Origin: Nanobdellota archaeon
Lineage (GTDB): Archaea > Nanobdellota > Nanobdellia > Woesearchaeales > UBA583
Reading direction: 5' to 3'
NCBI GenBank assembly: GCA_022565615.1
Contig: JAIUMM010000012.1
Location: 1-43,127 of the forward strand
DNA: 43,127 nt
Part shown: piece by piece, positions 1-43,127 of the stretch
Numbering within the stretch: position 1 is the stretch's first letter
Layout: every line of letters begins with the position of its first letter
Translations under genes and position numbers: made by a program
Notes under the pieces: generated by a model
The model's database searches: none
Told to the model about the DNA's origin: nothing
What the model saw: only the letters and a program-made list of their open reading frames with translations

Positions 1-151
1 AACTAATTCTAGGATCTGAACTTAAAGTTGCAACTCCTCCTTGAATCGTTAAACGTTGATTTTCATTTAAAGATAAGACTAAAAATGTTCCTAAAGCTAA
101 AATTATTACAGATAAAATTACAAAAATAGTAACTTGTGATTTTCTATTCAT
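1..151 (-). CDS. Membrane-anchored protein, N-terminal part only
   Basis: The first 50 codons of a gene that runs off the left edge. The protein starts MNRKSQVTIFVI and has one hydrophobic segment at about residues 7-26, followed by a polar extracellular start. A basic residue, a small residue and QVTIF before the hydrophobic stretch resemble the class III (type IV pilin-like) signals of many DPANN surface proteins. That is inference, because the rest of the gene is missing. It lies on the same strand as the next large secreted protein, 57 bases downstream of that gene's stop. No function can be assigned from this fragment. Confidence 0.6.
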   Translation of the reverse strand, partial: MNRKSQVTIFVILSVIILALGTFLVLSLNENQRLTIQGGVATLSSDPRIS

Positions 152-207
152 GTTAAATTTTCAAATTAATTATTTATAAAGAATTGTTATAACTAATTAC
201 TGAAAAA

Positions 208-3200
208 TTAACCTCCAATGCTCATAGTTACAACTTCACCTTGTAAATTTAAAATATTAATTGAACTATCTCCAACTACAGATTGAATTACTCCAACACC
301 TTCAATTCTATCTCCAACTCCTCCTCTTAACATCTCTCCATTAGGACTTCTAATCATAACTGACCTACTAGAAGGAGTTCCAAAAATACCAATTAAATTA
401 AATTCATCTAATCTTATTGAACCTTGTGTAGCTAGTTGAGCAACATTATCAGGAGTTGGTGGGAAATCAGATTGTCCCTGTACTTGTGGACGCTCTCTTA
501 AAGGTCTTTGAGGAGGAATTAGAGAAGAATCTGGTGCTAAATTTTCTAATGATATTTGATTTAAATATACTTCAAGTTCACTTCTTAATTCTTCTGTAGA
601 TATATCTTGAGTCAATAATCTTTGTGAGTATGTAAATTGATTTACTTGTTCTAAGACTAAAGCCTCTCTTGCAATTTCTTCAGCTTCTTCTTGAGAAACG
701 CTCCTTATACTATTTCTAATTGAATCATATAATTCTCCCATTCTAATTCCTATACTTTGAAAATATTCATCTGTTGAAGTAGTTGGAATTTGTCCATCTC
801 CAACTCCTAAATAATCACCAATTGATTCACTACCATCAATTGAATTAATTCCTCCAGCTCTTATTTGACTTATAACTATTCTCTCAACACTCTCACACAT
901 AGCTGAATTACTTTGGCAATCAATTGAATTATCAATAATAGTTCCTAATTCTTCTTGAATTTGCCTCTCCCTTTGATTCAAATCATCAATTGCTGCACCT
1001 AAATCTCCTCCAAAGAGTGTATCTGCTCTTTGTTGTAATTGTGCGTTATATCTACTAACTGCATTTTGAAATTCATTATTTTCAATAGCTTCTAATAGAC
1101 GTAAATTCATAGTTTCACCTCTATCATTAGTAGGAGGAAGTTCTCCTTCTAACACCCTATATAACTCTCTTCTCATCTCAAATGAAGGATTATCAACACC
1201 CACTGCTCGAAGTGTATCAACAATACTTAAACGTTGATTTTGTGAGAGAGAATTAAAGGTTTGTGAAGTATCTTGTGAAATAATAGTTTCAAACGAATCT
1301 GAAAACACTTCAGGTACAAGAGATGTAGGATCAACTCCTCCACTTTCACTAATTCTTAATTCTTGAAGAGCAAGTGCAATTTCAGTTCCAAATAATTGCT
1401 CATTTATTGTTCCTATCTGCTCAGTTCTAATAGATGTTTGAACTAAACCTTCAAATGCTACTTCACTTCCTAGTCTTAATCTTTCAAGTAATTGTTCATT
1501 CATAACTGCTGAATTGGAAGGAGGCTCTTCATCAAATAATAATCTATATAAATCTCTTCTTGCTTCAAGAGAATTTGCAATCTGAGGCATATTAAGTTGC
1601 ATAAATGCATCATAAATACTATTTTGTTCAAATACTTGAGAATCATATTTTTCTTGAGCTAAAATAAATGCTGAAATCTGTTCTTGAAAAGAAGAATCTT
1701 CAAGTCCAATAATTGTTCTAATTTCAACTCCACTTGAACCTTCCATTGTCCCAATTTCTCTTTGACCAGATAAGATATAATTTGAATAAATATTTCCATC
1801 TCTTAAATTAGTCATAACTCCAAAAATGTTTGAAGGAATATTTGAAAAACCACTCATTATCATCTCATCACTAGTCATTGAAACAATTCTTCTATTATCA
1901 TCATTATTTGTTCCCTCATCTATTTCTATTCTTCCTCCTTCATCTACTTGGGCAAAATAATTTCTCTGCACATTATCATTTCCTCTTGTAATAACTCCCC
2001 AATTACTTGAACTATCTCCAGTAAGAGATATAACCTCTTGATTATTTCCTAAATCTCTTCTTGCTACACAATTAATATTTCCTTGACAACTTTGTGTTGA
2101 TGTAATAAGACCATCATTATCTCCTAAATTTCCAATATTTGCAGCAACTCCTCCCCACATAGTACTTACTCCACCTCTACTTTCAACTCCTATTGTTCCT
2201 TGTTGCATCCAAGGTTGAAAAAAAACTCCTCCATGATTATTTTGATTATTAACTCCTAAAAATGTTGGTGACAATGTATATTTATAATCGCTTCCTCTAT
2301 CTACTTCAACATTGTTCACATTAGTTCTCACTCTTGTAGTTCCCTCATCATCTGTTCTAGAATAAATTTGTGCATCGGAATCAGTTCCTTGATAGTCAAC
2401 AGTTCTAACTTCTTCAACTCCTAAATTTAAACCTATTTGATTATTAATTGGAATTATAGTATATCCACTTTCTGCAGTCCCTGTTGTTGAACCTGCTCTT
2501 ATTGCCGTAATTCCATCTTGAAGTCTAAAATTCCCTTGCTCCACAACTTCACCATTTAATATTTGATCTGGAACTACTGAAATTACTTCTCTTGCAGGAA
2601 CTGATGCTACTCTTCTCTCCTCTTCTAAACTTAAAGGATTAAATACTCCTTGTAAAATTGCTTGACTATCTGAAGATAATCTTGAAGAATCAATATCAAT
2701 AACTCCTCCTTGTTGAGAAGAAGAACTTATTAGTCCCACTAATTCTTCCGTACCTATTGAATCTCCTGATTGTAATTCTAATTGAACACCATTAACTCTA
2801 ACACTTCCCGTTTGACTACTCAAAAAAATACTTCCATCTTGAACCGTAACTAATCCCGAACTCACCTGAAACTCTCTTCCTTGAGCATCTACAACAGTTC
2901 TAGTTCCTCCTGTTTCTTCATCTATATTCACTCTATAATCCCCATCAGTTGCTCTAATTTCAGATTGAAATTCATCTGCAATTTCAATAGTAATAGCATC
3001 AGCTCCTACCCCAAACCTTTCAATTTCTCTTTTTGGAATTATTTCAATTGTCCCATCTGAATTTATTGTTACTGAATCAATCTCTTCTCTTTGAGAATTT
3101 AAATTTGAAAAATGACCATTTGTACCAACTAATGTCCCATCTGATAAAAATGAAGCAGGTCCTTGAACAGAAAATGAAAAGCCAAATTCTCTTCTAAGAG

Positions 3201-3537
3201 CATCTTCTAAAGCTTGAGTATTTACTTCAGTAAATAAATTTCCAATATTATACAAATTTGCTTGAATTTGAGGGGCAATCATCGATTGTCTTTGACTAGG
3301 ATTTAATTGAGAATAATCTAAGTTTTCAGGATTAATTTCCCTAATTCTATTATCTGGAACTTTAGACCAATCAAAATTTGGATCACCTATAAAATCATTT
3401 AAATTAATATCAGGATTTAAATAAGTATCTGAATTACTTAAATCAATTTCCTCTTCTTCTTGACTTGAAAAAGAAAAATTAAAAATTATTAAAACTAAAA
3501 ATATAATTATTAAAATAAATTTTAATCTTTTTTTCAT
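208..3537 (-). CDS. Very large secreted protein with PilP/GspC-like C-terminal domain
   Basis: 1109 aa with a signal peptide (residues 1-25: basic start, long Ile/Leu/Phe core, FSFSS). Residues 150-520 are rich in short beta-type, Ser/Gly/Thr/Asn stretches. Residues about 641-685 and 772-816 are an internal duplication that shares RR-LYR-L, E-PP-N and N-LLE. Residues 850-1000 look helical. The last 65 residues (LIGIFGTPSSRSVMIR, VGDRIEG, then a short hydrophobic end) resemble the small beta domain of bacterial PilP/GspC secretion-pilus proteins. There are only four cysteines, in two pairs (484/490 and 874/881). The start is supported by a TATA box 24-31 bases upstream. I do not recognise the whole protein; an envelope or surface-assembly role is a guess. 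Confidence 0.85.
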   Translation of the reverse strand: MKKRLKFILIIIFLVLIIFNFSFSSQEEEEIDLSNSDTYLNPDINLNDFIGDPNFDWSKVPDNRIREINPENLDYSQLNPSQRQSMIAPQIQANLYNIGNLFTEVNTQALEDALRREFGFSFSVQGPASFLSDGTLVGTNGHFSNLNSQREEIDSVTINSDGTIEIIPKREIERFGVGADAITIEIADEFQSEIRATDGDYRVNIDEETGGTRTVVDAQGREFQVSSGLVTVQDGSIFLSSQTGSVRVNGVQLELQSGDSIGTEELVGLISSSSQQGGVIDIDSSRLSSDSQAILQGVFNPLSLEEERRVASVPAREVISVVPDQILNGEVVEQGNFRLQDGITAIRAGSTTGTAESGYTIIPINNQIGLNLGVEEVRTVDYQGTDSDAQIYSRTDDEGTTRVRTNVNNVEVDRGSDYKYTLSPTFLGVNNQNNHGGVFFQPWMQQGTIGVESRGGVSTMWGGVAANIGNLGDNDGLITSTQSCQGNINCVARRDLGNNQEVISLTGDSSSNWGVITRGNDNVQRNYFAQVDEGGRIEIDEGTNNDDNRRIVSMTSDEMIMSGFSNIPSNIFGVMTNLRDGNIYSNYILSGQREIGTMEGSSGVEIRTIIGLEDSSFQEQISAFILAQEKYDSQVFEQNSIYDAFMQLNMPQIANSLEARRDLYRLLFDEEPPSNSAVMNEQLLERLRLGSEVAFEGLVQTSIRTEQIGTINEQLFGTEIALALQELRISESGGVDPTSLVPEVFSDSFETIISQDTSQTFNSLSQNQRLSIVDTLRAVGVDNPSFEMRRELYRVLEGELPPTNDRGETMNLRLLEAIENNEFQNAVSRYNAQLQQRADTLFGGDLGAAIDDLNQRERQIQEELGTIIDNSIDCQSNSAMCESVERIVISQIRAGGINSIDGSESIGDYLGVGDGQIPTTSTDEYFQSIGIRMGELYDSIRNSIRSVSQEEAEEIAREALVLEQVNQFTYSQRLLTQDISTEELRSELEVYLNQISLENLAPDSSLIPPQRPLRERPQVQGQSDFPPTPDNVAQLATQGSIRLDEFNLIGIFGTPSSRSVMIRSPNGEMLRGGVGDRIEGVGVIQSVVGDSSINILNLQGEVVTMSIGG

Positions 3538-3560
3538 ATATTACTTAATTAAAAATTATA

Positions 3561-3568
3561 TTTATAAA
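3561..3568 (-). promoter_or_regulatory. TATA box for the large secreted protein
   Basis: TTTATAAA centred 28 bases before the ATG at 3537, the spacing expected of a leaderless archaeal transcript. It fixes the start codon of that gene. Confidence 0.55.
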
Positions 3569-3605
3569 TAATTATTTTAAATTTAAGTAGATACAATACA
3601 CAAAA

Positions 3606-3613
3606 TTTATAAA
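3606..3613 (+). promoter_or_regulatory. TATA box for the small secreted protein
   Basis: TTTATAAA 23-30 bases before the ATG at 3636. With the box at 3561-3568 it forms a compact divergent promoter region of under 100 bases. Confidence 0.55.
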
Positions 3614-3635
3614 TCTAGAAAACATAATACAAATA

Positions 3636-4124
3636 ATGGAAAAAAATACTAAAACTAAAATGTTAGGAGGCCTTGTAGGTTTAACAATAGCTCTAAGTTC
3701 CCCCTCTCATGCTCAAGGAACTTCATTTTTAGATAGAAATGACTTATCTAGTCAAGATAGAGAATCTTATGAAATAGGAATAGATAATTTAAATAATACT
3801 TTTGTTGGTTGTTGGACAAATCATATCCAACCACTACATAGTAGAGGAGAAGTTCCAAGAGATGTTTTAACATATTTAATTTCAGTTCAAGAGGGACTCA
3901 GAACTGAAAGATTCCCCTCTTATGATGAGAGTGAGTCATTTAGAAATTTTGCTAATAGTTTACCAAGTACTAATGAAAGTGCTAGAAATTCATGCAGTAG
4001 AATTCCTGATACAATAAATGGAGTAATTGTTCCAAGACAAATAAAATATGGACATATAAATTATCCTAATTGTCATAGTACTCTTAGATGCTCTTATGAG
4101 TCTAGTGATAATCAACAGAATTAA
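3636..4124 (+). CDS. Small secreted protein, function unknown
   Basis: 162 aa. A signal peptide is visible (basic KTK, hydrophobic MLGGLVGLTIALSS, then the signal-peptidase-like SHAQG at about residues 24-28). The mature protein is short and polar with four cysteines (VGCW, NSCS, PNCH, LRCS) that could form two disulfides outside the cell. I recognise no family. It is divergently transcribed from the 1109-aa secreted protein, and the next gene also encodes a signal-peptide protein, so the three may be an envelope group. A TATA box just upstream supports the start. Confidence 0.75.
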   Translation: MEKNTKTKMLGGLVGLTIALSSPSHAQGTSFLDRNDLSSQDRESYEIGIDNLNNTFVGCWTNHIQPLHSRGEVPRDVLTYLISVQEGLRTERFPSYDESESFRNFANSLPSTNESARNSCSRIPDTINGVIVPRQIKYGHINYPNCHSTLRCSYESSDNQQN

Positions 4125-4208
4125 TTTATAGAATTAATACTCAATTTTTTATCTCTTCTTAATTACTACGTAAATTATTAAAATCTATCTTTCTAAATAT
4201 TTATAAAT

Positions 4209-5363
4209 ATGAATTTGCAAAAAATATTTTTGTTATTTATTTTGAGTATTATAATTTTATTCTCAAATATTTCTTTTTCTCAAAATTTAACATTTGAATT
4301 TGATTTAAAGCTCATAGAAGGAGGTTGTGCAGGATATGAAAATTCACTTGTTCAATTATATTACTCAAATGGAAATCTTGTAAATAATTCTGATTTTCTA
4401 GTTCAAATTTATGATGGCCCACTTCAATCAATGGGATTATTACTAGAATTTGAAGTTAGTAACGAATCTCAACTAGTACCTTTTGAAAAAGCACTTGGAC
4501 ATAGATACGATATTATAGTTCCAAATGACAATCATACTTACCTTGGAACAACTGGTAAAATTGATATTGTTGATTGTGGTTTTACTACATTTGAACCACT
4601 ATTTTCATATCAATCAATTCTTCAAATTACTACTACTTCTGACGCTGGTTCTGAGATAGTCTCCAATGTTGAAATAGAGGAATTTGAATTTGAAAATGAT
4701 TTAGAAATTAAATTTTTTCAAATTAATACTCAATCATTTAGACAAAGAGATCAAATTTCATTTTTATCAAATAATAACATGTGGATTTCAACAGACTCAG
4801 AAAATTGGGAAGAAATTCTCAATAATCACACAATTGCTAACATTAATACTCAATCTCCTTTAATTCTTGCACTTGAAACAAATCAAAGAATTCAAACTCA
4901 AATTATTAACAACAATAATGAAAATAATTATAACAATAATGAAAGTATTATTGGAGATAATGAAACTTCAATTCAAACACCTCTAAGACCAGGTAGAGAA
5001 AATACTCAACCAGTTCAAAGTTCTCAAACTTCTGTATTTTCAATTCAAAGTTCTAATAATTCATTACTATTTACTTTAGCAATAGTAATATTAATTTTAG
5101 GAGGAATTTTTATATTAATATTTTTAAAAGGTTCTAAAAAAAGTAGTTCTGACTATGACTACTCCAATAATAACCATGTAGAACTAAACACCCACCAAAT
5201 TCCTAGTTTAATGGAGAGTAGAATTATTACATATATTGAAATGTATAAAGAACATTATTCAACTGAAGAAATCATTAAACAACTCATTTCTAACGGATTT
5301 GATAGGGAAACAATCGTACAAGTAATTCAAACATATGTTGAAAAGCAAAAAGCTCAAAAATAA
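4209..5363 (+). CDS. Surface protein with signal peptide, C-terminal TM and UBA-like tail
   Basis: 384 aa. A signal peptide (1-24, ending SFSQ) precedes an ectodomain with two cysteines (C40, C123). Residues 227-280 are an Asn/Gln/Ser-rich stalk, 285-306 a transmembrane helix, and a short basic-polar cytoplasmic segment follows. The last 45 residues (MESRIITYIEMYKEHYS..EEIIKQLISNGFDRETI) look like the small three-helix, UBA-like module that ends many CPR and DPANN membrane proteins. The topology is therefore outside domain, stalk, one helix, cytosolic helical module. The function is unknown. It converges on uvrC with a 44-base gap. A TATA-like box touches the ATG, so the promoter that defines this start is not clear. 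Confidence 0.8.
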   Translation: MNLQKIFLLFILSIIILFSNISFSQNLTFEFDLKLIEGGCAGYENSLVQLYYSNGNLVNNSDFLVQIYDGPLQSMGLLLEFEVSNESQLVPFEKALGHRYDIIVPNDNHTYLGTTGKIDIVDCGFTTFEPLFSYQSILQITTTSDAGSEIVSNVEIEEFEFENDLEIKFFQINTQSFRQRDQISFLSNNNMWISTDSENWEEILNNHTIANINTQSPLILALETNQRIQTQIINNNNENNYNNNESIIGDNETSIQTPLRPGRENTQPVQSSQTSVFSIQSSNNSLLFTLAIVILILGGIFILIFLKGSKKSSSDYDYSNNNHVELNTHQIPSLMESRIITYIEMYKEHYSTEEIIKQLISNGFDRETIVQVIQTYVEKQKAQK

Positions 5364-5407
5364 AGAATTTATTAATTTATTATAACTTTAATTTATTATA
5401 ATCCAAA

Positions 5408-7015
5408 TTATTCAAACTCCTCTTTAACTCTCATCTCCCTTTTTTTTTTATTATAACTCACCACATAATTATGGACTGAATTCCTAATATGCCTTATAAA
5501 TTTCATCATCTCTGAATTTTTGTCAAATTTTAAAGAAATATTACTAAGTATTGTAAATATTTCTTCTTCTTGTTTTGCAAGTGATATAAGGGGAATATTT
5601 TTAGCATCTCCTCCTACATTTTCAAGAGCTTCTTGAGCCATATGCAACTGTCCAAGTCCTCCATCAATAATAATTAAATTTGGAAAATCTTCTTTTCTCT
5701 CTTTAATTCCATAGTATCTCCTATATACACATTCTTTCATTGCTAAAAAATCGTCTTGTTTTTTATGAAGTGATTTAATTTCAAATTTTCTATATCCTGA
5801 CTTATTTTCAATTCCATCCACAAATTGAACCATTCCTCCTACTGTATAATCATAAGACAAATTTGACATATCAAAACACTCAATTACTCGCGGAAGTTTA
5901 GGTAAATGTAGAGCATCTTGGATTTGCTCAAGAATTGTTTTATTTTTAACTCTATATTCTAAATTTTTATATGCTAATTCCATTAACTTTCTCTTCTCTC
6001 CTTTTTTAGGATGAACAATATGTAACTTTTTTTGATGTAGTGAATATAATGATTCTTGAAGTTCTTCAATTTCTTCTATTGATGCAAAATTCTCTTCAAT
6101 TAATAATTCATAAGGAGGAAATCTTGAAGTATAATATTTTTCAAGCCACTCTGCAACTGTGTGATACTCTTGTAAAATAAATTCTTCTTTTTTTAGAATT
6201 GAACCTTTTGTTAAATGAATCATTACTACTTGTGTTGTTTTATTTAGAAGTTGCTCAAATACTACAACATCTTGATTATATTCTTTTAAAGTATCTACTT
6301 TTTGCTCCTCTTCTTCAATATTATTTAAAATTTCTAACAATTCTTTGTATTCTTTTGCTTTTTCAAATTCTAGATTTTTTGCAAATATAAGCATTTGAGT
6401 TGTAAGTTCTCGTCTTAATCTTGGTATATTTCTATATTTTAAAAAATATTGAGCTTCTTTTATTTGACTTTGATACCATAATATATCAATTTCTTCAAGA
6501 GTTTTTGCAGGTGCTTTTTCAATTTCAAAATTAATATGAGATTTAGAAGAATATGTTTTAGGTGTAATAAGTTTAAAATATTTAACACAAAAGTCAATGA
6601 GTTTTATTCTCAAATAACTATTTGCATAAGGTCCAAAATATATTCCTTTTAAATGAGTTTTTCTTGTAGATGAAATAGTTGGAACTTGAGAATTTGAAAA
6701 AAAAATATAAGCATATGTTTTATCATCTTTTAAATGAATATTATATTTAGGTTTATATTTTTTAATAAGTCTATTTTCAAGTAATAATGCTTCAAGTTCA
6801 TTATGTACAATAATTGTCTCAACTCTTACAATATGTTGAAGAAGAATTCGTGTTTTTGGGTGTTCTTGAGCTTGAGTTGTAAAATAAGATGACACTCTTT
6901 TTTTCAAATTTTTAGCCTTTCCTACATAAATAATATCTCCTTTTAAGTTAAAATATTGATAAACACCTGGTTCTTTAGGAAGAGTATCAAGATTAAGAGG
7001 AGATGATATTTTCAT
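5408..7015 (-). CDS. uvrC: Excinuclease ABC subunit C, short and cysteine-poor
   Basis: 535 aa. UvrC makes the two incisions of nucleotide excision repair with UvrA and UvrB (not in this window). The GIY-YIG nuclease is at residues 14-90 (PGVYQYF, IIYVGKAKNLKKR), the UVR helix pair that binds UvrB at about 198-232, and the RNase H-like nuclease at 375-520 with its expected acidic and histidine residues (ECFDMSN D382, IIIDGG D451, RNSVH H515). Two differences from usual UvrC (about 600 aa) stand out. The protein ends right after the RNase H-like domain, so the C-terminal helix-hairpin-helix pair is absent. The four-cysteine cluster region between the GIY-YIG and UVR parts reads IEKAPAKT where IGRC-PC is usual, so the cluster ligands are gone. 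Confidence 0.93.
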   Translation of the reverse strand: MKISSPLNLDTLPKEPGVYQYFNLKGDIIYVGKAKNLKKRVSSYFTTQAQEHPKTRILLQHIVRVETIIVHNELEALLLENRLIKKYKPKYNIHLKDDKTYAYIFFSNSQVPTISSTRKTHLKGIYFGPYANSYLRIKLIDFCVKYFKLITPKTYSSKSHINFEIEKAPAKTLEEIDILWYQSQIKEAQYFLKYRNIPRLRRELTTQMLIFAKNLEFEKAKEYKELLEILNNIEEEEQKVDTLKEYNQDVVVFEQLLNKTTQVVMIHLTKGSILKKEEFILQEYHTVAEWLEKYYTSRFPPYELLIEENFASIEEIEELQESLYSLHQKKLHIVHPKKGEKRKLMELAYKNLEYRVKNKTILEQIQDALHLPKLPRVIECFDMSNLSYDYTVGGMVQFVDGIENKSGYRKFEIKSLHKKQDDFLAMKECVYRRYYGIKERKEDFPNLIIIDGGLGQLHMAQEALENVGGDAKNIPLISLAKQEEEIFTILSNISLKFDKNSEMMKFIRHIRNSVHNYVVSYNKKKREMRVKEEFE

Positions 7016-7172
7016 ACATAATTTAGTAAGGAGGAGTATTTAAATGTTAAGATTTATAAAAATCAAAAACATCTCTAATTTACAGATCATATAAATAATA
7101 AGTTTTATTAAAAAAAATTAACTAATCAATTAAAAATATTAAATAAATCGCCATAAGTACATAAATAAAAGA

Positions 7173-7538
7173 ATGGAAACAACATTTGAACATGATGAAA
7201 AAATAGCAAATATAACTTTTGCAAAAGTTTATCCTCTCTATATAAGTAAAATTGAAAAGAAAGGAAGAACAAAAATAGAATTAAATAAAGTAATTACTTG
7301 GCTGACTAATTTTGATGAAAAAGAAATAAAACAACTTATTGATGAACAAGTAACTTTTGAAATATTTTTTCAAAGAGCAAAACTAAATTCAAATGCTAAA
7401 TTAATAACAGGAATAATTTGCGGATATCGTGTAGAAGAAATAAAAAATTCATTAACTCAAAAAGTAAGATATTTAGATAAACTTGTTGATGAATTAGCAA
7501 AAGGAAAAGCAATAGATAAAATATTAAGAAAAGAGTAA
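7173..7538 (+). CDS. DUF2200 family protein
   Basis: 121 aa and a strong match to DUF2200: FAKVYPLYISK, EKKGRTK, the ITWLT motif, LITGIICGYRVEEI and the ending RYLDKLVDELAKGKAIDKI. The family is a small cytosolic protein of unknown function, mostly known from bacteria, so its presence here suggests transfer between domains (inference). It stands alone between the divergent uvrC and the tRNA-Gly gene. Length is typical of the family, so it looks intact. No signal or membrane segment. Confidence 0.9.
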   Translation: METTFEHDEKIANITFAKVYPLYISKIEKKGRTKIELNKVITWLTNFDEKEIKQLIDEQVTFEIFFQRAKLNSNAKLITGIICGYRVEEIKNSLTQKVRYLDKLVDELAKGKAIDKILRKE

Positions 7539-7641
7539 GTATTCTATTTTAGCTATAGATAATTAATTTCTCACACTAGTTTAATTTATATAATAGTTTA
7601 ATGAAATTATCTCTTACGAATTAAGTTTTTATTAAAAAAAA

Positions 7642-7713
7642 TGCACGAACCGGGATTCGAACCCAGATCACCGGCTTGGAAGGCCGGGATACTAGCCGTT
7701 GTACTATTCGTGC
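7642..7713 (-). tRNA. tRNA-Gly (anticodon UCC)
   Basis: A full cloverleaf on the minus strand. The acceptor stem GCACGAA pairs with UUCGUGC, with discriminator A at 7642. The D arm is GUAC/GUAU around AACGGCUA. The anticodon stem CCGGC/GCCGG holds the loop CUUCCAA with anticodon UCC. The T arm is CUGGG, loop UUCGAAU, CCCGG. No intron and no encoded CCA. It is a GC-rich island in very AT-rich surroundings. Confidence 0.97.
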
Positions 7714-7808
7714 TTGTGAATACTAATAATAATTTTAAACTCTTTATAAATATTTCTCTTAAGCATTGATTAAATGCATTCTTTAAAAATAAACTAAGTA
7801 TAGTAGTA

Positions 7809-7816
7809 TTTATAAA
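7809..7816 (+). promoter_or_regulatory. TATA box of the ribosomal protein operon leader
   Basis: TTTATAAA at this position predicts transcription from about 7836-7840. That gives the uS15 mRNA an unusually long leader of about 170 nt in a genome where most first genes look leaderless. Confidence 0.45.
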
Positions 7817-7835
7817 GCCCAATTAGTTTGTTTTT

Positions 7836-8009
7836 AATAGCAAAATATCGTTTCTTAGACAATAAGTCGAGATAAGGATACATTTGCTTATGTAAATATG
7901 CAATAGTATACCAGTTAAAAATGGCAAGATACGAAACACTTGGTTAATTTTCAATCAAGTCGTTCTTGTATCACATTTTAATAATGGTTTTTATTAAAAC
8001 ACATTAAAA
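7836..8009 (+). promoter_or_regulatory. Structured leader RNA with mini-ORF before uS15
   Basis: The leader holds three possible hairpins. Hairpin A (7876-7912) pairs GGATAC with GTATACC (one bulge) and TTGC with GCAA, capped by a GTAA tetraloop. Hairpin B (7928-7972) pairs GATAC with GTATC and ACTTGGTT with AATCAAGT, and is followed at once by ACA. Hairpin C (7976-7999) pairs TTTTAATAA with TTATTAAAA just before the uS15 start. An 8-codon frame MARYETLG begins at 7921 and ends inside hairpin B. Its start context TTAAAAATGGCAAGA is the same 15 bases as at the uS15 start at 8010. Autoregulation by uS15 or by ribosome position is a reasonable inference. A separate small RNA is the alternative. 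Confidence 0.4.
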
Positions 8010-8438
8010 ATGGCAAGAATACACGCAAGAGTTAAAGGAAAATCAGGGTCAACTAAACCAATGACACCAGATTTATCATTTGTTAGCCTAAAAGCTAAAG
8101 AAGTTGAAGCCCTAATTGTAAAATTAGTAAAAGAAGACAATAAAAGTTCTTCAGAAATTGGAATTATTTTAAGAGATACTCACGCAATTCCTAGTGTAAA
8201 AGCAGTATGTGGTAAAAGTATTGGAACAATTTTAAAAGAACACAATTTAGAAAAAACAATTCCTGAAGATTTACAAGCATTAGTTGAAAAAGTATTTTCA
8301 CTTAAAAAACACTTAAGTAACAATAAAAAAGATACTCACAACAGAAGAAGTCTCTTACTAATTGAATCAAAAATTAGAAGACTTACTAAATACTACAAAT
8401 CAAAAGGAAGAATTGCACAAAACTGGAGGTATGATTAA
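8010..8438 (+). CDS. rps15: 30S ribosomal protein uS15 (S15p/S13e)
   Basis: 142 aa. It is an archaeal/eukaryotic-type uS15 of the small ribosomal subunit. The archaeal N-terminal extension reads MARIHARVKGKSGSTKP. The core includes DTHAIPSVK and the LLLIESKIRRLTKYYKSKG helices that bind the 16S rRNA junction. Length is close to the family norm. It is the first gene of a four-gene cluster and is separated from eS1 by only 7 bases, with GGAGGT at the end of its own coding region serving as that gene's Shine-Dalgarno. The structured leader just upstream may regulate it. Confidence 0.95.
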   Translation: MARIHARVKGKSGSTKPMTPDLSFVSLKAKEVEALIVKLVKEDNKSSSEIGIILRDTHAIPSVKAVCGKSIGTILKEHNLEKTIPEDLQALVEKVFSLKKHLSNNKKDTHNRRSLLLIESKIRRLTKYYKSKGRIAQNWRYD

Positions 8439-8445
8439 TTAAAAA

Positions 8446-9036
8446 ATGGCAAAAGTTGTAGTTAAACAAAAAATTAAAAAAATTAAAAGAAAATTCCCTA
8501 TTGAATTTATTGCTCCAGAAATTTTTAATTCAAAAGTAATTGGACAAGCTAATGTTAGTGATTTAAATAAAACAGTTGGAAAAACTATTAAAATTAATAT
8601 GATGTATGTAGCTGATAGTGTTAAATTTCAAAATATTAGACTTACGTTTAAAGTTATGGAAGTTGATTCTGGAAAAGGTAAAACTGAAGTTTCAAATTAT
8701 GAACAAGTTCCATACTTTTTATCTAGATTTATTAAAAAAGATTCAGATTTAGTTGAAGTAAACGAATATGTTACAACTAAAGACAATAAAGAAGTATTGG
8801 TAAAATTATTTATTGTAACAAAACATAATGAATCTCAACTTGTACTTAGAGAAATTAGAGCACAAGCAAGAGACTTAGTTAAAAAAGAAGCAATTGATAT
8901 GACTTATAATGATTTCATTTCAAATATTGTATATAGTAAAATTCAACAAAAAATTAGAAATGAATTAAAAAAAATTACACCAGTTAAAGTATTTGAATTC
9001 AAAAAGACTGAATTAATTATGAAATCTGAGGAGTAA
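8446..9036 (+). CDS. rps3ae: 30S ribosomal protein eS1 (S3Ae)
   Basis: 196 aa. It matches archaeal S3Ae/eS1: a basic N-terminus, then FPIEFIAPEIFNSKVIGQA, TVGKTIKINMMYV and a beta-rich core containing NIRLTFKVMEV. The C-terminal part has KKITPVKVFEFKKTEL. This protein sits at the mRNA exit side of the small subunit in archaea and eukaryotes. It overlaps nothing, and translation is likely coupled to uS15 through the GGAGGT site 7 bases before the uS15 stop. Length is at the short end for the family. Confidence 0.93.
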   Translation: MAKVVVKQKIKKIKRKFPIEFIAPEIFNSKVIGQANVSDLNKTVGKTIKINMMYVADSVKFQNIRLTFKVMEVDSGKGKTEVSNYEQVPYFLSRFIKKDSDLVEVNEYVTTKDNKEVLVKLFIVTKHNESQLVLREIRAQARDLVKKEAIDMTYNDFISNIVYSKIQQKIRNELKKITPVKVFEFKKTELIMKSEE

Positions 9037-9062
9037 ATAACATAGGTTTAATATATAAAAAA

Positions 9063-9323
9063 ATGGAAATTTCGTCAATTGAACACAAAAAAAATGAATT
9101 ACAAATTAAAGTTTCTTCAAATGAAGAATCTATATTTATGCTTTTAAAAGGTTATTTAGAAGAAAACTCAGATGTTGATATTGTAGGTGTTACAAAAGAA
9201 CACCACCTTATTGATGAAACTGAATTTTATTTAAGAGTTGATGAGAAAAAAGATGCAAAAGAAGTATTTACAAAAGCACTTTCATCAATTAAAAAAGAAC
9301 TGGAGAGTTTAAAACTCAAATAA
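9063..9323 (+). CDS. rpo11: DNA-directed RNA polymerase subunit Rpo11 (RpoL)
   Basis: 86 aa. It reads as archaeal subunit L: MEISSIEHKKNELQIKV, a helix containing FMLLKGYL, then ITGV-type strand, KEHHLIDETEFYLRV and the long C-terminal helix ending SSIKKELESLKLK. Rpo11 pairs with Rpo3 (not in this window) to form the assembly platform of the polymerase. Length agrees with the family (about 90 aa). It follows eS1 with GAGGAG at the end of that gene as ribosome binding site. Confidence 0.85.
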   Translation: MEISSIEHKKNELQIKVSSNEESIFMLLKGYLEENSDVDIVGVTKEHHLIDETEFYLRVDEKKDAKEVFTKALSSIKKELESLKLK

Positions 9324-9342
9324 TGAGGTAAAATAAAGAAAA

Positions 9343-9765
9343 ATGGCAATTATTGGATTTAATTTCACAAGTATTGATGGGTTTAAAAATTTAGACCAAA
9401 AAGTAGTAAGTGGTGGATTGGAAGTAAATCATAGTATTTCCTTTGCAAATGTAGTTAAAATTCCTCTTTCAATGAATAATACTCAAAGTGATGTGTTAAG
9501 AGTTGAATTTGAATTCTCAATTAAGTATCAAGAAGTTGGAACAATTACACTTAAAGGAGATGCTCTATATACAGATACTCCTGAAATTTTAGAGGAGAGT
9601 ATGAAAGCATTTCAAGCTGATAAAAAATTACCTGAAATGGTTGATTTAACGATTAGAAAATTTGTATATAACAAATGTTTAATGCAATCAATGAATTTAT
9701 CAGATTTATTAAATTTACCAGCACCAATTCCTCTTCCTAAATTTGAGAAGAAAAAAGCTGAATAA
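9343..9765 (+). CDS. SecB-like small protein (putative)
   Basis: 140 aa, no signal or membrane segment. The first two thirds read as alternating beta strands (VLRVEFEFSIKY, GTITLKGDALY). The end has a helix followed by LLNLPAPIPLPKF, which resembles the C-terminal FPPL-type ending of the SecB chaperone fold. SecB holds unfolded proteins in solution; archaeal members are few and poorly known, so function is inference. It is the last gene of the ribosomal/polymerase cluster, with a GAGGTAA site 20 bases upstream, which hints at a role close to protein synthesis. Confidence 0.6.
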   Translation: MAIIGFNFTSIDGFKNLDQKVVSGGLEVNHSISFANVVKIPLSMNNTQSDVLRVEFEFSIKYQEVGTITLKGDALYTDTPEILEESMKAFQADKKLPEMVDLTIRKFVYNKCLMQSMNLSDLLNLPAPIPLPKFEKKKAE

Positions 9766-9904
9766 ACTCATAAAATATAATTTTTTCAAAATTAATTTTA
9801 GTTTTAATTTCTAAAAATATATAAAAAAAATTGTCAAATAAATTTTGTTCATACATGGAGATACTAAAAGTATTTTTAAAACGCAATGTTTATATTTAAT
9901 ATAT

Positions 9905-11158
9905 ATGACAAAAGTATGTTGGTATTTTCAAGTTCATCAACCAATGAGACTTAGAAATTATAAAATTTTTGATATTGGGCATAATCAAGACTATTTTAAT
10001 GACTCATTAAATAGAGATATTTTTAGAAAAGTTTCTTATAATTGTTACCTTCCTATGAATCAATTATTATTAAAACTTCTAAAACAACATAAAGAACTTA
10101 AAATTTCGTTCTCAATTTCTGGAATTGCTATTGAACAAATGGAAAAATACTTTCCTGAAGTACTAGATTCATTTAAAGAATTAGTTCAAACTGGAAAAGT
10201 TGAATTACTCTGTGAAACATATTATCATTCTTTGAGTTCATTATATTCAAAAGATGAATTTTATGAACAAATTTCTCAACATAAAAAAATAATTAAACAC
10301 CATTTTGGAATTGAACCCGAAGTATTTAGAAATACTGAATTAATTTATTCAAACGATATTGCTCAAATGATTAGTGAGTTAGGTTTTAAAGCAATGCTCC
10401 TTGAAGGTTGGGGACCTGCTCTTAATTTTAAAAGTCCAAATTATATTTATTCAAATTCAACTAATTCATTAAAATTACTTGCTAAAAATTATTCTCTCTC
10501 AGATGATATTGCATTTAGATTTTCAAATACTTCTTGGGAAGAATGGCCATTAACACCTGATAAATATACAAATTGGATTTCAAAAAGTTTAGAATATGGA
10601 GATGTTGTAAATTTATTTATGGATTATGAAACATTTGGAGAACATCATTTAACAAGTACAGGAATTTTTGAATTTATGGAACATTTACCACAACTATTAT
10701 TAAATCAAGAGAATATTTCATTTACAACTCCAAGTAGTATTATTAATGAAATTGAAAACAAACAAATTGAAATTAAAGATATAATTAATGTTAAAGAACC
10801 AATATCCTGGGCTGATACAAATAGAGATTTAAAGTCCTGGACAGGCAATATTATGCAAGAAGAAGCTCTAAAAGATGTGTTTGAGCTAGAAAAAGATGTA
10901 AAAAAATACGGTACATTAAAAGAACTTCAAGAATGGAAAAAACTTACAACTTCAGATCATTTCTACTACATGGGAACTCACTTATTTGAAGATGAAAAAA
11001 TAATTCACTCCTACTTTTCATGCTATGAATCTCCATATGAAGCATATATATTTTTTAAAAATGTATTAAAAGACTTAAAACAAATAATTAGAGTAAGAAA
11101 ACAACAACAAGAGTTATTGCGTAACCAAGATATAACAAAACTTCAAAACGAAGTTTAA
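9905..11158 (+). CDS. Glycoside hydrolase family 57 (alpha-amylase type)
   Basis: 417 aa from the ATG at 9905. An upstream in-frame ATG at 9845 lies before the TATA-like TTTATATT at about 9890 and is not used here. GH57 signatures are in order: YFQVHQPMR near the N-terminus (H11), CETYYHSL, the nucleophile motif VFRNTELIY (E145), EGWGPALNFKSPNYIY, and LFMDYETFGEHH with the likely acid/base D240. These enzymes cleave or transfer alpha-glucans in the cytosol. No signal peptide, so an internal storage glucan is the likely substrate (inference). Its last 71 bases overlap a convergent gene. Confidence 0.9.
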   Translation: MTKVCWYFQVHQPMRLRNYKIFDIGHNQDYFNDSLNRDIFRKVSYNCYLPMNQLLLKLLKQHKELKISFSISGIAIEQMEKYFPEVLDSFKELVQTGKVELLCETYYHSLSSLYSKDEFYEQISQHKKIIKHHFGIEPEVFRNTELIYSNDIAQMISELGFKAMLLEGWGPALNFKSPNYIYSNSTNSLKLLAKNYSLSDDIAFRFSNTSWEEWPLTPDKYTNWISKSLEYGDVVNLFMDYETFGEHHLTSTGIFEFMEHLPQLLLNQENISFTTPSSIINEIENKQIEIKDIINVKEPISWADTNRDLKSWTGNIMQEEALKDVFELEKDVKKYGTLKELQEWKKLTTSDHFYYMGTHLFEDEKIIHSYFSCYESPYEAYIFFKNVLKDLKQIIRVRKQQQELLRNQDITKLQNEV

Positions 11159-11537
11159 ATGTTTGTTTTGATGAAGTATTAAACGTCATATTAAAAAATT
11201 CTAGTATTGCAATTAATGTAATTAAAATTGGATTTATAAATAATGAGATATACATTAAAAGATAAGTAAATCCTCTTCTATAATAATATTTATCTAAATG
11301 GTAAAATCCAAATTCACTAATAATAAAAAATAGTATTAATAATATTAAAAAAAAATATGTTGATAATATAAATGAAATAATTGTTGCAACTAATAATGTT
11401 GAGTATCTTGCAATTGATTTAAAGTGTTTTGAGAACTCTTTTTCATCATCACACATCTTTGTCAACAAAATTGATGAAAATACAAAAAGAGGAGCTAGGA
11501 GTCCAATAAATAAAGTTAAAATTATTTCAGTTTCCAT
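11088..11537 (-). CDS. Four-helix membrane protein, function unknown
   Basis: 149 aa with four predicted membrane helices (about residues 6-27, 44-75, 88-115 and 132-149). There is a charged loop DDEKEFSKHF between the first two and DKYYYRRG between the second and third. I recognise no family. The 3' end overlaps the GH57 gene by 71 bases in convergent orientation, which is unusual even in a compact genome but leaves both frames open. The hydrophobic composition on this strand argues that it is a real gene and not a shadow. Confidence 0.65.
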   Translation of the reverse strand: METEIILTLFIGLLAPLFVFSSILLTKMCDDEKEFSKHFKSIARYSTLLVATIISFILSTYFFLILLILFFIISEFGFYHLDKYYYRRGFTYLLMYISLFINPILITLIAILEFFNMTFNTSSKQTFKLRFEVLLYLGYAITLVVVFLL

Positions 11538-11662
11538 TTTAATATTTTTTAGATAGAAATATTAAACATATTAAATATTTAAATATTATTCACTTAAAAT
11601 TTAAAACTAAAATTATAATTTATAAATTAAAAATATAGAAAATTAAAAATATTAATTAATTG

Positions 11663-13027
11663 TTATCCTTCTAATTCAACATCAAATGCTCTAAACTCTG
11701 ATTCCATAAATATACTCATTACATTGTAATCAATTAATTCTGGAATTGGATAATTTCCAACAATAGTTAGAGGAAGTGAAGTTACTCCATAATTTCTTAA
11801 AAATTGGTATGTTCCTTCAACATATGATGTTGCTTCTTGTGATACCATACACTCTTCAAACTCTTGAACATCTAATTCTAAAATTTCTTGAGCAATAGAA
11901 CTTACGTTTTGAGAAGTTAACATTGTACTTCCGTTGTGAATATCTACTAACTCAATATGCATTGGAACAAATAATCCTTGTTGATTAGAACAATAAATTG
12001 CTCTGTGTGCAATTTCTGAATTCTCACTCACTGGAGCTGGGACAAATCTTAAATTAAATGTTACATCTTCAAAAGGATTTTCAACTCCTAATAATGCAAC
12101 TAATAGTTGAGGAATTGGAGCAGTATAATTTTGATCAATTAATTCTAAATTAATAAAATTATTAACTTCATTCTCATCTCCATTCATAACTTGACATCTC
12201 ACACAATTATAATCATAAATAAATGTAATTGGAACTCCTTGTAAATTTCCAAATGTGATTGAATCTTGAGGAATTTGAACATCTGAATTTAAATATTTAA
12301 TTGGTGTAATTTGAGGATTTAAAACATAAAAATCTCCTCCTTGAACTTGAATAAATAAACTTCTAAATTCTTCTTCTTGAAATAACTCTAAATTCTCAAT
12401 TGAAGTTGGTAACAAAAATAATGGTGTAAAATCAAAATTAAGTCCATTTTGAAATAAAACTTCTTTAATTTGATTTGCTAAATCAGATGAGTACTCAACT
12501 CCTCTAAATTCAAATTGCTCTTCAAGTCCAATTGAGAGTAATACCTCTTCTAAGTCTGCTCTTGTTTCATTTATTTGACAAAATTCACAATTAGCATTTT
12601 CAATAGATATAATTTCAAATACTTGAGAATTATTTGTAAATAATTCTAATTGAGTAGAATCACTTACATTATTAACTATTGTATTATTTATATCTTGATT
12701 AGATTCATTCCCAGTTATTCCATTAGTAGAAGAATCTCCTCTGTCATTACCAATAAAATTCACTGCAAGAATAATTAATAGTAGTATAAATAATACTGCA
12801 AGTACTACTAATACAATTTTTAATACCCAAAGTAACCAAATTTTACCAAGTTCTGAAGAAGTACTTGAAGTATTCATAGTATCAACTCTATTTGCTACAA
12901 CATCCTCTTGAGGTCTTGAAGCTTTTGACTTTTTCTTTGAAGATGATTCTTTCTTACTATTTGAATTAGGATCATAATTAACCCTATTTTTTTCCCTAAT
13001 TGGCTCTCTAATTTTTCTATTCTCCAT
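11663..13027 (-). CDS. Membrane-anchored double thioredoxin/DsbA-like protein
   Basis: 454 aa. A 60-residue basic, disordered cytosolic N-terminus precedes one membrane helix (63-92), so the rest faces outside. Two thioredoxin-like active sites are visible: CEFC at 147-150 and CVRC at 275-278. After the second, AIYCSNQQGLFVPMHIELVD is like the helical insert of DsbA-type oxidoreductases, and VTSLPLTIV (P419) supplies the conserved cis-proline. The protein probably makes or shuffles disulfide bonds in exported proteins, such as the cysteine-bearing secreted proteins at the left of the window (inference). Two thiol domains in one chain are notable. Confidence 0.75.
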   Translation of the reverse strand: MENRKIREPIREKNRVNYDPNSNSKKESSSKKKSKASRPQEDVVANRVDTMNTSSTSSELGKIWLLWVLKIVLVVLAVLFILLLIILAVNFIGNDRGDSSTNGITGNESNQDINNTIVNNVSDSTQLELFTNNSQVFEIISIENANCEFCQINETRADLEEVLLSIGLEEQFEFRGVEYSSDLANQIKEVLFQNGLNFDFTPLFLLPTSIENLELFQEEEFRSLFIQVQGGDFYVLNPQITPIKYLNSDVQIPQDSITFGNLQGVPITFIYDYNCVRCQVMNGDENEVNNFINLELIDQNYTAPIPQLLVALLGVENPFEDVTFNLRFVPAPVSENSEIAHRAIYCSNQQGLFVPMHIELVDIHNGSTMLTSQNVSSIAQEILELDVQEFEECMVSQEATSYVEGTYQFLRNYGVTSLPLTIVGNYPIPELIDYNVMSIFMESEFRAFDVELEG

Positions 13028-13141
13028 AGTATAAAAAACCTTAAATGTTTATCATTTATAAGTTTTTGTATCTTTAAAGTGATAAAAATAAAATTTGACT
13101 ATTAAAAATAAATATAAGCTTATTTACTACTAAGATTGTGT

Positions 13142-14074
13142 TTAATACTGTTTTAAGTTTTTTTCTTCCATTTCAATAAACTTACTTTTTTCACTTTTAT
13201 GATATTTAATTAATAATTCTCCTATAACATGATACGTAAATTGTTTAATCCTCCTCTCAATTGCAAACGAGTATTTAGATGTTTTAATCTTAAATTTAAA
13301 TGAAACTTCTTTACTTGAAATTTCGATATATTCAAGCACAATAGGATTTTCGTCTTTTTTAGAGAGCAGTTCTTCATATTCTTTTTGTAATTTTTTTTTT
13401 ACTTCTTTTTCAATACTTTTAATTAAGGGCATTTCATCTCTTAACAATGAAAGTTCTATCTCAATTTGTTTTAAACTCTCTCTTGAAAAATTTACGATCT
13501 CTTTTGTTTGAATTGTAGAATTAGGAATATATACATAATCTCCAGAATCATTTTTCATCTCAATAGTTTGAAATGAAATGTCAGTAATTACTCCTCTTAC
13601 TCCATTAATTTCAACATATTGTTTCAAATTAAATTTATCTGAGAAAAATAAATACATTCCATTGAGCATATTTGAGATAAAATCTTTAAATAAAATTGCC
13701 ATTGCAACTCCCACTAGTGCCATTGAGGTAAAAAATGTAGAAAAATCAATTTGCAAAATATTTAAAGATACAAAAAATATAATAATTACTTTAATTACAT
13801 TAAAAATATGTTTCATACCAACAATAAATAAATCCTCTAAATCAAAAGGCAAATTTTTTGCTCTTAAATATAAATAAATTAATGTTCTTGATACAATTCT
13901 AAATACGTTTTGAATAATTACAGCAATTATAAAGATTTTTAAAAATGAACTTACATAAAACTCTAATTCTAAATTATTTACAATTTGATATGCTAAAAAA
14001 AATATAATTATAAGTAAAAGTCTTTTTAAAACTCTTTGAAAGTAATCAGAATTTAATCTGTAATCATATGCCAT
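13142..14074 (-). CDS. MscS-family mechanosensitive channel
   Basis: 310 aa. Four to five hydrophobic segments occupy the first 135 residues. The pore-lining TM3 and beta domain are clear: MALVGVAMAILFKDFISNM, then FNLKQYVEINGVRGVITDIS, YVYIPNSTI and IVNFSRES. The C-terminal 120 residues are the cytosolic mixed alpha-beta part. Such channels open under membrane tension and release solutes on osmotic downshock. It stands 68 bases upstream of nothing related; the small membrane protein before it is on the same strand. Confidence 0.9.
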   Translation of the reverse strand: MAYDYRLNSDYFQRVLKRLLLIIIFFLAYQIVNNLELEFYVSSFLKIFIIAVIIQNVFRIVSRTLIYLYLRAKNLPFDLEDLFIVGMKHIFNVIKVIIIFFVSLNILQIDFSTFFTSMALVGVAMAILFKDFISNMLNGMYLFFSDKFNLKQYVEINGVRGVITDISFQTIEMKNDSGDYVYIPNSTIQTKEIVNFSRESLKQIEIELSLLRDEMPLIKSIEKEVKKKLQKEYEELLSKKDENPIVLEYIEISSKEVSFKFKIKTSKYSFAIERRIKQFTYHVIGELLIKYHKSEKSKFIEMEEKNLKQY

Positions 14075-14142
14075 TTAAAATAATGGTAACTAATTGAATT
14101 CATAAAGATTTGTTATTATTTAAATGTTAATATTTGTAAATA

Positions 14143-14307
14143 CTAGAGTAGATTAAAAAATCTCTCAAATCCTCCTGCAACATCTTGAGTAAATATTGTT
14201 GAAATAATATATAAAATAATAACAAGTGTAACTCCAATTATTATAAATTTTATAATTGTTGCAATTTCAAGTTCTGCCTTATTAAAATGTATATTTCTTA
14301 TTTTCAT
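14143..14307 (-). CDS. Tiny single-helix membrane protein, pilin-like start
   Basis: 54 aa, starting MKIRNIHFNKAELEIAT, followed by a long hydrophobic segment (IIKFIIIGVTLVIILYII) and a short polar tail. A basic-small pair (KA) followed by E and a hydrophobic stretch resembles class III signals of archaeal type IV pilin-like proteins. A second small protein in this window (41690-41890) has the same plan with VELSLTLIVEF. Function unknown; a surface filament or membrane helper role is inference. It sits between the MscS gene and the AlaRS editing gene, same strand. Confidence 0.6.
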   Translation of the reverse strand: MKIRNIHFNKAELEIATIIKFIIIGVTLVIILYIISTIFTQDVAGGFERFFNLL

Positions 14308-14332
14308 TTTTTATCTTAACTATCAATTATAA

Positions 14333-15196
14333 CTATATAATATATTGATAAAATTCTCCTCTTTTAATTTGTTTTTTAAACTTGTGAGTAATTGAATCTT
14401 GTGTTGAGAGTATTACTTGTGGTGTTATTAAAGTAAATACTGTGTGACTTTTTCTTCCAATTTCAAATAATTCTTGAATTACTTTCATAGATAATGACTC
14501 TTTTAATTCATACTCATCATTACATTCTTTAATTTCTAGTTGTTTAATTTGTAATGTATGAAGTTCAAGAATACTTTTTTCAAATTGCTCAATTGTTTTC
14601 TTTTGTTCTTTCCATTCTTTAAAAAATTTAGCAGCAGTTGTTGAAGTTGATTTCCAATCAACAGTAAACTCTTTTGCTGTGTGTTGAAGTTCTCTTTGTT
14701 GATCTTGAATAAATTCATATGCAAATTCACTAACTTTATATTCAACTCTAATTACTCCATCTTGAAGTTTTGAAGTTGATACTATTTTAAATAATCCAAT
14801 ATCTTTTGAATTTCCAACATGAAGTCCTCCACACGCTTCAATATCATATTCTCCAACATGCACTATTCTAAGTACTCTTTGTGGAATTGCACCTCCTTGA
14901 TAAAGTCTAAATCCATATTTTTGCTCAGCTGTAGTTCTCTCAAGTTCTTCAATAAATACATCTTGAGCTTTTATGATTAATTTTTGGACTTTTTTCTCTA
15001 TTTGAAAAATTTCTTCTTGTGTGAGTTGCTTATAATGTGTAATGTCTAAACTTCCAATTTCTTCTTTTAAATTTGAACCGTGTTGCCATATATGATTTCC
15101 TAATACTTCTTTTGCTGCATAATTGAGTAAATGTGTTGCAGTGTGAAGTTTTTGAAGATTCTCTCTTCTTTGCTTATTAACTGAAATTGTGACCAT
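14333..15196 (-). CDS. Free-standing alanyl-tRNA editing half (AlaRS C-terminal part)
   Basis: 287 aa. It starts almost directly with the archaeal AlaRS editing domain: LHTATHLLNYA (zinc ligands H18, H22), GSLDITHY, YGFRLYQGGAIP, and ACGGLHVGN (C122, H126). This domain hydrolyses mischarged Ser- or Gly-tRNA-Ala. Residues 155-287 have the coiled segment and C-Ala-like tail of full AlaRS. The catalytic half (aminoacylation and tRNA recognition) is not adjacent: upstream lies a divergent gene. Either AlaRS is split in two genes, as known for Nanoarchaeum equitans, or this is an AlaX-type trans-editing protein. The high similarity to the archaeal AlaRS middle region favours a split. Confidence 0.85.
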   Translation of the reverse strand: MVTISVNKQRRENLQKLHTATHLLNYAAKEVLGNHIWQHGSNLKEEIGSLDITHYKQLTQEEIFQIEKKVQKLIIKAQDVFIEELERTTAEQKYGFRLYQGGAIPQRVLRIVHVGEYDIEACGGLHVGNSKDIGLFKIVSTSKLQDGVIRVEYKVSEFAYEFIQDQQRELQHTAKEFTVDWKSTSTTAAKFFKEWKEQKKTIEQFEKSILELHTLQIKQLEIKECNDEYELKESLSMKVIQELFEIGRKSHTVFTLITPQVILSTQDSITHKFKKQIKRGEFYQYII

Positions 15197-15223
15197 TATC
15201 TATATTATTTTAAATAACAAGAA

Positions 15224-15231
15224 TTTATAAA
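15224..15231. promoter_or_regulatory. Shared symmetric TATA box for two divergent genes
   Basis: TTTATAAA reads the same on both strands. The two ATGs, 15196 on the minus strand and 15253 on the plus strand, lie about 31 and 26 bases from its centre. Both are right for leaderless transcripts, so one box probably serves the editing gene and the methyltransferase. Confidence 0.5.
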
Positions 15232-15252
15232 ATATTGCTTTTTATTATATCT

Positions 15253-16170
15253 ATGACTCAAAAATTACTCTCTTCAAAAGAATTTGAAGAACACTATCCT
15301 GGATGTTTTGAAATATATAATTATTTGATACTTAAAAGAGGGGATGGAATTGTAAAACATTTAGAAACTCATATGACTCGTTTTATTAAAAGAAATTCAA
15401 AATTTGTAAAAGAAATTGAAGAATTATTTAAAGAGTATAAAGAAAAAGACTCAATGCATCATTTTTTTAGAAGTAAAGTTGTAAGAACTTCAATTAAAGA
15501 ATTACAAAAAGAGTTACATACTACGTATTCACAATTTCAATCATCTCAAGATAGCAAAAAAGAACAATTATTTGAACATAGTGAGTCTATTAGTGATTTA
15601 TTACTAATTCATAAATCAACACAAGAGAGAGTTGAATCTTATGATGAAATTTATTCTTATTTATGCTCAGGTGTGGTGTCATCTTTGGAAAAATCTTCTC
15701 TTACTATTTTAGATATTGGATGTGGAATGAATCCTCTAAGCATTCAAATATTTATTGAGCAGTTTAAGAGTTCTAATGTTAAGTGGATTGGATGTGATGT
15801 TCATCAAGAGGATATGAACTACATTTCTAAATGTTATGAAAAATTTAAATTTGAAGGAGAATTTTTTTCTTGTGATTTAACAAGAGAAGATGAAAGGGAG
15901 AAAATTAATACTAAAAATGTTGATATTCTCTTTGCGTTTAAAGTTTTAGATAGTTTAGAACATATTCAAAGAAATATTTCATTTGATATTTTAAAAGAAT
16001 TGAATTATAAAATTGGAGTTATCTCTTTTGCAACATTCTCACTTGGAAGAAGAAAGAGAATTCCAATTACTAAACGAGCTTGGATATTGAAATTTTTAGA
16101 GCGTGAGAAATGGACATATTCAATTTATGAAACTGATAATGAAGCATATATTGTGTATAAGAAGAAGTAG
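15253..16170 (+). CDS. FmrO/Rmt-like 16S rRNA (guanine) methyltransferase
   Basis: 305 aa from the ATG at 15253, chosen because the TATA box lies 22-29 bases upstream; an earlier ATG at 15235 is too close. The layout fits the FmrO/ArmA/Rmt family, which methylates N7 of G1405 in 16S rRNA: an N-terminal helical domain, then the hinge HKSTQERVESYDEIY (120-134), the SAM site TILDIGCGMNPL (151-162), CDV and CDL acidic turns, and the late motif VISFATFSLGRRKR (256-269) matching the family's VVSFPT-SLGGR. It has no membrane segment. The call is by motif order; another rRNA or small-molecule methyltransferase remains possible. Its divergent partner is the AlaRS editing half. Confidence 0.7.
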   Translation: MTQKLLSSKEFEEHYPGCFEIYNYLILKRGDGIVKHLETHMTRFIKRNSKFVKEIEELFKEYKEKDSMHHFFRSKVVRTSIKELQKELHTTYSQFQSSQDSKKEQLFEHSESISDLLLIHKSTQERVESYDEIYSYLCSGVVSSLEKSSLTILDIGCGMNPLSIQIFIEQFKSSNVKWIGCDVHQEDMNYISKCYEKFKFEGEFFSCDLTREDEREKINTKNVDILFAFKVLDSLEHIQRNISFDILKELNYKIGVISFATFSLGRRKRIPITKRAWILKFLEREKWTYSIYETDNEAYIVYKKK

Positions 16171-16390
16171 AACTTTTTAAAATTTAAATTTCTAATTGTT
16201 GTAATTCTCTTTCAAGTTTAAGTAATTCTTCTTGTGAATTTGTTCTTAAATGTTGATTTAATAAAAATTAATGTGAATACTCTATTTAATATAAAATATT
16301 CTAAAACTAAAAGAAGGAAATTATATAACAATTTTAACAAATACATACTTACTCTAAATAAAAAAATTATTGAAGAAGAATAACTACACT

Positions 16391-16948
16391 CTACAACCCA
16401 TGACGTAATAATGGCTCACTTTGTAAAATTTGCCCTTGATGAAATCTCACTGGAAGTTCAGCTTCTCTTTGCATACCTCTTGTTGTATACTCATATCTAA
16501 ACAAATCAATAATCACATTTGGATTAAACGCATATAACACTCCAACTAAATCATCATACAATGTTGCATCATCAAAATTACTAGATTTAGAAAAAGAAGT
16601 AGCAGTTACAATTTGATTTTTTTCATTTCCAATAAATACGCAACCAGAACAAATAAACGTAGTTGTATAACTCAAAGGTTCTAAACCTTTTTCAAGTTGA
16701 ACAGAACTATCTAAATCTCCACAAATTGTCTCAAATACTAGTCTATTCTCAAGACCTGTTTTTCTAGGAACATCAATAAATGGTGAAATTAAATTTGAAA
16801 AAGGAACAAGAAGATTATCAGTGAATAATGAATATTTTGAAAATAAATCTCTATTTAAAATTTCAAGACTTTTTGAATCTTTTGATAAGTAAAATTTAAA
16901 TGTTTCTAACATCAAATCCAAATCAGGTCTATCTTCATTATCTGCCAT
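16391..16948 (-). CDS. Hypothetical cytosolic protein
   Basis: 185 aa, no signal or membrane segment. An acidic start (MADNEDRPDLDLML) is followed by a helical N-terminal half and a beta-rich middle containing FICSGCVFIGNEKNQIVTA, with a CxxC-spaced pair. The C-terminal third is helical. I do not recognise the family, and it shares no clear motif with the three paralogous unknown proteins at 36-40 kb. It stands alone, with 220 bases of gene-free DNA on its downstream side. Confidence 0.6.
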   Translation of the reverse strand: MADNEDRPDLDLMLETFKFYLSKDSKSLEILNRDLFSKYSLFTDNLLVPFSNLISPFIDVPRKTGLENRLVFETICGDLDSSVQLEKGLEPLSYTTTFICSGCVFIGNEKNQIVTATSFSKSSNFDDATLYDDLVGVLYAFNPNVIIDLFRYEYTTRGMQREAELPVRFHQGQILQSEPLLRHGL

Positions 16949-17095
16949 ATATTAACATATCTATTACAATTTTTAAAATTTTCTCCTAGACAACTTCTAT
17001 TATCATTAAAAAATATAAACTTATACATAAAATTGTTAAACGACTAAATTGATAATATATCAAAATAATGTTTTTAAGATTATTATTTTACTCTA

Positions 17096-18112
17096 TTATA
17101 TCTGCTTCATATTTTTTTTATCACCATACTCCTCTCTATAAGCCTCTAGAAATAAAATAAAAAATGCAAATAGAAGTGGCCCTAAAACTAACCCTAACAT
17201 TCCAAATAACGAAATTCCTGCAAATACTCCTACTAATACAAACAAAGGATGAAGCTTAAAATACCTATTTACTAACTTAGGTCTAATAAAATTATCAATT
17301 TGAGAAACCAACAAAGCTCCCCATAATAACACAAATATACCCATCCCCACATTTCCATTTATTATTAAATAAATACCAATTGGAAGCCACACCATAAACG
17401 CTCCAACAACTGGAATTAGCGATAAAATAATAGTTACAATTCCCCAAAAAAAAGCACCATGAACTCCTGCAATTACAAAAGAAATAGTAGCAAGTAATCC
17501 TTGTATGATTGCTGTTAATACTTGACCAATTAGCAACGCTTTTATCGCAAATCCACTTTGTGACACTAATTTTTCAGATCTTTTAAGAGAAAAAGGAATA
17601 AATGTATACGCTGTTTTTAGTGCTGATTCTTTTTGAGTTAATGCATAAAATAAAACAAAGAAAAAAATAAATAATGAGACTAAAAATGTAGTTGTAATCG
17701 ATACAAATATTTGAGAATAGTTTTGTAAATTTTCAATAAATGAATCTCTTAAAAATCCAAAAGTATCAGTAAGTGAAACTTCAATTCCAAATGAATCATT
17801 TAACCAATCTTCTATGTCTGCTACATTCTCTAAACCAATTCTAATATCACTAACCTGATTATACACAACTCCTGCAACTAAAGCTAGAGGAATAATTACA
17901 AGCAAAAAAATTGAAATTAATGTAATTGCTGCAGGCAGTGTTTCACCTCCTATTTTTTGTTGAATTTTCAAATAAAATGGATACATCAAATATGCTAAAA
18001 CAACTGCAAGAATAATTGGAGCAAAATATGGAAGCAACATATATAGTAAAAATAACCCCGAAGTAATTAAAAGAACTAAAGCGAATATTTTTCTAAATTT
18101 TTCATCAAACAT
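17096..18112 (-). CDS. AI-2E family transporter (TqsA/PerM-like)
   Basis: 338 aa with seven to eight membrane helices. The family pattern is evident: APIILAVVLAYLMYPFY near the N-terminus, a soluble segment at about residues 80-130, then a later helix pair with ALLIGQVLTAIIQG, LSLIPVVGAFMVWLPIG and the end LGMLGLVLGPLLFAFF. Members are putative permeases or antiporters; the substrate cannot be read from sequence. The slipin and the SurA-like lipoprotein genes lie just upstream on the same strand, each with its own gap, so a common membrane-quality context is possible. Confidence 0.88.
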   Translation of the reverse strand: MFDEKFRKIFALVLLITSGLFLLYMLLPYFAPIILAVVLAYLMYPFYLKIQQKIGGETLPAAITLISIFLLVIIPLALVAGVVYNQVSDIRIGLENVADIEDWLNDSFGIEVSLTDTFGFLRDSFIENLQNYSQIFVSITTTFLVSLFIFFFVLFYALTQKESALKTAYTFIPFSLKRSEKLVSQSGFAIKALLIGQVLTAIIQGLLATISFVIAGVHGAFFWGIVTIILSLIPVVGAFMVWLPIGIYLIINGNVGMGIFVLLWGALLVSQIDNFIRPKLVNRYFKLHPLFVLVGVFAGISLFGMLGLVLGPLLFAFFILFLEAYREEYGDKKNMKQI

Positions 18113-18187
18113 AGTTAAAATAGACTATAGAGATTTATAAACTCTACTATAACTATTAGTTTTAGAAAAAAAATATTTTTAAATTAC

Positions 18188-18931
18188 TTATTTCCTCTTC
18201 AAAATATCAGTAAAATCAGTTGGGAAAAAAATAAATTTCTGTGAAGGATCTGATGCTATATCATTAATTGTATGTAAAGCCCTTAACTGCATTCCACCAG
18301 GATGTTTTGCCAAAGTCTCAGCTGCCATTGCTAAATTTTTTGAAGCAGTAACTTCACCTTCAGATTTAATAATAATTCCTCTCTTCTCCCTCTCAGCTTC
18401 TGCTTCTCTTGCCATCATCCTTTGTAAACTCTCTGGGAGTTCAATATGCTTTAACTCAACTCTCTCAACAGTTAAACCCCATTTATCTGAAGCCTTGTCA
18501 ATAATTGATTTAATTTTATCTGAAATTGAATCTCTATTTGCAAGTAATTCATCAAGTGAAACTTCTCCTACAACATCTCTCATAGTAGTTTGTGCAAGCT
18601 GAGAAATTGCATAATAATAATCCTCAACACCTAAAATTGCTTTTTCAACATTATAGACAAAATAATATGTTACAGCATCCACATTTACAGACACTTTATC
18701 TCTTGTAATACAATCTTGTTTTGGAACATCAACTGTCTTAATTCTAATATCAACTCGTTCAAATGTTTGAATAACTGGAATTACAACATGTAATCCAGGT
18801 CCCATCATAGAAGTAAATTTTCCAAGTGTAAACTTCATTCCTTTTTCATATTGCATAATTACCCTCAGTCCAGCTAGAACTAAAATAATTAAAGCAATAG
18901 ATATAATACTTATAACAGTTACCACAACCAT
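18188..18931 (-). CDS. Slipin / SPFH-domain (stomatin-like) membrane protein
   Basis: 247 aa. One N-terminal membrane helix (residues 3-24) is followed by the SPFH domain: EKGMKFTLGKF, GPGLHVVIPVIQTFERVDIR, VDAVTYYFVYNV. The coiled C-terminal half contains ERVELKHIELPESLQRMMAREAEAEREKR. Slipins form ring-like scaffolds in membranes and usually pair with an NfeD-type protease; none is seen next to it here. Length and order of motifs are normal for archaeal members. Confidence 0.92.
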   Translation of the reverse strand: MVVVTVISIISIALIILVLAGLRVIMQYEKGMKFTLGKFTSMMGPGLHVVIPVIQTFERVDIRIKTVDVPKQDCITRDKVSVNVDAVTYYFVYNVEKAILGVEDYYYAISQLAQTTMRDVVGEVSLDELLANRDSISDKIKSIIDKASDKWGLTVERVELKHIELPESLQRMMAREAEAEREKRGIIIKSEGEVTASKNLAMAAETLAKHPGGMQLRALHTINDIASDPSQKFIFFPTDFTDILKRK

Positions 18932-19025
18932 ACAAAATTAATAAAACAATAATATTTAAATATTTGGAATTTTAAAAGAAAGTTAAAAAAAATCTATAAT
19001 TTAAAAAATAATACAAAAATTGAAT

Positions 19026-19757
19026 TTAACTAAATTCAATATCTGCACTTTGTTGTAATTCTTGAATTCTTTGATTAATTACTTCTTGTTGAAATTCTGA
19101 TTCAATTAATTGAACTATTTCTTGTTCAACTTCTTCAAGTGGAGGTAATTCATCTCCCATCTGTAAACGAGCTTGTTCATAATACGCTTGAACATCTTCT
19201 TGTGTCACTTCAAACTCTTGCTCTTCAAGTAATGTATCAATATATGCTTGAACTGCTAAACTCTCTTTAATTTGTTGAAATTCTTGATTAAATGAAAGAC
19301 CTTGAGATTCAATTTGTTCTCTATATTCATCAAGACTTGAACCTTGCATTGCAAGTTGAGCCTCAATTACTTGTTCAGCCTCTTCATCACTTACTTCAAT
19401 TCCTGAACTTTGAACTTCTTGAAGCAATAATCTCTCACCAATTACTTGATTTAAAGCTTGATCTTCACTAATTTGTTGTCCTTGCATCATCATAGTTTGT
19501 TGAAATCCTACTACATCTTGCACTAAAATTTCATCTCCATTAACTCTTGCAACAACTTCACCTAAATCTAATTGGTCTTGTTGATTATTATCAATTTGAG
19601 TAGTATCTTCAATATTACTACTTACTGTATCAGCTGGATTTTCAACTTCTTCATTATTCTGGATTGTTTCAATTGGATCTTGAGGAGCAGAACATCCTGC
19701 AACTAAGACCACGAAAAACAATGAAAAAAATACTACTAGTTTTTGTTGTATTTTCAT
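19026..19757 (-). CDS. SurA_N-type lipoprotein chaperone (no PPIase domain)
   Basis: 243 aa. The N-terminus has a lipobox (VLVAGC, Cys22), so the protein is probably lipid-anchored outside the membrane. A Gln/Asn/Asp-rich linker leads to GEVVARVNGDEILVQDVVGFQ, the start of the SurA/PpiC N-terminal chaperone domain, with its helices to about residue 200 and a C-terminal helix. The parvulin prolyl isomerase domain is missing. It probably holds exported proteins during folding, alongside the DsbA-like protein (inference). It shows how this organism handles secreted proteins with tools usual in bacteria. Confidence 0.8.
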   Translation of the reverse strand: MKIQQKLVVFFSLFFVVLVAGCSAPQDPIETIQNNEEVENPADTVSSNIEDTTQIDNNQQDQLDLGEVVARVNGDEILVQDVVGFQQTMMMQGQQISEDQALNQVIGERLLLQEVQSSGIEVSDEEAEQVIEAQLAMQGSSLDEYREQIESQGLSFNQEFQQIKESLAVQAYIDTLLEEQEFEVTQEDVQAYYEQARLQMGDELPPLEEVEQEIVQLIESEFQQEVINQRIQELQQSADIEFS

Positions 19758-19863
19758 TGTACCACAAAACCTATAACTCCACTTTTATAAGTTTTTTTCA
19801 CGATAGTATGAAAATGCTAAAAAGTAATTATCAAAAAAGAAGTTTTCTCTAAATATATTATTT

Positions 19864-21225
19864 CTAACTAAAACAATATTCTAAAGAACTTCTTATTTTA
19901 TCATTTAAAATTCCTCTCTCTTCCAAATCTTCACATAATTTATCATCTTGTAAAAATAAATGTAAATATACTAAATCCTCTTTTCGTGTTTTTTTATACG
20001 ACCTGTGAATTAACCCAGCAAATTCTTCAACTGGTGTCATTTCCTCCTCTTTATCTTTTTGTAACTTAGTTCTATTCTTTAAACTTAGTACTTTACTCCC
20101 AAAAATCCAACTCTTAAGCAGTCTTTGGTTTTGTTCAATTTTAGTAATTGTAGTTGAATTATCTTGAGCGTGAGTATTAATAGCATATGAAGAATAAAAA
20201 TAAATATAAACTAAATATCTCCAATACTGCCACTTGTAAATTCTCCTCTTATACACATCAGCTTTTGAGAGTTCTAAAAATGCTTTAAGTCTCACATTTG
20301 GATTTAATTGAATAATATTCTCCTCTAAATACAAAATAATATCATCAATTAATACATCTTGATACGAACTTTTCTCAAGAGCCTCTTTAGCAGATTTAGA
20401 ATTGAAAATATCAAAAACTAACTCTTCAATTTTAGCCTTATATGAACGCTTCTCAAACACATCACTTGGTTTAAACTCATTATTAATTGAACTATGAGCT
20501 TGAATATCGTTAATAAATCCACGAATATCACTTGATTTATGGTATTCAATAAAATTTTTAAGCACTTCTTCATCATATGTAATTCCTTCTTTTTCAAAAA
20601 TTCTCTTAGCAATACTTACATGTAACTCTTTAGTATGTTCTTCAAAATCAATAATAGATGCAACTTTTTTAAGTGCTTTTACTTGATTAGATTCCTTTTT
20701 ATTTGCAGTAAATACAAATTTAAATTTAGAAGTTTTCATCATTGAAATTATCTCATTTACACCTCCTCTATCATATGTTCCTGAAATACCATCAGCTTCA
20801 TCAATTAAAATTAATTTTTCTTGATTAAATAGAGATTTAGAACGTAAAATTTCACTTAAAAATTCAATAATTGATTTTTTAGAACGCACATCACTTGCAT
20901 TTAATTCAACTATTTCCAAATTATAATATTTAGCATATGCATTTAAAGTAGAAGTTTTTCCACATCCTGGACTTCCTACTAGTAAAATACTTTTTTTAGT
21001 ATCTTTTGATTTAAAAAATTCATCAATTTTTTTAATAGCACTAGTTTTAGGAAGAGAAGTAATATCTTCGAGTTGATATTTTATAAACCATGGTAAAAAT
21101 CTCTCAATATGTTCATGTTTATGAGTTTGTTTCAATTCACCCATATCAATTGACAAATCAGAGTTAATAATTTCAGCAGGTGCTTGTTCCTTTTTCACAT
21201 CTACACCAAAAGAAAATAAATCCAT
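19864..21225 (-). CDS. rfcL: Replication factor C large subunit
   Basis: 453 aa AAA+ ATPase. RFC loads the PCNA clamp at primer ends. The N-terminal part holds FLPWFIKYQLEDITSLPK, Walker A GSPGCGKT (84-91), ELNASDVRSKKSI and Walker B LILIDEADG (138-146), with FTAN as sensor 1. The C-terminal 200 residues form the helical collar. No obvious PCNA-interacting peptide is seen at the C-terminus, where many archaeal RfcL proteins have one. The small subunit is not in this window. It is 49 bases downstream of the DUF285 lipoprotein start region on the same strand. Confidence 0.93.
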   Translation of the reverse strand: MDLFSFGVDVKKEQAPAEIINSDLSIDMGELKQTHKHEHIERFLPWFIKYQLEDITSLPKTSAIKKIDEFFKSKDTKKSILLVGSPGCGKTSTLNAYAKYYNLEIVELNASDVRSKKSIIEFLSEILRSKSLFNQEKLILIDEADGISGTYDRGGVNEIISMMKTSKFKFVFTANKKESNQVKALKKVASIIDFEEHTKELHVSIAKRIFEKEGITYDEEVLKNFIEYHKSSDIRGFINDIQAHSSINNEFKPSDVFEKRSYKAKIEELVFDIFNSKSAKEALEKSSYQDVLIDDIILYLEENIIQLNPNVRLKAFLELSKADVYKRRIYKWQYWRYLVYIYFYSSYAINTHAQDNSTTITKIEQNQRLLKSWIFGSKVLSLKNRTKLQKDKEEEMTPVEEFAGLIHRSYKKTRKEDLVYLHLFLQDDKLCEDLEERGILNDKIRSSLEYCFS

Positions 21226-21273
21226 AATTAATTTTAGTTAACTATTTTTTATAAATTGTTGTATTATTGTAAT

Positions 21274-22656
21274 TTAGCACAGGCCTTCATCTTGAATTGT
21301 CCAGTTCAATTCATTAATAAGTCTGTTATGTGACTCTTGATCTGTAAAACATAAACCTTTTGCACCAATAATAATGTCTTGAAAACCTATTTTAGACCAA
21401 GAACTTAACATTGAGTTATAATTTTCAATACTAATATTTGAATTATCAAACATTCTAGAAGCTCCTCGATAATTAAAGCTTCTTCCCTCACCTTGTAAAC
21501 TCGACAAATCCCAATTACTTAAATCTTGATTAAATGAACTTCTATAAACTATAAAATTATTAATAGGATGTGAAAACATTCCAATCATACTATTAACATT
21601 ACTAACATTCCAATTACTAATATCTTGATTAAAAGAGCTTGCACTTAGAAACATACTTTCCATATTTCTAACGTTACTAACATCCCAATTACTAATGTCT
21701 TGATTAAAATATCTTGCATTTATAAACATACTTTCCATATTTCTAACGTTACTAACATCCCAATTACTTAAATCTTGATTAAAATGTCTTACATTTCTAA
21801 ACATATAACTCATATCTTCAACGTTGCCAACGTTCCAATTACTAATATCTTGATCAAGTTCTTCTAAATAGGAAAACATACTTTGCATATTTTTTACATT
21901 GCTAACATTCCAAGAGTTTAAAGTACTCTTAAATGAATGAGCATTCATAAACATATTTCTCATATTAGTAACATTGCTCACTTCCCAACTATTGATATCA
22001 CCATTAAAAGAAGAAGCACTTCTAAACATACTCTCCATGTTTTTCACATTACTCACATCCCAATTACTAATGTTCTGATTAAATGTATTAGCGTAACTAA
22101 ACATACTTTGCATTACAGTAACATTGCTCACATCCCAATTACTAATGTCCTGATTAAAAGAGCTTGCACTAAAAAACATACTCCTCATATTTTTTACATT
22201 TTTTACATCCCAATGACCAATATCAGTATTAAAGTTATTAGCTCCATTAAAAATAAAAGCCATAGTTGTGACATTTCTTGTATCCCAATATCCAATTTCT
22301 GAATTAAAGTTTGAATTTTGAAATAAAGAACTCATATCAGTTATTTGTCCTGTAAATATATTATGAATTGAATCTGAAAATGTGAAGTTAATTCCATATG
22401 CTTCTATTTGTCTATCAACTCCATAATTAATTTCAGTAGCATTTAATAACATTTTTTTATCGACAATTAACATTCCTTTACATATTCCTCTTTCTCCTAT
22501 AGTTCCAATATTTTCTAAATTAAAGCATTCATCATTATCTTCAATTAGGGTAAATTCATTACTATCTTCCTTAACTTCATTAGAGCATCCAGAAAGTATA
22601 ATTAATAACGATAATCCAATTAAATAAAAAAAATTATTTTTTTTCAATAAATCCAT
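21274..22656 (-). CDS. BspA-like surface lipoprotein with DUF285 repeats
   Basis: 460 aa from the ATG at 22656, picked because a TATA box (22681-22690) lies 25-34 bases upstream; the ATG at 22674 is too near. A lipobox (IILSGC) makes it a lipid-anchored surface protein. From about residue 100 to 370 there are about ten copies of a 25-residue repeat of the form FNQDISNWDVSNVxNMxxMF, the DUF285/BspA type known from mycoplasmas and some bacteria. It probably displays a stacked beta/helix surface for binding (inference). The repeats are also near-identical at DNA level (about 75-nt units), which allows copy number change by slippage or recombination. Confidence 0.9.
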   Translation of the reverse strand: MDLLKKNNFFYLIGLSLLIILSGCSNEVKEDSNEFTLIEDNDECFNLENIGTIGERGICKGMLIVDKKMLLNATEINYGVDRQIEAYGINFTFSDSIHNIFTGQITDMSSLFQNSNFNSEIGYWDTRNVTTMAFIFNGANNFNTDIGHWDVKNVKNMRSMFFSASSFNQDISNWDVSNVTVMQSMFSYANTFNQNISNWDVSNVKNMESMFRSASSFNGDINSWEVSNVTNMRNMFMNAHSFKSTLNSWNVSNVKNMQSMFSYLEELDQDISNWNVGNVEDMSYMFRNVRHFNQDLSNWDVSNVRNMESMFINARYFNQDISNWDVSNVRNMESMFLSASSFNQDISNWNVSNVNSMIGMFSHPINNFIVYRSSFNQDLSNWDLSSLQGEGRSFNYRGASRMFDNSNISIENYNSMLSSWSKIGFQDIIIGAKGLCFTDQESHNRLINELNWTIQDEGLC

Positions 22657-22680
22657 AATATTTACATTGAACACTTTGAG

Positions 22681-22690
22681 TTTATAAAAT
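22681..22690 (-). promoter_or_regulatory. TATA box for the DUF285 lipoprotein
   Basis: ATTTTATAAA on the minus strand, about 29 bases from the ATG at 22656. This spacing decides between two in-frame start codons. Confidence 0.5.
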
Positions 22691-22813
22691 TATTTTTTTA
22701 TTTTAGTCAAGCATTTATATAAATTGTTGTATTATTAAGAAGAAGAAAATTAAGCTTTTGTCACAAAATATAACTATAAAAATATATAAAAAAAGTTCGT
22801 ATAATATTTTTAT

Positions 22814-23674
22814 ATGAGTTCAATTTCAAAAAGTATTAATCCTCTTATTATATCTCAAAATAAAGAATTAATAACAGAATTAAAACTAAGAGGATTTTCT
22901 AAACATACTCAAAAAATGTATTCACTATATTTTAAGCAGTTTTTAGAATTTTGTGAAGAAGAAGGAACTCAAATAAATTCTATCTCACAAGAAGATGTTA
23001 AACTTTATTTAGCTCATAAATTAGAGCAAGGTATTAATCCAAGAACCATTGGTTTAATTAAAGCAGCTCTTCTTTTCTATTTCAATGAACTTAAAAAATT
23101 AAATTTTGAAATTAAAACACCAAAATTTCAACGAAAAACTCCTCAAGTTCTTACAAAAGAAGAACTCAGAGAACTATTTTCAAAAATTACAAATACTAAA
23201 CATAAACTTATGCTCCAACTGTATTACGCAGCTGGACTTAGACTTAGTGAAGTAATTAATTTAAAGATGAAAGATATCGGATTTAATGATAAAACAATAT
23301 GGGTTCGTGATGGTAAAGGAGGAAAAGATAGAATGAGTATTTTACCTCAATTTTTAATTGATGAACTCAAAGAATTTTGTGAAAAAAATACATTAGATAA
23401 AAATAACTTTATTTTTACCAATATTAAAGGAGATCCATACTCTTCAAGAATGGTTCAAAAAATTCTAGAGAGAGTTAAAGATAAAGTTTCATTTAACAAA
23501 GATATTCATATTCACACACTCAGACACTCATTTGCAACACATTTACTTGAAGATGGAGTAGATATTAGAATAATTCAAGAATTACTAGGACACAGCGATT
23601 TATCAACAACACAAATTTATACTAAAATTGCAAATGAACAGTTGAAAAAAATTAAAAGTCCTCTGGAGGATTAA
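22814..23674 (+). CDS. xerA: Tyrosine recombinase XerA
   Basis: 286 aa. A SAM-like N-terminal domain (RGFSKHTQKMYSLYFKQF, 26-43) is followed by the catalytic domain with all six residues: R143 (AGLRLSEV), K168 (DGKGGKDR), H234 and R237 (HTLRHSFATHL), H260 (LLGHSDL) and nucleophile Y269 (TTQIYT). XerA resolves chromosome dimers at a dif site in archaea. I could not identify a dif sequence nearby. It is a chromosomal-type recombinase; no att sites or phage genes accompany it. The ferredoxin gene follows after 14 bases, with GGAGG in the last codons of xerA. Confidence 0.9.
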   Translation: MSSISKSINPLIISQNKELITELKLRGFSKHTQKMYSLYFKQFLEFCEEEGTQINSISQEDVKLYLAHKLEQGINPRTIGLIKAALLFYFNELKKLNFEIKTPKFQRKTPQVLTKEELRELFSKITNTKHKLMLQLYYAAGLRLSEVINLKMKDIGFNDKTIWVRDGKGGKDRMSILPQFLIDELKEFCEKNTLDKNNFIFTNIKGDPYSSRMVQKILERVKDKVSFNKDIHIHTLRHSFATHLLEDGVDIRIIQELLGHSDLSTTQIYTKIANEQLKKIKSPLED

Positions 23675-23688
23675 TACTAAAAATAAAA

Positions 23689-23997
23689 ATGGTTTTAGAA
23701 AAAAAAGATACCAACATACCAAAACCTCAAATTCATCTCCTCATATGTATAAACTCAAGAACCAACTCAGATATGCCTCATTGTAGTTTAAATTTCACAA
23801 TTGATGATTTTAAAAAATTTAAACAATGGATTATTGAAGAAAAATTACTTTTAAAAGTTAAAATTACAGCTACACGTTGCCTAGGATTATGCTCAAAAGA
23901 TAAATCAATATGTCTATTATATCCAAAACAAGAATACTATCTCTTCAATACTATAGAAGATTTAAAAGAATTAATATATAAAAATCTTAAAACATAA
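23689..23997 (+). CDS. Thioredoxin-fold [2Fe-2S] ferredoxin
   Basis: 102 aa. The four cluster cysteines fit the thioredoxin-like ferredoxin family (NuoE/Aquifex-type): one in HLLICINS, one in MPHCSLN, and the pair TRCLGLCSK, followed by the typical LLYPKQEYYLFNTIEDL ending. It would carry electrons in the cytosol; no partner dehydrogenase is visible in the window. It is translationally linked to xerA, though the two have no known functional tie. The organism therefore keeps some Fe-S protein chemistry. Confidence 0.85.
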   Translation: MVLEKKDTNIPKPQIHLLICINSRTNSDMPHCSLNFTIDDFKKFKQWIIEEKLLLKVKITATRCLGLCSKDKSICLLYPKQEYYLFNTIEDLKELIYKNLKT

Positions 23998-24052
23998 TTC
24001 TCCTCCTCATAACCAATATATTTAAATAGAAACTACTTCTAAATATAATATA

Positions 24053-24721
24053 ATGAGTATTGATGTAGAATTATTTCCAAGAAGAATTCAATCTATAATT
24101 AAAGAGATGAATTTGCCTTCTTTAAGACCCTCTCAAGAAAAAGCTATAAAACAAGGTCTTTTTACTACTCAAAATAATATGCTAGTATCAGCTCCAACAG
24201 CATCAGGTAAAACATTAATTGCAGAGTTTGCAATGCTTCAAACAATATTAGAATTTAAAAAACGAGTAGTATATGTAGTACCTCTAAAAGCTCTTGCTAG
24301 TGAAAAATATAGAGAATTTGATGAACTATACTCAAAATATTTTTCAGTTCACATGTCAATTGGAGAAGTTCAAACTCAAAATTATGTAAAAGATTTCGAT
24401 TTACTCTTAGTTACAGCTGAAAAACTAGATTCATTACTCAGACACTCCAATTCGTTTATTAAAGAAGTTGGGCTTATCATTATTGATGAAATTCATTTAT
24501 TAAATGATGAGAGCAGAGGTCCTACTCTTGAAGTTCTAATTACACTTTTTAAAATAAAATATAATCAAATTAGAATTTTAGGACTCTCAGCTACAATTAA
24601 AAATAAAGAAGAATTAGCACAGTGGCTCAACGCAGAATTAGTATATGACACATTTAGACCTGTTGAATTACATCATTATACTTATTTAGATGATACTCTT
24701 AAATTTCATAAAAAAAATTAA
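24053..24721 (+). CDS. Truncated Ski2/Hel308-type helicase (RecA1 domain only)
   Basis: 222 aa. The first helicase domain is intact: SLRPSQEKAI (Q-like motif), Walker A APTASGKT (47-54), VVPLKALASEKY, Walker B DEIH (145-148) and motif III SAT (179-181). It closes with VYDTFRPVELHHY, where full Hel308/Ski2 proteins (about 700 aa) go on into RecA2, winged helix and ratchet domains. Here a normal TAA ends it and the convergent truD begins 11 bases later, so no downstream remnant exists. It could be a remnant of a deletion or a domain working with a partner. A single RecA domain cannot act as a helicase alone. Confidence 0.85.
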   Translation: MSIDVELFPRRIQSIIKEMNLPSLRPSQEKAIKQGLFTTQNNMLVSAPTASGKTLIAEFAMLQTILEFKKRVVYVVPLKALASEKYREFDELYSKYFSVHMSIGEVQTQNYVKDFDLLLVTAEKLDSLLRHSNSFIKEVGLIIIDEIHLLNDESRGPTLEVLITLFKIKYNQIRILGLSATIKNKEELAQWLNAELVYDTFRPVELHHYTYLDDTLKFHKKN

Positions 24722-24731
24722 ATAAATTTAT

Positions 24732-25967
24732 CTAAAATCTTATAATCTCCTCTTCTTCACTAATTTCTGAAATAACTTGTGTTGCATAACTTCCTGTTTG
24801 TAAATCAAATGATATTTTTAATGTATTTGAGTCTATTTCCTCACAAGTATAATTTTTAACAATAGAAAATATCTCCTTTTCAATTGCAAAGAGTTGTAAT
24901 TCAGGCATATGTTTTAATTGCAAATCTTCAACTTTTAAGTCTAACTCTTTGAGTAATTCAATGTTTTTTTCAAATCCAATTGAAGAACTATCCATATCAA
25001 ATCCCACTAAACTAATTTTTTCAATACTTTTAATATTTTCATCACCTTTTAAATTTAAATTTAAATTATTTAATCTATCTTTTATATGTAAAAGATGTTT
25101 ATTAAATATTGCACTTTGAAATGCATGTATATATAATGTTCTAAGTTTTTTTGGAAGAGTCCTAAAAGCTCCACTAACATCTTTAGGAGTATTAATCAAA
25201 TGATTTATTATTGATAGGTATCCTCTTAAAAATTGTGGTAATACTTCTTTAACTTCTGGATATTTTATCTTTAATTCTTCTTGTGAGAGTTCTTCAAAAT
25301 TTGTTTTAATTTCTTCTATTAAAGTGATGTAAGAATTAATTTTTACTATCTCCTCTTCATCATCAATATTTTGTGGAAGAGAGAGTAATATTTCAAATAA
25401 AGCATTTTTAATTTGATTTTTAATCAGTAATAAACCTATTTTGTGTGTATTTTTACAAATACCAAATCTTTGAGTTTGAAAAAAATTAAAAACTTTAAAT
25501 TCATTTTCTGTTTCATTTTCAGTTTCATTCTCCTTTTCCTTTTCTTTTTTCATAAACTTCTCTTTTTCTTCTTCACTTACTTCTTCTAAAATAATTTCAA
25601 ATCTATTTCCCAAATTATTACTTAGATTTAATCTATTATTGAATTGACCAACATGTTCAAGTTTCATATCTTCACTTTGAGAATTTAAAAGTTCTACAAA
25701 TTCAAAAGCTTTTTGTTCACTACAATTCTGAATTGAAATTAATTGTGTTGTAATTGCAACTTTATCTTTAGTTCCACAAAAATGAATTCTCTTTGAATTA
25801 ATACTTAATTTTTGAGCAAGAAATACAATAGCTTTTTGACCTGATAAATTAATTTTTGTAAATAAGAAATATGCATAATTTCCACCTACTCCTTTTTCTT
25901 CTTGTAATTGTTTTAAATCATATAACTCATCAACTCTAAAATGAGAAGGTTCTCTTTTAATTATCAT
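24732..25967 (-). CDS. truD: tRNA pseudouridine(13) synthase TruD
   Basis: 411 aa. The TruD catalytic motif HFCGTKDKVAITTQ (D68 is the nucleophile) and the second motif FNFFQTQRFG are both present, as is the N-terminal IKREPSHFRVDEL. TruD makes pseudouridine at position 13 of tRNA. A low-complexity Glu/Lys/Asn insert (about 135-157, repeats of ETEN) interrupts the region before the QRFG motif. The C-terminal part contains the TRUD insertion domain. The gene is convergent with the truncated helicase. Confidence 0.93.
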   Translation of the reverse strand: MIIKREPSHFRVDELYDLKQLQEEKGVGGNYAYFLFTKINLSGQKAIVFLAQKLSINSKRIHFCGTKDKVAITTQLISIQNCSEQKAFEFVELLNSQSEDMKLEHVGQFNNRLNLSNNLGNRFEIILEEVSEEEKEKFMKKEKEKENETENETENEFKVFNFFQTQRFGICKNTHKIGLLLIKNQIKNALFEILLSLPQNIDDEEEIVKINSYITLIEEIKTNFEELSQEELKIKYPEVKEVLPQFLRGYLSIINHLINTPKDVSGAFRTLPKKLRTLYIHAFQSAIFNKHLLHIKDRLNNLNLNLKGDENIKSIEKISLVGFDMDSSSIGFEKNIELLKELDLKVEDLQLKHMPELQLFAIEKEIFSIVKNYTCEEIDSNTLKISFDLQTGSYATQVISEISEEEEIIRF

Positions 25968-26098
25968 ATAAAGTTTAGTCTATATTTACATATAAAAGTA
26001 TGTAATATTAAATAATTCAAATTAGTAAAAAAAAATTAAATGAAATTTTACTTCTAAAGTTACAAATATTTTTAAACTTTAAACAGAATAATTTAATC

Positions 26099-26752
26099 AT
26101 GGATTTTAATTCATATTTTAATTACGCATACAGACTATGGACATTTGATGAAAATGTCCATGGAGAACTCAGAGAGAGTCAAGCTCCAAGTATTGGGACA
26201 AATTATTTATTTTTTTCAGTAATTGGATTTGTTATGGGAATTATTTTTATCCTAAGTGAATTAGTTGGAACTAGTGTGTTCAGTGGATCTGAACTTGTAT
26301 TTTATTTGATAGGTGCTTTATTTGGAGCAATTATCCTAATTCCATTATCTTATCTAATATTTTCATTATGGAGTCAATTATGGATAAACATATTTGGAGG
26401 TGATCAACCATTATCAAAAACTTTTGAACTTTTTACATACATTTATATTCCTTCATTTATAGTTGGTGCCACAATACTAGTTATTCAAACAATTTTAGGT
26501 TTGTTTATAAGAAATGAAACTGCACTAATATTGGCATCTCTTCCATTAAATTTAATTTCATTTGGAGTTGGAGTTTATGCAATTGCAGTTATTATAAAAA
26601 CATTTTCTATAACTCATAACATGCAAGCATTAAATGTTGTGCTTGCAGGAGCTATTTCATTTGTAACTCTATTTTTGATGTTATTAATCACAGGGTTAAT
26701 CATTGGTTTTGTAATTGGGTTTCTAGTTGGATTTAATAATTTATTAGTTTAG
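26099..26752 (+). CDS. Yip1-domain membrane protein
   Basis: 217 aa. A short cytosolic start is followed by five predicted membrane helices. The loop WINIFGGDQPLSKTFELFTYIYIPS matches the Yip1 family, where the gene product is a multi-pass membrane protein of unclear role in archaea (in eukaryotes Yip1 acts in vesicle traffic with Rab GTPases). No soluble domain is attached. It stands alone, with a TATA-like TTTTTAAAC about 28 bases upstream of the ATG. Confidence 0.82.
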   Translation: MDFNSYFNYAYRLWTFDENVHGELRESQAPSIGTNYLFFSVIGFVMGIIFILSELVGTSVFSGSELVFYLIGALFGAIILIPLSYLIFSLWSQLWINIFGGDQPLSKTFELFTYIYIPSFIVGATILVIQTILGLFIRNETALILASLPLNLISFGVGVYAIAVIIKTFSITHNMQALNVVLAGAISFVTLFLMLLITGLIIGFVIGFLVGFNNLLV

Positions 26753-26824
26753 TATAATTATTTAAATTTTTAAATTATTTTTATTATGAAAAAATTTATA
26801 TTCTATAATATTCACATATAATTA

Positions 26825-27352
26825 ATGAATCAAAAAAATGCTAAAGAAAAACCTAAGTGTATTATTTTAATTGGTCCTCCTGCTTGTGGAAAAGGAACTC
26901 AGGCAAAATTACTTGAAAAAAATATTTCTAATTCAATTACTATTTCAACAGGAGAATTACTTAGAAAAAGTGGAGATTTAAGTGGCAATTATGTTGATGA
27001 TGAAATTATTAAATCATTAATACAACAAGAGATTTATCAATATTCACCTAACACTACATTTATTTTAGATGGTGCTGTAAGGACACTTCCTCAAATTGAA
27101 ATCGCAAAAGAGCTTTTTACTATTTCAAGTATTATATCATTTGATTCAATCTCATTTGAAGAATTAAAAAAAAGAATTATCTCAAGGGGAAGGGTGGAAG
27201 ACCCTCATATTCGTATTCAAGATTATATTGAAAAATCAAGTTGTGTAAGAGAATATTTCTCAATGTATTACTCAGATAATTTCCACTCAATTAATGCAAG
27301 CATGAATAAAGAAAATGTGGAAGAGGAAATTAGAAGAAAACTAGAAATTTAA
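26825..27352 (+). CDS. adk: Adenylate kinase, short form
   Basis: 175 aa. P-loop GPPACGKGT (17-25), ISTGELLRKS, FILDGAVRTLPQ and the arginine-bearing RIISRGRVEDP are all in place. It interconverts ATP, ADP and AMP. The LID is the short form without a zinc knuckle. The AMP-binding motif reads DGAVRT where DGFPRT is usual, keeping the arginine. Related UMP/CMP kinases cannot be fully excluded. A TATA-like TTTATATT about 28 bases upstream supports a leaderless start. Confidence 0.85.
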   Translation: MNQKNAKEKPKCIILIGPPACGKGTQAKLLEKNISNSITISTGELLRKSGDLSGNYVDDEIIKSLIQQEIYQYSPNTTFILDGAVRTLPQIEIAKELFTISSIISFDSISFEELKKRIISRGRVEDPHIRIQDYIEKSSCVREYFSMYYSDNFHSINASMNKENVEEEIRRKLEI

Positions 27353-27380
27353 TTCTAAAAATTAATCTAATAAATATTAT

Positions 27381-27770
27381 TTACTTTAATAGTTTATATT
27401 TCTCAAGAATATATTTTGTTGAATTTGATAGTTTAATATTTGAATTACTATTATACCAATGAATATATTTAATTTCATTCTTAGGTTTTGCTAATCCAAT
27501 AGTTCTAATTTTAAATATTTTAGAATAATTTTTTATTTTTTTATTTTTGTAATTTGTCCAAATTTTTCCTTCTAAGCTAAATAAATATTTAGTATAAATT
27601 GTAAAAAGTCCTGTTTCTTCTCTTAACTCTCTAATTGCTGCTTTTCTACGAGATTCATTTTTTTCAACTCCACCTCCTGGTAATGAATACTTTAAACCAT
27701 TTTCAGACACAAGTAGAATTCCTTTATATGATTCTACTATTGCAATCCCCTTTCTTCTAATTTTTACCAT
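27381..27770 (-). CDS. Nudix hydrolase
   Basis: 129 aa. The Nudix box is complete: GGGVEKNES, then RELREETGL, with the expected spacing (G x5 E x7 REU x EE x GU). The enzyme hydrolyses a nucleoside diphosphate linked to another group; the substrate cannot be told. It lies directly downstream of the ABC permease gene (18 bases), so it may share its transcript. Confidence 0.88.
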   Translation of the reverse strand: MVKIRRKGIAIVESYKGILLVSENGLKYSLPGGGVEKNESRRKAAIRELREETGLFTIYTKYLFSLEGKIWTNYKNKKIKNYSKIFKIRTIGLAKPKNEIKYIHWYNSNSNIKLSNSTKYILEKYKLLK

Positions 27771-27788
27771 ATTTAATGAAATCAGTAT

Positions 27789-28634
27789 TCAACTTCTCAT
27801 CCCATATCCTTTAACTAATAATCTGTGTGCAATTACAAATAATATAATACATGCTCCAACTAACATAGCATATGCAAAGAAAATATTAATATCACTTTGT
27901 CCAATAAAACCATATCTAAATGTATTAATAATGTATAAAATAGGGTTTAAAAGAGCAACAGTTTGCCAAAATCCATTAAGTTGTGAAATTGAAAAAAATA
28001 CTCCTCCTAAATAAATTAAAGGCATTAATAAAAATGTTGGAACAAGCATAACATCATCAAATTTCTTAGCAAACATTGAATTAATAAATCCTCCAAGTGA
28101 GAACATAAATGATGTAAGTAATACTGTTGAGATGATTACTAAATAATTATAAATTGTAAATATATTAAATAAAAGTGATACTATTGTAACAACTATTCCT
28201 ACTAATAATCCTCTAAACATTCCTCCTGCTACAAATCCTAAAATAATTGTCAAAGGAGATGTGGAAGAGACTAATAACTCATCAACAGATTTTTGAAACT
28301 TTGCCCCAAAAAATGAACTCACAACATTTGAATATGAATTATTAATAATTGCCATCATAATAAGTCCTGGAATAATGAACGCCATATAACTTACTCCATT
28401 AACATCACCAATTTGAGAACCTACAAATGTTCCAAAAATTAGAAAATACAGTGTAATTGTAATTACTGAGGGTACAATAGTTTGAGTCCAAATTCTTAAA
28501 ATTCTACTAGCTTCTTTTCTAAAAATTGTCATGAATGCAATCCATTGAATTTTTAAATAATTATACTCATCTCTATTTGAAAAATCAAAATTATTCTTTT
28601 TTAATTCTTTAATTATTGCTTGTTTTTGTATCAT
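27789..28634 (-). CDS. ABC-2 type transporter permease
   Basis: 281 aa with six membrane helices and the ABC-2 permease pattern (WTQTIVPSVITITLYFLIFG near the start, then a conserved MPLIYLGGVFF and NPILYIINTFRYGF). It works with the ATPase at 29299-30234, with which it would export a drug, lipid or polysaccharide. A HAD gene separates the two. A strong Shine-Dalgarno AGGAGGTAAGAATTA sits just upstream and lies inside the end of that HAD gene, so translation is coupled. Confidence 0.9.
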   Translation of the reverse strand: MIQKQAIIKELKKNNFDFSNRDEYNYLKIQWIAFMTIFRKEASRILRIWTQTIVPSVITITLYFLIFGTFVGSQIGDVNGVSYMAFIIPGLIMMAIINNSYSNVVSSFFGAKFQKSVDELLVSSTSPLTIILGFVAGGMFRGLLVGIVVTIVSLLFNIFTIYNYLVIISTVLLTSFMFSLGGFINSMFAKKFDDVMLVPTFLLMPLIYLGGVFFSISQLNGFWQTVALLNPILYIINTFRYGFIGQSDINIFFAYAMLVGACIILFVIAHRLLVKGYGMRS

Positions 28635-28637
28635 TTT

Positions 28638-29297
28638 CTAATTCTTACCTCCTAAATTTCTTAAAATTTCACTTTCTAACAAATCAAATGAATTCTTATC
28701 TTTCATATAAAATGTTTGAAAACCTAAATTTTGAGCAGAATTAATATTCTCCTCTTCATCATCTATATAATAAATCTCATTAACATGTAATTCCTTGTCT
28801 TTTTTTGAGAGTTCTTTTAATATTTCTTCATAAAAAATTTTTTGAGGTTTCATAGTTTTTAAATTTTCAGATGAAAAAATAATATCAAATTTATTACCTA
28901 CTCCAAATTTTTTAATGTACTCAATTATATATTTTTCATTATTAGTTGCTAAACAACATAAAATTTCTTTTCTTTTCAATTGCTCAATTAATTTAATCAT
29001 CTTATCAAAAGGGTTTTGCTCACCTTGAAACCAAAATTCTAATAATTCTTCAACACTCTCAAACCCCCACAATTTAAAATATGGATTTTCTTCATGTTGA
29101 GGAATTTTTGAGAGTTCAACTTTTAAATCTTTTTGCCCAATTTTACATAGAGGAAATATTTGAGTAAAAAATTGTTTCAAGTCTTTTTCCCAGTTTAAAT
29201 CTAATTCTGGTTTTCTTTGAGAAACTCTTTGTGAAAACATTTTAGGTGCGAAATTCACAACACCATCATAATCAAATAATACAACTTTTATTACCAT
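28638..29297 (-). CDS. HAD-superfamily hydrolase
   Basis: 219 aa from the ATG at 29297, chosen because the Shine-Dalgarno GGAGGT lies about 12-17 bases before it; a longer frame would run back into the ABC ATPase. HAD motifs: LFDYDGVV (motif I), LATNNE (motif II), KTMKPQKIFYE (motif III lysine) and YYIDDEEENINSA (motif IV). A small alpha-helical cap is present. It is a phosphatase or phosphohexomutase-like enzyme of unknown substrate. Its place between ATPase and permease genes of one exporter is odd. Confidence 0.88.
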   Translation of the reverse strand: MVIKVVLFDYDGVVNFAPKMFSQRVSQRKPELDLNWEKDLKQFFTQIFPLCKIGQKDLKVELSKIPQHEENPYFKLWGFESVEELLEFWFQGEQNPFDKMIKLIEQLKRKEILCCLATNNEKYIIEYIKKFGVGNKFDIIFSSENLKTMKPQKIFYEEILKELSKKDKELHVNEIYYIDDEEENINSAQNLGFQTFYMKDKNSFDLLESEILRNLGGKN

Positions 29298-29298
29298 T

Positions 29299-30234
29299 TT
29301 AATTCTTACCTCCTTTATCAAAATTATCTTTTTTTGTTTTTTGAATAAATAGTGCCTCAAGTCTATTTTGCTTATTTCTAATCCCTGAAATTTCAACTCC
29401 TTGTGAATCTAGTTCTTTAATAATTGCATTAATGCTTGATTGTTTATCAATTACAACTTCAATAGTTGTCTCATCAACTTTTGAAAATTCAACTCCTTTA
29501 ATATGTAACTTAGTTGGAAGAAATTCTTTTGAATCTATAATATACATTTCTTTATCAAGTTGTTTTAATAACTCTTTAACTGTCGTATTTTCAATAATTT
29601 CACCATTATTTATAATTGCAATATTTTTTGCAAGTTGCTCTGCTTCTTCTAAATAATGCGTTGTTAAAATGATAGTCATTCCACCATCGTGTAACTCTTG
29701 AATAAAATTCCACATCAAATGTCTAAGTTCAACATCAACTCCAGCTGTTGGCTCATCTAAAATTAAAACTTGAGGATTATGAATTAATGCTCTTGCAATC
29801 ATAACTCTTCTCTTCATTCCACCACTGAGCATTCTAATTTGAGCATGTTTTTTATCATAAATATCTAATTTTTTAAGTAAAAAATCTAATCTTGTATTTG
29901 CAAGACTTCTTGATACTCCATAATATCCAGCTTGATTTAAGATAATTTGCTCAACAGTTTCAAAAATTGATAAATTTACTTCTTGTGGAACAACTCCTAA
30001 ATATGATTTTGCTTTATTAAAATCCTCATCAACATCAACACCACAAATTGATACGTTACCGCTACTTTTATTAACTAATGAACTAATTATTCCAATTGTT
30101 GTACTCTTTCCCGCTCCATTTGGCCCTAAAAGAGCAAAAAAATCTCCTTTTTTAATTTCAAGAGAAATATCTTTTAAAGCTACAAATCCATCTGCATATG
30201 TTTTTGAAACATTTTTAATATCAATTGCTAACAT
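29299..30234 (-). CDS. ABC transporter ATP-binding protein (DrrA-like)
   Basis: 311 aa. Walker A LLGPNGAGKSTT, Q-loop PQEV, signature MLSGGMKRRV, Walker B LILDEPTAGVD and switch H (TTHYLEEAEQL) are complete. The C-terminal 90 residues are an accessory domain as in DrrA-type export ATPases. It energises the ABC-2 permease two genes down. Its stop codon is followed by one base and the HAD ATG; the last codons GGA GGT AAG AAT TAA double as that gene's ribosome binding site. Confidence 0.93.
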   Translation of the reverse strand: MLAIDIKNVSKTYADGFVALKDISLEIKKGDFFALLGPNGAGKSTTIGIISSLVNKSSGNVSICGVDVDEDFNKAKSYLGVVPQEVNLSIFETVEQIILNQAGYYGVSRSLANTRLDFLLKKLDIYDKKHAQIRMLSGGMKRRVMIARALIHNPQVLILDEPTAGVDVELRHLMWNFIQELHDGGMTIILTTHYLEEAEQLAKNIAIINNGEIIENTTVKELLKQLDKEMYIIDSKEFLPTKLHIKGVEFSKVDETTIEVVIDKQSSINAIIKELDSQGVEISGIRNKQNRLEALFIQKTKKDNFDKGGKN

Positions 30235-30371
30235 AGTTTAATTAAGAATTTAGTCTTTATAAAAAAATGTATTATAAAAAATAAGAGGGAGGATAATTCA
30301 CAACTAAAAATTTATAAATTAAATTAGAAAAATACATAATATTTTTAAATAGTTATTACTTAAAAGTAATA

Positions 30372-31898
30372 ATGATATTTTCACGAGTTGAACAAGATGG
30401 AAAAATTTCTGATAATGATAGGTACATTCCATATAAAATTAGAAATTTTTTTGGACATGGTTCTAGACACTCTGACTTAGATTTACCTTATTTTTGTGGT
30501 TCAAAACTTATTCGCTCATTAGATCAGTCTCTTGAATCAATTCTTGTAAGACAAGAGCAATTTAAACGATTTGCACAAGATTCAAAAGTTGCAAAGGTGT
30601 GTAGAGAAGTTATATCAGATATTGATAATTTTAGAAATTTTTGTTTCCCTCGTGATAGAGTTGTATTTCATAAAGAAGGAAGAGGTTATCAAGGAGATAT
30701 TGTATTAAAAGTTCCAGACTTTGAGAAATTACAAAATTACAAAAATCAATTTTTGAGAATAAGAAACGAATCATTACATAAACTTGATAAAATTAATCTA
30801 TCACAAAACCCTCTACCCCAGATGCTGTATGATTTAATAGATGGAGGATTAGATGAAGATGTGTTTGAAAAATGGAAAAAACAGGAACAAGAAATTCAAA
30901 GATTTCAAGATGAAGCTGATTCATTAATTTTAGGAAGTGCTCAAATTAATAGATTCACTGGAGAAATTGAGAGTTTCTCACCACTTAGTTATTTAAATCC
31001 TCAAGTTCATGATGAAATAATAAAATCTCTAAAAATAGGAGATATTCCAAGATTAGTGATTGGAAATAGGGAAATTCCTCTTACTGATTTGATCCCTCTT
31101 CATGAAGTAACTTATGATTTTAGAAGAAGAACAATTAAAGGTGTGCGAGAAAAGTTATTTGGAACTCCTGATTCTCCTTATCGAGAAATAGTATCAAAAA
31201 GAAAAGAATTTGATAGTAGAGAATCTAAGAATTTAATTGATGAAATTGCTTTTTATTGTGAAATTGCTGAATTTTATCAACAAAGACAAGAAGAAGGATT
31301 ACCAGTATGTTTTCCAGAAATTTTAGAGGCTCATGAAAATAAAACTATTATAAAACAATTTGACCCTATTTGGTTAGAAGATGGACTTGAGAGAAAATTA
31401 GTTGATATCAATCAAGTTGGAAATCAAGTTATAACAGGACTCAATAGTGGAGGAAAATCTACTTATTGTAGAAATATTGCAATGTGTAAACTTTGGGCTC
31501 AAGCAGGAATTCCTCTTCCTGCTCAAGAAGCACAATTAAGTATTTCAACAGGAATTGGAGTTTATAATTCTAAAATTGATGAAGAAGGATCTGGAATTTT
31601 TGCAACTGAATTAAAAGGGATAAAAACAATGTTTGAAAATGAATCTCTTGGAACTCATCCTTTATTTATATTAGAAGAACCTTTTACAGGAACTGATTAT
31701 GAAAGTAGAAGATTGGCATATGAAAGATTATTTTCTCATTATGCAACAAGAGGAAGTACATTAGTAGTATCTCATGAAGGAAAAATGTTAGAAAACCTTC
31801 AAAATACTCAATTTCTTAAAATTGAAGATGGATATCAAACACAATTAGGAATTGGAAGAGGAGAAGGAGGAAGAATAATTAAACAAGTTGAATTCTAA
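30372..31898 (+). CDS. MutS-like ATPase lacking mismatch-recognition domains
   Basis: 508 aa. The MutS-type ATPase is at the C-terminus: TGLNSGGKSTY (Walker A, 355-365), FATELKGIKTM (the MutS ST-motif region), LFILEEPFTGTD (Walker B, 431-442; Glu doubled where MutS usually has DE) and VVSHEG. The N-terminal 330 residues read as helical core/lever, with RQEQFKRF-KVCREV at 60-80 as in MutS. The domain that holds the mismatch is absent. A role in recombination or ribosome rescue, as in other MutS2-type branches, cannot be decided; no Smr nuclease is attached. Confidence 0.8.
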   Translation: MIFSRVEQDGKISDNDRYIPYKIRNFFGHGSRHSDLDLPYFCGSKLIRSLDQSLESILVRQEQFKRFAQDSKVAKVCREVISDIDNFRNFCFPRDRVVFHKEGRGYQGDIVLKVPDFEKLQNYKNQFLRIRNESLHKLDKINLSQNPLPQMLYDLIDGGLDEDVFEKWKKQEQEIQRFQDEADSLILGSAQINRFTGEIESFSPLSYLNPQVHDEIIKSLKIGDIPRLVIGNREIPLTDLIPLHEVTYDFRRRTIKGVREKLFGTPDSPYREIVSKRKEFDSRESKNLIDEIAFYCEIAEFYQQRQEEGLPVCFPEILEAHENKTIIKQFDPIWLEDGLERKLVDINQVGNQVITGLNSGGKSTYCRNIAMCKLWAQAGIPLPAQEAQLSISTGIGVYNSKIDEEGSGIFATELKGIKTMFENESLGTHPLFILEEPFTGTDYESRRLAYERLFSHYATRGSTLVVSHEGKMLENLQNTQFLKIEDGYQTQLGIGRGEGGRIIKQVEF

Positions 31899-31944
31899 GT
31901 TAAAATATCAATATTTGATTTAAAATTAAAAAAATATTATTTAT

Positions 31945-32976
31945 TTACTTATTTATTATGTTAATTAACTTCTCCTTTGCATCTTGATAAAACTCATCTT
32001 CAATTAATTCTAAAGAATCATCATCACTATGATATACTCTCATTAACTTATCAAAATCTCCTGCAAGAACTGATATTTTAGTATTAAGTTCATCAATATA
32101 TTTAATTGGAAATGCAAGTTTAAGTAAACCTTCATCCTTATATTCATTAGTATATGAATACCCTATACAATCAACAACAATAATTTTCTCACACTTTTGT
32201 AAAATACTCAAATATTGTTCTTCAAATTGCCTATATCCTCTTCCCCAGTACACAGGTTCATCATAAGAGAGTTCTTCATTTGCATCAAAAACAAATAATG
32301 TCATCTCAAGAATTTGAGGATTTGAACAAATAGTATCTAGACACACACTAGTACCTGATGCATTATCGATTGCTCCTTTTTGAATTGAATCAAAGTGAGA
32401 AAATACAATATATTTAGGATTTTTCATATTTCCAACCATAATTGAGTTTAACTCTAAATCTACTTTTTCAACATCAACTGAAATTGAAATCTCTTTAGCT
32501 TTTGAAATTTTTAAGACATCTTCTCTATGTACTGCAATAGCAGGTGCAAAATAGTAATTTGCTTTTGAAATTGAATTAGAAAGAGGATTAAAATTAATAT
32601 TATTTTTATATAAAAAATCTTGTGAACTTGTCAAAGAACTTAAGATTATTTGATTTGAATTTATCTCTCCTCCTATAAAGCATGTTGGTTTATGTTCAAT
32701 TAAAATATCTTTATCAATAATACAATTCGAAGATTTAATTCTTGGAAGAGAAGTTGAAAAAGTAAATAATGAATATTCAATATCTCTTTTAGAAAGTTCC
32801 TCTTCAATAATTTTTTGAGCAATTTTAATATTTTCAAATTGTCTTTCTCCTAAGTTAGTTAATTTTCTAATAAACTCTACATACTCAAAACTCTTAGCAA
32901 CTCCATTAGTAGAACCAATATTTTCATTATTGCAATTATATTTATCATACTCATTATTAATACTATTATAGTTCAT
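31945..32976 (-). CDS. M28-like zinc metallopeptidase, cytosolic
   Basis: 343 aa. The metal-binding order of M28 aminopeptidases is visible: SHFDS (H194), AIDNASG (D204), DANEEL (E234/E235), VVDCIG (D269) and VYHSDDDS (H316). There is no signal peptide. The N-terminal 150 residues are diverged and may replace the usual lid. It likely removes amino acids from peptides or cleaves a peptide-like bond. The start at 32976 is backed by GGAGGATAAG upstream, which lies in the last codons of the preceding gene; the two overlap by 11 bases and must be co-translated. Confidence 0.75.
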   Translation of the reverse strand: MNYNSINNEYDKYNCNNENIGSTNGVAKSFEYVEFIRKLTNLGERQFENIKIAQKIIEEELSKRDIEYSLFTFSTSLPRIKSSNCIIDKDILIEHKPTCFIGGEINSNQIILSSLTSSQDFLYKNNINFNPLSNSISKANYYFAPAIAVHREDVLKISKAKEISISVDVEKVDLELNSIMVGNMKNPKYIVFSHFDSIQKGAIDNASGTSVCLDTICSNPQILEMTLFVFDANEELSYDEPVYWGRGYRQFEEQYLSILQKCEKIIVVDCIGYSYTNEYKDEGLLKLAFPIKYIDELNTKISVLAGDFDKLMRVYHSDDDSLELIEDEFYQDAKEKLINIINK

Positions 32977-33757
32977 TATTTCTTATCCTCCCTCTATACA
33001 TATTTATACATTCTTGTGCACTATTAGGACAAAACACATATTGAGAAAAATCGCTCTCAAAAGGAATTGGAGTAACTAATGGTTTAAATCCTAATTCACT
33101 TTGAACTCTTCTAAAAGCAGGTTCAAAAATTCCTTGTGTAAATTTTTTAAGAGCAGCACCGCTCTCTCCTCCGTGAAAATCTTCAAGTAAACAATTAATA
33201 CCTCCAAACATTGCTAAATATGCAGGATAATATTCACTTGCAACTAATCCTTGAGGATCAAAATCAAAATATCCAAAGTCTCCAATTACAGAGTTAGTTC
33301 TAAAAAAGTGATAATCAATAACAGGAGTTCTTGAATTCTCACACACTAAATCTCTTAAAGTTGCTCTTAAAATATCATAATTATTTCTACCTTGACCTGA
33401 AACTAATTCAACTCTTTGTCCATCATGAGTATTAAATTTTAAAAAACTTCTTTTCTCAGCTGAACAATTTACGTATCTATCATTTGAAAAACTAGGCATT
33501 GCAAAATCAACTCCTAACTCATTACATAAAGCTTTTGAATATAATGTTTCTTTTCTGCAAACTGGAAGGTGTCTTGCTAAAATCCCAGCTCCTTGAAATT
33601 CACAAGGATTTTCAAACCCTATTTCATCTTGAATAAATTCATTAATTCTTCTTTGAAGAGAACTATCACTTCTTCTTTGATTTAATGTATCTAGTACTTC
33701 TTCTCTTGAGGTATAATATGCCTCCCTTTGTTGATTTCTTTGTTCTTCGACATTCAT
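32966..33757 (-). CDS. Hypothetical protein coupled to the M28-like peptidase
   Basis: 263 aa, cytosolic, not recognised. The N-terminal 50 residues are charged and helical (MNVEEQRNQQREAYY). The middle has several cysteines (NPCEFQG, LPVCRKE, KALCNEL, NCSAEKR, LVCENS) and a stretch VIDYHFFRTN..GDFGYFDFDPQG. The C-terminal part has GGINCLLEDFHGGESG. Its 3' end overlaps the peptidase by 11 bases, so it may be the substrate, the partner or an inhibitor of that enzyme (inference). A TATA-like ATTTATATG at about 33807-33816 lies upstream and is part of a larger inverted repeat. Confidence 0.7.
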   Translation of the reverse strand: MNVEEQRNQQREAYYTSREEVLDTLNQRRSDSSLQRRINEFIQDEIGFENPCEFQGAGILARHLPVCRKETLYSKALCNELGVDFAMPSFSNDRYVNCSAEKRSFLKFNTHDGQRVELVSGQGRNNYDILRATLRDLVCENSRTPVIDYHFFRTNSVIGDFGYFDFDPQGLVASEYYPAYLAMFGGINCLLEDFHGGESGAALKKFTQGIFEPAFRRVQSELGFKPLVTPIPFESDFSQYVFCPNSAQECINMYRGRIRNNEL

Positions 33758-33803
33758 TTTCTATTAATACTAAAATCTTGTAAAATCAAATCTCTAAATC
33801 AAA

Positions 33804-33888
33804 GAACATATAAATAAGAAAATCATAAAGTAGAGTATACAAAATTGCACTTATTTATATGTTCAATAAATTTAGTGTAATTTTGTAT
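33804..33888. repeat. Two interlocking inverted repeats (mirror promoter region)
   Basis: Two stems share the same middle sequence. Stem 1 is a perfect 15-bp inverted repeat, GAACATATAAATAAG at 33804-33818 against CTTATTTATATGTTC at 33850-33864. Stem 2 is a 15-bp inverted repeat with one G-U pair, at 33837-33851 and 33874-33888. They overlap at 33850-33851, so only one can form at a time. The left copy of stem 1 contains the TATA box of the minus-strand gene at 33757; the right copy presents the same element facing the plus strand. It could be a switchable leader, an operator or a pair of divergent promoters. Confidence 0.6.
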
Positions 33889-34122
33889 GTGCCCATGTAA
33901 ACATTTTTTTAAAAAACATATAGAAATTATCAGTTTTATATAAATTAATCAATTTATTGAAAATTCTAGAAAAAAATAAAGAAGAAAATAAATTTATTTG
34001 TATAATTAATATAGTATAACGTATTACAATTAAACGTATTAATTCTCTTTCAATATTTAAATTTACATTATATATCATATTTTTTTAATAGTTATTAAAT
34101 TAATATTTTTCATATATTTTCT

Positions 34123-34171
34123 AAACTAATTTTTTAAATTAATTTTTAAACCAATTTTTAAACTAATTATT
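34123..34171. repeat. Four 12-13 nt tandem repeats
   Basis: Four head-to-tail units of the form AAACTAATTTTT (with T to A and T to C changes) lie between the structured repeats and the primase gene. They are AT-rich and resemble short iterons, but low complexity in this genome could also produce them. Position next to the primase gene is what makes them worth noting. Confidence 0.45.
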
Positions 34172-34307
34172 TAATGTTTCTAATTTTATATCCACATTTC
34201 TATTTTTCAATAGCTCTCAAACTTAACTTTATATTATTATAATAGTAGCTACATTGTAAAATTCTTGTAAGATAATATCTTAGTATTTATTACTTAAAAA
34301 ATAAATT

Positions 34308-34346
34308 CCACAATATTAATCTTACAAAATGTAACTAATATTGTGG
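34308..34346. repeat. Perfect 11-bp inverted repeat with inner stem
   Basis: CCACAATATTA at 34308-34318 pairs exactly with TAATATTGTGG at 34336-34346. Inside, TTAC (34322-34325) pairs with GTAA (34331-34334), leaving a short loop. No poly-T tail follows, so it is not a simple terminator. It lies in the 768-base gene-free gap between the 263-aa gene and the primase gene. Confidence 0.6.
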
Positions 34347-34358
34347 ATTAATATAGTA

Positions 34359-34428
34359 AAAACATAGCAAAGAATTTTTTATGAATATAAGACCATACAA
34401 AAAATGCTATGTTTTGTAATTCCACAAA
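34359..34428. repeat. Two further hairpins before the primase gene
   Basis: AAAACATAGCA at 34359-34369 pairs with TGCTATGTTTT at 34405-34415 (11 bp), and TTTGT at 34413-34417 pairs with ACAAA at 34424-34428; the two overlap at 34413-34415. ATTCCACAA occurs here and again at the start of the neighbouring 34308 hairpin. With the other repeats this gap holds structure but no convincing coding frame; a noncoding RNA read on the plus strand is possible. Confidence 0.45.
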
Positions 34429-34524
34429 CATAGTTATGAATTTACTTATTTATAAACTTTTCTCTTCAAAAGATATATCCTAAACTACACAATATTTTTA
34501 AACTTATATCTTCTAATTATAAAT

Positions 34525-35964
34525 ATGGAATATGAGCAACTTCGTGATTATTATTTAAGAGATGATATTCAAGAGAGAATTCTTCACTTTTCTAAAAATA
34601 GAGAAGTTGCTCTAAGATACACTGATGTATTTGGAAAACGACCATTTGTTATTGAAAACAAGTTTGATATGCTTCAAATTAGAAAAAAATTACCAACATC
34701 ATTTCACATATCAGAAGAGAGATGGCTCAATGCCCATTTACTTGGAACAGAAAAAAATCAAGAAGAGAGAAACCAAAATAGAATTGGTTGGGATTTAATT
34801 TTAGATTTAGATGGAGTAAGTTATGAATATGCTCAAATAGCTGGAGATATTATTATTAAGTTCTTAAAAAATATTGGAATTAAAAATTTAAGTGTAAAGT
34901 TTTCAGGAAATAAAGGATTTCACATAGCAATTCCTTATGAGAGTTTTATCACAACAGATGTTCCAGATAAATTTGGAAAATACCATCCTATGAGTTCATT
35001 ATTTCCTGAACTTGCTCAATATATGGCTTTATATATTACTGAGCAAATTAAAAGTGAACTCTCACTTGCTCTTATTAACCACGCAGGTTCAATTGATAAA
35101 CTTAGTGAATTATGGAATATTGCTCTTGAAGATTTAGTAAATGATGATAAAGATGCACACCATTTAAATTTCTTAAAACTCATTGAAATTGATACAATTT
35201 TAATTACATCAAGACATTTATTTAGAATGCCTTATTCACTACACGAAAAAAGTGGACTAGCATCAATTCCAATTGATCCTGATAAATTTTTAGAGTTTGA
35301 TAAATTTGAAGATGCAAAACCTCAAAATGTTTCTCCAAAATTATATAGTGAGTTTGAATTTTTAAATTATAACTCTAAATATGGTAAAGATGGAAGAGAA
35401 TTACAAATTAAAGCAATTGAATATTTTACTCAAGAAATTGATTTTTCAAATATGACTAAACAATTAGAAGAGAAGAGAAGAATTGATTACAATTCAAAAC
35501 TTGGGAAAACTACATTACTAAGTGATGCATTTGGAGAAGTATTTGAAATTGATGAAGAAGTGAGTTTTGAAGATTTTTCTCCTGTAATTAAAGAGATTTT
35601 ACAAATGGACTTTGAAGATGGTAAAAAAAGAGCATTATTTGTACTACTCACATTTTTATATTCAATTAAATGGAGTGAAGAATTAATTAAAGATGAAGTT
35701 CAAAAGTGGAATTCAAGACAAACTTTACCTCTAAAAGAGCAATATATTCAAGCTCAACTACATTGGTTCTCAAATCAAAACTCAACAATTTCTCCTCCTA
35801 ATTATTCAAATGAAAATTATTATAAAAATATTGGAGTAAACTCAGATGTAATAGAAGAAGATATATTTCATTTCAAAAATAAACGGGTTAAAAATCCTCT
35901 TCATTATGTGTATTTACTACTAAAAACAAAACCACAAGATAAAAACAAAAAAAAGAAAAATTAA
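34525..35964 (+). CDS. priS: DNA primase, PriS-type with PriL-like tail lacking cysteines
   Basis: 479 aa. Archaeal-eukaryotic primase catalytic residues are present: WDLILDLDG (D94, D96), KFSGNKGFHIAIPYE (H133), TSRHLFRMPYSLHEKSGL (224-244). Residues 285-460 continue past the usual PriS end with SPVIKEIL, KKRALFVLLTFLYSIKWSEELI and PPNY..YYKNIGVN, ending in VKNPLHYV. This resembles the primase C-terminal domain that binds an Fe-S or zinc cluster, but each place where I expect a cysteine has another residue, and the whole protein contains no cysteine at all. The start follows a TATA-like TTTTTAAAC 22-30 bases upstream. It would make replication primers. Confidence 0.85.
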   Translation: MEYEQLRDYYLRDDIQERILHFSKNREVALRYTDVFGKRPFVIENKFDMLQIRKKLPTSFHISEERWLNAHLLGTEKNQEERNQNRIGWDLILDLDGVSYEYAQIAGDIIIKFLKNIGIKNLSVKFSGNKGFHIAIPYESFITTDVPDKFGKYHPMSSLFPELAQYMALYITEQIKSELSLALINHAGSIDKLSELWNIALEDLVNDDKDAHHLNFLKLIEIDTILITSRHLFRMPYSLHEKSGLASIPIDPDKFLEFDKFEDAKPQNVSPKLYSEFEFLNYNSKYGKDGRELQIKAIEYFTQEIDFSNMTKQLEEKRRIDYNSKLGKTTLLSDAFGEVFEIDEEVSFEDFSPVIKEILQMDFEDGKKRALFVLLTFLYSIKWSEELIKDEVQKWNSRQTLPLKEQYIQAQLHWFSNQNSTISPPNYSNENYYKNIGVNSDVIEEDIFHFKNKRVKNPLHYVYLLLKTKPQDKNKKKKN

Positions 35965-35968
35965 AAAA

Positions 35969-36619
35969 TTATTTATAATTTGCAACTGAGAAAAAAGAAT
36001 CAAAACTATAACCCTTCTCACTTAAAAACATCTCTAAAGCATCTTGATGAGGTGCATATTCTGCACTCATTACTACATCTAAGCCTCTTGAATTTGGAAT
36101 AGAAAATGATTGAGTTAAAGGCAAATCAAATGTTTTTCTTCTATTTCTTTGTTTTAAAAATTGATCATTTTGAGATGAATTATAAGTACTAAGATTAACT
36201 ACATTCTCTAAATTAGAAGGAGATTGAAGTTGAGATTTATCAAGTTCTTTTCTAAAATTTCTTCTACTATTAATTTGGGTATTTCTATGAGGGTTTAAAC
36301 AATAATCTTTAACATCTTCAACATCGTGCATTACAAAACCTAAGATATTATCCATTTGCATAACATCAACAAATCTTTTTGATAAAATAATTCCTAAAAT
36401 AGGATGTTTTGGTCTATGTGATGCTTTTTCAAATCCACTTAGAGTTGTAATATATATAAAATCCCTAAATTGTGGTTGAAGAGAGATTTTTGAAATATTA
36501 AATGAATCTTCTTCCACATAATCAATGTTTTCCCACAATCCTCCATTCTCTGTTTTTAAACTAATTGAACGTTGATGCTCATGAGGTAAAAAATAAAGTT
36601 TTGAAGTAATTTGTGACAT
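35969..36619 (-). CDS. Paralog A of an unknown three-member family
   Basis: 216 aa, cytosolic, no known family. It shares a layout with the products at 36658-37350 and 39787-40410: a central FRDFIYITTLSGFEKASHR, HPILGIILS, then FVMHDVEDVKDY, and at the end ALEMFLSEKGYSFDSFFSVANY. The centre between these motifs varies in length; here a Gln/Asn/Arg-rich stretch (118-165) sits there. Function unknown. It converges on the primase gene with 4 bases between them. A TATA-like TATTTAAAT lies about 28 bases before the ATG. Confidence 0.65.
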   Translation of the reverse strand: MSQITSKLYFLPHEHQRSISLKTENGGLWENIDYVEEDSFNISKISLQPQFRDFIYITTLSGFEKASHRPKHPILGIILSKRFVDVMQMDNILGFVMHDVEDVKDYCLNPHRNTQINSRRNFRKELDKSQLQSPSNLENVVNLSTYNSSQNDQFLKQRNRRKTFDLPLTQSFSIPNSRGLDVVMSAEYAPHQDALEMFLSEKGYSFDSFFSVANYK

Positions 36620-36657
36620 TATTAAATAATATTGTAATTTACAATTTAAATACTTTA

Positions 36658-37350
36658 TTATTTGCCTCTTAAGTATTCATCCATTGTCAAATTTCCAAAA
36701 AATCTATGGGGTGGCTCATCTAACATTCCTCTTTTGTGATATTTTGAGTCATTAGCATACATAAAAAAATCAGGATTATATCCAATTTCTCGTGACAAAT
36801 AATGACCTACTTCTTGAAAATTCAATCTCTTATCACCCATAGGAATAATTAGACCCATCTTATTACCAGAATAAAATGTTTGATATGAATTAAAATCTAA
36901 GTCTTTTAATCTATTTCCAATAGAAATTGGACTAAATGAATCAATTTCTTCAAGTAATTCACTTGCTAACTCTTGAGGATTTTCCAGTTTTTTTGCTTTA
37001 CCATTTTCGTCTAACCATAAATCATAGTCATCCACATCTTCTTCTGAATGAAGAACTACTGCTTGCAAAGGAATATGCTCATCAAAGTCAATAATTCTTC
37101 TCTCAATTCCTCCATAGTTATCTGGAACTATTAATCCAAATGTAGGATTGGTGAATTTTTGGAACTTACTTAAAAATCCGTTAGGAGTTGTAAGATAAAC
37201 AGATTCTCTAAATGGTTCAATTAGATACGTATCATCAACAGAACTTCCTCCTACAATTCCTCTTCTCCCTTCTTTACAACATAATGTGTTCAAATAAATT
37301 GGAGCAATTATAGGATTTTTAACTCCAAGAGATACTATTTTTTCACTCAT
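36658..37350 (-). CDS. Paralog B of an unknown three-member family
   Basis: 230 aa, cytosolic, no known family. Shared motifs: FRESVYLTTPNGFLSKFQK, NPTFGLIVP, AVVLHSEEDVDDYDLW, and the end NFQEVGHYLSREIGYNPDFFMY. It has a longer C-terminal tail than paralogs A and C. Its own TATA box (TTTATAAAT, about 24 bases before the ATG) suggests that it is expressed on its own and not only by read-through. It lies directly downstream of the PGK-PfkB fusion. Confidence 0.65.
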   Translation of the reverse strand: MSEKIVSLGVKNPIIAPIYLNTLCCKEGRRGIVGGSSVDDTYLIEPFRESVYLTTPNGFLSKFQKFTNPTFGLIVPDNYGGIERRIIDFDEHIPLQAVVLHSEEDVDDYDLWLDENGKAKKLENPQELASELLEEIDSFSPISIGNRLKDLDFNSYQTFYSGNKMGLIIPMGDKRLNFQEVGHYLSREIGYNPDFFMYANDSKYHKRGMLDEPPHRFFGNLTMDEYLRGK

Positions 37351-37404
37351 ACTTCAAAGTTATATTACACTATTTATAAAGACTACTATTTAGTAATAAA
37401 AAAA

Positions 37405-39723
37405 TTACGCTCTTTTTATCTTAGTGAGTTCATTAAATGTTAATAATCCATTTTGTGTTCCATTTTTAGTAATTAACGCTGATGCATTCCATGACGCATA
37501 TTGAAGAGCTGCTTTAATTCCATATCTTTTAGCATAAAAATAAAAAAATGTACCTGCAAAACAATCTCCAGCCCCTGTGGTATCAACAACTGCTCTTGGC
37601 TCTTTTGATTTTTGATAATATTCTTCTTCACCATTATATGCATATGAACCATTAGAACCATCTGTTATTACAATTAATTTTGCTCCTTTTGAATACATAC
37701 TTCTCAAACAAGATGAGATATCTCTATCGCCTGTGAGTTCTTTTGCCTCATCAAAATTAAAAATAATTATATCACACAAAGAAATTAATTTATCTAAATT
37801 TCTCTTCTCCTCTTTAATTAAATACATTGAAGGATTATAACAAATTAGTGCATTTTTATTAGTTCGCTTCAATTTTCTTGCAAATTTAATTTGAGTTTGC
37901 ATAGACTTTCCATTTAAAGCTGTAAAATAAAAATTATTACTTGAAATAATTGAATTATCAAAATCTTCAAACTCTAAAAAATCATTTTGTCCTCTAAATG
38001 TAAAAATGACTCTATCACCATCTTTTGTTTGCATTAAAATAGATTTAGCAACTTGTTTTTTAGTCTCTTTTGAAGGAATTAAGCCAATTTTATTATTTTT
38101 TAACGTTTTTTCTAAAATTTCTTTAAACTCATTTGAAATTTTTCCCAAATATCCTACTTTTGAGTGTAATTTAGTAAGAGCAATTGATACATTTACTCCA
38201 CCTCCTCCATTTGAAATTTTAAACCCCTCTTTAATCTTAATCTTCTCACCCATCTCAATTTGAGAAAATTTTTCAGGTACATCTACTTTAATATCAAGTG
38301 TATTTGAACCCAAAGATACAAAATCATAATATTTTTTTTGAGATTTAACATCAACATCTACATTATCATCACTTTTACTACTTCGAGTTATATTTTTATA
38401 ATTTAGTTTTAATAATTCAAATCCTTCAATCTTTTTCTTTTGAATAATATGAAATATAACATTTCCTCCAAAAGATACATAATTAAATTTCTTTAAAATA
38501 TTAAACATTTTAGCAGCTGCAATTGTATGCCCACCTAATAAAAATTTTTGCTTTTTTAATTTTGAAATTATTTGAAGTAATTCTTTTGAACCTTTCTCAA
38601 ACTCTTTTAATTCAAATCTCCCCATTACTCCTTTTACTACAATAACTTTACTTTTAATTAAATAATTTTCAAATTCATTAATTGTTTTCATTCCAATATC
38701 AGAAATTTCCTCTTTTAATACCAATTCTTGAAACTCTTCATTTTCTTTTAAATCTTCAATAGAAATTTCAACACGCTTATCCTTACTAGAATATACACAA
38801 ACATCTTTAGGAATTACAAATTTAGATTCATACTTTCCAAATAAAGTTCTAAATAGTTTAATATCATTTCCATCTAAATTAGAATTATATATGTCAATTT
38901 TGCCCAATAAATCATCATTATTTTCTTCAATATTACTAAAATATTGAGATTTTTTACCTAATGGAACTCCTTTAATATAAAGTGCTAGTTCTCCAATTAA
39001 ACCTGCTAATAGTATTTTTTGAACTAAATTCTCCTCCAATAGATAAGAAATATGTTCAATTTGCTCTTTTAATTTAACTCCTCCAAACACATATACAACT
39101 TGATTTTTTTGGTTTTTATTACTTAAATTACTTAATGAATTACTAGATGATGTATTAGTTGAATTAAATAAAAACTTCAATTTTTCTAAATGAAGAATTT
39201 CTCGCTCAAGTGACCTTCCAACAATAATTGGAATTTGAATCTTCTCAAGTAAGTCTGTTGAGATAGAAATATCTAATTTATTTGACATTTCACTAAATGA
39301 ATCAATAATATATAGTTGAGCTAATTTAATTGCTTCTACTAATTCTTTTGAATCAAACAAATTAATATTTTCACATAATAATACTTGAGCTGGTTTTAAT
39401 TTTGAAATTTTTGTAGAAAATAAATTTGAAGAAGAAGTTTGAGAAATTGACTTTGAAAATAAAATTTTAGAACTAATTTCTTGTTCAATAAGTTTTAAAT
39501 GATAATCTTGTAAAGATTTCTTCTCAAAATTATACAAATTTTGTTTAATTAAAATAACTACTTTTGCTTTTTTTTGAACAAGCTCTCTAATTGTCTTACA
39601 GGTTCTTTGAAATTTTTCACTATATGAAACTCTTCCATTTACAAGTAAAGAATCTAAATCAACTCTTAAAAATACTACTTTATTTGTTACATCAAAATTA
39701 TCAAGTGTAAAATATTCAAACAT
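37405..39723 (-). CDS. Fusion of a degenerate phosphoglycerate kinase and a PfkB sugar kinase
   Basis: 772 aa. Residues 1-440 are phosphoglycerate kinase by order of motifs: VVFLRVDLDS, LLCENINLF, GGVKLKE (215-221), ISDIGMKTI, KGVMGRFELKEFEKGS (364-379), LLGGHT and VSFGGN. The basic residues that bind 3-phosphoglycerate seem lost: LIKQNLY stands for AHQGRP, ENINLF for ENVRF and DSFSEMSNK for the DAF-AHR motif. Residues 441-464 form a polar linker. Residues 465-772 are a PfkB/ribokinase: FVSLGSNTLDI, GGGGVNVSIALTKL and the catalytic VVDTTGAGDCFAGT (D720). One protein thus joins a glycolytic-fold half to an active sugar or nucleoside kinase. No frame break is seen. Confidence 0.88.
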   Translation of the reverse strand: MFEYFTLDNFDVTNKVVFLRVDLDSLLVNGRVSYSEKFQRTCKTIRELVQKKAKVVILIKQNLYNFEKKSLQDYHLKLIEQEISSKILFSKSISQTSSSNLFSTKISKLKPAQVLLCENINLFDSKELVEAIKLAQLYIIDSFSEMSNKLDISISTDLLEKIQIPIIVGRSLEREILHLEKLKFLFNSTNTSSSNSLSNLSNKNQKNQVVYVFGGVKLKEQIEHISYLLEENLVQKILLAGLIGELALYIKGVPLGKKSQYFSNIEENNDDLLGKIDIYNSNLDGNDIKLFRTLFGKYESKFVIPKDVCVYSSKDKRVEISIEDLKENEEFQELVLKEEISDIGMKTINEFENYLIKSKVIVVKGVMGRFELKEFEKGSKELLQIISKLKKQKFLLGGHTIAAAKMFNILKKFNYVSFGGNVIFHIIQKKKIEGFELLKLNYKNITRSSKSDDNVDVDVKSQKKYYDFVSLGSNTLDIKVDVPEKFSQIEMGEKIKIKEGFKISNGGGGVNVSIALTKLHSKVGYLGKISNEFKEILEKTLKNNKIGLIPSKETKKQVAKSILMQTKDGDRVIFTFRGQNDFLEFEDFDNSIISSNNFYFTALNGKSMQTQIKFARKLKRTNKNALICYNPSMYLIKEEKRNLDKLISLCDIIIFNFDEAKELTGDRDISSCLRSMYSKGAKLIVITDGSNGSYAYNGEEEYYQKSKEPRAVVDTTGAGDCFAGTFFYFYAKRYGIKAALQYASWNASALITKNGTQNGLLTFNELTKIKRA

Positions 39724-39786
39724 AGATTTAAATCCAAATTTGATATATTAAAACTTTGTTTATAAGTTAAGTAGTGATACTACTTA

Positions 39787-40410
39787 TCAACTAAAAAAAT
39801 AACCTCTTTTAATTCCCATGTCTTCAAGATAATTTGAAAATTCTCTTTGATTTTGAATTGATTTTGCACCAAATACTGCAATTCCTTTATTTATTTGATT
39901 TTTTTGAGGTATAAAAAAAGCACCATCTATAGATGAATACGAATGTTGTATTAATCCTCTATTTCGTAATTCAAAAGTACGTTCAAATTCAGTTCTTTCT
40001 ACTTCATGTAAAATAAAAAATTCAATGGGACTTAAATTCTCAAACGAATTTGAAACAGTTGAAAATAAAAAACCAATTAAAGGTTCTCTACATTTATGAG
40101 AAAATCTTTTAAAATCTCTAATACTTGATATATAGACGTTATCCTCATATAATAACTGAACTGGAGTTTCATAAGGATTTATTTGAGAACAATAATTTAA
40201 CTCTTCGTTTTGAGCAAATAGTCCTACATCATTTATCCATAATCCACTTGTTAAATGCACATCTTTTTGAAGTTGAGTAGAAAGACTAACTAATTTAACT
40301 ACATTATCACCACAGTTCTGATTTTGAGAATTTTCTCTTTTAAGTAAAGGAGAAATTTGAGAAATTTTTTTATGTGTTGAAGAAGAAAAAGGAAGTACAT
40401 TAGAAGACAT
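39787..40410 (-). CDS. Paralog C of an unknown three-member family
   Basis: 207 aa, cytosolic, no known family. A Ser/Gln/Asn-rich N-terminus (1-60) is followed by the shared core: YEDNVYISSIRDFKRFSHK, EPLIGFLFS, FFILHEVERTEF and the end REFSNYLEDMGIKRGYFF. It is the most diverged of the three. It is transcribed in the same direction as the PGK-PfkB fusion, which starts 63 bases after its stop. Confidence 0.62.
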   Translation of the reverse strand: MSSNVLPFSSSTHKKISQISPLLKRENSQNQNCGDNVVKLVSLSTQLQKDVHLTSGLWINDVGLFAQNEELNYCSQINPYETPVQLLYEDNVYISSIRDFKRFSHKCREPLIGFLFSTVSNSFENLSPIEFFILHEVERTEFERTFELRNRGLIQHSYSSIDGAFFIPQKNQINKGIAVFGAKSIQNQREFSNYLEDMGIKRGYFFS

Positions 40411-40511
40411 TTAATTAATTATAGAATTTTATATTTATTAATGTTTTGATTTTAAAGAAAATTTAATTAGATATAACCCAAATTTATATAAGAATAATAG
40501 ATTTAAAATAA

Positions 40512-40868
40512 TTATAAATCTCTTGCACCAATAGTTTTTCTACCATTAGCATCTGCTCTTGCAGCTGATTGTGAAACCATTGCAATTACTACTTCATTTA
40601 AAGCTGCTGCAAAATCTCCTGAAACATTTAATTCTTCAACTAATGCTTTAACTTTTGATTTTGAAACTAACATCTCTTGAGCGGAAACATTTCCTACAAA
40701 CACATCTCTTGCTTGAACAGTTTTTCTACCATTAGCCTGAGCTCTAGAAGTTGCTTTAGTAACTTCTTCAACAACTGCTGCGTTTAGTGCTTCTGCAAAG
40801 TCTGAACCAACGTTACATCCGTTAGCAACTTCTTTTAATTTTGATTTTACAATAACCATTTCTGCCAT
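40512..40868 (-). CDS. Tandem histone doublet with short third helices
   Basis: 118 aa made of two similar histone-fold units: residues about 4-55 (VKSKLKEVANG, DFAEALNAAV, RAQANGRKTVQARDV) and 67-118 (VSKSKVKALVEE, DFAAALNEVV, RADANGRKTIGARDL). Each ends at or just after the NGRKT-ARD turn, so the usual third helix is mostly missing, most clearly in the second unit. Two fused folds would form a pseudo-dimer by themselves. This resembles the alpha3-truncated histones found in some bacteria and DPANN archaea and not HMf-type histones. It probably binds DNA and compacts the chromosome. A palindrome lies in its leader. Confidence 0.85.
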   Translation of the reverse strand: MAEMVIVKSKLKEVANGCNVGSDFAEALNAAVVEEVTKATSRAQANGRKTVQARDVFVGNVSAQEMLVSKSKVKALVEELNVSGDFAAALNEVVIAMVSQSAARADANGRKTIGARDL

Positions 40869-40879
40869 TTTTTAATGTG

Positions 40880-40894
40880 TTAGGTTTTACCTAA
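40880..40894 (-). promoter_or_regulatory. Palindrome in the histone leader
   Basis: TTAGGT, spacer, ACCTAA lies 12 bases before the histone ATG. The TATA box GATTTATAAAT (about 40919-40928) puts the transcription start near 40895, so the palindrome is at the very 5' end of the mRNA. It may be an operator or a small hairpin that hides the AGGT ribosome site. Confidence 0.45.
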
Positions 40895-41047
40895 TATATT
40901 TGTTATTAAATTCATTATTTATAAATCTTTTGTGAATTTAGAGTAGAATTACGTCTAGTACTCATTTTTTATTAATATAGAGTGTAGTTTATTAAAGTAG
41001 TTAATTTTAAGAAATTTATAAATCTAAGAGAATTAATTTTCAAAAAT

Positions 41048-41203
41048 GCAAGGCTAGCTACCCGCTTTTCTTTGTCCTTTGCAATGATCTCCTAGCACCC
41101 AATATAACACTTAGTGCTGCTCCAATCACGGTCTGACACGGTTCGTATTATACTAAGCCAAGAAGGTTACAACATCTACCTCCAAAAAACGGACTAGCCT
41201 TAC
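41048..41203 (-). ncRNA. SRP RNA (7S), short form without clear Alu domain
   Basis: A GC-rich island on the minus strand. The helix 8 signature is plain: GUGUCAG, an 11-nt hairpin, then AGCAGCACUAAG. The ends form a perfect 10-bp helix (GUAAGGCUAG with CUAGCCUUGC, one G-U). Next, CCGUUUUUU pairs with AGAAAAGCGG (9 bp, two G-U), and UAGUAUAAUAC pairs with GUGUUAUAUUG (11 bp). A helix 6 candidate carries a GUAA loop, but a pairing of UCUUGGC with GCUAGGA competes. Total about 156 nt against about 300 in most archaea. The loop of helix 8 reads UGAU and not GNRA. A TATA box (TTTATAAA, 41226-41233) lies about 27 bases upstream. Confidence 0.85.
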
Positions 41204-41225
41204 AATTAATATAAATTATAAAGTA

Positions 41226-41233
41226 TTTATAAA
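41226..41233 (-). promoter_or_regulatory. TATA box of the SRP RNA gene
   Basis: TTTATAAA on the minus strand about 27 bases before the expected 5' end of the SRP RNA at 41203, correct for an archaeal promoter. Confidence 0.55.
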
Positions 41234-41351
41234 TTAAACTCCTTTTATTTAATAAAAAATAATCAATAAATCAGCCAAAATTATAATTATTAACTCTTTT
41301 AATTATAAAATAATAGATATGTTTTTAATTATAAACCTATTTTTATTTAAT

Positions 41352-41651
41352 ATGGTTGAACACGTATTTAATACTCACTCTTTTTTATTCACACTTCAAG
41401 ATGATAAAGTAAATACCTCTGGGTACATAATTGAATATTATTCCTCTCCTCAAGAAAAAGAAGAAATTATAATTAAAGATATTGAAATTACAATTTCAAG
41501 ACTCTCATTTAAAGTTGTAACTCTTGATAATAAAAAAATAACTCTTCAATATATGAGAGTTCTTAGAATTTTTAATGCAAACAAAGAATTAATTTGGGAT
41601 GATAGTGAAAAAGATTTATCAAATATTAAAATTATTAATGGTTATAATTAA
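41352..41651 (+). CDS. DUF504/MJ1316-like small RNA-end-binding protein (putative)
   Basis: 99 aa from the ATG at 41352, because the TATA-like AATTATAAAC at about 41327-41336 lies about 20 bases upstream; the ATG at 41319 overlaps that promoter. The pattern GYIIEYYSSPQEKEEIIIKDIE followed by beta strands and LQYMRVLRIFNANKELIWDD resembles the DUF504/MJ1316 domain, where IPYHRI--I-----VW is usual. MJ1316-type domains are linked to RNA with cyclic phosphate ends. The match is partial, since several conserved residues differ. The pilin-like gene follows. Confidence 0.6.
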   Translation: MVEHVFNTHSFLFTLQDDKVNTSGYIIEYYSSPQEKEEIIIKDIEITISRLSFKVVTLDNKKITLQYMRVLRIFNANKELIWDDSEKDLSNIKIINGYN

Positions 41652-41689
41652 AATAATAAAAATTAGTTTAATACAAAAATAAATGAAAA

Positions 41690-41890
41690 ATGATTAAAGA
41701 TATTCAAAAATATTTTAGACAAAAACACGGAGTTGAACTCTCTTTAACATTAATTGTAGAATTTATTATTGCAATAGTTGTTTTAATTGTATTAATAATA
41801 TTCTTCACTGGAGGATTTTCTGAAAATTGGACTTCATTTTTAGGAATTGGAGAAGGAGGAATTGAAAATGCTAGAGATTCCTTTGAATAA
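41690..41890 (+). CDS. Tiny single-helix membrane protein, pilin-like start
   Basis: 66 aa. A basic start (KYFRQKHG) is followed by VELSLTLIVEF and a long hydrophobic helix, then a short tail GGFSENWTSFLG. A charged Gly-containing turn, Glu and then a hydrophobic stretch fit a class III signal of type IV pilin-like proteins. The plan is shared with the 54-aa product at 14143-14307. Function unknown. Confidence 0.6.
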   Translation: MIKDIQKYFRQKHGVELSLTLIVEFIIAIVVLIVLIIFFTGGFSENWTSFLGIGEGGIENARDSFE

Positions 41891-41931
41891 ATTATTTTTT
41901 ATGAAGAATATTTAAATAAATTTAAAGTGAA

Positions 41932-42279
41932 TTACATTAATTGTAAATGTCCACAAATTTTATTTATTTTCTCCTCAGGAGCTGGCCCAATTGCACCACA
42001 GGTCATTGTTCCACTCTCAACTTGTGTTTTTCCCGCATCTCTTATTGTAAGAGCTGTTAAATCATCTTGCAGAGCTTTTTCAATTAATTCCTCTAACTCC
42101 TCTTGAGAGTTTACTTTAAGAGCCACTTTTTTCATACCACCTCTTTTCCAATTTAAAAGTAACTTTTTATTACTCTCTAACACTGCTTGAACAGAAGCAT
42201 GAGCTCCTTGAGCAATCATTTTACCCTTACCCATTTGTAAATCTGTTCTCATTAAAATTACTTGTTTTAATTCTGCCAT
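41932..42279 (-). CDS. pth2: Peptidyl-tRNA hydrolase, archaeal type
   Basis: 115 aa. Pth2 signatures: KQVILMRTDLQMGKGKMIAQGAHASV at the start, then VNSQEELEELI, IRDAGKTQVESGTMTCGAIGPAP. It frees tRNA from peptidyl-tRNA that has dropped off ribosomes. Length is exactly that of the family. The frameshifted toxin remnant ends 5 bases upstream, so pth2 may be transcribed from the toxin-antitoxin promoter or from a weak box of its own. Confidence 0.95.
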   Translation of the reverse strand: MAELKQVILMRTDLQMGKGKMIAQGAHASVQAVLESNKKLLLNWKRGGMKKVALKVNSQEELEELIEKALQDDLTALTIRDAGKTQVESGTMTCGAIGPAPEEKINKICGHLQLM

Positions 42280-42284
42280 TTTTT

Positions 42285-42604
42285 TTATCGCTTATATATT
42301 TTATTATGGTGTTCATAATCTTCAAAATATATTGTATTTGTAGTATCATCATAAAATAATATTACATATGATGTATTAACATGAACTCTTTTATATTTCT
42401 TTAATGAATATTTTAAATTTTTGTAATGATTTAAATCTTCACTTTTCAAAACTTTAATAATTTTTGTAAAAACATTAATGCTTCTTTTCCTTTAAGTTTA
42501 AGAATTTTCTTCTCAAATTTAGCTTCAAATTGAAAATTTCTTAAATGAGAACTTTCAACATCAGTTTCTAAAATTGCAAAAATTATTTCTTTTAGTTTAT
42601 TTTT
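42285..42604 (-). pseudogene. RelE/ParE-type toxin gene, frameshifted
   Basis: Two frames together give a RelE-like toxin. The first runs from about 42604 with FEAKFEKKILKLKGKEAL and stops at TGA 42446-42448. After a one-base shift at about 42473-42478 the other frame continues with FTKIIKVLKSEDLNHYKNL, KRVHVNTSYVILFYDD and FEDYEHHNKIYKR to TAA at 42285. A single lost base in an A-rich run (AAT to AT) restores it. There is also no ATG at the start of the first frame. It directly overlaps the end of an intact antitoxin-like gene. A sequencing error or programmed shift cannot be excluded. Confidence 0.65.
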
Positions 42605-42872
42605 TTACATTTTTATATTTCATTGCCTCTTCTGCAAGTTCTAGAAGTGCACTCATACTAGATTCATCACCAACATATTGCTTTTTTGTATCTAAAATTT
42701 CTTTAACGTACTCTTCTTTATATTCTTCGTTAAATATCTTTTGTCTTAAAGATTCTCTTATAAGTTCTTGAATGTTTACATATCCAAAATCTTGTGCATA
42801 TTGTTGTGCTTTACTCATCAGAGGAGAAGGTAATTTTAGATTAATTTGAGTTGTTGTAATGGAGGATTCCAT
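42597..42872 (-). CDS. Ribbon-helix-helix antitoxin-like protein
   Basis: 91 aa from the ATG at 42872; a TATA box at 42894-42901 lies 22-29 bases upstream and rules out the ATG at 42893. The start ITTTQINLKLPSPLMSKAQQYAQDFGY is a short strand plus two helices as in CopG/ParD-like DNA-binding antitoxins. The C-terminal tail SMSALLELAEEAMKYKNVKK would wrap a toxin. It is followed at once by the broken toxin gene, so it may now be an orphan. Confidence 0.75.
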   Translation of the reverse strand: MESSITTTQINLKLPSPLMSKAQQYAQDFGYVNIQELIRESLRQKIFNEEYKEEYVKEILDTKKQYVGDESSMSALLELAEEAMKYKNVKK

Positions 42873-42893
42873 AAAAAATATAATAATAAGCAA

Positions 42894-42901
42894 TTTATAA
42901 A
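42894..42901 (-). promoter_or_regulatory. TATA box of the antitoxin gene
   Basis: TTTATAAA about 25 bases before the ATG at 42872; it defines the leaderless start of the antitoxin gene. Confidence 0.5.
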
Positions 42902-42943
42902 TATTTTTAGATACTTCAAGATACTCAAATATATTTCAATAGA

Positions 42944-43127
42944 TTAATCAACTTGATACTCCTCAACAATAACTTCTTTTCCTAAACTTCTTGCTTTATC
43001 AATTGCATCTTGTGTTCCTTTACTTTTATTCACTTGAAAAGCATATAAATAATCTCCTGCTTCAATTATTTTAGTATTTCTAGCATAATAACTCTCTTCA
43101 TTAGCTTCAATAAATCCAAAATCATCA
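42944..43127 (-). CDS. Rossmann/SLOG-like protein, C-terminal part
   Basis: The last 61 codons of a gene that runs off the right edge. It reads DYLYAFQVNKSKGTQDAIDKARSLGKEVIVEEY, the fold end seen in DprA/SLOG-type or DUF2493-like nucleotide-binding proteins, where a SKGT-like turn binds a phosphate. Function of this member cannot be set from the fragment. Confidence 0.55.
   Translation of the reverse strand, partial: DDFGFIEANEESYYARNTKIIEAGDYLYAFQVNKSKGTQDAIDKARSLGKEVIVEEYQVD

Follow-up and report, generated by a model that had tools for sequence, protein, structure and literature searches.

A PGK-PfkB fusion with a degenerate phosphoglycerate kinase half beside a canonical fusion copy in a Nanobdellota genome: a candidate archaeal phosphofructokinase

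Why would an archaeon keep, in front of an intact PfkB kinase, a phosphoglycerate kinase (PGK) domain that has lost the binding residues for its own substrate, and which reaction could the attached kinase catalyze? This question is raised by a stretch of 43,127 nucleotides from a Nanobdellota archaeon, here called the window, which belongs to contig C12 of the genome bin G000 and encodes a PGK-PfkB fusion protein of 772 aa; another fusion copy is located on contig C21 of the same bin. We consider it moderately probable that the window gene is a fusion copy specialised for its PfkB half, carrying a folded, catalytically dead PGK domain, with the C21 copy supplying PGK and with the PfkB half acting as phosphofructokinase (PFK).

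The gene runs from position 39723 to 37405 on the minus strand without any internal stop codon. A first-pass annotation, made from the letters of the DNA, had described one 772-aa frame joining a PGK to a PfkB kinase at this place, and Pfam indeed found both domains. PGK was matched at residues 7-428 (E 2e-47, 162 bits, cut-off 27) along profile positions 1-377 of 379, and the two-lobed domain (PF00162) is hence recognisable in full length; its closest solved structure is the phosphoglycerate kinase 2cun. PfkB was matched at residues 491-760 (E 1.4e-41, 143 bits, cut-off 25.8). The gene is composed of the following parts:

37405..39723, minus strand: complete gene for the 772-aa fusion of a degenerate PGK and an intact PfkB (frame and Pfam).
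38386..39723, minus strand: PGK-like half, residues 1-446, with the 3-phosphoglycerate (3PG) site lost (Pfam and count of invariant columns).
39112..39171, minus strand: Ser/Asn-rich insertion found in the window copy alone, residues 185-204 (alignment).
38332..38385, minus strand: linker, residues 447-464, exceeding that of most relatives in length and devoid of ATG and GTG (alignment).
37408..38331, minus strand: intact PfkB (ribokinase-family) kinase half, residues 465-772 (identity and family-invariant columns).
37564..37584, minus strand: DTTGAGD, the PfkB active-site motif, residues 714-720 (sequence).

Further insertions restricted to the window copy are found at residues 95-98, 267-277 and 281-286. 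The PfkB half had been called intact, including its DTTGAGD motif, and this description held: D714-D720 and GGGG506-509 are retained as expected for PF00294, and 92% of the family-invariant PfkB columns are kept, the same share as in the nearest relatives. Between residues 430 and 470 of the frame there is no ATG or GTG codon, the next start being TTG471, and because the PfkB half has no usable start codon of its own it would have to be made within the fusion.

A join of two genes by the assembly does not explain the frame, which lies inside the contig and has colinear full-length counterparts in four other genomes of the genus. Moreover, the search for a second, intact PGK in the genome, which the first-pass annotation had proposed, was successful: it is found on C21 (L001, 466-2685, minus strand) and is itself a canonical PGK-PfkB fusion of 739 aa, which keeps AHQGRK, ENLR and DAFSIAHR. 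In each of the four other genomes (G002, G003, G004 and G005) one PGK was detected, always forming the N-terminal half in a fusion with PfkB that is approximately 708-721 aa long, and Nanoarchaeales archaeon DT_72 (L072), which matches the contig of G003, also encodes a canonical fusion; this match places the host among the DPANN archaea of class Nanoarchaeia. All these proteins share the domain order and a similar length with the window copy but have a complete 3PG site, which the window copy has lost. Given the canonical fusions on C21 and in the four genus genomes, the fusion is a genuine one, and degeneration concerns the window copy alone.

Elsewhere in the order and class no PGK-PfkB fusion was found among the genomes searched (sets of 99 and 371, which overlap), where the candidates are separate genes. 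Fusion-like matches in five more distant genomes (L063-L067) turned out to consist of two neighbouring genes that share a frame but are split by a stop codon; therefore, among the genomes searched, the fusion is limited to the genus. A scan of contigs for PfkB returned mostly unrelated PfkB proteins. We propose that the fusion would have been born in the ancestor of the family, when two neighbouring genes of a GAPDH-PGK-PfkB-FBA-TIM operon were joined.

The substrate site of the PGK half was examined in an alignment with the five canonical fusions and with stand-alone PGKs of relatives. Three motifs are changed in the window copy:

39529..39549, minus strand: IKQNLYN instead of the canonical AHQGRxG, residues 59-65 (H60K, R63L; alignment, basic patch according to PMC7729029).
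39355..39372, minus strand: ENINLF instead of the canonical ENLRFF, residues 118-123 (R121N; alignment).
39277..39303, minus strand: DSFSEMSNK instead of the canonical DAFSVAHR, residues 141-149 (H148N, R149K; alignment).

The replacement of the histidine and arginines of the 3PG site had already been suspected, and the alignment of eight site residues confirms it: D22 alone is kept, N24D and R37K add to the exchanges listed above, all basic residues of the site are replaced, and no substitute at a shifted position is visible. The site for 3PG and 1,3BPG has been defined as Asp23, Asn25, His62, Arg65, Arg122 and Arg170 in pig numbering (PMC7729029), and among these contacts only the Asp survives in the window copy. 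Judged by these residues, the PGK half is placed outside the functional PGKs. It would no longer bind 3-phosphoglycerate and has almost certainly lost its catalytic activity, a reading that we also base on redundancy, because the native fusion on C21 would supply PGK. Another substrate for this half may be considered as a putative alternative.

The statement that the glycine motifs on the nucleotide side are kept could be upheld in part. K217, FE and most of the glycines are retained, whereas KGPxG is altered to KGVMG, GGGH to LGGH and AGGA to GGNV, and P218, P433 and G429 are also lost. Altogether, the window PGK keeps about 53-54% of the invariant columns of the canonical fusions, compared to 76-86% in the controls. 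These remnants bear on the proposal that the PGK half is a regulatory domain, which controls the PfkB kinase by still binding ADP/ATP or an anion, with a lysine-modified basic patch as the binding site. It could draw on the exchange of R37, H60 and R149 to Lys in every case, which partly keeps the charge, on the residues remaining on the nucleotide side, on the published suggestion that the basic patch of PGK is an anion regulatory site (PMC7729029), and on a fold conserved beyond the prediction for drift (see below). Nevertheless, we regard such a regulatory domain as improbable, since GPxG, GGGH and AGGA in the nucleotide lobe are altered; furthermore, Arg to Lys exchanges also occur outside the site (R357K) and take only AGA to AAA in an AT-rich genome, and the whole pattern is known from one genome alone. 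It is very improbable that the dead domain serves as an allosteric sensor, which would perceive an adenine nucleotide or phosphate metabolite in what used to be its PGK site and control the phosphofructokinase on the same chain; if true, this would represent a self-regulated PFK that evolved from a bifunctional glycolytic enzyme.

The two halves of the window protein differ strongly in their evolutionary rates. Compared with the fusions of G003 and G005, the PGK half shows 42% and the PfkB half 72-74% identity, while the fusions of G003 and G005 share 83% and 89% with each other in these halves. The terminal branch of the window copy has a length of 1.53 in the PGK half as against 0.20 in the PfkB half; the PGK half evolved approximately 7 times faster. 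In the codon model, dN/dS of the PGK half is about 3.4 times that of the PfkB half on the branch of the window copy, and 1.3 times on its sister branches; it is this ratio between the halves that we retain, the absolute dN/dS values being unusable because the model hit its bounds owing to saturated synonymous sites.

A fast PGK half next to a slow PfkB half is consistent with plain decay under way, in which the PGK half of an acquired, redundant fusion drifts without any role and the frame stays open only because a stop codon or frameshift would cost the downstream PfkB half. The Ser/Asn-rich insertions in the PGK half and the protection of the frame around a PfkB lacking its own start codon point in the same direction. 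Moreover, stand-alone PfkB proteins of G003 (L038, 919-1845) and G005 (L039, 92-1048) are placed inside the clade of the fusions, modestly supported (94/88), which would mean that their PGK half had been lost completely.

What makes plain decay rather unlikely is the hydrophobic core. Among the columns that changed in the window copy and that all five canonical fusions fill with hydrophobic residues, 55 of 64 (86%) remained hydrophobic, which lies in the range of the active controls (82-97%). In a simple model of a single lineage (one genome with a degenerate copy), with a contact list drawn up when the sequence was already known, neutral codon evolution simulated to an equal identity retained about 58-59% (SD 6) of the hydrophobic columns, no run in 1000 matching the observed value; it kept 40% of the invariant columns versus the observed 54%, which was reached once in 1000 runs; and a two-phase simulation with constraint followed by free drift never combined this core retention with the loss of six of the seven contacts (0/1000 per release point). 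Because the two-phase simulation never gives both features, the analysis favours a PGK domain that lost substrate binding and kept its fold, as support rather than proof. An AlphaFold model of the window protein, built from 2 sequences only, reached a mean pLDDT of 42, which is too low to judge the fold of the PGK half. In our preferred explanation, the dead half would still fold and would be kept as a structural appendage of a kinase without its own start codon. Hence, the part of the earlier suggestion of a regulatory or scaffold domain that fits the kept hydrophobic core is the structural or scaffold role.

With regard to its origin, the PfkB half of the window copy groups with G003/G005 in a large tree (support 100/99). 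A tree joining it with C21 was rejected (p-AU 0.0097), and with it a duplication within the genome as the source of this half. For the PGK half taken by itself, a tree with C21 as its partner was not rejected (p-AU 0.075), as can be expected from its long branch. Other genes of the bin are far more distant from those of G003/G005, with identities of 48-49% for PheS, 48% for Hel308 and 33% for TruD. Since the PfkB half is so much closer to these genomes than the other genes, the simplest reading is that C21 carries the native copy and that the window copy was probably moved horizontally between the lineages of G000 and G003/G005.

The same closeness could also arise if the window contig came from a different organism than C21, the coexistence of two paralogs then being a binning artefact. 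The bin may be mixed, and the presence of two TruD genes in it fits such a view. However, the composition argues against a mixed bin and makes it less likely that the second fusion copy stems from contamination: tetranucleotide frequencies correlate with those of the other contigs at approximately 0.905 in the case of the window halves and at 0.913 in that of C21, as compared with 0.38-0.72 for stretches of G003/G005. In addition, codon use matches between C12 and C21, a DUF285 repeat family is common to both contigs, and the TruD of the window is no closer to G003/G005. We therefore consider a binning artefact very unlikely.

The function of the kinase half has to be deduced mainly from gene context, as all NCBIfam equivalog models matched the window PfkB far below their cut-offs, with ribokinase as the nearest. 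Among members of the same class, the operon order GAPDH-PGK-PfkB-FBA-TIM was found in several families (L040, L041, L042, L063-L067), at some loci with intervening genes and at some with GAPDH or TIM beyond the fetched stretch. PGK and PfkB of these operons are often in the same frame with one stop codon between them. In G017, G065, G093 and G059, PfkB is situated close to FBA, with no PGK in the flanking DNA that was retrieved; its neighbourhood in G015 includes PGK and a GH57 glycosidase, and GH57 is also present in the window. PFK-A was found in none of the 8 genomes searched, RuBisCO (PF00016) gave no match in G000 (92% complete) or in G002-G005, and each genome of the genus has one GAPDH and one FBA. 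Moreover, a PfkB-type PFK is known from Aeropyrum. For these reasons, the PfkB half is most likely a glycolytic 6-phosphofructokinase, which would phosphorylate fructose 6-phosphate, the assignment of the substrate resting on the gene context.

The first-pass annotation had instead suggested a link to the ribose-bisphosphate/RuBisCO III route, which found no backing in these genomes, the homologues being part of a glycolysis operon and often standing beside FBA. According to this alternative, the PfkB half would be a ribose-1-phosphate, ribose or nucleoside kinase that feeds PGK via RuBisCO III. Archaeal PFKs of the PfkB family and ribose-1-phosphate kinases are listed as a single cluster (PMC8551123), the window PfkB has weak matches to ribose-1-phosphate kinase models, and RuBisCO is present in some operon-bearing genomes of the order (G016, G098). 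But RuBisCO is absent from G097, which also has the operon, as well as from the genus genomes searched, and in several families PfkB lies beside FBA whether PGK is there or not, which makes this alternative unlikely.

Dead PGKs and PGK fusions are each known separately, and it is their combination that is new; in the open-access literature searched, we found no description of a PGK-PfkB fusion or of a dead-PGK version beside a canonical one. The PGK-TIM of Thermotoga (PRK13962; PMC7729029) likewise has the C-terminus of PGK joined to another glycolytic enzyme, but the partner is TIM instead of a PfkB kinase and its PGK is active. The kinetoplastid PGKL proteins of Bodo saltans and Trypanosoma brucei are multidomain proteins that lost key catalytic PGK residues and are predicted to be dead, with active isoforms alongside; in B. 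saltans the lost residues are those binding 3PGA, as in the window copy (PMC7729029). However, they are eukaryotic, have other partner domains without a kinase and originated separately. For the kinase half, Ape0012 of Aeropyrum pernix (cited in PMC8551123) is a ribokinase-family 6-phosphofructokinase that serves the archaeal PFK step; it is a stand-alone enzyme with demonstrated activity, and the likeness to the window PfkB concerns family and proposed role.

The proposed PFK function is of wider interest, since published surveys reported PFK to be absent from most DPANN genomes, which have thus repeatedly been described as having an incomplete glycolysis (PMC5994134, PMC8407392, PMC8421398). 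With the operon and the fusion, one particular PfkB protein emerges as a candidate for this missing enzyme. Furthermore, canonical and dead-half fusions in one genome provide a natural case in which a domain loses catalysis, with its fold apparently retained within the fusion.

Some other genes of the bin deserve mention. The TruD gene of the window is located at 24732-25967, and the second one is split over the ends of C18 and C6 (L159 and L160, the latter being the start of C6), with an identity of about 24-30%. The DUF285 (Mycoplasma-type) repeat proteins of the window (21274-22674) and of L045 (44-685) are about 50% identical, and the window protein adjoins a tyrosine recombinase (22814-23674). 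An apparent codon-usage outlier on C21 proved to be an artefact of ORF calling. The fusion itself is flanked by three proteins of 207-230 aa without Pfam match, all on the minus strand (35969-36619, 36658-37350 and 39787-40410), the first of which shows 25-27% identity to each of the other two. Finally, 40512-40868 (minus strand) encodes a protein of 118 aa with two similar histone-like halves, whose match to the archaeal histone family of Pfam is just under the cut-off.
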